Below, piece by piece: positions 1 to 35,270 of a stretch of DNA of 35,270 nt. Position numbers and translations under genes: made by a program. The stretch comes from an uncultured bacterium. Lineage in GTDB: Bacteria; Nitrospirota; Thermodesulfovibrionia; Thermodesulfovibrionales; CALJEL01. The first letter of the stretch is position 1, and every line of letters begins with the position of its first letter. A model generated the notes under the pieces. It was given only the letters and a program-made list of their open reading frames with translations, had not been told where the DNA came from and did no database searches. The stretch lies in contig CALJEL010000105.1 of NCBI GenBank assembly GCA_938074335.1, positions 1-35,270 on the forward strand. Direction: 5' to 3'.

Positions 1-1506
1 AATAACTGGGGTGGTTTTTATTTCATGAACGGTGTGTTTCGGCAAGGCGATAAAGAACCATTACCTAATTGGGGTGATGAACCTGATGCAGGCTTTGATC
101 TTAGCGGTGCTACCAGGGTAACCTTCTTTGCCAGAGGGTCAGAAGGAGGCGAGAAGGTGGAGTTTTTTGTTGGTGGAGTGGGCTGGCCTAATAAACCTTA
201 TAAGGAGTCTCTTGAAAAGGTCTCCACAGGCTTTGTAACTTTAAGTAAGGAATGGAAGAAATACTCCATAGACCTTAGTGGCAAGGACTTACGCTATGTG
301 TTAAGTGGTTTTGGCTGGGTCACCAACGCACCGCAAAACAACTATAAGGACATTGTCTTCTACATAGATGATATCAGATGGGAAAAAGAGCGTCTTGATG
401 ATTTGAGATTTTTGGTAAGTTATGACACAAAGCCTTCTCAAGATGAGTTTGATGCAGTAATGCGTAATGTGGCCTTTACCTATGACAATGCCTTAGCATT
501 GTTAGCATTTCTGGCAAGAGGAAATGAAGATGATTTAAAGAGGACGAGGATTTTAGCAAATAGCCTTGTATATGCTGTGGACAACGATCGGTTTTATACC
601 GACGGGAGATTACGAAACGCATACATGGGTGGAGATCTGGTTCTTTTTCCAGGCTGGAGACCAAACAATCGTGAAAGGACTGCACGGATACCCGGGTTTT
701 GGGATTGCGCTCAAGGTAAATGGCTTGAGGACAGATTTTCAGTAAGCACGCATACAGGAAATGTTGCTTGGGCAATGATTGCCCTTGTTTCTGCATATCA
801 GAGGTTTGGAAGCCCCGCCTATCTGTCTGCAGCAGAAAAACTTGGCGAGTGGGTTGATAAAAACACTAAAGACTATCGTGGTGCTGGAGGCTATACAGGT
901 GGATTTGAAGGTTGGGAACCAAGCCCTGAGAAGTTGCTTTATAAATCTACTGAACACAATCTTGACCTTTATGTGGCTTTTTTCAGACTCTATGAAGTGA
1001 CGAAAGATAATAAATGGAAGGAACGAGCACTCCATGCGGAGAATTTTGTTAAGGCTATGTGGGATGAAAAAGATGGCAAGTTTTGGACAGGGACACAGGA
1101 GGATGGAGAAAGCCCTAATAAGGCTGTGGTGCCTCTGGATGTGCAGGCGTGGGCAATTTTAGCTTTCCGTGATAAAGCATCAAACTACCTGCGAGCATTA
1201 AATTATGCTGAAAAACATCATAAGGTTGGAGATGGCTTTGACTTTAACACTGATAAAGACGGCCTTTGGTATGAAGGAACTGCACAAATGGCAGTTGCTT
1301 ATAATGCTATAGGAGAATTTACGAAAGCCCAAAATTTACTAAAGGTCATTGAGACAGCAGCACTTCCAACTGGAGCAATTCCTGCTGCATCAAAAGACGG
1401 TTTAACAACAGGTTTTTCCTGGCTTTATTATGGTCGTGGACACGTCGGAGCAACAGCATGGTATTTGTTCGCCAAATTAAAAGTGAATCCATATTGGCTA
1501 AAATGA
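1..1506 (+). CDS. Partial exported/surface carbohydrate-active protein (jelly-roll plus alpha/alpha-toroid), 5' end outside window
   Basis: The reading frame is open from base 1, so the true start lies to the left; the first ATG at 25 is internal. About the first 130 residues look like a beta-sandwich carbohydrate-binding fold (alternating beta pattern, ending in a FYIDDIRWE strand typical of such modules). The remaining 360 residues show repeated helical hairpins rich in Trp, Tyr and Gly, with segments such as WAMIALVSAYQRFG, NLDLYVAFFRLYEVT and LDVQAWAILAF, as in six-hairpin glycosidase-like toroids. A role in polysaccharide cleavage or binding is inferred from the fold only; I cannot name a family or catalytic residues. 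Arginine codons include many CGN triplets, unlike the AGA/AGG-dominated genes downstream, which hints at a different history. It ends about 30 bp before the promoter of the B12 operon and is probably unrelated to it. Confidence 0.85.
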   Translation, partial: NNWGGFYFMNGVFRQGDKEPLPNWGDEPDAGFDLSGATRVTFFARGSEGGEKVEFFVGGVGWPNKPYKESLEKVSTGFVTLSKEWKKYSIDLSGKDLRYVLSGFGWVTNAPQNNYKDIVFYIDDIRWEKERLDDLRFLVSYDTKPSQDEFDAVMRNVAFTYDNALALLAFLARGNEDDLKRTRILANSLVYAVDNDRFYTDGRLRNAYMGGDLVLFPGWRPNNRERTARIPGFWDCAQGKWLEDRFSVSTHTGNVAWAMIALVSAYQRFGSPAYLSAAEKLGEWVDKNTKDYRGAGGYTGGFEGWEPSPEKLLYKSTEHNLDLYVAFFRLYEVTKDNKWKERALHAENFVKAMWDEKDGKFWTGTQEDGESPNKAVVPLDVQAWAILAFRDKASNYLRALNYAEKHHKVGDGFDFNTDKDGLWYEGTAQMAVAYNAIGEFTKAQNLLKVIETAALPTGAIPAASKDGLTTGFSWLYYGRGHVGATAWYLFAKLKVNPYWLK

Positions 1507-1537
1507 AGGAGAAAGTTCTGGTTGAAAGACACTCCCC

Positions 1538-1566
1538 TTGACTTTTTAAACCCTCTTTTGTTTAAC
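1538..1566 (+). promoter_or_regulatory. Sigma70-like promoter of the cobalamin operon
   Basis: TTGACT at 1538-1543 and TTTAAC at 1561-1566 are separated by exactly 17 bp. The expected start of transcription, about 1572-1574, falls at the first pairing base of the cobalamin riboswitch (P0/P1 strand begins at 1575). The -10 box matches only 4 of 6 consensus bases; the position is what makes the call convincing. Confidence 0.6.
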
Positions 1567-1572
1567 TTATCT

Positions 1573-1730
1573 TAGCAGGTGCCCAGAAGGGCTTAAGAGG
1601 GAATCCTGTGAAAATCAGGAGCGGTCCCGCCGCTGTAACCGGGGACGAAAGCCAGTAAGCCACTGGACCTCAAGGTCTGGGAAGGCTGGCAAGTAGGTAG
1701 ATCCGGGAGCCAGAAGACCTGCCTGCTCAG
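1573..1730 (+). promoter_or_regulatory. Cobalamin (B12) riboswitch aptamer
   Basis: All hallmark blocks of the cobalamin riboswitch appear in order: an outer strand GCAGGT (1575-1580) pairing with ACCTGC (1717-1722), the GGGAA...CCTGTG...CAGGAGCGGTCCCGCCGCTGT core, the GGGGACGAAAGCCAG segment, the L5 B12-box-like AAGCCACTGG, and the closing GCCAGAAGACCTGCC block. It lies directly behind a promoter and ahead of about 15 kb of cobalamin genes, so adenosylcobalamin or a related corrinoid is the expected ligand, switching the operon off when B12 is plentiful. A hairpin CAGAGTGAAA/TTTCACTCTG (1728-1750) follows the aptamer. Confidence 0.95.
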
Positions 1731-1771
1731 AGTGAAATTTTTTCACTCTGTATTCCCGAGGAGGAATTTTT

Positions 1772-1834
1772 GAGGATGAAGAAAAACTGGGTGCAATCCT
1801 CAGGGCTACCTGGCTCTGAGGATTTTTTATTTTA
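1772..1834 (+). terminator. Riboswitch expression platform: intrinsic terminator with alternative pairing
   Basis: AATCCTCAG (1795-1803) pairs with CTGAGGATT (1816-1824), giving a 9-bp stem that runs straight into TTTTTATTTT, the form of a rho-independent terminator. A second GAGGAT copy at 1772-1777 can pair with ATCCTC (1796-1801) instead and would act as an antiterminator strand. This implies transcriptional control. AGGAGG at 1759-1764 followed by ATG at 1776 also opens a 19-codon frame that ends at 1835 and overlaps the whole terminator; whether it is translated is unknown. Confidence 0.75.
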
Positions 1835-1846
1835 AAGAGGATAATC

Positions 1847-2157
1847 ATGACGCAGAACATCTCGGGCTCCCATTTCCAGAGGATGTGAGGGAAGGTGTTA
1901 TTGCCGCGCGCATAGCTGCACATATGGGAGATATGATCAAACTTAAGAGGATGGAAAGGGATAAACTCATGGCGAAGGCAAGAAGGGATATGAGGTGGAA
2001 TAAGCAGTTTTCACTTGCCATAGACCCTGAAAGGCCGAGAGATATTAAGGCAAAAAGGACAAACGGCGGGATTGGCTGCTCAATGTGCGGAAGGTTCTGT
2101 GCAAATGATATTCTGAAGGGCATGTTTGAAAGAGATATGGACTCTGATAAGAGATGA
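1847..2157 (+). pseudogene. ThiC-family remnant, probably 5-hydroxybenzimidazole synthase bzaF, internally deleted
   Basis: Translation of the second half gives the C-terminal end of the ThiC radical SAM family: AEHLGLPFPEDVREG, then VIAARIAAHMGD, RWNKQFSLAIDPER and the Fe-S motif CSMCGRFC near the end. Families of this kind are about 420-630 residues; only about 103 codons remain. In front of it AAAGAGG and ATG ACG CAG (1847) look like the original gene start, but that frame stops after 13 codons, so start and tail are out of frame: the signature of a large internal deletion. GTG at 1885 overlaps this stop and could allow re-initiation to a 90-residue fragment. Its stop overlaps the cobU start (ATGA). 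Position behind a B12 riboswitch and near cobT favours bzaF, the anaerobic lower-ligand enzyme, over thiamin thiC. The Cys spacing reads C-x2-C-x3-C, against C-x2-C-x4-C in classical ThiC. Confidence 0.8.
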
Positions 2158-2714
2158 AGAGGATTATCTTCATAACAGGTGGTGCAAGGAGTGGCAAGAG
2201 TAGCTTTGCCCTTAAAAGTGCAACAGAACTACCAGGCAGAAAGGTTTATATTGCCACAGCAAGACCCGTTGATGATGAGATGAAGGAACGGATAAAGAGG
2301 CATAAAGGACAGAGGTCTTCAGAATGGCAAACAGTTGAAGAGCCACTGAGGATCTCTGAACTGATCAAGGAATTAAAATGGCAATACCCTGTAATGCTTC
2401 TGGACTGTTTGACACTCTGGCTTTCGAATCTCATGGTTGATAGCCACAATCCAGTAACAGTTAATAAGGAGATTGAATATTTTATAGATGCACTCAAGGA
2501 TTTTAAAAAGGATCCTGGTAAGCCTGAAGAAGGCTATTTGTTCATTGTCTCAAATGAGGTTGGGATGGGAATTGTGCCTGCGAATGAGCTTGCAAGATGG
2601 TTCAGGGATGAAGCGGGAAGGCTCAATCAGATGATTGCAGAGATAGCAGATGATGTCTATTTTGTGATTTCAGGGATACCTTTAAGGCTTAAAGGAGTTG
2701 AGGATAAATCATGA
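2154..2714 (+). CDS. cobU: Adenosylcobinamide kinase / adenosylcobinamide-phosphate guanylyltransferase
   Basis: Bifunctional cytosolic enzyme that phosphorylates adenosylcobinamide and then attaches GMP, activating it for lower-ligand addition. The P-loop GGARSGKS is at residues 9-16. His50 in KRHKGQR matches the position of the histidine that carries the guanylyl group in Salmonella CobU (His46). LLDCLTLWLSN and VSNEVGMGIVPANELARWFRDE are family blocks. Length 186 residues is normal (about 180). The ATG overlaps the stop of the ThiC-family remnant by ATGA, so it was translationally coupled to that gene; with the upstream gene broken, its translation may now depend on re-initiation. Next gene cobT follows after 47 bp. 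Confidence 0.95.
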   Translation: MKRIIFITGGARSGKSSFALKSATELPGRKVYIATARPVDDEMKERIKRHKGQRSSEWQTVEEPLRISELIKELKWQYPVMLLDCLTLWLSNLMVDSHNPVTVNKEIEYFIDALKDFKKDPGKPEEGYLFIVSNEVGMGIVPANELARWFRDEAGRLNQMIAEIADDVYFVISGIPLRLKGVEDKS

Positions 2715-2761
2715 TAATCTATTAGATATCATGTATCTTTTGCTTTAGATGAGGAGGTTTT

Positions 2762-3817
2762 ATGCTTGAAGAGACTTTATCTAGGATTAAACCTGTAAAC
2801 CCTGAGTGGTATGAGGTTGCTCAGAAAAGGCTTGATAATCTCACAAAGCCTCTTCAGAGCCTTGGAAGGCTTGAGGAGTTTGCAAGGAGACTTGTGGCTA
2901 TCTTTGAAGACCCTATGCCTTCAATAAACAAAAAGGCCATATTCACCTTTGCAGGTGATCATGGTGTTACAGAGGAGGGTGTCTCTGCCTATCCAAAGGA
3001 GGTCACTGCTCAGATGGTATTTAACTTCTTAAGAGGTGGAGCAGGAATAAATGTCCTTGCAAGACATGCAGGTGCTGATGTGGTTGTTATAGATATCGGT
3101 GTGGATTATGATTTTGGTGATATTGAAGGTCTTCTTAAGATGAAGGTTATAAGGGGGACAGGGAATTTTACAAAAGGTCCTGCCATGACCCATGAGGAGG
3201 CGATAAGGTCAATTGAGGTAGGAATAAAACTCGCAGAGGGTTATGCAAAAAGGGGTTACAGGCTCTTTGGAACAGGTGAGATGGGGATAGGAAATACAAC
3301 TCCATCAAGTGCCATTGCTGCTGTTCTTACAGGTAGACCTGTAGAGGAGGTAACAGGCAGGGGAACAGGTATATCTGATGAGGCCTTAAAAAGAAAGGTT
3401 CAGGTTATTAAAAAGGCAATAGAGATAAATAAACCTGACCCCGCTGATCCTGTGGATGTGCTTTCAAAACTCGGTGGTGCTGAGATAGGAGGTATAGCTG
3501 GCCTCATACTTGGTGCAGCAGCACAGAGGATACCTGTAGTGATTGATGGATTTATATCAACAGCTGGTGCCCTTATTGCTTATTGTCTTAAGCCAGAAAC
3601 AGTGGATTACATGTTTGCTGCCCATAATTCAGTAGAGATTGGCCATAAGGCGATGCTTGATAAGATGTCTCTAAAACCAATACTTAACCTTGACCTGAGA
3701 CTTGGTGAGGGAACAGGTGCTGCCCTTGCAATGCTCATGATAGAGGCGGGATTGAAGATTTACAAAGAGATGGCGACATTTAAAGAGGCAGGTGTGTCCG
3801 ATGAGATTAGAAATTAA
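2762..3817 (+). CDS. cobT: Nicotinate-nucleotide--dimethylbenzimidazole phosphoribosyltransferase
   Basis: Transfers phosphoribose from nicotinate mononucleotide to the lower-ligand base, forming the alpha-riboside phosphate used by CobS. Family landmarks are all present: [12 protein letters not shown] (residues 27-38), [16 protein letters not shown] (63-78), GEMGIGNTT (172-180), [10 protein letters not shown] (261-270) and [10 protein letters not shown] (312-321), where Glu316 corresponds to the catalytic glutamate (Glu317 in Salmonella). Length 351 is typical. A clear GAGGAGG lies just before the ATG. Because the upstream ThiC/BzaF-like gene is broken, the base this CobT receives must come from another source or from another gene copy. 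Confidence 0.97.
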
Positions 3818-3820
3818 ATT

Positions 3821-3844
3821 TTAAACGGTTCAAACAGTTCAAGG
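3821..3844 (+). repeat. TTCAAA-type short dispersed repeat between cobT and cobS
   Basis: The gap holds AACGGTTCAAACAGTTCAA, a run of GTTCAA units resembling the stretch TTCAAAACTCAAAATTCAA found inside cbiA (9759-9788). No hairpin is evident. Likely the same class of short dispersed repeat. Confidence 0.4.
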
Positions 3845-3854
3845 GATTAATCTT

Positions 3855-4661
3855 ATGAAACAATTATTATTAGCCCTGCAGTTCTTAACCATATTACCAG
3901 TAGGGGTAAAAGAACCTGTCACTGAAAAAGAGGTTGCTCAATCAGCAGGCTTTTTCCCTCTTGTGGGTCTTATTCAGGGATCAGCAGTAGCATTTTCTGC
4001 TGTGCTACTGTTAAGGCTCCTTTCACCCGAGATTGTCTCGGGGCTTGTTATATGGATCCTCATAATGAGTAACGGAGGTTTTCATCTTGATGGTCTTGCT
4101 GATACCTTTGATGCAATAGCTGTCAGATCCTCAGGAAATGAATCTGATAGGGAAAAGAGACTTGCGGTGGCAAAGGACAGTGCCACTGGTGCAATAGGTG
4201 TCATTGCCATAGTGTTCAGCGTTTTATTTAAATACCTTTTTGTAAAAGACCTCTTGGTTCAAGAGGGTAACGGTTTGAAGCTTCCTGAATTCTTTCCCTA
4301 TCTCCTGTTGATGCCCTCAGTATCTAAATGGACAATGACAGTTGCCATGTTTCATGGAACTCCGGCAAGAAAAGATGGCCTTGGCAGGATATTTATTAAC
4401 GGGATAAGATTCAGGGAGATTTTTATCTCTACCTTAATTCTTCTCTGCATATATACAGGCACTCTAATTATATTTGATGGTGCCTCCATTAGCCTTTATG
4501 TGTTTGTAACGCTGGTCCTGTATTCATCCTCAAGCCTGTGGCTTTACTTTTGCAATAAAAAATTTGGAGGCTCTACAGGAGACACCCTTGGTGCCCTCCA
4601 TGAGATATCAGAGATACTCTTTTTATTTATGGTAATAATATGGCAAAGATACTCTATTTAA
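3855..4661 (+). CDS. cobS: Adenosylcobinamide-GDP ribazoletransferase (cobalamin synthase)
   Basis: Integral membrane enzyme that joins adenosylcobinamide-GDP with the alpha-riboside (or its phosphate) to finish the cobalamin nucleotide loop. The signature GGFHLDGLADTFDA is at residues 74-87, followed by KDSATGAIGVIAI and the C-terminal GGSTGDTLGALHEISE. Several hydrophobic helices are seen (about 45-70, 110-130, 145-165, 185-230, 245-265). Length 268 is slightly above the usual 250. Its 3' end overlaps the downstream phosphatase by 22 bp, suggesting coupled translation. Confidence 0.95.
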   Translation: MKQLLLALQFLTILPVGVKEPVTEKEVAQSAGFFPLVGLIQGSAVAFSAVLLLRLLSPEIVSGLVIWILIMSNGGFHLDGLADTFDAIAVRSSGNESDREKRLAVAKDSATGAIGVIAIVFSVLFKYLFVKDLLVQEGNGLKLPEFFPYLLLMPSVSKWTMTVAMFHGTPARKDGLGRIFINGIRFREIFISTLILLCIYTGTLIIFDGASISLYVFVTLVLYSSSSLWLYFCNKKFGGSTGDTLGALHEISEILFLFMVIIWQRYSI

Positions 4662-5329
4662 TCAGACATGGTGCCACTGTGGGTAGTGGTCTAATGAGAT
4701 ATAAAGGCAGTATGGATGTTCCACTGTCAGAAAAAGGGATAAGACAGATGCAGGAGGTAGCAACCTATCTTTATCATAAAATAGCGCAAGTTGGTGATCG
4801 CCACCTCTACCTCTATTCTTCACCTTTAAGCCGAGCCTTGAAGAGTGCAGAGATAATAGGAGAAAAACTGGGGATCAGGCCAGTAATAATGGAGGAATTT
4901 AGGGAAAGGAACTTCGGGCTTTGGGAAGGCATGACCTTTGATGAGATAATGAATTCCTATCCGCAGGAATTTGAGGCATGGAAAAGGGATCCCCTTAAAT
5001 ACAGCCCGCCTCAGGGTGAAAGCACTCTTCAGGTAAGAGAAAGGGTCATAAAGGGACTTAAAGGCATATATAAGGGAAACCTTAATCACCTAACTGATTA
5101 CAGCATTATCCTCGTTGCCCATGGTGGTGTAAACAGGATTATCCTCTGTGAACTCCTGGGGATACCACTTGAAAATATCTTCAGGATCGAGCAAGGCTAT
5201 GGATGCTTGAATGTAACTGAATTTTATGATGACTATCCTCTAAAAGAGCGAGCACCTCTGGAGTTTCCTGGATTACCTGTTGTCAAACTATTGAATTTCA
5301 CCATAGATGACTTAACAGTAATGGATTAA
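4640..5329 (+). CDS. cobC: Histidine phosphatase family protein, probable alpha-ribazole phosphatase
   Basis: Expected to remove the 5'-phosphate from alpha-ribazole phosphate or from cobalamin phosphate during loop assembly. The RHG motif lies at residues 9-11 with His10 as the phospho-acceptor; the second histidine is in VAHGGVNRI (His161), and FRERNFGLWEG supplies the acid residue around Glu89. It has 229 residues, some 20-30 longer than typical CobC because of a tail with no obvious motif. Fold alone does not separate CobC from phosphoglycerate-mutase-like relatives; placement between cobS and cobQ, overlapping cobS, decides the call. Confidence 0.85.
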   Translation: MAKILYLIRHGATVGSGLMRYKGSMDVPLSEKGIRQMQEVATYLYHKIAQVGDRHLYLYSSPLSRALKSAEIIGEKLGIRPVIMEEFRERNFGLWEGMTFDEIMNSYPQEFEAWKRDPLKYSPPQGESTLQVRERVIKGLKGIYKGNLNHLTDYSIILVAHGGVNRIILCELLGIPLENIFRIEQGYGCLNVTEFYDDYPLKERAPLEFPGLPVVKLLNFTIDDLTVMD

Positions 5330-5331
5330 CG

Positions 5332-6876
5332 ATGGCAAAGGCATTGATGATACAGGCAACGGGTTCAGGTGCCGGCAAGAGCATTCTTGTAACAGCCCTC
5401 TGCAGGATCTTTAATAACAGTGGAGTTCGGGTTACACCCTTTAAGGCACAGAATATGGCATTAAATTCTTATATCACAAAAGAAGGTGGTGAGATAGGCC
5501 GTGCACAGGCACTTCAGGCAGAGGCTGCAAGGATTGAGCCAGCAGTGGATATGAATCCTGTGCTTCTTAAGGCATCTGGTGAAAGGGGCTGTCAGGTGAT
5601 TGTCCATGGAAAGGTCTTTGGTAATTATAAGGCAAGGGAATACTATTGCCTGAAAGAAAGCCTCTGGCCCTATGTGAAGGAGTCCTTTGACAGACTCTCA
5701 AAGCAATACGATCTTGTAATAATGGAGGGTGCTGGAAGCCCTGCTGAAATAAATCTCAGGGATAGTGACATTGTAAATATGAGAATGGCTAAATATGCAA
5801 AGGCACCTGTATTGCTTGTAGGTGATATAGACAGGGGCGGTGTCTTTGCCTCTTTATACGGGACATTAAAGCTACTGGGTCGTGATAGCAGATATATAAA
5901 GGCATTTGTTATTAATAAATTCAGAGGAGATATGGAGATATTAAAGCCTGGTTTAGAGATGATAGAAAAAAGGACTGGCAGGTCAGTTATAGGGGTTATT
6001 CCTTATATGAAGGATATAATGTTGCCTGAGGAAGACAGCCTGTTTTTTGACCGCAGCATACATGTTAAAGAGGGCACTCCATGTCATGGTGAGCCTGTCG
6101 AACCATCTATAAAAATCGTGGTTTTGAGATTAAGATACATCTCCAATTTCACAGACCTTGATCCCCTTTTTTATGAACCTGATGTGGAGCTCCTTTATTC
6201 AGCAAACCCATCAGATATAGAAAATGCCGATATAGTGATCGTGCCAGGGACAAAAAATACAGTTAAAGACCTCCTTTTACTCAAACAGCAGGGACTTGAT
6301 CAGAGCCTGAAGAGGGCCAGTGAAAAAGGAGTCATGATTATCGGCATCTGCGGTGGTTACCAGATCCTGGGCAAAAAGATTTATGATCCCTACCATGTGG
6401 AAAGTCACTTTGATGAGGTGGAAGGAATAGGACTTTTAGATATCAAAACGGTTTTTAATACATCAAAGATAACCTCTCAGGTAGAGGCAGAGATGAGCCC
6501 TGTAATGGCATCAACCTTTCAACTATATGAGAGTGCTGAAAGGACATCCCTAAAGGGTTATGAGATTCACATGGGAAGGACCACAGGAGATATTGGCTTA
6601 TTTAGAATTACCCGCATGGCAGATCACCAATCCATAAGCAGTTATGAGATGGATGGTTCCATTAATGGTAATTGCTGGGGTACCTACATACACGGGCTTT
6701 TTGAAAATGACCATTTCAGAAGGGCTATTATAAATTCAGCAAGGGTAAAAAAGGGGCTTAAACCACTGGGCCTTACCTATAGCTACAGTGATCTCAAAGA
6801 AGAGATGATAGAGTCAGTCTCAAGGCATGTAGAAAAACACCTGGATATGTCTTTTATCTGGAGGCTTATCTCATGA
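5332..6876 (+). CDS. cobQ: Adenosylcobyric acid synthase (glutamine-hydrolysing)
   Basis: Amidates the b, d, e and g side chains of the corrin ring using glutamine and ATP. The N-terminal synthetase half begins IQATGSGAGKS (P-loop-like, residues 7-17) with FKAQNMALNSY (37-47) and EGAGSPAEINL (132-142). The C-terminal class I amidotransferase half has the nucleophile Cys340 in IGICGGYQILG and His454 in TYIHGLFEND. Length 514 is normal to slightly long. Between the halves, residues 249-257 read TPCHGEPVE, a peptide written by a dispersed palindromic repeat; it lies in the linker, so activity is probably kept. Starts 2 bp after the cobC-like gene and overlaps cbiB by ATGA. Confidence 0.95.
   Translation: MAKALMIQATGSGAGKSILVTALCRIFNNSGVRVTPFKAQNMALNSYITKEGGEIGRAQALQAEAARIEPAVDMNPVLLKASGERGCQVIVHGKVFGNYKAREYYCLKESLWPYVKESFDRLSKQYDLVIMEGAGSPAEINLRDSDIVNMRMAKYAKAPVLLVGDIDRGGVFASLYGTLKLLGRDSRYIKAFVINKFRGDMEILKPGLEMIEKRTGRSVIGVIPYMKDIMLPEEDSLFFDRSIHVKEGTPCHGEPVEPSIKIVVLRLRYISNFTDLDPLFYEPDVELLYSANPSDIENADIVIVPGTKNTVKDLLLLKQQGLDQSLKRASEKGVMIIGICGGYQILGKKIYDPYHVESHFDEVEGIGLLDIKTVFNTSKITSQVEAEMSPVMASTFQLYESAERTSLKGYEIHMGRTTGDIGLFRITRMADHQSISSYEMDGSINGNCWGTYIHGLFENDHFRRAIINSARVKKGLKPLGLTYSYSDLKEEMIESVSRHVEKHLDMSFIWRLIS
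6082..6106 (+). repeat. REP-like palindromic element in frame inside cobQ
   Basis: ATGGTGAGCCTGTCGAACC begins at 6086, and the ends ATGGT and ACCAT are inverted. This sequence type is familiar to me as a widespread intergenic repeat; here it adds about nine codons (peptide CHGEPVEP) to cobQ without breaking the frame. Confidence 0.65.
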
Positions 6877-8003
6877 GCCCTGCCTTTATAAAGGAGTCTT
6901 TAAGTATAGAAGGGGTTCAGATAGGGCTTGCCTTTTTGATAGACCTTTTGATTGGAGATCCACGATGGCTTCCTCATCCAGTAAGGTTTATGGGGTTTCT
7001 AATAAAGAGGCTTGAGAGCCTTAGGAAGATCTTTAAAGGTGCCTTTCTTGAAAGGATTGGTGGTCTTATTATTGTGCTCTTTATGGTCTCTCTCACATTC
7101 CTTGGCTCCTGCCTGATCGTTTCAGTCCTTCATAGACTCATGGTCCTTGAATCACCTGTAATAAAGGCCCTTACCTTCCTCTTTTTTGTCCTTCTTATTT
7201 CCACAACTCTTGCCACAAAGGGGCTTGCAGATGCCTGTATTGAGGTAATAGCTCACCTTAAGGAAGGTCGTCTAAAGGAGGCAAGAAGGTCCTTAAGCAT
7301 GATTGTGGGAAGGGACACTGAGAATTTATCTGAGGAGCAGGTCCTGAGGGCCACGCTGGAGAGCCTTTCAGAGAATCTATCAGATGGTGTGATTGCTCCG
7401 CTTTTTTACCTCACCATTGGAGGACTACCTTTTGCCATGACCTACAAGGCAATAAACACCATGGACTCCATGATTGGTTATAAAAATGAAAGCTACAGAT
7501 ATCTTGGCTGGGCTGCAGCAAAGCTTGATGACATAGCTAATTATATTCCAGCAAGGCTATCAGCAGCCATGATTATAATTGCCATATTTTTTATTGAGAC
7601 CTCAAAGGCAATCTATAAACTATTCGATAAACTTATCTTCAAAAAACCTTCTCCATGCAGGAGATTTATAATTCTTACGGTCTTCATGATTTATGATTTT
7701 CTCCTGCTCATTAAGGATGCCTTTACCATAGGATATCTGTTCTCAAAACGTTCCTTCCTTGTCACACTGATGGATGGGAAAAACTCTCCCAGTCCAAACA
7801 GTGGTTATCCAGAGGCAGCCCTTGCTGGAGCCCTTGGCGTAAGACTTGGAGGTCCCTCTACATATAAAGGAGTGCTTGTGGAAAAACCCTTTATAGGCCT
7901 GTCACTGAGGCAAATTACCATAGAGATTGCAGAGGAGGCAATAAGGCTTTTTTATCTCTCAGCCCTTATAGCCGTGATTATAGCTGTGGGGGTAAGGCTA
8001 TGA
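6873..8003 (+). CDS. cbiB: Adenosylcobinamide-phosphate synthase
   Basis: Membrane enzyme that couples adenosylcobyric acid with aminopropanol (phosphate) made by CobD. Family blocks: IGDPRWLPHPVRFMG near residue 28, GRDTENLSEEQVLRATLESLSENLSDGV in the middle (residues about 145-175), KAINTMDSMIGYKN, GWAAAKLDDIANYIPAR, and the C-terminal DGKNSPSPNSGYPEAALAGALGV. Hydrophobic helices lie around 60-80, 95-115, 220-240 and 355-375. Length 376 exceeds the usual 310-320; the extra part is mainly a loop plus helices about 240-285. Overlaps cobQ and cobD by 4 bp each, fitting a single translation-coupled unit, and the next gene makes its substrate. Confidence 0.93.
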   Translation: MSPAFIKESLSIEGVQIGLAFLIDLLIGDPRWLPHPVRFMGFLIKRLESLRKIFKGAFLERIGGLIIVLFMVSLTFLGSCLIVSVLHRLMVLESPVIKALTFLFFVLLISTTLATKGLADACIEVIAHLKEGRLKEARRSLSMIVGRDTENLSEEQVLRATLESLSENLSDGVIAPLFYLTIGGLPFAMTYKAINTMDSMIGYKNESYRYLGWAAAKLDDIANYIPARLSAAMIIIAIFFIETSKAIYKLFDKLIFKKPSPCRRFIILTVFMIYDFLLLIKDAFTIGYLFSKRSFLVTLMDGKNSPSPNSGYPEAALAGALGVRLGGPSTYKGVLVEKPFIGLSLRQITIEIAEEAIRLFYLSALIAVIIAVGVRL

Positions 8004-9076
8004 ACCTTCAACTTCATCATGGAGGAGACATATACAGCCTTTTGAGTGAAGGCATAAGACAGGAAGAGATCCTTGATTTTAGCGCATCAATAAATCCACT
8101 GGGTCCTCCAGCCTCTGTTATTGAGGCACTCAGGGATAGCTTAAAAATGCTACGGCATTATCCTGATCCCCATGCACGGCAATTAAAAAAGGCTATTGCC
8201 GAGCAATATAATATTGAACCTGAGACCGTAATACCTGGAAACGGGAGCACAGAGCTCATCTATCTAATCGTAAGGGCTTTGAGACCTGAAAAGGCTCTCA
8301 TCCCTGTTCCTACCTTTTCAGAATACGAAAGGGCCTGTAAGTGTTATGGCTCAAGTGTTATGAGTTATGAATTAAGGGAAGAAAACAATTTTGATTTAAA
8401 CCCTGATGACTTTATCTCCTTCATCACCAGTTACTCCTCTGAGCCCTTTGATATGATCTTTCTCTGTAATCCAAATAATCCTACAGGAAGATTAATTAAG
8501 AAAGAAGAGGTTCTGAAGATAGCAGAGGCCTGTGGTAAGGCCAGGGTCTATCTTGTTGTTGATGAGGCCTTTATTGATTTTATACCTGAAGAATCGGTTA
8601 TGGAACATGTAAGGGAAAATCCCTATCTTATTGTGCTCAGGTCCATGACAAAGTTTTATGGCCTTGCTGGATTGAGGCTGGGCTATGGAGTCTTTCATAA
8701 AGATATTATTGATAAGGTCCTTACTCATAAAGAACCCTGGACAGTAAACAGCCCTGCCCAGATAGCTGGTACCACGGCAATCCAGGATAAGGATTTCAGG
8801 ACAACAAGCCTTAACAGGTTTGCACAATGGAAGAAAAACATGGAGGAGCTCTTTACAAAAAAAGGCATTTATACCCTGCCTTCAGCAGCAAATTTTTATC
8901 TCTTTAAGGCATCCTCTAACCTGGCATCAATCTTAAGAAAGAAGGCAATACTCATAAGGGACTGCTCAGATTTCAGAGGTCTTAAGACCTCTGATGGTCA
9001 TGGCTGGTTCAGGGTATCTGTAAGAATGCCTGAGGAGAATGAGAGATTGTTCAGGGAGATAGAAGATGAGCTCTAA
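8000..9076 (+). CDS. cobD: L-threonine-O-3-phosphate decarboxylase
   Basis: PLP enzyme of the aspartate aminotransferase fold (class I/II) that makes aminopropanol phosphate for CbiB. The N-terminus HHGGDIYSL and LDFSASINPLGPP are typical of CobD as opposed to the related histidinol-phosphate aminotransferase. CNPNNPTG is at residues 156-163, the cofactor aspartate in VVDEAFIDF at 188, and the Schiff-base lysine is Lys218 in SMTKFYGLAGLRLGYG. C-terminal WFRVSVRMPEEN is also family-like. Length 358 is normal. Direct overlap with cbiB supports CobD over HisC. Confidence 0.9.
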   Translation: MNLQLHHGGDIYSLLSEGIRQEEILDFSASINPLGPPASVIEALRDSLKMLRHYPDPHARQLKKAIAEQYNIEPETVIPGNGSTELIYLIVRALRPEKALIPVPTFSEYERACKCYGSSVMSYELREENNFDLNPDDFISFITSYSSEPFDMIFLCNPNNPTGRLIKKEEVLKIAEACGKARVYLVVDEAFIDFIPEESVMEHVRENPYLIVLRSMTKFYGLAGLRLGYGVFHKDIIDKVLTHKEPWTVNSPAQIAGTTAIQDKDFRTTSLNRFAQWKKNMEELFTKKGIYTLPSAANFYLFKASSNLASILRKKAILIRDCSDFRGLKTSDGHGWFRVSVRMPEENERLFREIEDEL

Positions 9077-10454
9077 GTTTCTCATTGCTGCAACTCATAG
9101 CGGTTCAGGAAAGACAACCCTCACGCTGGGCATCCTCAGGGTGCTGAAAGAAAGGGGCCTGAAGGTCCAGTCCTTCAAGGCGGGTCCTGATTTTATCGAC
9201 CCGGGGCTTCATGGCCTTATAACAGGGAGGCCCTCGGTAAACCTTGATTTATGGATCATGGGTGAGGAATATGTGAAAGGGATATTTAATAAATACAGTG
9301 ATGCAGTGGATGCAGTTGTTGTGGAGGGTGTCATGGGTCTTTTTGATGGTTCTCCATCAAATGCAGAGCTTGCAAGGTGTCTCGGGCTTCCTGTCTTGCT
9401 TGTAATAGATACCTATGGAATGGCAGAAAGCCTCAGGCCAGTTGTAAGAGGATATATGGAAGAGGCAAAGGAAAGAGGAGTTGATATAACGGGTCTGATC
9501 TTTAACAGGACAGGTGGAGAAGAACATTATAAGAGGCTGAGGGAATCCATTAAAGACCTCAGAGTAGAGGTTTTTGGTTATTTACCAAGGAATAAAAACT
9601 TCACTATTCCATCAAGACATCTTGGCCTTTACAGGGCAGAGGATTCTCCTCTTTCAGGAGAGGCAATAAGTGAACTAACAGAGTGCATAAGGAAGTTTAT
9701 TGATATTGATAGATTATTAAGGCAAACTCACGCTCAGAAGGATTACCTCTGCCATGGTAATTCAAAACTCAAAATTCAAAGTTCAAACTGCCCTGCTATT
9801 GCCATTGCCAGTGATGGTGCCTTCAGTTTTTATTACAGGGATATGATTGAGGGATTAAAGGATTCTGGCGCTGAGATTGTAGAGTTCAGTCCTTTACATG
9901 ATAGAGAAATACCAGAAGGTGTCGATTTTATTTATATTGGAGGTGGCTATCCAGAGCTTTATGCTCAAGAACTTTCAGAAAATCAATCAATGATTGAATC
10001 AATAAAAAGATGGGCACTTGAGGGAAGACCCCTTTATGCAGAGTGTGGGGGTCTTATGTATCTTTCAAAGGGTATTTATATAAATAATGTCTGTTATCCC
10101 ATGGCTGGTATATTCCCCTTCCATACAAAGATGAATGAGAAACCCGTGCTTGGCTATAGACTTATTGAAAATGCCATCAACGGAGAGCTCTACAGAGGGC
10201 ATGAATTTCATTATTCAAAAATTGAAGAAAGGGATAAGAAGGTAGAAAGGATCTTCAGACTTTATACCAAAGATATTAGGTATTTGAAGGAGGAGGGATT
10301 TCTATTTAAGAAAACCCTTGCCACTTATGTGCACATTCATGATGTAGGATCAATAATTAAGGTGCTTACGGAGGATTTGAGGTGCCAGATCGCAGGGTCC
10401 TACAGCGTGGGAGTAAATCAAGATTTACCCCCACGAACCCCTGACATATTGTGA
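9066..10454 (+). CDS. cbiA: Cobyrinate a,c-diamide synthase
   Basis: Amidates the a and c carboxylates of (cob)yrinic acid with glutamine. The P-loop is in ATHSGSGKTTLT (residues 9-20), FKAGPDFIDPGLH and EGVMGLFDG follow, and the amidotransferase half has IGGGYPELYA (291-300), nucleophile Cys327 in YAECGGLMY, and histidines in GHEFHYS (378-384) and TYVHIHDVG (420-428). Residues about 229-241 (CHGNSKLKIQSSN), in the linker between the halves, are written by a low-complexity TTCAAA repeat. The last 20 residues after the final motif have no family look and may be an acquired tail. Overlaps cobD by 11 bp. Confidence 0.95.
   Translation: MSSKFLIAATHSGSGKTTLTLGILRVLKERGLKVQSFKAGPDFIDPGLHGLITGRPSVNLDLWIMGEEYVKGIFNKYSDAVDAVVVEGVMGLFDGSPSNAELARCLGLPVLLVIDTYGMAESLRPVVRGYMEEAKERGVDITGLIFNRTGGEEHYKRLRESIKDLRVEVFGYLPRNKNFTIPSRHLGLYRAEDSPLSGEAISELTECIRKFIDIDRLLRQTHAQKDYLCHGNSKLKIQSSNCPAIAIASDGAFSFYYRDMIEGLKDSGAEIVEFSPLHDREIPEGVDFIYIGGGYPELYAQELSENQSMIESIKRWALEGRPLYAECGGLMYLSKGIYINNVCYPMAGIFPFHTKMNEKPVLGYRLIENAINGELYRGHEFHYSKIEERDKKVERIFRLYTKDIRYLKEEGFLFKKTLATYVHIHDVGSIIKVLTEDLRCQIAGSYSVGVNQDLPPRTPDIL
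9759..9788 (+). repeat. TTCAAA-type repeat in frame inside cbiA
   Basis: Four imperfect units of the type TTCAAAACTC / AAAATTCAAAG / TTCAAAC form a 30-bp tract coding for about ten polar residues in the linker of CbiA. A related tract lies between cobT and cobS. Confidence 0.5.
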
Positions 10455-10463
10455 GGTCTTACG

Positions 10464-11489
10464 ATGAGGATGGAGTCTATAATAATTATAGGTCATGGAA
10501 GTCCTCTGGAGGAGGCAAATAACCTTCATGAATTTGCAGCCCTTCTTCATCCATTGATTCATCCCGGGTGCAAGAAGAGGTGTGTAAGAATAGCCTATTT
10601 ACAATTTGGAAAGCCAGATCTCTTTGAAGCCATTGAAGACTCTGTCCAGGGCGGTGCAAAAAGGCTCATTATTCATCCCTTCTTCCTTTCAAAAGGATTA
10701 CATGTAAGCAAGGATATTCCTGAGATGATAGAAAGGGCAAGGGCCCTGTATCCTGATATAGAATTTCTTTACACAGAGCCTCTCGGATTTAATGAAACAA
10801 CTGCAAGGTTAGTAATAGAAAGGATTAAAAAAGTAGCTGAGGTTAAGGGGCTTTCAGCAGGAGAACATATTGAAAAAATAAGCTTTGAAAGGATTTCAGA
10901 AGAGTTTGGACTCATGGAGGCCTCTGCAGAGGCAGAGGTCATAAAAAGGGTTATACATACCACTGCTGATCCTGAGTTCAAAGAGACACTCCTTTTTCAT
11001 CCTGATGCTATAAGGTCTGGTATAGAGGCAATAAAGAAAGGTAAATATATATTAACTGATGTAGAGATGGTAAAGGTTGGGATTAATGAGGAGTTATTGC
11101 AATCCCTTTCAGGTGGAAAGGTTATATGTCATATAAAAACACAACTCAGAAGACCTGATAGAACAAAGGCTGAGCTTGCCATAGAGTATGCCTTGAGGGA
11201 TAACCAGGAGATAGGCATTATTGCTATTGGAAATGCACCAACTGCACTTTTACGGGCAATCGAGATCCTTAATTCTAAGCCCCTTGCTTCACCATTTCTT
11301 GTTGTGGGAGTGCCTGTGGGTTTTGTAAATGCCCTTGAATCAAAACTGCTTCTTTCAAGACAGAATTTTCCTTTCATAACCAATCTTAGCAGAAAAGGAG
11401 GTTCCACGGTTGCAGTGGCAATTGTGAATGCCCTGTTAAAACTTGCATATAATGACGGGCTTTTAAGGAGGTATGAAAATGAAATTTAA
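10464..11489 (+). CDS. cbiXC: Fused sirohydrochlorin cobaltochelatase (CbiX) and cobalt-precorrin-8 methylmutase (CbiC)
   Basis: Two enzymes in one 341-residue chain. Residues 1-125 are a short CbiX: IIIIGHGSP with metal-site His11 and FFLSKGLHVSKDIP with His80; it inserts cobalt into sirohydrochlorin, the first step of the anaerobic route. Residues about 135-335 are CbiC: EEFGLMEASAEAEVIKRVIHTTADPEF, with His165 at the position of the catalytic histidine that moves the methyl group from C11 to C12, then TDVEMVKVGI, IAIGNAPTALLR and VGVPVGFVNALESK. The chain is continuous with no internal stop. It catalyses non-adjacent steps, so the fusion reflects co-expression rather than channelling. Overlaps cbiM by 17 bp. 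Confidence 0.93.
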   Translation: MRMESIIIIGHGSPLEEANNLHEFAALLHPLIHPGCKKRCVRIAYLQFGKPDLFEAIEDSVQGGAKRLIIHPFFLSKGLHVSKDIPEMIERARALYPDIEFLYTEPLGFNETTARLVIERIKKVAEVKGLSAGEHIEKISFERISEEFGLMEASAEAEVIKRVIHTTADPEFKETLLFHPDAIRSGIEAIKKGKYILTDVEMVKVGINEELLQSLSGGKVICHIKTQLRRPDRTKAELAIEYALRDNQEIGIIAIGNAPTALLRAIEILNSKPLASPFLVVGVPVGFVNALESKLLLSRQNFPFITNLSRKGGSTVAVAIVNALLKLAYNDGLLRRYENEI

Positions 11490-12228
11490 AGGACATGGTC
11501 TGAAGATACTGATGCCCTCTCTGCTACTTTTGCCAGATAATGCCCAGGCCATGCACATCTCAGAGGGGATATTACCTTTTAACTGGGCCTTGTTCTGGTT
11601 TATTGTGGCAGCGCCCTTTATGGTGTGGGGGTTGTATGAACTGAAAAAGAGGTCTTCCACTGACATATCCTTTAAACCACTTGTAGGACTTCTGGCTGCA
11701 GTGGTCTTTATCATCTCCTGTATGCCCATACCTGTTCCAACAGCAGGCACATGCAGCCATCCCTGCGGCACAGGTATATCAGGGATACTTCTGGGACCGG
11801 CAATCAGCATATTGATCTCTGCTGTAGCCCTGCTGATTCAGGCACTGTTTCTTGCCCATGGAGGCCTGACAACCTGGGGCGCAAATATAGTTGCCATGGG
11901 GATAATGGGCTCCATTGCTGGATTTCTCACATTCAAGCTTCTAAGGAGCCTGAAGATGAATATGGCAGTGTCAGGATTCATGGCTGGTTTGTTTGCTGAC
12001 TGGGCCACATACCTGACCACATCTGTTGAGCTTGCCTCTGGCATAAGGGGAGATTCTCCTTTTTTACCTCTCTTCTGGAAGATACTCATTGCCTTCATAC
12101 CAACTCAACTTCCCCTCGGGATACTTGAGGGTGCCATGACCTCAGGGATGGTTGTTCTCATTTATAAAAAACGGCCAGACCTGCTTGTAAAAATGCGGGT
12201 ATTAAAGGCAGAGGAGGTGAGGGTATGA
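11473..12228 (+). CDS. cbiM: Cobalt ECF transporter, substrate-specific component
   Basis: Membrane subunit that binds Co2+ from outside. An N-terminal signal (basic MKMKFKGHGLK, then hydrophobic LMPSLLLL) ends in NAQA just before MHISEGILP. Cleavage after Ala26 would leave Met27-His28 at the new N-terminus, the pair that coordinates metal in CbiM/NikM structures. Family blocks: TAGTCSHPCGTGISG, AHGGLTTWGANIVAMG and a final helix with GILEGAMTSGMVV. Six to seven hydrophobic segments are visible. Length 251 including the signal is typical. ATG at 11473 or 11479 are both possible starts. Followed with overlap by cbiN. Confidence 0.95.
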   Translation: MKMKFKGHGLKILMPSLLLLPDNAQAMHISEGILPFNWALFWFIVAAPFMVWGLYELKKRSSTDISFKPLVGLLAAVVFIISCMPIPVPTAGTCSHPCGTGISGILLGPAISILISAVALLIQALFLAHGGLTTWGANIVAMGIMGSIAGFLTFKLLRSLKMNMAVSGFMAGLFADWATYLTTSVELASGIRGDSPFLPLFWKILIAFIPTQLPLGILEGAMTSGMVVLIYKKRPDLLVKMRVLKAEEVRV

Positions 12229-12530
12229 AGTCTCAGTCCTTGAATCTTAAGTCTTCAATCTCAGGTTTAGTCCTTTTATGCCTTTCTATAACCCTGCTAT
12301 TCTCATTAATTGCTCCTCTATTTGCAGAAGAGGGTTCCAGATGGTCAGGTGTAGATAAGTCCGTGATAGAAAAATTTGCAAAGGAGCACGGCAGGGAGGC
12401 ACGGGAACCCTTTATAAACACAGATCAGGGAGACCTGTTGCTTTTTGTCTTCCTGATGGCAGGCGCAGCAGGTGGATTCATGGCTGGCTATTACTGGAGG
12501 GTTTTACTGGGAAGGAGAGAAAACCAATGA
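12225..12530 (+). CDS. cbiN: CbiN-like small membrane component of the cobalt transporter
   Basis: A 101-residue protein with two hydrophobic segments (about 12-33 and 70-92) and a polar, exported loop between them (EEGSRWSGVDKS...FINTDQGDLLL), the layout of CbiN, which assists metal loading of CbiM. Residue similarity to classical CbiN is weak by eye (I do not see the usual long conserved loop), so the name rests mostly on length, topology and the position between cbiM (4-bp overlap) and cbiQ. An unrelated small accessory subunit remains possible. Confidence 0.72.
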   Translation: MKSQSLNLKSSISGLVLLCLSITLLFSLIAPLFAEEGSRWSGVDKSVIEKFAKEHGREAREPFINTDQGDLLLFVFLMAGAAGGFMAGYYWRVLLGRRENQ

Positions 12531-12628
12531 GCCCTATGCGATAGTGTAGGGCCGAAAAAATTTTTAGCCCCTGCTTGTAGGTGAAGGGGTGAATCGGCAT
12601 ACCCGCCATTGCTATGGCATTTTAGGAT
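12531..12628. repeat. 98-bp gap with hairpins and repeat fragments between cbiN and cbiQ
   Basis: The only sizeable gap inside the transporter genes. It holds CCCTA...TAGGG and GGGC...GCCC inverted pairs around AAAAAATTTTT (about 12533-12570), a copy of the GTGAAGGGGTGAA repeat (12580-12592), GGCATACCCGCCATT (12596-12610), which recurs inverted at about 35110-35125, and GCCAT/ATGGC just before cbiQ. No open frame of note. Confidence 0.55.
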
Positions 12629-13396
12629 ATGGAGATATTTTCTGAATATCTAAAGAGGGATAATTTCCTTTTAGCGGTTGATGCAAGGATAAAACTCCTT
12701 TTTGCACTCGGATTGCTCGCAATGGTGCTGAGTTATAAGGGATTTTTCTTTCCACTTCTCACAGTAATCCTGAGCCTTGGCCTGTGCCTCTGGCTCAGGG
12801 TGCCTCTAAGGATAGTCTTTATGAGATTCTCAGAGCCTCTGTTTATTGCATCAATCATAGTGGTTTTAAAGGTCTTCTTTTCAGGAAAAGAGCTGCTCTT
12901 TTATCTCCCCATTCCCTATTCTAAGTTCTCGCTATTTACATTGGTTGCTCATAGAGACGGACTTATGGAAGGTATGCAAATCGCTTCCAGGATATTAGGT
13001 GCGGTATCCATAGTGGTGGTAATGGGATTCTTAATACCCTTTACAGAATTCATATCAGCCCTTTCATGGATGAGGATTCCAAAGGGGTTTGTAGAGATAC
13101 TCCTCTTTACCTATCGCTATATCTTTGTATTGATGGAGGATGCCATGGTTATCTACAATGCCCAGAAAAACCGTCTCGGCTATTCAAGCATAAGGCGTGG
13201 ACTTTCATCCTTCAGCGACCTTACAGCTTCTCTTATATTAAGGGCCTTTGAAAAGAGCGAACAGATCACATCTTCTATGATCCAGCGTGGATACGATGGT
13301 GGTATCCCTGCCATAAGGCACAGGCCCTTCAAGGCTACTGAAGTCCTGGTATCTTTGTTAATCTTAACAGTACTGGGGGTTATATGGAGGGTCTAA
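12629..13396 (+). CDS. cbiQ: Cobalt ECF transporter, transmembrane (T) component
   Basis: Membrane coupling subunit linking CbiM to the ATPase. Begins with LAVDARIKLLFALG and ends with the T-component coupling-helix motif LRAFEKSEQITSSMIQRGYDGG, which contacts the CbiO ATPase. About five hydrophobic helices (25-60, 75-90, 115-135, 160-175, 233-253). Length 255 is typical. A modest AGGA lies 4-6 bp before the ATG; cbiO starts inside its last codons (13-bp overlap). Confidence 0.93.
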   Translation: MEIFSEYLKRDNFLLAVDARIKLLFALGLLAMVLSYKGFFFPLLTVILSLGLCLWLRVPLRIVFMRFSEPLFIASIIVVLKVFFSGKELLFYLPIPYSKFSLFTLVAHRDGLMEGMQIASRILGAVSIVVVMGFLIPFTEFISALSWMRIPKGFVEILLFTYRYIFVLMEDAMVIYNAQKNRLGYSSIRRGLSSFSDLTASLILRAFEKSEQITSSMIQRGYDGGIPAIRHRPFKATEVLVSLLILTVLGVIWRV

Positions 13397-14304
13397 AAGT
13401 GAGAGGATGGTCTTCACCAGCAGGAGGTAAAGACAACCTGCAAGAGACAAGCCAGAAAAATGATATCAGGCTTTCAGTTCAGATAAGTTCCTTTCAGTAT
13501 CCTGATGGCACGATAGCCCTTTCAGAGATAAATATGGAGATCAGAAGGGGTGAATTTATAGGAATACTCGGTTCAAATGGTTCAGGAAAGACAACGCTCC
13601 TTAAGATAATGGACGGCCTGATAAAGGATTATAAAGGCATGGTCTATCTTGATGGAATGGATATCAGAAAACTCTCTCCAAAGGAGATCTACAGCAAGGT
13701 CGGTCTTATCTTTCAAAACCCTGATGACCAGCTCTTTGCATCAACGGTCTTTGAGGATGTGGCCTTTGGACCAATAAATATGGGCTTTAGGGAAGAAGAG
13801 GTGGTAAGCCGTGTTAATGAGGCTCTCAGGACTGTGGAGATGGAAATATGCGCAAAAAGATCCATACATAATCTTAGTTATGGACAGAAAAAAAGAATAT
13901 GCATCGCAGGGCTCCTTGCCATGGGGCATGAAATACTGCTCCTTGATGAGCCCACTGCTGGACTGGATCCCATGGGAGAGCGCAAGATGATGGATCTCCT
14001 CATGAGGTTAAATAAAGAAAAAGGTGTTACAATAGTGATGGCAACGCACAGTGTTGACCTTGTTCCCCTGTTTATTAATAGATTGTATATCCTAAGCAGA
14101 GGAAGGATTGTCAGATCAGGAAAGCCAGAGGAAGTATTCACCGCACCTGCCGAAATGGAAAGTGTAAAGCTCAGGCTTCCACAGATAGCAGAGCTCATCT
14201 GGAGGCTCAAACATGAGGATAAAATACCCTTTAAAAAGATTCCACTTACCATTGGAGAGGCACGAAGAGAACTTCTCAGACAGATGGGAATAAATCATGC
14301 GTAA
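13384..14304 (+). CDS. cbiO: Cobalt ECF transporter ATP-binding protein
   Basis: ABC ATPase that powers cobalt uptake. Walker A GSNGSGKT is at residues 63-70, the Q-loop IFQNPDDQLFA at 109-119, signature LSYGQKKR at 164-171, Walker B ILLLDEP at 184-190 and the switch histidine in MATHSVD. IFQNPDDQLF is typical of ECF-type ATPases. It has 306 residues; the first 30 residues before the ABC fold are polar and without family features, so the native start could be further in, but no better start with a ribosome site is obvious. One CbiO is present, so it presumably works as a homodimer. Confidence 0.95.
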   Translation: MEGLKVRGWSSPAGGKDNLQETSQKNDIRLSVQISSFQYPDGTIALSEINMEIRRGEFIGILGSNGSGKTTLLKIMDGLIKDYKGMVYLDGMDIRKLSPKEIYSKVGLIFQNPDDQLFASTVFEDVAFGPINMGFREEEVVSRVNEALRTVEMEICAKRSIHNLSYGQKKRICIAGLLAMGHEILLLDEPTAGLDPMGERKMMDLLMRLNKEKGVTIVMATHSVDLVPLFINRLYILSRGRIVRSGKPEEVFTAPAEMESVKLRLPQIAELIWRLKHEDKIPFKKIPLTIGEARRELLRQMGINHA

Positions 14305-14812
14305 AGGTTATATCCATATTTACACAGGAGATGGTAAGGGCAAAACCACTGCAGCAATAGGCCTTGCTGTGAGGGCAGCTGGTGCGGGCCTTAAGGTCCT
14401 TTTTGTACAGTTTATAAAAAACAGAAGATGCAGTGAGCATAAGGCACTGGAGAGATTTATTGATCTGATTACAATAAAACAGTATGGTAAAGGTTTCATA
14501 AGAGGTAAACCCTCAAGAGAAACAGAAAGGATTATCAAAAAGGGATTTAACGAAGTAAAGAAGGCAGCTCTATCAGGAGCTTATGACCTTGTAATACTGG
14601 ATGAGATTAATGTGGTCCTTCATTACAATCTTTTAGATATAGATGAGATACTGGACCTGTTCAAAAATAAGCCCGGGGCAGTTGAACTTGTCCTCACCGG
14701 GAGATATGCATCTGAGAAACTTATTAAAAAGGCTGACCTTGTGACAGAGATGAAAAAGATAAAACATTATATGGACAGAGGTATAAGGGCAAGGATCGGG
14801 GTAGAGAAATGA
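14297..14812 (+). CDS. cobA: Cob(I)yrinic acid a,c-diamide adenosyltransferase
   Basis: CobA/CobO/BtuR-type enzyme that transfers the adenosyl group from ATP to Co(I) corrinoids. The N-terminal P-loop reads YTGDGKGKTTAA (residues 9-20), with LFVQFIK, LVILDEINVVL and the C-terminal LVTEMKKIKHYMDRGIRARIGVE, all typical of the family. Length 171 is normal. It overlaps cbiO by 8 bp and cobF by 4 bp. Adenosylation precedes the CobQ step encoded earlier in the same unit. Confidence 0.93.
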   Translation: MRKGYIHIYTGDGKGKTTAAIGLAVRAAGAGLKVLFVQFIKNRRCSEHKALERFIDLITIKQYGKGFIRGKPSRETERIIKKGFNEVKKAALSGAYDLVILDEINVVLHYNLLDIDEILDLFKNKPGAVELVLTGRYASEKLIKKADLVTEMKKIKHYMDRGIRARIGVEK

Positions 14813-15603
14813 GAAAACTCTATCTCATAGGGATTGGACCCGGGGGCCCTCAATATCTTACCATTGAGGCTGCTGAGACAATCAAAAGGGTAAGACTCTT
14901 CTTCATCTTTGAAAAGGCATCAGAAAAAAATAGAGATCTGGCTGAGATGAGAAAACAGATAATTGAAAGAGTCAAATTAGATAAGGATTACAGGATAGTA
15001 GAGGTAAAAATCCCTGAAAGGCAAAAGGGTGGCAGGGATATGGATGATTATAAAAAAAGGGTTATCTCCTGGAGAGTGGAAAAGGCAAAGATCCTTGCTC
15101 AGGTTATTAATAAGGAGATGACCGATAATGAAAGTGCCTGCCTTCTTATCTGGGGTGAGCCATCTCTTTACGATGGGCATATGGAGATACTTCAATATAT
15201 AATTGAAAACAGACTTGCTGATCTTGAGTTTGAAGTAATTCCTGGCATAAGCAGCCTTCAGCTCCTCACAGCAAGGCACAGGATTCCCCTTAATCTTGCC
15301 GGCGATACCATTACTATTACAACTGGAAGAAGATTAAAAGAGAAACAGCCTGAAGACATTAAAAACACTGCAGTATTACTTGATAATTATCTTACCTACA
15401 GGAAGTTTACAGAGACTGATCTTTACATCTACTGGGGTGCCTATCTTGGCACAGAAGATGAGGTCCTTATATCGGGAAAGCTTAGGGATGTAGTGGATGA
15501 AATTGTCAGGATAAGAAGCGAGATGAGAAAAAAGAAGGGATGGATAATGGAGACATATATCCTGAGGCTAATGGCTGAACAGGTTAAGATGCGTAATGCG
15601 TGA
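14809..15603 (+). CDS. cobF: Precorrin-6A synthase (deacetylating)-like methyltransferase
   Basis: SAM-dependent tetrapyrrole methylase that in the aerobic pathway methylates C1 and releases acetate. The start YLIGIGPGGPQYLTIEAAE is common to the superfamily. What marks CobF rather than CbiL/CobI is the sequence LLIWGEPSLYDGHMEIL, IPGISSLQLLTARHRIPLN, ITTGRRLKE, then DLYIYWGAYLGTEDEVLISG and KKGWIMETYILR at the end. Length 264 fits CobF (about 255-265). The neighbours (CbiX, separate CbiE/CbiT-type fusion, CbiA) point to an anaerobic, cobalt-early route, where CbiD normally does the C1 methylation, so the true substrate here may be a cobalt-precorrin. Overlaps the adenosyltransferase by 4 bp. 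Confidence 0.85.
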   Translation: MRKLYLIGIGPGGPQYLTIEAAETIKRVRLFFIFEKASEKNRDLAEMRKQIIERVKLDKDYRIVEVKIPERQKGGRDMDDYKKRVISWRVEKAKILAQVINKEMTDNESACLLIWGEPSLYDGHMEILQYIIENRLADLEFEVIPGISSLQLLTARHRIPLNLAGDTITITTGRRLKEKQPEDIKNTAVLLDNYLTYRKFTETDLYIYWGAYLGTEDEVLISGKLRDVVDEIVRIRSEMRKKKGWIMETYILRLMAEQVKMRNA

Positions 15604-15634
15604 TGAGTAATGCGTGATGGGTAATGTGTGATGG
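15593..15634 (+). repeat. Three 14-bp tandem repeats across the cobF end and cbiET start
   Basis: GTAATGCGTGATGA (15593), GTAATGCGTGATGG (15607) and GTAATGTGTGATGG (15621) follow head to tail. The first carries the cobF stop codon TGA and the last carries the candidate starts of cbiET (GTG 15628, ATG 15631). Confidence 0.85.
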
Positions 15635-16923
15635 GAAATAAACTCTATGTAATAGGCATTGGCTATAAGCCTCTTGATAAGAGGGCACAGGAGATTATCT
15701 TAAATTCAAGCGTTATCCTTGTTTCAGCGAGGCTTTTGGAGGTCTTTGAGGGCTATGAAGAACATGAGGTGGTTAAAGATAAGATAAAGGTTATAAACAA
15801 TGTGAATCAGACGATTGAATTTTTTAAGACCTGTTTTCAGACTACAGCCTTTAACCTTAAGCCCCCTGTGTTACTTGCCTCTGGAGATCCCATGTTTTTC
15901 GGGATCGGCAGGAGGGTTATAAGGGAGTTTGGAAGGGATAATGTAGAGATCATACCTGACCTCTCAAGTATCCAGCTTGCCTTTTCAAGGATCAAAGAAC
16001 CCTGGGATGATGCCTTTTTGATAAGCCTTCATGGTGGCCCGGTCCCGGAAAAAAGAAGGCAACTACCCTATGAAATAGAAGACCTTCCATGGCTTATAAA
16101 GAAATACAATAAGATAGCAATCCTTACCGATAGAGAGAACAATCCCGCAAGGATAGCCTCTACAATTCTGAACTGTGAGGCTCAGCTGAAGATCTATGTA
16201 TGTGAGAGACTGGGCTATGCTGATGAAAGGATTATAGCGGGCACACCAGAGGAGATAGCTAACAGCATATTTCGTGAGCCAAATGTGGTTATTATTCAAA
16301 GGTTAGAGGATGTTAAAGAGGAATTTAAAGCTACAGAGATACCCTTTGGACTTACTCTAAATGAGCTTTCTCATTCAGAGGGCCTGATAACAAAGGATGA
16401 GATCAGGGCAATAGTGATTCATAAACTTAGGATTCCCCAAAGAGGTGTATTCTGGGACATTGGTGCTGGTTCAGGCTCTGTATCAATAGAGATTGCAAGG
16501 CTCTTTCCACTTCTTAAGGTCTTTGCCATTGAAAAAGATGGCAAACAGCTCCATCATATCATGGAGAATAAAAGGAGATTTAATGTTCAGAATTTAGAGA
16601 TAATCAAGGGTGAGGCACCTCATGTCCTTTCAGGGCTTCCTCTTCCAGACAGGATATTCATTGGTGGCAGTGGCGGAAGGCTTAAAGAGATAATAGAGTT
16701 TATAAATCAGCTTAAATGGTCAGGGACAATTGTAATCAATGCTACCACTCTTGAGACATTCCATATGGCTTTAAAGCTATTAGAAAAAAACTATCATCTG
16801 GATGTAGTTCAGGTTCAACTGTCAAGACTCAAGTTTCTCGGAGACAGACATCACCTCTCTGCCCAGAATCCTGTGTTTATAATCTCAGGTGACACCTACG
16901 AAGTGATGGGAAAAGTTCTTTGA
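15631..16923 (+). CDS. cbiET: Fused cobalt-precorrin C5-methyltransferase (CbiE) and C15-methyltransferase/decarboxylase (CbiT)
   Basis: CobL-like two-domain enzyme adding methyl groups at C5 and C15 and removing the C12 acetate carboxyl. Residues 1-205 are the CbiE domain (LYVIGIGYKPLD, LASGDPMFFGIG, PDLSSIQLAFSRI, LISLHGG); residues about 240-430 are a Rossmann methyltransferase, CbiT (ITKDEIRAIVIHKL, FWDIGAGSGSVSIEIA as SAM motif, FAIEKD, DRIFIGGSGG). Length 430 matches CobL-type fusions. I chose ATG 15631; GTG 15628 in the same frame is equally possible, as no good ribosome site is visible and the start lies in a tandem repeat. This is the last gene of the B12 unit, converging on the Memo-like gene after 33 bp. 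Confidence 0.92.
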   Translation: MGNKLYVIGIGYKPLDKRAQEIILNSSVILVSARLLEVFEGYEEHEVVKDKIKVINNVNQTIEFFKTCFQTTAFNLKPPVLLASGDPMFFGIGRRVIREFGRDNVEIIPDLSSIQLAFSRIKEPWDDAFLISLHGGPVPEKRRQLPYEIEDLPWLIKKYNKIAILTDRENNPARIASTILNCEAQLKIYVCERLGYADERIIAGTPEEIANSIFREPNVVIIQRLEDVKEEFKATEIPFGLTLNELSHSEGLITKDEIRAIVIHKLRIPQRGVFWDIGAGSGSVSIEIARLFPLLKVFAIEKDGKQLHHIMENKRRFNVQNLEIIKGEAPHVLSGLPLPDRIFIGGSGGRLKEIIEFINQLKWSGTIVINATTLETFHMALKLLEKNYHLDVVQVQLSRLKFLGDRHHLSAQNPVFIISGDTYEVMGKVL

Positions 16924-16956
16924 AAACAAACACATACGAGGTGCAAGTTTTTTACA

Positions 16957-17772
16957 TTACCCTATCAATATCCCGGCATAACCCACAACCTGATCATAAT
17001 CTCCACTGACCTCTCCGGAGGTCATGTATCTTATAAGCCTCGCTTCCTTTGCACCGAGTCTCTTAGAGGCAAAAAGGGCTGTGGTTGCTGGTATATAACC
17101 ACACATGGAGATTCGTTCCTCCCTGACAATGTGATAAAGTCCCTCAGGATCCAAATTCAGTATCCTGTCAATAGCCTTTTTATCCTTCTGCCTGGCAGCG
17201 CTATCTGAGACATAATGGCTCATATCACTGGATGCCACAATAACTGAGTTCAGTTTAAGATCATTAATAACCCCACCTATAACCTCACCCAGGGTTCTGC
17301 ATTCATCAAGTGTAAGTGGACCAAGCACAAGGGGCACTATCTCGGGATTTTCCCTTCCCTCCTGATGTGCCCTGTAGGCTATAAAGGGAAGCTGTACCTC
17401 AAGGGAATGTTCAAAGAGGTGTGCCTTGGTGTCAGGGCTTACAAGATCTGTCCTTATTATTATTTCACGGGCAAGCTCTGCATTTATCATGAACCTTCCG
17501 GTAGGAATGATCCATTCTCCCTCAGACATTATTGAGGCAACAGGCCCAAGCCCTGTATGGTTAGGACCAAGGAGGATAAAGATATCAGGCATCTTTATAT
17601 GAGAATAGAGGGCACCAGCTACATAACCAGAATACATAAGACCTGCATGAGGAGCCACAGCACTCAGGACATTCTCGGGAACCGCCTTTACCATCATGGA
17701 CTCCACCAGGGAGTTCAATCTTGACGGGCTATCAGGATAAAACTGACCTGAGACTGCTGGAGGCCGTATCAT
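16957..17772 (-). CDS. amrB: AmmeMemoRadiSam system protein B (Memo-like)
   Basis: MEMO1-family protein. It starts MIRPPAVSGQFYPDS, then APHAGLMYSG with His43, LLGPNHTGLG, HSLEVQLPFI and SSDMSHYVSD: the conserved histidine/aspartate positions that form the metal site in this dioxygenase-like fold. Biochemical role in bacteria is not settled. Often encoded beside an AMMECR1 domain protein and a radical SAM protein; neither is visible here. Length 271 is typical. Its ATG shares one base with the dnaB stop (TGATG), making it the distal gene of the murA-dnaB unit. Confidence 0.88.
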   Translation of the reverse strand: MIRPPAVSGQFYPDSPSRLNSLVESMMVKAVPENVLSAVAPHAGLMYSGYVAGALYSHIKMPDIFILLGPNHTGLGPVASIMSEGEWIIPTGRFMINAELAREIIIRTDLVSPDTKAHLFEHSLEVQLPFIAYRAHQEGRENPEIVPLVLGPLTLDECRTLGEVIGGVINDLKLNSVIVASSDMSHYVSDSAARQKDKKAIDRILNLDPEGLYHIVREERISMCGYIPATTALFASKRLGAKEARLIRYMTSGEVSGDYDQVVGYAGILIG

Positions 17773-19136
17773 CAGAAATCTTCTCCCTCCTCAATAATTG
17801 TTCTGTCAGTGAAAGGAAAGAATCTGGTGCAATGGGAAAGAAATGTTAGCTTCACAGTCACACCTGCTGGACCATTCCTCTGCTTTGCTATATTTACCTC
17901 AGCAATGCCCTTTTCAGGTGAATTTTTATTATATTGATCATCCCTGTACAGAAAGAGTATGACATCAGCATCCTGTTCAATGGCACCGGATTCCCTGAGG
18001 TCTGCCAGTGTTGGCCTCTTGTCAATCCTCTGTTCTACTGCCCTGTTTAACTGGCTGAGGGCAATAACAGGGACATCCAGTTCCTTTGCAAGGGCCTTTA
18101 GACCCCTTGATATCTCAGAGATTTCCTGTTCTCTTCTTTCAAAATTCCCCCTGCCACGCATGAGCTGAAGATAATCAACAATTATAAGACTTAATCCCCT
18201 TTCCATCTTTAGTCTTCTTGCCTTTGCCCTCATCTCTATTACTGTTGTATCAGAGGCATCATCTATAAATATAGGAGCCTCAGCAAGCCTCCCTGCTGCA
18301 GAGGTAAGCTTGTGCCAGTCTTCCTTTCTGATCATGCCCTTTTTAAGATGGGAGGAGTCCACCATGGCCTCTGCACAGAGGAGCCTGAAGGCGATCTGCT
18401 GATTGGACATCTCAAGGCTGAATATAGCCACAGGTGCTTTCAGATCAACTCCCACATATCTTGCAATATTCAGGCCAAAGGCTGTCTTTCCCATTGAGGG
18501 TCTACCACCTATGATTATAAGGTCTCCATTCTGAAAACCAGAGGTATATTCATCAAGGTCTTTAAAACCAGAAGGTATCCCTGTTATTGCCTCCTTTCTG
18601 TCATAAAGTCTTTCAATGGTGGAGAAGGTATCAGCCATGAGGCTTTTCAAAGACACAAAAGAACCCCTTACCTTTCTTGCTGATATATCGAAGATAACCT
18701 TTTCGGCAAAATCAACAAGCTCATCAGGGTCAGAGGGATCATCAAAGACCCTTTTTACAATCTCTGTCCCTGAGCGAATAAGCCCTCTCAGGATTGCCTT
18801 TTCTTTTACAATCTTTGCATGCTGCCGGATATTTGCAGAGGTGGGTACTGCTGTGGCAAGTAATGCCATGTACTGCTCTCCGCCCACCTCATCAAGAAGA
18901 CCTGTAGACCTTAGATAGTCTGTAATGGTTATAAGGTCAATAGGTTCGTGTCTGTCAAATAGCTCTATCATGGCATTGAAGATCTTCCTGTGAGCATCCT
19001 TGTAAAAATCAGAAGGATCCAGGATCTCAAGGGCACTTGAGATGGCCTCATTATCAAGAAGGATTGCCCCGAGAACTGACTGTTCAGCCTCTATATTCTG
19101 AGGAAGGACCTTATCATAGGTGACATCAATCTTCAT
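17772..19136 (-). CDS. dnaB: Replicative DNA helicase
   Basis: Hexameric helicase that unwinds DNA at the replication fork. An N-terminal all-helical domain (residues about 10-110, starting LPQNIEAEQSVLGAILLD) is followed by a RecA-like core with Walker A GGRPSMGKT (211-219), Walker B LSLIIVDYLQLM (315-326), EISRGLKALAKEL and the final LRESGAIEQDADVI block. Length 454 is standard. No intein is present. Overlaps rplI by 11 bp; the rplI-dnaB pair is a widely conserved arrangement. Confidence 0.97.
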   Translation of the reverse strand: MKIDVTYDKVLPQNIEAEQSVLGAILLDNEAISSALEILDPSDFYKDAHRKIFNAMIELFDRHEPIDLITITDYLRSTGLLDEVGGEQYMALLATAVPTSANIRQHAKIVKEKAILRGLIRSGTEIVKRVFDDPSDPDELVDFAEKVIFDISARKVRGSFVSLKSLMADTFSTIERLYDRKEAITGIPSGFKDLDEYTSGFQNGDLIIIGGRPSMGKTAFGLNIARYVGVDLKAPVAIFSLEMSNQQIAFRLLCAEAMVDSSHLKKGMIRKEDWHKLTSAAGRLAEAPIFIDDASDTTVIEMRAKARRLKMERGLSLIIVDYLQLMRGRGNFERREQEISEISRGLKALAKELDVPVIALSQLNRAVEQRIDKRPTLADLRESGAIEQDADVILFLYRDDQYNKNSPEKGIAEVNIAKQRNGPAGVTVKLTFLSHCTRFFPFTDRTIIEEGEDF

Positions 19137-19572
19137 TAATAACCCTTAATGTAAGTTCTGAAGTTATGTCATGAGGAAGCTTCACCGGGATCCTGTATTC
19201 ACCAGTTCTCTTAAGAGGCTCCTGAAGGATGATTCTTTTTCTGTCAAGTTCTATACCTTCCCTTTTCAGCGCCTCGCTTATATCCATTGTTGTAATGGAA
19301 CCAAAAAGTTTACCATCCTCTCCAGCCTTTGCCTTAATGGTAAGGCTTGTGTTCTTTAAACGCTCTGCAAACTCCTTTGTTGCAGACTTCTCCTTCTCTA
19401 TACTCTCAAGGAGTTTCTTTTTCTGAAGCTCAAAGGCCCTTATATTCTTTTCATCAGCAATAAGGGCTATCCCCTTAGGGATAAGATAATTCCTTGCATA
19501 TCCATCAGAGACATTCACTATCTCTCCTGCCTTCCCAAGAGATCTTACATCTTCCTTGAGGATTACCTTCAT
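19126..19572 (-). CDS. rplI: 50S ribosomal protein L9
   Basis: L9 binds 23S rRNA through its N-terminal domain: MKVILKEDVRSLGKAGEIVNV followed by SDGYARNYLIPKGIA is the textbook signature. A long charged connecting helix (residues about 42-75) leads to the C-terminal domain with FGSITTMDISEAL. Length 148 is normal. Four-base overlap with the upstream kinase-like gene and 11-bp overlap with dnaB. Confidence 0.97.
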   Translation of the reverse strand: MKVILKEDVRSLGKAGEIVNVSDGYARNYLIPKGIALIADEKNIRAFELQKKKLLESIEKEKSATKEFAERLKNTSLTIKAKAGEDGKLFGSITTMDISEALKREGIELDRKRIILQEPLKRTGEYRIPVKLPHDITSELTLRVINED

Positions 19573-20639
19573 ATAGCACCTCCCTTTTCATCTATCAATA
19601 GATTAACCTCTTCAGGTTTAAATATATCAATTTTGAGAATATCTTTCATGAAGTTAAAGATCTGCCTCCTCCTTTCGGGGCTTATATCAGGATAAAAAAC
19701 AGGATTCCCTACCACTGCTGCCCTGAAGGCATAAAAGGGCTGCACCACCTGAAGGAGCTCCATATCCCCGCTAAGCTTAATATATTCATTGTAAAAAAAT
19801 ACAAGGGCATCAGTATAGGGATTTTTTACAGTTCCATGATATCTTATTGAAAAAAATATATAATTGATCGTAAGCGCTGTAATATCATCAGCAGCCTCAC
19901 CCCAGAGCCCCCTTGACCTGTCAAGGACGGTAAAATCTCGTTCCTTAAACCATATATTGCCGGGGTGAAAATCACCGTGTATCTGACAGAGTCTTGAGCT
20001 CCTGTCTCTTAATTTATATCTCCATTTTATAGAAAGCTCCTCAATCTCCTGCATCTCCTCAGGTGAAAGTGTTCCATCAGGATAGGTATCAAAGACTCCC
20101 ATCAGGCATTCTCCATGACCTATGGTGTCCCTTAATTTTCTTAAATATAGAGACCTCCTTAGAGATGGCTCAATCTCAGGCCTCACTGAATGTATCTGTG
20201 CAAGATATCCTGCCATCCTCCTGATCTTATCTTTATCACCTTCATCAAGGAAGACCTTTCCCTTCATTGCCTCAAGGTCAGAGAAGTAATTTACACCTTC
20301 TGCCTCTTCCATAAGAAGGAAGTATTCAACTCCGTCCTTGATGGAAAGAAGGCTCCTGTCCTTTCTTAATTGAAGGACATCTATTGCCTTTATATGACCT
20401 GGAAGCTGGTTATAGCTATCATAGGCAAGTAAGAATACACCTGCCCTGTCAGATGGATAATCATGCCCGAGGTCATGGGGCACAAGGTCCTTGAGGACAT
20501 ATCTCTTCACTCCCGAAGAATCCTCTATCTTTAATAAAAAACCCTCTCCGTGGACACCACTTCCAAGCCTCCTGAATTCAAGGACCTCTGCCTGCAGGTT
20601 TTTTCTTACATAGTCCTTTATGATATCAATCTCGATCAT
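19569..20639 (-). CDS. Aminoglycoside phosphotransferase (APH)-fold kinase, substrate unknown
   Basis: The catalytic loop HGDFHPGN (residues 221-228) and the later metal aspartate in TVLDRSRG (Asp240) define the APH/choline kinase fold; the N-terminal lobe carries RLGSGVHGEGFLLKI as the nucleotide loop and YVLKDL with a likely ATP-binding lysine. Length 356. In such chromosomal contexts the substrate is usually not an antibiotic; a small metabolite, sugar or protein target is equally possible and I cannot choose. It is squeezed between uvrC (14-bp overlap) and rplI (4-bp overlap). Confidence 0.85.
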   Translation of the reverse strand: MIEIDIIKDYVRKNLQAEVLEFRRLGSGVHGEGFLLKIEDSSGVKRYVLKDLVPHDLGHDYPSDRAGVFLLAYDSYNQLPGHIKAIDVLQLRKDRSLLSIKDGVEYFLLMEEAEGVNYFSDLEAMKGKVFLDEGDKDKIRRMAGYLAQIHSVRPEIEPSLRRSLYLRKLRDTIGHGECLMGVFDTYPDGTLSPEEMQEIEELSIKWRYKLRDRSSRLCQIHGDFHPGNIWFKERDFTVLDRSRGLWGEAADDITALTINYIFFSIRYHGTVKNPYTDALVFFYNEYIKLSGDMELLQVVQPFYAFRAAVVGNPVFYPDISPERRRQIFNFMKDILKIDIFKPEEVNLLIDEKGGAI

Positions 20640-22509
20640 CTTTGCTTTGGTCTGACTTTAGTCTCTCAAGTATTAACTCTGCGGTCCTGACCCCTATGCT
20701 CGGGACCTTCTTATGTATCTCCTCAGGCGTTGCCTTTCTAATATTATCAAGACTTCCAAAGGTCCTGAGAAGCTCAAGTCTTCTTTTTGGACCAATCCCC
20801 GGTACCTCCTCAAGTCTTGATTCCTTGAGCCTCCTGTCTCTTATCTTTCTATGATACATTATAGCAAATCTATGAACCTCATCCCTTATCCTTCTTAGAA
20901 GAAGTCCTGCCTCCTCTTCAGGCCCTTTGAGGGATTCGAGATTGATTACCTTTCCGTTCAATAAAAAGACCCTGTCAGGATCCTTTGCAATGGATATCAA
21001 TAAAGGAGTCTTATTTAAAGTTTCTCTTTTCTGCTCAACAGCCCTTTTAAGAACTTCAAGCTGGCCCTGACCACCATCCACCATGAGGATATCAGGGATC
21101 TCTCCATTCAGATTATCTATAACCCTTCCTATTACCTCCTCAAGCATTTCATAATCATTTATGCCTTCTTCCTTTCTCACCCTCACACGCCTGTAGTGAT
21201 CCTTGAGAAACTGATCGGCCTGCCACCATACAAATCCTCCTGTTGATTCTCTTCCAGAGGTCGTAGATATATCAAAGGCGCCGATACTCTCAGGAGTTTG
21301 ATCAAGCTCAAGAATGTCCCTTAAAAGCTCCAGGACCCTTTCTGATTTTATCGCCTTTTCATCAAAATATACCCTTGCATTCTCCAGGGCCATCCTCAAA
21401 AGGTCCTCTTCTTCTTTATCGTCTGGCCTTTTTATTCTCACCATACCCCCTCTCTTTTCTGATAGCCACCTTTCAAGCATCTCTTTATTGTCAGGCTCTT
21501 CAGGCAGGACAATGATCTCAGGTGGTATTATCTCCTTTAAATAAAAGACCTCAAGGAATTCCTCAAGGAGTTCTTTAATTGGTGAAGAGGTGAAGGGGTG
21601 AATGGGTATATGTTTTTTTATAAAAAATTCCTTTTTACCAACAATCAATCCATTTCTCAAAAAGAGTATGGCGATGCTGAATCCGCTCTGAACTTCATAA
21701 ACTCCAACAATATCCATTTCCTCTTCTTTCATCGTGACAGCCCTCTGGGTCTCCCAGAGTCTCTTTAAGGCATTGATCCTGTCACGCACCCTGGCTGCCT
21801 CCTCATATCGCATCTCCTCTGCGTATTTATTCATCTTTTCTTCAAGACCCTGAAGAAGATCCTTCCTCTGACCTCTAAGAAAGAGTATTACCTCTGAAAG
21901 GGCCTTTTTATAGTCTTCCTCAGTAATAAGGTCTGCACAGGGAGCAGGGCATCTACCCATCTGATACTGGATACAGGGTTTCATAGGTTTGTCAAGTTTA
22001 TATTTACAGGGCCTTATGTTAAAATTTCTTCTTATAAATGATAGAGCCTCCCAGAGTACACCAGCAGGGACATAGGGACCAAAATACAAGGAGCCATCAT
22101 GCTTTATCCTTCTTGCTACCTCAAGATGGGGAAACCTTTCATTCATGACAATCTTTATATAAGGATAGTTCTTGTCATCCCTGAGGATTACATTGTATCT
22201 TGGCTTATACTGTTTTATTAAATTTGCCTCAAGGATAAGGGCCTCCACTTCATTCCGAGTAACAATAAAGGATATATCTTGAACCTCTTTTATGAGCCTT
22301 GATTTTCTAACATCGAGTTCCTCATGAAAATAATACCTGAGCCTCTGCCTGAGGTTTTTTGCCTTTCCAACATAAAGCACCTTCCCTGACTTCGACTTCA
22401 TGATATATACCCCGGGAAGTTCAGGCACCTGAGCAGTGTCTGCCTGCCCTGTAATGGGTAATTCGTAAGAGTGAGGCTGTGCGACAGTACGACAGTGCAA
22501 CCGTTTCAC
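20626..22509 (-). CDS. uvrC: Excinuclease ABC subunit C
   Basis: Makes both incisions in nucleotide excision repair with UvrA/UvrB. GIY-YIG nuclease domain: PGVYIMKSKSGKVLYVGKAKNLRQRL (residues about 33-58); four cysteines in PCKYKLDKPMKPC...GRCPAPC, the set known to bind an Fe-S cluster; UVR domain around EEKMNKYAEEMRYEEAARVRDRI; RNase H-like nuclease with GAFDISTTSGR; C-terminal helix-hairpin-helix VPGIGPKRRLELLRTFGSL. Length 627. The first 27 residues are written by dispersed repeats and have no family look: GTG at 22509 overlaps the murA stop, while an in-frame GTG at 22428 lies closer to the conserved start. Residues 301-310 (IPIHPFTSSP) are another repeat-coded insertion. Confidence 0.96.
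   Translation of the reverse strand: MKRLHCRTVAQPHSYELPITGQADTAQVPELPGVYIMKSKSGKVLYVGKAKNLRQRLRYYFHEELDVRKSRLIKEVQDISFIVTRNEVEALILEANLIKQYKPRYNVILRDDKNYPYIKIVMNERFPHLEVARRIKHDGSLYFGPYVPAGVLWEALSFIRRNFNIRPCKYKLDKPMKPCIQYQMGRCPAPCADLITEEDYKKALSEVILFLRGQRKDLLQGLEEKMNKYAEEMRYEEAARVRDRINALKRLWETQRAVTMKEEEMDIVGVYEVQSGFSIAILFLRNGLIVGKKEFFIKKHIPIHPFTSSPIKELLEEFLEVFYLKEIIPPEIIVLPEEPDNKEMLERWLSEKRGGMVRIKRPDDKEEEDLLRMALENARVYFDEKAIKSERVLELLRDILELDQTPESIGAFDISTTSGRESTGGFVWWQADQFLKDHYRRVRVRKEEGINDYEMLEEVIGRVIDNLNGEIPDILMVDGGQGQLEVLKRAVEQKRETLNKTPLLISIAKDPDRVFLLNGKVINLESLKGPEEEAGLLLRRIRDEVHRFAIMYHRKIRDRRLKESRLEEVPGIGPKRRLELLRTFGSLDNIRKATPEEIHKKVPSIGVRTAELILERLKSDQSKDDRD
21581..21608 (+). repeat. GGTGAAGAGGTGAAGGGGTG repeat in frame inside uvrC
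   Basis: The same GTGAA-type unit seen at 12580, 22504, 23901, 26461 and 34178 lies here inside uvrC, written on the + strand; on the coding strand it gives the residues IHPFTSSP just before the LLEEFL helix. Confidence 0.65.
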
Positions 22510-22522
22510 CCCTTCACCCTCT
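22479..22522 (+). repeat. Composite GTGCGACAGT + TTCACCCCTTCACC repeat at the murA/uvrC junction
   Basis: GTGCGACAGTACGACAGTGC (from 22479) runs into GTTTCACCCCTTCACC (from 22503). It carries the murA stop and the annotated uvrC start. Similar pieces occur at 26448-26488 and 35011-35030. Confidence 0.65.
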
Positions 22523-23765
22523 CTATCTCTGCACCAAGGGCCTGAAGTTTCAGCTCCATCCTTTCATATCCCCTGTCAAGATGATATACCCTGTCAATAA
22601 CAGTTTCTCCCTTAGCCCTCAGAGCAGCAATAACAAGACCTGCTGATGCCCTGAGATCTGAACTCATCACAGGAGCACCCCTTAATTCCTTCACGCCCTT
22701 CACAGTAGCAACAGGTCCCTCTGTAATAATATCAGCCCCGAGCCTTCTTAACTCTCCTACATGCATGAATCTGTTTTCAAATATGGTCTCACGAATAATA
22801 CTTGTTCCTTCAGCCACAGTCATGAGTGCCATGAACTGGGCCTGCACATCTGTGGGAAAACCTGGATAGGGCATGGTCTTTATGTTTACTGATTTAATGC
22901 GTTCAGGTCCTCTTGCATAAAGGGTATCATTTGCTTCTATTATCTCCATACCGGATTCTTTTAACTTTGCTATTACGGATTCAATGTGTTCAGGTATGAC
23001 ATTTTTAATTGTAATGTCTCCTCCTGTTATCCCTGCAACACAGAGAAAGGTAGCTGCCTCTATCCTGTCAGGTATTACCCTGTATTCTTTCAAGGGCTTC
23101 AGGTCAGAAACACCTTCTATTTCAATTATCTCTGTCCCGGCACCCTTTATCCTTGCACCCATCATGGAAAGGGCATTGGCAAGGTCAACAACCTCGGGTT
23201 CCTTTGCAGCATTCTCTATAATAGTAATTCCTTGAGCTAATGATGCAGCCATCAGGAGGTTTTCTGTACCTGTAACAGTAGGGACATCAAAATAAATCCT
23301 CGCACCTTTTAGCCTTCCTGAACTTGTTGCAGTTATATAACCGCCTTCAAGAACCATCTCAGCTCCCATAAGCCTCAGGCCTTCTATGTGAAGATTAACA
23401 GGCCTTGAACCTATGGCGCATCCACCAGGTAAAGAGACCCTTGCCCTACCATATCTTGCAAGAAGTGGTCCAAGAACAAGTATGGATGCCCTCATGGTCT
23501 TGACAAGTTCATAGGGTGCTTCAAGAAAAGAGACATTACTGGAATCTATCTCCAGTTTATCTTTGTTAAAAGAGACCTCTGCTCCAAAGGTCTGAAGTAA
23601 CATTGACATGGTGCGTATATCCCTGAGGTCTGGCACACCATTTATGCTATGACGGGAAGGACACAGGAGCGTTGCAGCCATCAGTGGAAGGGAGGCATTT
23701 TTTGCTCCACTTACAAAGACCGTGCCTGAAAGCCTTTTACCACCTCTTATGAGAAACTTATCCAT
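22506..23765 (-). CDS. murA: UDP-N-acetylglucosamine 1-carboxyvinyltransferase
   Basis: First committed step of peptidoglycan synthesis: transfers enolpyruvate from PEP to UDP-GlcNAc. Starts MDKFLIRGGKRLSGTV; GAKNASLPLMAATLL has Lys/Asn of the active site; LPGGCAIGSRPVNLHIEGL is the active loop. At the usual nucleophile position (Cys115 in E. coli, PGGCAIG) the Cys is present, so it should be fosfomycin sensitive. PGFPTDVQAQFMAL and DRGYERMELKLQALGAEIER are also typical. I set the start at 23765 because AAGGAG lies 6 bp upstream and 419 residues is the family length; an in-frame 69-codon extension to 23972 reads through repeats and is not credible. The final RVKG and stop come from a dispersed repeat. 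Confidence 0.96.
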   Translation of the reverse strand: MDKFLIRGGKRLSGTVFVSGAKNASLPLMAATLLCPSRHSINGVPDLRDIRTMSMLLQTFGAEVSFNKDKLEIDSSNVSFLEAPYELVKTMRASILVLGPLLARYGRARVSLPGGCAIGSRPVNLHIEGLRLMGAEMVLEGGYITATSSGRLKGARIYFDVPTVTGTENLLMAASLAQGITIIENAAKEPEVVDLANALSMMGARIKGAGTEIIEIEGVSDLKPLKEYRVIPDRIEAATFLCVAGITGGDITIKNVIPEHIESVIAKLKESGMEIIEANDTLYARGPERIKSVNIKTMPYPGFPTDVQAQFMALMTVAEGTSIIRETIFENRFMHVGELRRLGADIITEGPVATVKGVKELRGAPVMSSDLRASAGLVIAALRAKGETVIDRVYHLDRGYERMELKLQALGAEIERVKG

Positions 23766-23813
23766 AAGAAACTCCTTTTGTAACCCCGCAGGAATAATTA
23801 TTGATTTATTTAT

Positions 23814-23819
23814 ATTATA
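23814..23819 (-). promoter_or_regulatory. Likely -10 box of a promoter for murA
   Basis: On the minus strand TATAAT is found 48 bp before the murA start, just after an intrinsic terminator. No good -35 box is present at 16-18 bp, so the promoter is only probable. Confidence 0.4.
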
Positions 23820-23825
23820 CCCCCC

Positions 23826-23858
23826 AAAAAAGCTTTTAAGGAATAGAGGCTTAAAAGC
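23826..23858 (-). terminator. Intrinsic terminator behind the DUF4105 gene
   Basis: On the minus strand GCTTTTAAG and CTTAAAAGC form a perfect 9-bp stem with a 9-base loop, followed by TTTTTT. It lies downstream of the DUF4105 gene and upstream of murA, separating the two units. The stem is AT-rich, so efficiency may be moderate. Confidence 0.6.
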
Positions 23859-23862
23859 CTGA

Positions 23863-23935
23863 TTTGCCCTTAGAAAAGGGCAGGCTGCAGTGCAGTAGTT
23901 AGGTGAAGGGGTGAAGAGGTGAAGGAGTGAAAGAC
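23863..23935. repeat. Dispersed composite repeat upstream of murA
   Basis: Begins TTTGCCCTTAGAAAAGGGCA (a GCCCTT/AAGGGC hairpin), then GGCTGCAGTGCAGTAG and a run of GTGAAGGGGTGAAGAGGTGA. The first part recurs at 26416-26450 as TTTGCCATTAGAAAACTGGC followed by AGGCTGC...CAGTAG, which shows that the two are copies of one family. Confidence 0.65.
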
Positions 23936-23974
23936 TGCTGCACTGCTGGTCTGCTGCTCTATTTTTGGCCATAT

Positions 23975-25759
23975 TTAAAAATAAAGATTCAAGAGGATTT
24001 CTGCCTCTGTCCAGTATTCTGAATAAGACTTAGCCCTTGTTAAATTGACCCTGAAGGCAATATCATCAGTCATTGTATAATTCTGCTGGATAGAACTGGA
24101 ATAGAATTTATTTCTGTCACCAAGTTCATAAAACATAGCCTTCCCTGATATCTTGACCTTCCATCTGTCCGTTATATTCTTAAGAATACCTGCTGATAAT
24201 CCTATCCCGGCTGAATAATCTGCATCAAACCTTTTACTGAACCTGAGTTCTGATTCTGCAAAACCAAAATAAATGCCAGCTATTTTGTTTTCTTTAGCAA
24301 AGCCAAAGCCTGGATTTATAAGGTATAAGAGATGTTCCTTGCCATCCTGAAGGACTTCTCTTCCGATGCCACTATAGATCTTCCACGAAACAGGTTTAAA
24401 AAATTCATCCCTTATACCAAGAGAATCAACAAGATCATGATAGGCAGGCCTGAAGATTATACTTTGATAATATTCATTATCCCTGATTCCAACACCTGTA
24501 CTTATCTTTCCTGAGGCATGCCCCTCATCAGGTCTTGAGGGTGGCTGGATGCTGTACAGGGCAGCCTCAGGTCTTCCAAGATCTTTCCTGGCTGTCAGGA
24601 CATCAAGAAATCTTGTTTGATAGGTCTCTTTATCAATCTTCTGTCTCATAAATTTATACTGGGTCATCTCAGCAGCAATATCCAGTATGAGCATCCTCTT
24701 GGCATTGTTCATATCCTTATTCATAATATCCTGAGGAGAAAGGGTACCACCAGCTATTTTCATGGCTACGGCTCTATCTTCTTTATTAAGATATAAAGCC
24801 ATATGTTTTATCCTGGTTGATCTGGATGGTCTGTAGTGAATATCCCTGACAAGCCCCTTATTAATTACGAGCCTTACTGTATCAGAAGGTATAACCCATT
24901 GACCGAATTCATCTGTAAGATTAACCTCAGGTCTGGCAGCCTCTAATAGAAAAAGCAGATTGTAGGAACAGTTTTCATCAAAGAAATAATAATAGGAATA
25001 GATATCCTTCAATTCCCAGATATGAAAGACCATCCTCCTTACTTCTTCCTCGGTGAGATTCAATTCATATTCCCACATATCCCTCATATCAAGGTCATTG
25101 TATTCCTCTATCTTTTCGTAATAAGGAAGTATAGAAAAATATCCTTTAAAAAAACCGAAAAGACCCTTAATTAAATATGTTATTCCACCTTCATCACCGG
25201 TATTGGCAGCATAATTAATTGCATAGGACATAAGTTTACTCTTATAGGTGCTGTCTATTCTTATAAGCGTATGACCAAACATAGAGGCAGGGCTGTTCAT
25301 ATAGGCTGAGGGGAATACCAGGGTTGCTGATTTTGGATTAATGGCCTTTAAAAATTTTTCAAACTCAGGGCATGCGGAAGGTGGCATGAGGCTTTCATCG
25401 ATATTAAGGGTTTCTTTCAGCCATGTATATCTTGCAGGGAATCTACACCTGGGGTCTTCCTGCTCATTCTGGTATTCTTTAAAAAGAGAGTTTATTGTTT
25501 CTATTAATTCAGCCTCGGGGTCATTTTTACCTCTTGGAGAAATGAAAAAAGCAGGATCATCAACAAGGCTTTTTAGACCAGAAATACTCTTCTTATAATG
25601 AAGTAAGATGTACCAGTACCTTTCTTTATATATTTTTTTATCAATGGCCTTATTTATTAAATCCTGAAGATATATATTGTCTTCAGATGGATATATTATA
25701 GCAGGCACAAAAAATATAAAGAGGAGCATGAGCAATCCCACACCCCTCTTCATTATCAT
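23975..25759 (-). CDS. DUF4105 (Lnb-type N-terminal) envelope protein with beta-barrel-like C-terminus
   Basis: A signal peptide (MKRGVGLLMLLFIFFVPAIIYPS) is followed by the DUF4105 domain: FPSAYMNSPASMFGHTLIRID (residues about 150-170), SYAINYAAN, YEKIEEYNDLDMRDMWEYEL and YYFFDENCSYNLLFLLE. These fit a papain-like fold with conserved His and Cys. The last 200 residues are alternating amphipathic strands ending in LLNLYF, a terminal Phe as in outer-membrane barrels. Probable location: periplasm/outer membrane; function unknown. It begins 9 bp after the end of the original DUF3015 frame, so both formed a two-gene unit. No ribosome site is evident, fitting translational coupling, which the broken upstream gene may now weaken. 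ATG 25759 or 25753 possible. Confidence 0.85.
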   Translation of the reverse strand: MIMKRGVGLLMLLFIFFVPAIIYPSEDNIYLQDLINKAIDKKIYKERYWYILLHYKKSISGLKSLVDDPAFFISPRGKNDPEAELIETINSLFKEYQNEQEDPRCRFPARYTWLKETLNIDESLMPPSACPEFEKFLKAINPKSATLVFPSAYMNSPASMFGHTLIRIDSTYKSKLMSYAINYAANTGDEGGITYLIKGLFGFFKGYFSILPYYEKIEEYNDLDMRDMWEYELNLTEEEVRRMVFHIWELKDIYSYYYFFDENCSYNLLFLLEAARPEVNLTDEFGQWVIPSDTVRLVINKGLVRDIHYRPSRSTRIKHMALYLNKEDRAVAMKIAGGTLSPQDIMNKDMNNAKRMLILDIAAEMTQYKFMRQKIDKETYQTRFLDVLTARKDLGRPEAALYSIQPPSRPDEGHASGKISTGVGIRDNEYYQSIIFRPAYHDLVDSLGIRDEFFKPVSWKIYSGIGREVLQDGKEHLLYLINPGFGFAKENKIAGIYFGFAESELRFSKRFDADYSAGIGLSAGILKNITDRWKVKISGKAMFYELGDRNKFYSSSIQQNYTMTDDIAFRVNLTRAKSYSEYWTEAEILLNLYF

Positions 25760-25768
25760 TTAATAAAA

Positions 25769-26246
25769 TTAACTCTGTGATGTTATAGTTACGATGTTGT
25801 CAAGGACATCTGCTGCTTGCTTGAATATCTGTGGAAGTAAAGATATTTGAAAAGTTTGTCTGAAGCCTTGAATAAAATTCTGCTCTTTCCTGAAGTGGCA
25901 CTTCCATCAATTCTGCAAGTGTATCAAGGGTTTCACCATGACCTGCTGCTATATCCTTTGCAAGGTTATCCATGTTGTCTGCTATAAATTGATTGAGCTT
26001 TTCATTGCTTGCAATCTTCGTTGCCCTTTCACACTCTGATGTCCCTGTTGTAACACCAAAGGTCTGATTACCAAAAGTGCCATTTGTGGTTGCCTGAAGC
26101 GCTTGAAGAAGCCATTTGTCATCAGCGCTATCCTAAAATAGCATGGTCCCGAGACCGCAACCAACATTCCTTCTTGCCTGACCTGCTGCAAAGGCAGTGC
26201 TTGCAATAAATAAAGAAATAACCACTAAAATAAATATCCTCTTCAT
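25769..26246 (-). pseudogene. DUF3015 family exported protein, broken by an amber stop and a frameshift
   Basis: From ATG 26246 (AGGAGG just upstream) the frame reads a signal peptide MKRIFILVVISLFIASTAFA, then NVGCGLGTMLF, a family hallmark, then TAG at 26135-26133. Beyond the stop the same frame continues with family sequence: LQATTNGTFGNQTFGV, then KLNQFIADNMDNLAKDIAAG, TLAELMEV, FYSRLQTNFSNIFTSTDI. Near 25825 the frame slips: family-like AADVLDNIVTITSQS continues in another frame to TAA at 25769, while the original frame ends at 25800. Two independent lesions indicate a decayed gene. Normal DUF3015 proteins are about 150-160 residues. The role of DUF3015 is unknown. Sequencing error at one site cannot be excluded, but two would be needed. 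Confidence 0.82.
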
Positions 26247-26361
26247 CTTCTTCCTCCTTTTTACTGAGACCTATCAGCAGATATACTGATGGCTTTAATC
26301 TCGCGGAGATTAAAAATCCCCTCCTCTCTTATTTATCACCTCCTTTCCTGTTAAGGTTTAC
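26247..26361 (-). promoter_or_regulatory. Structured 5' leader of the DUF3015/DUF4105 unit
   Basis: About 115 nt between the predicted transcription start and the DUF3015 ATG. On the minus strand it contains AAAGGAGGTGAT (26346-26335), a full complement of the 16S 3' tail with no start codon at a suitable distance, a perfect 9-bp hairpin TTTAATCTC/GAGATTAAA (26294-26314) and a second hairpin ATCAG/CTGAT (26273-26290). I do not recognise a known riboswitch class. Confidence 0.45.
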
Positions 26362-26367
26362 ACTTAG

Positions 26368-26396
26368 ACTATATAAAAAAACATCGCTCCTGTCAA
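26368..26396 (-). promoter_or_regulatory. Strong sigma70-type promoter for the DUF3015/DUF4105 unit
   Basis: On the minus strand TTGACA (26396-26391) and TATAGT (26373-26368) are separated by exactly 17 bp: a perfect -35 and a 5 of 6 -10. Best promoter match I find in the window. Confidence 0.75.
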
Positions 26397-26414
26397 GGGA
26401 AATAACAAACTCTA

Positions 26415-26488
26415 TTTTGCCATTAGAAAACTGGCAGGCTGCCTCACAGTAGTGCGACCGTCTCACCTCTTCACCCATTCACCTCTTT
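26415..26488. repeat. Dispersed composite repeat at the 3' end of mnmA
   Basis: TTTTGCCATTAGAAAACTGG, GCAGGCTGC, CAGTAGTGCGACCGTCTCACC and TTCACCCATTCACCTC follow each other. It matches the composite at 23863-23935 in its first part and that at 22479-22522 in its second, and supplies the last codons and stop of mnmA. Confidence 0.65.
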
Positions 26489-27583
26489 TATAATTCCACC
26501 TCCAATCACCAGCTCTCCATCATAAAACACCGCTGACTGGCCTGGAGCTGGTGCCCACTGGGGAGAGTCAAAGACAATCTTTAGAAGTCCGCTGTCAGGA
26601 TAGATCATTGCTGGTTCATCTTTCATGGTGGAGCGGATCTTTACAGTTGCCCTGAAGGAAGGCTTGCTGAAGGCCTCAGGCTGAAGGATATTTATATCGG
26701 TGATAATAATCTCACTTTTAAAGGCATCCTCCTTATTACCCACATATACAGCCCTTTTTTCAGGATCTATCTTTACCACATAATAGGGCTTCTTGGAAGA
26801 TATGCCAAGACTCCTTCTCTGTCCTATGGTGTAGCGGAATATGCCCTGGTGGGTCTTCAATATCTTCCCTGTTCTTATATCAATAACAGGGCCTTCCTCT
26901 GGCTCTATAAAGGCATTTATGAACTCAGAATATCTCCTCTCTGCTATAAAGCATATCTCCTGACTTTCAGGTCTTCTGGCAGAAATAAGGCCTAAAGACC
27001 TTGCCATCTCTCGAACCCTGTCCTTTGTCAGCTCTCCCAGGGGAAGTATAAGTCTTTTGAGCACCTCCCTCTCAAGCACATAAAGCACATAGGACTGATC
27101 CTTTTTCTGATCTATACCTTTAAAAAGCCTCCCATCCATTACCCTTGCATAATGGCCTGTGGATATGAAAAAGGCATCTCTTTCATCAGCTATCTTCAGT
27201 AGCACAGGGAATTTAATATATCTATTGCAGAGTATACAGGGATTTGGTGTAAGCCCTTTTGCGTAGGAGCTAATAAAGGGATTAATTACTTTATCAATAA
27301 ATTCTTCCCTGAGATCAACTATACTGTGTGGAATTCCAAGCTGGGCTGCCACAATAGCCGCTTCTTTTATTGCCTCAATACTGCAGCAGGCTACATTACT
27401 ACCACCCCAAAAGCTCTCACGATTTTTTGGGGATCCCAAACTATAAGGTGGTTCTCTTCTTAATCTCGCCTCATAGAGGATAAAGCTTACACCCTCTACT
27501 TCATACCCCTTTTCTTTAAGGAGAAAGGCAGCAGTGGAGGAATCAACACCTCCACTCATGCCAACTATTACTTTAGGAGACAC
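26471..27583 (-). CDS. mnmA: tRNA-specific 2-thiouridylase
   Basis: Puts sulfur on U34 of Lys, Glu and Gln tRNAs using ATP. PP-loop SGGVDSS is at residues 10-16. NPCILCNRYIKF carries Cys119 at the position of the catalytic Cys102 of E. coli; the partner Cys211 is in SQEICFI. STGHYAR, KDQSYVLY and the C-terminal beta-barrel block SPQWAPAPGQSAVFY are also family-like. Length 370 is at the normal value. Residues 49-60 (LGSPKNRESFWG) are a repeat-coded insertion between the PP-loop domain strands and a CCSIEA segment. The C-terminal KEVNG and stop come from another repeat. It starts 15 bp after the exonuclease gene. Confidence 0.95.
   Translation of the reverse strand: MSPKVIVGMSGGVDSSTAAFLLKEKGYEVEGVSFILYEARLRREPPYSLGSPKNRESFWGGSNVACCSIEAIKEAAIVAAQLGIPHSIVDLREEFIDKVINPFISSYAKGLTPNPCILCNRYIKFPVLLKIADERDAFFISTGHYARVMDGRLFKGIDQKKDQSYVLYVLEREVLKRLILPLGELTKDRVREMARSLGLISARRPESQEICFIAERRYSEFINAFIEPEEGPVIDIRTGKILKTHQGIFRYTIGQRRSLGISSKKPYYVVKIDPEKRAVYVGNKEDAFKSEIIITDINILQPEAFSKPSFRATVKIRSTMKDEPAMIYPDSGLLKIVFDSPQWAPAPGQSAVFYDGELVIGGGIIKEVNG
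27405..27437. repeat. GGGGTCCCC-type palindromic repeat in frame inside mnmA
   Basis: CCCCAAAA...TTTTTTGGGG encloses CTCTCACGA, and GATCCC follows. Its reverse complement (GGGATCCCCAAAAAATCGTG...) closely resembles GGGGTCCCCAGAAAATCGTC at the right end of the window (35244-35263), so both belong to one family. Confidence 0.6.
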
Positions 27584-27598
27584 CTTGATAAAGGCCTC

Positions 27599-28282
27599 TC
27601 AATCATTTCTGAATCTTATATACTGATCCCAGTATTCAAAAAGTCTCCTGGTTGCAATAAGGTCCCTTGCACAGTATCTGGCTATCTCCAGGTACTGTCC
27701 CTTCATAAACAGTTCCTTGACCTGAAGACCTGTAATGCCTTCTTCCTTCGGACTTCTTATGCCAAAGAACCTACACCATATATCCAGACTGTATTTTCTT
27801 GTAATACCATAGAATGTAAGCTGGTCAAGAAGATCTGTATGGCTATTGTTATAGCGATTGGGCATGATGTCCTTTGTTGGCTTTATCTTATACAGTGCAG
27901 ACCTTATGAGGATAAAGGGACAGTCAAATCCCCTTCCATTAAAGGTTATTATTTGATCGTAATCCTTTATTTCATGCCAGAATTTATTAAGTATCTCTTC
28001 CTCTGTGCCTGCTTCATACCAGATACCATTTTCCTCAAAGGGCAGAAAGGGATCTGATAAAGGTGCCTGAAAATATACCTTCCCCTTAGCTGTATCTGGA
28101 TCCAACAGACCTATTGCTACTATCTCACCCGTTACTGGATAAAGGCCAAGTCTCTCCTTTATCTCTTCTTCCTTTTCCTCTGTATCTGCCCATCTCAGGA
28201 GATAATCCTGAACAGGTTGCTCAAGGCTTTCAAGCTCCTTTCCAATGGTCTCTATGTCAAATATTATCCTTTTAAAAGACAT
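27599..28282 (-). CDS. Predicted 3'-5' exonuclease related to the PolB proofreading domain
   Basis: A DEDD-type RNase H-fold nuclease: IIFDIETI gives Asp9 and Glu11, ITFNGRGFDCPFIL the second aspartate, and YCARDLIATRRLFEYW the last aspartate before the C-terminus. HTDLLDQLTFYG is also typical. This matches the PolB_exo_2-type family of stand-alone exonucleases (about 220-260 residues); this one has 227. Substrate unknown; DNA repair or nucleotide trimming is a fair guess from the fold. It lies 21 bp behind ctpA and 15 bp before mnmA on the same strand. Confidence 0.85.
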   Translation of the reverse strand: MSFKRIIFDIETIGKELESLEQPVQDYLLRWADTEEKEEEIKERLGLYPVTGEIVAIGLLDPDTAKGKVYFQAPLSDPFLPFEENGIWYEAGTEEEILNKFWHEIKDYDQIITFNGRGFDCPFILIRSALYKIKPTKDIMPNRYNNSHTDLLDQLTFYGITRKYSLDIWCRFFGIRSPKEEGITGLQVKELFMKGQYLEIARYCARDLIATRRLFEYWDQYIRFRND

Positions 28283-28303
28283 GAGATGCTATCACCTTCA
28301 GCC

Positions 28304-29581
28304 TTATGTCTGGGGTAGCTTCTTAAATATATCCCAGGTCTTAAGGAGCTCAATTGCCCTCTGGAGCTGAAGGTCATCCTTTTCCTCAACCTCCACTGGT
28401 GCTGTTTCAAGAGGCACCTCATCAGTCTTTTCCTGAAGATGTCTCTGAATATCCTTTTCCCTCAACACAGGTCTCTCCTTATCAGGGGTCTTTGACTCAA
28501 GCTTGACAACAATATCAGGGGTAATGCCCTCTCCATGTATGGATACACCGCTCGGGGTATAGTATTTTGCAGTAGTAAGTCTCAGACCAGAGCCATCACT
28601 GAGTGGCACTATATTCTGCACCGAACCTTTACCAAAGGTGGTGGTACCCAGGGTTATGGCCCTTCTGTGGTCCTTAAGTGCACCAGCCACTATCTCAGAG
28701 GCACTGGCACTGCCATGATTAACAAGTACAACCACAGGTAATTTATAGTTTGACCTGAGCCCCTCTGTAAAGTATTCTGTTTTTTCACCCGTCCTTCCCT
28801 TGATCGATACCACAAGTTTTCCTGGTTCAAGGAACTGGTCAGCCACCTCCACTGCACTCTGTAGTAACCCACCAGGATTGTTTCTCAGGTCAAGGATAAG
28901 AGAGTTTATCTTCTCTTTTTCCACAAGTTCCTTTAAGGCAATGGCAAGGTCATTGGCGCTTTGTTCCTGAAAGGCTGATAATTTTATATATCCAATGCCC
29001 TTTTCTATTACCTTTGATTTTACACTCTTTACATGGATTATATCCCTCACCAGGGTGAAATCCTGAGGTGATTTCCATCCCTCCCTCATTATTGTAATGG
29101 TAACCTTTGTTCCTTTTGGCCCACGCATCTTGTTAACAGCATCCTGAAGGCTCATATTTATGGTAGATTCACCATTAATCTTTATAATCTTATCCCCTGC
29201 TTTAATCCCTGCCTTCCAGGCAGGTGTATCCTCTATAGGTGCTATTACTGTAAGGGTGTTGTCCTTTATCCCTATCTGGATTCCGATGCCACCAAATTCA
29301 CCCTTTGTCTCTATCTGCATCTCCTTATAGGCCTCGGGTGTCATGAAACCAGAATGGGGATCAAGGCTGCCAACCATACCCCTGATAGCTGAATATATCA
29401 GGTCCTTTGTCTTTACCTCATCCACATAGTTTCTTTTTATTACAGAAAAGGCCTCCGTGAATACCCTCAATTCCTCATAGCCTTCTGCTCCGCTCTTTGT
29501 GGCTGTGCTTATCCTGCCGATAAATATGCCAGCAAGGATAAGTAAAAGCACTACGAAGCTCTGGAATATCCTTTTTCCCAT
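28304..29581 (-). CDS. ctpA: S41 family C-terminal processing protease
   Basis: Serine protease of the periplasm or membrane that trims or degrades envelope proteins. An N-terminal signal anchor (VVLLLILAGIFIG) is followed by a cap region, a PDZ domain (residues about 93-175, GIGIQIG to TITIMREG) and the protease core: ILDLRNNPGGLL, then VNHGSASASEIVAGAL with nucleophile Ser293 and FGKGSVQ with Lys318, the Ser-Lys dyad. The C-terminus after residue 375 is charged and variable. Length 425 is usual. Placement right after the EnvC-like gene suggests work on peptidoglycan hydrolases or their regulators; this is inference. Confidence 0.96.
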   Translation of the reverse strand: MGKRIFQSFVVLLLILAGIFIGRISTATKSGAEGYEELRVFTEAFSVIKRNYVDEVKTKDLIYSAIRGMVGSLDPHSGFMTPEAYKEMQIETKGEFGGIGIQIGIKDNTLTVIAPIEDTPAWKAGIKAGDKIIKINGESTINMSLQDAVNKMRGPKGTKVTITIMREGWKSPQDFTLVRDIIHVKSVKSKVIEKGIGYIKLSAFQEQSANDLAIALKELVEKEKINSLILDLRNNPGGLLQSAVEVADQFLEPGKLVVSIKGRTGEKTEYFTEGLRSNYKLPVVVLVNHGSASASEIVAGALKDHRRAITLGTTTFGKGSVQNIVPLSDGSGLRLTTAKYYTPSGVSIHGEGITPDIVVKLESKTPDKERPVLREKDIQRHLQEKTDEVPLETAPVEVEEKDDLQLQRAIELLKTWDIFKKLPQT

Positions 29582-29594
29582 CTTGTCTCTCCTC

Positions 29595-30800
29595 CTATTT
29601 TTTCTTTAACCATTGCAATGGGTCAAGGGGCTTTCCTTTGTAGCGAATCTCAAAATAAAGTCCTGTACCCTCTATTATCTGAGACTCGCCTACCCTGCCA
29701 ATGGCCTGTCTTTCTAATATTATATCTCCTTGCTTAAAAAAAATCTCTGAGAGGTTTGCATAGACACTGTGATAATTGCCACCATGGGCTATTATAATAA
29801 CCCTTCCATAACCCTTCAGCTCCCCTGTATAGGCTACCTTACCAGAATATACTGCTGAAACTGTGGAATCCTCATCGGTCAATATATATATGCCACTCCT
29901 GAAGACCGGCACTCCTGTTAAGGGATCCCTTTGATAACCAAAGGGTATCTTTACCTTTCCGTTCACTGGCCAGGTAAGCTTCCCCCTCCTTGAAAGGAAC
30001 CCCTTATCTTCTCCAACACCGCCCTTTATACGAGATTCCTCTATAATCTTTACAAGTCTCTTCTGAGCCTCATTTAACTCCTTGAGCATCCTCTCATATT
30101 GTTCCTTTTTTTGCCTCACACTTAAAAGGAGTATATTCTTTTCCTTCCTCAGCTTTAAAAGGGCAAGCTCTTCATTTTCTATTGCTGCAAGGGCCCTTTT
30201 TATCTCCTTTCTCAGGGAAGAAAGTTCATTCTCCTTTCTCCTCAGCTCTTCCATATCTCTCCTCATCTGTTCCATTACCTTCCTGTCATATTTCATCAGC
30301 AGTACAAGATACCTCCAGTTTCTGAGAAACTCACCCCCGCTTCTTGAGCCAAATAAAAACTCCATTTCTCTTATATAACCATAAGTCCACAGGGATCTTA
30401 ATTTTTTTTTCAACCATTGCACCCTGGACTTAAGCCTGTCTTCAAGTGTGTTTATCTCTCTGTGTATTACAGAGAGTTTCTGCTCCGTCTGCCTTAATTT
30501 CTTTTTGTGTTCTCTTATCCTGTCCTTTACCTCAGCAAGCTCAGAGTTAATCCTTCCCAGTTCATTTATCACGGAAAACTCTTTTTCCTGCTCTTTCTTG
30601 AGTCTCTCTTCATATTTTTTTATCTCATCCTCTATGGACTTAAGCCTCTCCTGGAGATCCTGAGCAAAAACAGAGGCAGGCTGAAGGGTAGTTGATACTA
30701 AGAATAAGATAAAAAACAGAGACAGGCTGAAGGCTGAAGGTGATATAAAGGATAGTAATCTATGGAACCTGTCAACCATCAACCCTATCCTGTCTTTCAT
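29595..30800 (-). CDS. envC: EnvC-like murein hydrolase activator with degenerate LytM domain
   Basis: A signal segment (residues about 22-47, ending SVFAQ) precedes two long coiled coils (about 48-130 and 170-255) and a C-terminal LytM/M23 domain (about 273-398). The zinc site is lost: the usual HxGxD reads RSGIY (301-305) and the usual HxH reads EIR (384-386), while His344 in YHSVYANL stays. This is the pattern of EnvC, which FtsEX moves to switch on amidases at the septum, rather than of an active endopeptidase. It lies 1 bp behind ftsX. ATG at 30800 or 30779 (residue 8) are possible starts. Confidence 0.88.
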   Translation of the reverse strand: MKDRIGLMVDRFHRLLSFISPSAFSLSLFFILFLVSTTLQPASVFAQDLQERLKSIEDEIKKYEERLKKEQEKEFSVINELGRINSELAEVKDRIREHKKKLRQTEQKLSVIHREINTLEDRLKSRVQWLKKKLRSLWTYGYIREMEFLFGSRSGGEFLRNWRYLVLLMKYDRKVMEQMRRDMEELRRKENELSSLRKEIKRALAAIENEELALLKLRKEKNILLLSVRQKKEQYERMLKELNEAQKRLVKIIEESRIKGGVGEDKGFLSRRGKLTWPVNGKVKIPFGYQRDPLTGVPVFRSGIYILTDEDSTVSAVYSGKVAYTGELKGYGRVIIIAHGGNYHSVYANLSEIFFKQGDIILERQAIGRVGESQIIEGTGLYFEIRYKGKPLDPLQWLKKK

Positions 30801-30801
30801 A

Positions 30802-31683
30802 TTAATATCTAATTCTTCCTATACTCAAAAAGGCACCAGCTACTCCAAGAAGGGCTCCAGACAAAGGTAGGATTATTAAAAAACTAAGCATATAGGGTTG
30901 AATGTTCAATGAGGCAATAAAAGGCAGTCTCTGAGAAAGAAGACCAAAGACCTGAGTAAGTCCAAAGAGCATAAATGAAGCTACTAAACCACCGGCAATC
31001 CCTATGGCAGAACCTTCAATGAGAAAAGGAGCCCTTATAAAACCACCAGATGCACCAAGTAGTTTGAAGGTCTCTATCTCTTCCTTTCTTCTGTAAAAGA
31101 GTATCTTAATCGTTGTATAAAAATTAAATACAATCCCTGTTAAAATAACTGCCATGAAGGCTATACCAGAGGTCTCAACAGTCTTTTTTATCATTACAAT
31201 GGATTCCATTAGCTCCTCTCCATAATCCACATCATCAACATAAGATATGGACCTCAGCTCCTTAATAAAGTCTTTTAAAAGGGCCTTCTCAACAGCCTCT
31301 GAGCTCAGCCTTATCTCCACAGAATCAGGCAAAGGATTTTCATCAAGCCCCTCAACTAAAAAACTTGAATCCTTCAATCTCTTTTTAAGCTCATTGAGGG
31401 CTGAATCCTTTGTAATAAGTCTTGCAGACTTTACCATTGAATTATTCTTCAGGTCCGTAAGCAGTTTATTTATTTCATCTGCTGGTGTGTTATCCTTAAG
31501 ATAAAGTATGATGGTAAACTTTTCCGGAAGTTTCTTTGTAACGGAGTTAATGCTGTAAAAGGTAATGCTGAGTATTGCCACAAGAAAAAGTCCCACCCCT
31601 GCAGAAAGTGCTGCTATGACATTTATCCAGAAGTCCTTTTTCAGACTCTCAAAGGCAAATCTAAAGGAATAACCTGTGCTCAC
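30802..31683 (-). CDS. ftsX: Cell division protein FtsX
   Basis: Integral membrane partner of FtsE that transmits ATP hydrolysis to periplasmic EnvC-type regulators. The N-terminal helix (WINVIAALSAGVGLFLVAILSI) is followed by an exported domain (about 45-165) with KFTIILYLKDNT and YVDDVDYGEE, then three helices (about 172-195, 220-245, 265-290) including KLLGASGGFIRAPFLIEG. Length 293 is typical. Overlaps ftsE by 4 bp. Confidence 0.95.
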   Translation of the reverse strand: MSTGYSFRFAFESLKKDFWINVIAALSAGVGLFLVAILSITFYSINSVTKKLPEKFTIILYLKDNTPADEINKLLTDLKNNSMVKSARLITKDSALNELKKRLKDSSFLVEGLDENPLPDSVEIRLSSEAVEKALLKDFIKELRSISYVDDVDYGEELMESIVMIKKTVETSGIAFMAVILTGIVFNFYTTIKILFYRRKEEIETFKLLGASGGFIRAPFLIEGSAIGIAGGLVASFMLFGLTQVFGLLSQRLPFIASLNIQPYMLSFLIILPLSGALLGVAGAFLSIGRIRY

Positions 31684-32342
31684 AAGACCTCCACTCCTGT
31701 AAGTGATCCTTCCTGCAACTTAAAGACCCTCCTTCCGCTGTGAGTATAAAGATCAGGGTTGTGAGTGGCGATAACCACTGTAGTGCCTCTTGCATTTATC
31801 TCCTTAAATATGTCCATTATAGCCTTTGTGTTTTCAGGATCAAGATTACCCGTTGGCTCATCTGCAAGAAGTATCTGTGGTTCAGCAACTATTGCCCTTG
31901 CAATAGCAACCCTCTGCTGTTCACCACCTGAAAGTGTGGGAGGATAGGCCTCTATCTTATGCCTCAGGTTAACAAGCCTCAGGCTATCAAAGACAAAATC
32001 CTTTAAATCCCTATCACTGAGTCCTCGAATCCTCAGGGGCATTGCCACATTCTCAAAGACTGTCTTTGTATCAATTAATCTAAAGTCCTGAAAGACTATC
32101 CCGATCATTCTTCTTAACAGGGGTATCTCTTTCTGAGTGATAACTGAGAGGTCATAGTCGCCAACAACAAGTCTTCCCTTATCAGGCCTTTCATGAGCAT
32201 AAATTAGTTTCAACAGGGTGGTCTTCCCGGCACCTGAGGGTCCTGTAACAAAAACGAGTTCTCCCTTTTCTATTGAGAGGGTGATCTCCTTAAGGGCAAG
32301 CTGTTTTTCATATATCTTTGAAACACCTTCAAAGTGGATCAT
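31680..32342 (-). CDS. ftsE: Cell division ATP-binding protein FtsE
   Basis: ABC ATPase of the FtsEX complex. Walker [10 protein letters not shown] (residues 34-42), [11 protein letters not shown] typical of Fts[22 protein letters not shown], signature [15 protein letters not shown] and Walker [12 protein letters not shown], then ATHNPDLY. Length 220 is standard. It starts 21 bp after the transketolase C-terminal subunit, so it is probably in the same transcript. Confidence 0.96.
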
Positions 32343-32363
32343 CCGAAAGCACCGTTACCTCTC

Positions 32364-33338
32364 CTATCGTAATCTTTGAATAATCTCCTCTGCTATCTGT
32401 TCTCCGGTGAGGCCAAAATATTTCATGAGCTCTGATGATGAACCAGAGGTTCCAAAGGTATCTCTTATTCCTATCCTTAATAGAGGCTTTGGTTTTATAG
32501 AGGATAAAAATTCTGATACCGCTCCTCCAAGACCACCTATAACTGAATGCTCCTCTGCTGTTACCACCAGAGATGCCTCTGCTGCCCTTAAGAGAATCTC
32601 CTCATCAAGGGGTTTTATTGTGGAGAGATTTATAACACCAGCATCAATACCCTTATCTTTCAATATCCTTGATGCAATGAGTGCCTCTCTTACAAGCACG
32701 CCACAGGCAACAATATTCACATCCTTACCAAAACTGAAGGCATAGGCCTTACCTATGGAGAATCTATAATCCTCTGGCATGACAGGTTTAACCTTTGACC
32801 TTCCAAGCCTCACATATACAGGACCCTTATATTTGACAATCTCCTTTATAACAAGCTCTGTCTCGTAGGCATCAGCAGGAACAATGACGGTCATCCCTGG
32901 TATCACCCTCATAAGGGCAATATCTTCAATTGCCTGGTGAGATGCACCGTCTTCTCCCACTGTAATCCCACCATGGGTGGCAACAATCTTTACATTAAGA
33001 CCGCTATAGGCGATGCTCTGTCTTATCTGCTCCCAGGCCCTTCCTGTGGCGAATATGGCAAAGGTGGAGGCAAAAGGTATCTTCCCTGCAAGTGACAGAC
33101 CTGCTGCTGTGGCCATCATGTCCTGCTCAGAGACACCCATATTGAAAAATCTCTCTGGAAAGGCCTTTGCAAATTTCTGGGTCTTTGTGGAAGAGCTGAG
33201 ATCTGCATCAAGGACAACTATATCAGGATTTTCAAGGCCCAATTTATAAAGAATCTCTCCATAGGCATCACGGGTTGCAGCCTCCAGTCCTGCAAAAGAT
33301 TTGACCTCTGTTTTGAGCTCAGAAACCTGTCCCATCAC
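32364..33338 (-). CDS. Transketolase, C-terminal subunit
   Basis: Holds the pyrimidine-binding and C-terminal domains of a split transketolase: DADLSSSTKTQKF, FNMGVSEQDMMATAAGLSLAGK with the conserved glutamate that activates thiamin diphosphate, FAIFATGRAWEQIRQSIAYSG, THGGITVGEDGASHQ and the C-terminal TAEEHSVIGGLGGAVSEF. Length 324 fits such half-subunits. It overlaps the N-terminal subunit gene by 20 bp in another frame, so the split is genuine, not a frameshift of one gene. 1-deoxyxylulose-5-phosphate synthase is unlikely, as that is one chain. Confidence 0.92.
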   Translation of the reverse strand: MMGQVSELKTEVKSFAGLEAATRDAYGEILYKLGLENPDIVVLDADLSSSTKTQKFAKAFPERFFNMGVSEQDMMATAAGLSLAGKIPFASTFAIFATGRAWEQIRQSIAYSGLNVKIVATHGGITVGEDGASHQAIEDIALMRVIPGMTVIVPADAYETELVIKEIVKYKGPVYVRLGRSKVKPVMPEDYRFSIGKAYAFSFGKDVNIVACGVLVREALIASRILKDKGIDAGVINLSTIKPLDEEILLRAAEASLVVTAEEHSVIGGLGGAVSEFLSSIKPKPLLRIGIRDTFGTSGSSSELMKYFGLTGEQIAEEIIQRLR

Positions 33339-34158
33339 TGAGCTCCTTTAAGGCAATATCAAGCTCCTCTTTTGTTGGAGCTACACCATGGTACTTGACC
33401 TTATTTTCAAATATTGACACACCCTTGCCCTTAATTGTCCTGGCAAGAATCACGGTTGGCACACCCTTAAATGCCTCCGCCCTGTCAAGGCTATCAACTA
33501 TTTGAGCCATATCATGGCCGTTTATTTCGATAGTATTCCAGCCAAAGGCCTGCCATTTCTTCTGGACAGGTTCGATATCCTTTACCTGGGAGATAGGTCC
33601 ATCGATCTGAAGGCCGTTAAGATCAATAATTGCACAGAGGTTATCAACCTTATAATGAGCTGCTGTCATGGCAGCCTCCCATACCTGACCCTCCTGAAGT
33701 TCACCATCTCCAAGAAGACAATAAACCCTTGAGGACAGTTTACTCAGCCTCAAACCCATGGCCATTCCGTTTGCCATACTTAAACCCTGTCCAAGGGAAC
33801 CTGTTGAGACCTCAACCCCAGGAAGGCTCTTTGAAGAAGGATGACCCTGTAGAGGGCTTCCAAGTTTTCTGAGAGTCTTTAAAAGGGCTTTATCAAAATA
33901 TCCACTCATAGCAAGCACTGCATAAAGCAGCGGAGCTGCATGTCCTTTTGAAAGCACAAACCTGTCTCTTTCTATCCAGAAAGGATCCTCTGGTTTGTGT
34001 CTGAGTTTATAAAAATAAAGGGCAGTAACAATATCAGCTGCAGAAAGACTGCCACCTGTATGGCCTGAGCCAGCCTCGGTGAGCATCTTAAGGATCTCAA
34101 TCCTTAAAAGCCTGGCCTGATTCCTTAGATAATCAATATCCCTCTTCTGAACAAGCAT
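33319..34158 (-). CDS. Transketolase, N-terminal (diphosphate-binding) subunit
   Basis: Contains SGHTGGSLSAADIVTALYFYKL, LSKGHAAPLLYAVLA, GSLGQGLSMANGMA and the thiamin diphosphate motif GDGELQEGQVWEAA ending in IDLNGLQIDG. Length 279 fits the N-terminal half. With its partner it moves two-carbon units in the non-oxidative pentose phosphate pathway; split forms are common in archaea and several bacterial phyla. No ribosome site is obvious before the ATG; TATAAT (34169-34164) and TATACT (34174-34169) on the minus strand lie 5-10 bp before it, so a very short leader is possible. Confidence 0.92.
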   Translation of the reverse strand: MLVQKRDIDYLRNQARLLRIEILKMLTEAGSGHTGGSLSAADIVTALYFYKLRHKPEDPFWIERDRFVLSKGHAAPLLYAVLAMSGYFDKALLKTLRKLGSPLQGHPSSKSLPGVEVSTGSLGQGLSMANGMAMGLRLSKLSSRVYCLLGDGELQEGQVWEAAMTAAHYKVDNLCAIIDLNGLQIDGPISQVKDIEPVQKKWQAFGWNTIEINGHDMAQIVDSLDRAEAFKGVPTVILARTIKGKGVSIFENKVKYHGVAPTKEELDIALKELSDGTGF

Positions 34159-34177
34159 TTACCATTATAGTATATTT

Positions 34178-34409
34178 GAGGTGAAGAGGTGAAGAGCTGG
34201 TAGCCGCAAGATGGTAGAACAGACTTCCAGCCTCTTCATGTGGGGTATTTCATGAACAACCCCTACTAAAAATTACACTAACGCACTAAACCCCTCCGCT
34301 ATCCTTCAGTCACTTAAGCAACTCTTTAAGGAGCTGGTAGCCGCAAGCTTTAGCTTGCGTTTTTTGTATTTCCACCATTTATCGCAGGCTGGAAGCCTGC
34401 GGCTACCTC
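34178..34409. repeat. Repeat-rich gap with three GGTAGCCGC hairpin elements
   Basis: The 271-bp stretch 34159-34429 has no gene. It starts with GTGAAGAGGTGAAGAGCTGG, then holds GCTGGTAGCCGCAAG twice (34194 and 34333) and once inverted as GCCTGCGGCTACC (34393-34405). The second copy forms CGCAAGC/GCTTGCG, the third CGCAGGC/GCCTGCG (34383-34401). This hairpin type, ending in GGTAGCCGC, looks like a REP family. Between them about 90 bp show no structure that I can name. Confidence 0.7.
34342..34365 (+). terminator. Terminator-like hairpin on the + strand within the repeat gap
   Basis: CGCAAGC, loop TTTA, GCTTGCG, then TTTTTT: formally an intrinsic terminator reading rightward. No + strand gene lies upstream, so it may only be a REP hairpin beside a T run or may block antisense transcription. 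Confidence 0.4.
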
Positions 34410-34429
34410 ACTGCTCTATATTTTTGCTG

Positions 34430-34990
34430 CTACGGATTCCTTTTCCTCTTCATTATATGTTCAAGAAGGATGTCATCAAGGGAACGCATGGTTTGACTCT
34501 TAGTCGATGAGGTCTTTTTTTCAGGCCCTGGGCTTATACCACTTTCTTCTTTTTTAGACTCTTCTGAGAGAGAAAGATCGGTTAGGGATTTGCCTGATTC
34601 TTTCGTAAGACTCATATTTCCATTCCCTGAATCCTGAGTCTTTGCAGGCTGACCTAGCCCAAAACTATCTACTGCTGATATGCTATGACTTTCATGGAAG
34701 GCTGGCTTCTGGCCTGTTATTATATCATCAAACCTTCCTGATAAAAGGTCTGAGATCATTGACCTGTGCTGCTCTGTCATGAGCTGTTTTATCTTCTCTC
34801 TGAAGATGGTAGATATGGACCTTGTATCTTCAGGAATGAGCTCTTTGTAGGTGGTCTTCTTAGAAGCAAGTATTACTCCGCCTCTGTAAAGAAGTGTGGT
34901 TATGACCGGATTTCTAAGGCCGCTATCCTCTGTCTGAACATGAAAAACCTCTCCCCTGTATTTAATATTTGTATTAAAACCTGTAAGCAT
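34430..34990 (-). CDS. Conserved hypothetical protein with FNTNI...YRGEVFHVQTED N-terminus
   Basis: The first 50 residues (MLTGFNTNIKYRGEVFHV, QTEDSGLRNPVITT, LLYRGGVILASKKTTY) look like a small compact beta domain whose pattern I have seen in hypothetical proteins of deep-branching Gram-negative bacteria, but I cannot name a family. A short helical part follows (RSISTIFREKIKQLMTEQH), then about 100 polar residues rich in Ser, Lys and Glu, probably disordered. No signal peptide or membrane segment. I chose the ATG at 34990: the 18 extra codons up to 35044 are written by the GTGCGACAG repeat. Length then is 186 residues. It stands alone between two repeat-rich gaps. Function unknown. Confidence 0.7.
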   Translation of the reverse strand: MLTGFNTNIKYRGEVFHVQTEDSGLRNPVITTLLYRGGVILASKKTTYKELIPEDTRSISTIFREKIKQLMTEQHRSMISDLLSGRFDDIITGQKPAFHESHSISAVDSFGLGQPAKTQDSGNGNMSLTKESGKSLTDLSLSEESKKEESGISPGPEKKTSSTKSQTMRSLDDILLEHIMKRKRNP

Positions 34991-35010
34991 ATTATAGAAT
35001 ATCACAAAAC

Positions 35011-35270
35011 AGTGCGACAGTGCGATAGTGAAATCTTGCCTCAATTTGCCGATAGAAATGCATTTTATCGGGGTTCACGGGGTGAAGCTTGTCTTCACCC
35101 CGTGCTCTAATGGCGGGGTATGCCTCAAAGCCTTTATAATGCGACAAATTTTTATTTATCATGTATTAAACAGTTTTTCACCAAAAGGTGAAGCAAGAAA
35201 TGTTTGGCAATGTTATTAAAAATCTTACATTAAGGTGTCGAGCGGGGTCCCCAGAAAATCGTCAGATTTT
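35011..35270. repeat. Right-end repeat cluster: GTGCGACAGT, 12-bp inverted repeat and GGGGTCCCC element
   Basis: No gene is supported in 34991-35270. AGTGCGACAGTGCGATAGTG lies at 35011-35030. CACGGGGTGAAG (35076-35087) and CTTCACCCCGTG (35093-35104) form a perfect 12-bp stem with loop CTTGT. AATGGCGGGGTATGCC (35112-35127) is the inverse of the piece at 12594-12610. TTCACC/GGTGAA forms a small hairpin near 35178-35192. GGGGTCCCCAGAAAATC with GATTTT at the edge (35244-35270) is half of a larger palindrome also seen inside mnmA. Confidence 0.65.

Follow-up and report, generated by a model that had tools for sequence, protein, structure and literature searches.

According to the available excerpts of PMC12994826, DUF4105 is the lipoprotein N-acyltransferase Lnb of Bacteroides. 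The same excerpts place DUF4105 among the permuted clades of the NlpC/P60 superfamily, and suggest that it replaces Lnt generally. In the available part of PMC10318531, the function of DUF4105 is only guessed at. The domain is now called Lnb_N (PF13387). In the literature searched, DUF3015 is mentioned by name in a single paper, within an expression table; PF11220, the Pfam family DUF3015, appears in one further paper, and PF13387 was not found.

The window, a stretch of 35,270 nucleotides from an uncultured bacterium of the phylum Nitrospirota, contains a broken DUF3015 gene followed by a gene for an Lnb_N protein, hereafter the partner (Table 1). The genome from which it comes is a draft assembly of 116 contigs (2.22 Mb), and the observations below were made on assembled sequence. 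Very likely, the DUF3015 gene became a pseudogene recently, within a two-gene envelope operon that is decaying, and this would be a case of ordinary gene loss.

Table 1. Features of the DUF3015-Lnb_N locus in the window
Feature	Position	Strand	Basis or remark
DUF3015 pseudogene, ATG 26246 to ancestral-frame TAA 25769	25769..26246	-	intact orthologue in G001
Sigma-70-like promoter, TTGACA-17-TATAGT, 11/12	26368..26396	-	upstream of DUF3015
Shine-Dalgarno-like AAAGGAGGAAGAAG	26247..26262	-	precedes DUF3015 ATG; read directly
In-frame TAG, codon 38	26133..26135	-	sense codon in all 83 aligned homologues
Tandem CAAG repeat, 4-bp excess relative to G001, frame shifted	25816..25823	-	alignment to G001
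Terminator-like hairpin and T run, over partner start and signal-peptide codons	25716..25753	-	sequence
Partner gene, 594 aa: DUF7843, Lnb_N (formerly DUF4105) and shortened DUF7840	23975..25759	-	profile matches
Junction of 114-bp in-frame deletion (38 codons) in partner	24424..24425	-	comparison with homologues

The partner shares with Lnb of Bacteroides the Lnb_N domain with its conserved His and Cys (192 bits against the cut-off of 22.2). In contrast to Lnb, the intact relatives of the partner have a C-terminal barrel, predicted to be 12-stranded, and a near-obligate DUF3015 neighbour, and Lnt is also present. The partner scores 17.7 bits against the NCBIfam Lnb equivalog (NF051878), whose cut-off is 550. 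The Lnt model matches at E of 0.001 or lower in 195 of 198 genomes of the phylum (187 over the cut-off), including the genome of the window, and in 71 of the 72 genomes with Lnb_N; the exception, G096, is 78% complete. Replacement of Lnt by the partner is ruled out here, since Lnt is present in the same genome. With the equivalog score far under its cut-off and Lnt present, any substrate named for the partner is a guess, and acyl chemistry at the outer membrane is proposed rather than the replacement of Lnt.

Pairing of DUF3015 and Lnb_N genes

The preliminary description had linked DUF3015 to DUF4105 and suggested for them an unknown envelope function. The linkage is strongly supported, but the function is not wholly unknown, as DUF4105 is now Lnb_N. 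In 81 of 83 DUF3015 loci (80 from named records and three from other genomes), DUF3015 is immediately followed by the partner gene in the same orientation; the remaining loci, L014 and L041, end at contig ends. Among the 198 genomes, 70 have both families, five have only DUF3015, two have only Lnb_N, and 121 have neither (Fisher p about 1e-44, with kinship between genomes ignored). DUF3015 is located within 2.5 kb upstream in 69 of the 79 places where Lnb_N was found in these genomes. These counts strongly support a near-obligate pairing. In the order to which the window belongs, DUF3015 is observed in 5 of 60 genomes and Lnb_N in 6 of 60. Such a sporadic distribution indicates that the unit is commonly lost or transferred.

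The genomes with Lnb_N and no DUF3015 match are G039 and G115. In G039, a lipoprotein-like gene (L178:1221-1598) replaces DUF3015 ahead of Lnb_N. A PEGA-containing protein precedes Lnb_N in G030 (L177:1037-1681) and shows a partial DUF3015 match (E 2.6e-6); it is perhaps a fusion or a divergent form of the DUF3015 partner. The lipoprotein-like protein of G039 shows weak similarity to the NCBIfam subfamily of the G030 protein.

Lesions in the DUF3015 gene

The DUF3015 gene can be read from ATG 26244-26246, which AAAGGAGG precedes, through a signal peptide and the motif GCGLGTMLF. The promoter upstream was fairly described as strong. After the TAG, the same frame (frame 0) is open until TGA 25800-25802. 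The C-terminal sequence typical of the family, ADVLDNIVTITSQS, is found in frame +1, which ends at TAA 25769-25771, and the gap to the ATG (25757-25759) of the next gene is 9 bp. The preliminary description had given this reading, with TAG at codon 38, a second slip near 25825 and a TAA 9 bp ahead of the DUF4105 start, and it was borne out on each point; the slip is a +1 change at the CAAG repeat. It was also correct that the gene is hidden from ORF callers. The true frame is in none of the listed ORFs of at least 60 aa.

A profile search with the TAG read as X matched Pfam DUF3015 (PF11220) with E 3.9e-38 and 131 bits, against the cut-off of 25. The match covers 120 residues, and the GCG-G motif, NQTFG and both conserved Cys are retained. 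By profile the sequence belongs to the family, but the TAG and the frame change leave it without a complete open reading frame. As its frame is broken twice, it counts as a pseudogene within the family rather than as a working member. No second DUF3015 match was found in the 2.22-Mb assembly.

Comparison with a sister genome had been proposed, and in G001, the sole same-genus genome compared, DUF3015 is intact. Its open frame has 164 codons, and its product is 84% identical to that of the window gene over residues 1-144. In this alignment, the TAG is a single-codon difference. It falls in a variable column of the DUF3015 alignment, where the 83 homologues have E (27), K (26), G (9), A (8), D (5), Q (5), N (1), R (1) or P (1). 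The DUF3015 genes of G001, G002 and G027 are read through without any frame change, so a +1 frameshift is not a conserved trait.

The preliminary description had left programmed decoding as one option, in which amber readthrough (by a suppressor or pyrrolysine) and a +1 frameshift would together produce full-length DUF3015. Such decoding would fit the open frame 0 on either side of the TAG and the good conservation of the protein. It would, however, require two independent recoding events, and the TAG column is free of stops in the alignment of 83 homologues. TAG is also the terminator of 3 of the 33 ORFs counted in the window. The suggested check for amber suppressor tRNA and pyl genes was made on the draft assembly of 116 contigs, in a gap of which one could sit: ARAGORN called no CUA tRNA at any of the 41 places searched, the 40 tRNAs recovered include none, and the best PylS match reached 17.5 bits against the cut-off of 178. 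With no homologue having the stop, the 4-bp insertion absent from G001, and neither a CUA tRNA nor a PylS over the cut-off, programmed decoding is very unlikely.

A selenocysteine tRNA (TCA) is encoded in the same genome (G000:C97:21352-21444). Strong DUF3015 matches in G062, G096 and G055 appeared to share a conserved internal TAG. This candidate was rejected, as the DNA shows a normal final stop that was overrun by the match. A weak DUF3015 match in G116 was also flagged with one TAG, and the motif was not found in its locus, L168.

The neighbourhood bears on the possibility that the lesions are errors of assembly or sequencing and that the organism itself has an intact gene. Each of the 15 neighbouring ORFs, the partner included, has one collinear match in G001 with no stop or frameshift; the match of DnaB covers codons 1-118, where the G001 contig ends. 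A draft of 116 contigs could contain such errors, and the conserved residues of DUF3015 are otherwise kept. Nevertheless, three lesions of three types lie in a single pair of adjacent genes, and no stop or frameshift against G001 is seen in the 14 remaining ORFs of the neighbourhood. Such clustering disfavours random error, and we regard an intact gene behind an erroneous sequence as improbable. A mixture of strains would be a related explanation for any of the lesions. For the EPSP synthase-like ORF (22506-23972 of the window), the match in G001 starts only at codon 70. Translation of this ORF probably begins further downstream than at the ATG given for it.

The sequence retains signs of constraint. 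The pN/pS of DUF3015 against G001 is 0.17 over 143 codons, within the range of the 15 neighbouring ORFs (0.06-0.36), and the 23 most conserved positions are all kept except for one I-to-V change. Relative-rate counts found no clear excess of changes in the window lineage for either gene. For DUF3015, 4-8 amino-acid changes are unique to the window versus 4-6 unique to G001, depending on which of five outgroups is used. For the partner, the corresponding counts with six outgroups are 36-47 versus 27-41 (one chi2 of 4.5). Roughly 11 extra changes would be expected in DUF3015 if it had been free of constraint for a tenth of the branch, a value which serves as a guide only because dS is saturated. 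On this expectation, the loss probably took place within the last tenth of the branch. The recent decay proposed in the preliminary description is therefore upheld by the intact orthologue in the same genus, the two independent lesions, the low pN/pS and the conserved positions.

Deletion in the partner gene and hairpins at the junction

The partner had been assumed to be intact, and this did not hold. The 38 codons lost in frame correspond to a segment that all 78 homologues compared have, at a length of 36-38 residues; the deletion is unique to the window. The partner of L006, an intact relative, was modelled with pLDDT 93.4 and pTM 0.88, and the model has 12 C-terminal strands. The DUF7840 part closes in the model as expected of an outer-membrane beta-barrel. 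The missing segment corresponds to residues 449-486 of L006 and, in the model, contains the strands 457-469 and 474-487, which would form one hairpin of the barrel.

No meaningful sequence match was found for the partner in PDB. Foldseek and VIA-align gave many matches between the DUF7840 part and outer-membrane barrels, such as NanC (Z 13.5, 4.0 A over 186 residues) and KdgM (Z 13.5, 3.9 A over 167). The predicted barrel fold is shared with the enzymes LpxR (Z 11.6, 4.6 A over 180) and OMPLA (Z 11.0, 4.7 A over 187). In the partner, unlike in OMPLA and LpxR, the candidate active site is located in a separate periplasmic domain. Since porins and the barrels of autotransporters reach equal or higher scores, the barrel matches indicate the fold only. 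Both the barrel topology and the enzymatic nature of the partner are predictions. The model of DUF3015 from L006 is of lower confidence (pLDDT 79, pTM 0.51, with an uncertain middle). A structural search with it gave no hit under E 0.001 (the best is 2.7), and a search of PDB found no sequence match for DUF3015.

The shortened partner may still work, because the deletion is in frame and the catalytic-type residues His163 and Cys264 are kept, in columns that are invariant in 55 sequences. It is possible, albeit rather unlikely, that only DUF3015 has been lost and that the partner works alone, perhaps with a 10-stranded barrel. The 594 codons contain no stop, only about one hairpin is gone, and Lnb_N occurs without a DUF3015 match in G039 and G115. 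Against this, the deleted segment is present in every homologue compared, and the pair is almost never split.

A hairpin followed by a T run lies at the junction of the two genes. G001, G002 and G027 have similar hairpins between the two genes, and overall they are observed in 45 of 82 junctions, including that of the window, often over the start region of the partner gene; 2.5 are expected from shuffled sequences. The controls showed 1 of 82, 1 of 81 and 5 of 82. In a second set of junctions, in which two loci are counted twice and whose species may overlap those of the first, the hairpins are found in 27 of 46, with 1.4 expected. By this excess over chance, the junction has the features of a putative intrinsic terminator. 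The stem sequences vary between species, indicating that the pairing is what is kept. Location of the start codon within the hairpin was dropped as a general rule, as an in-frame start is inside in only 15 of the 45. We infer that the hairpin may be a leaky terminator, by which the two products would be made in a set ratio.

Possible role of the pair and its loss

Intact DUF3015 would be a small exported protein with a signal peptide, two conserved Cys and a helical C-terminal half. The intact partner would be an outer-membrane protein, in which a periplasmic permuted-NlpC/P60 (Lnb_N) domain with His and Cys is followed by the 12-stranded barrel. The hairpin between the genes would probably let only part of the transcripts continue into the partner gene. 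From these features we infer that the pair may act as a unit of acyl transfer or acyl hydrolysis at the outer membrane, on a lipid or a lipoprotein. DUF3015 may be the dedicated partner of the Lnb_N protein, a role suggested by their linkage.

In the lineage of the window, the premature TAG and the duplicated CAAG would have abolished DUF3015, and the 114-bp deletion would have taken one barrel hairpin from the partner; both genes would now be non-functional. We tentatively propose that DUF3015 and the barrel-bearing Lnb_N protein constitute an undescribed two-gene acyl-modifying machine of the outer membrane, whose stoichiometry would be set by the conserved leaky terminator and which would have been lost here as a unit.

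The pseudogene itself is ordinary. It is useful because it points to an undescribed, near-obligate envelope pair of DUF3015 and Lnb_N, which is present in many Gram-negative lineages. The domain family of the partner has lately been linked to the acylation of lipoproteins, as described in the available excerpts of PMC12994826, yet the partner falls in a different subfamily with a predicted outer-membrane barrel. The natural loss in one species, together with the intact copy in the same genus, offers a clean comparison for the role of the pair.
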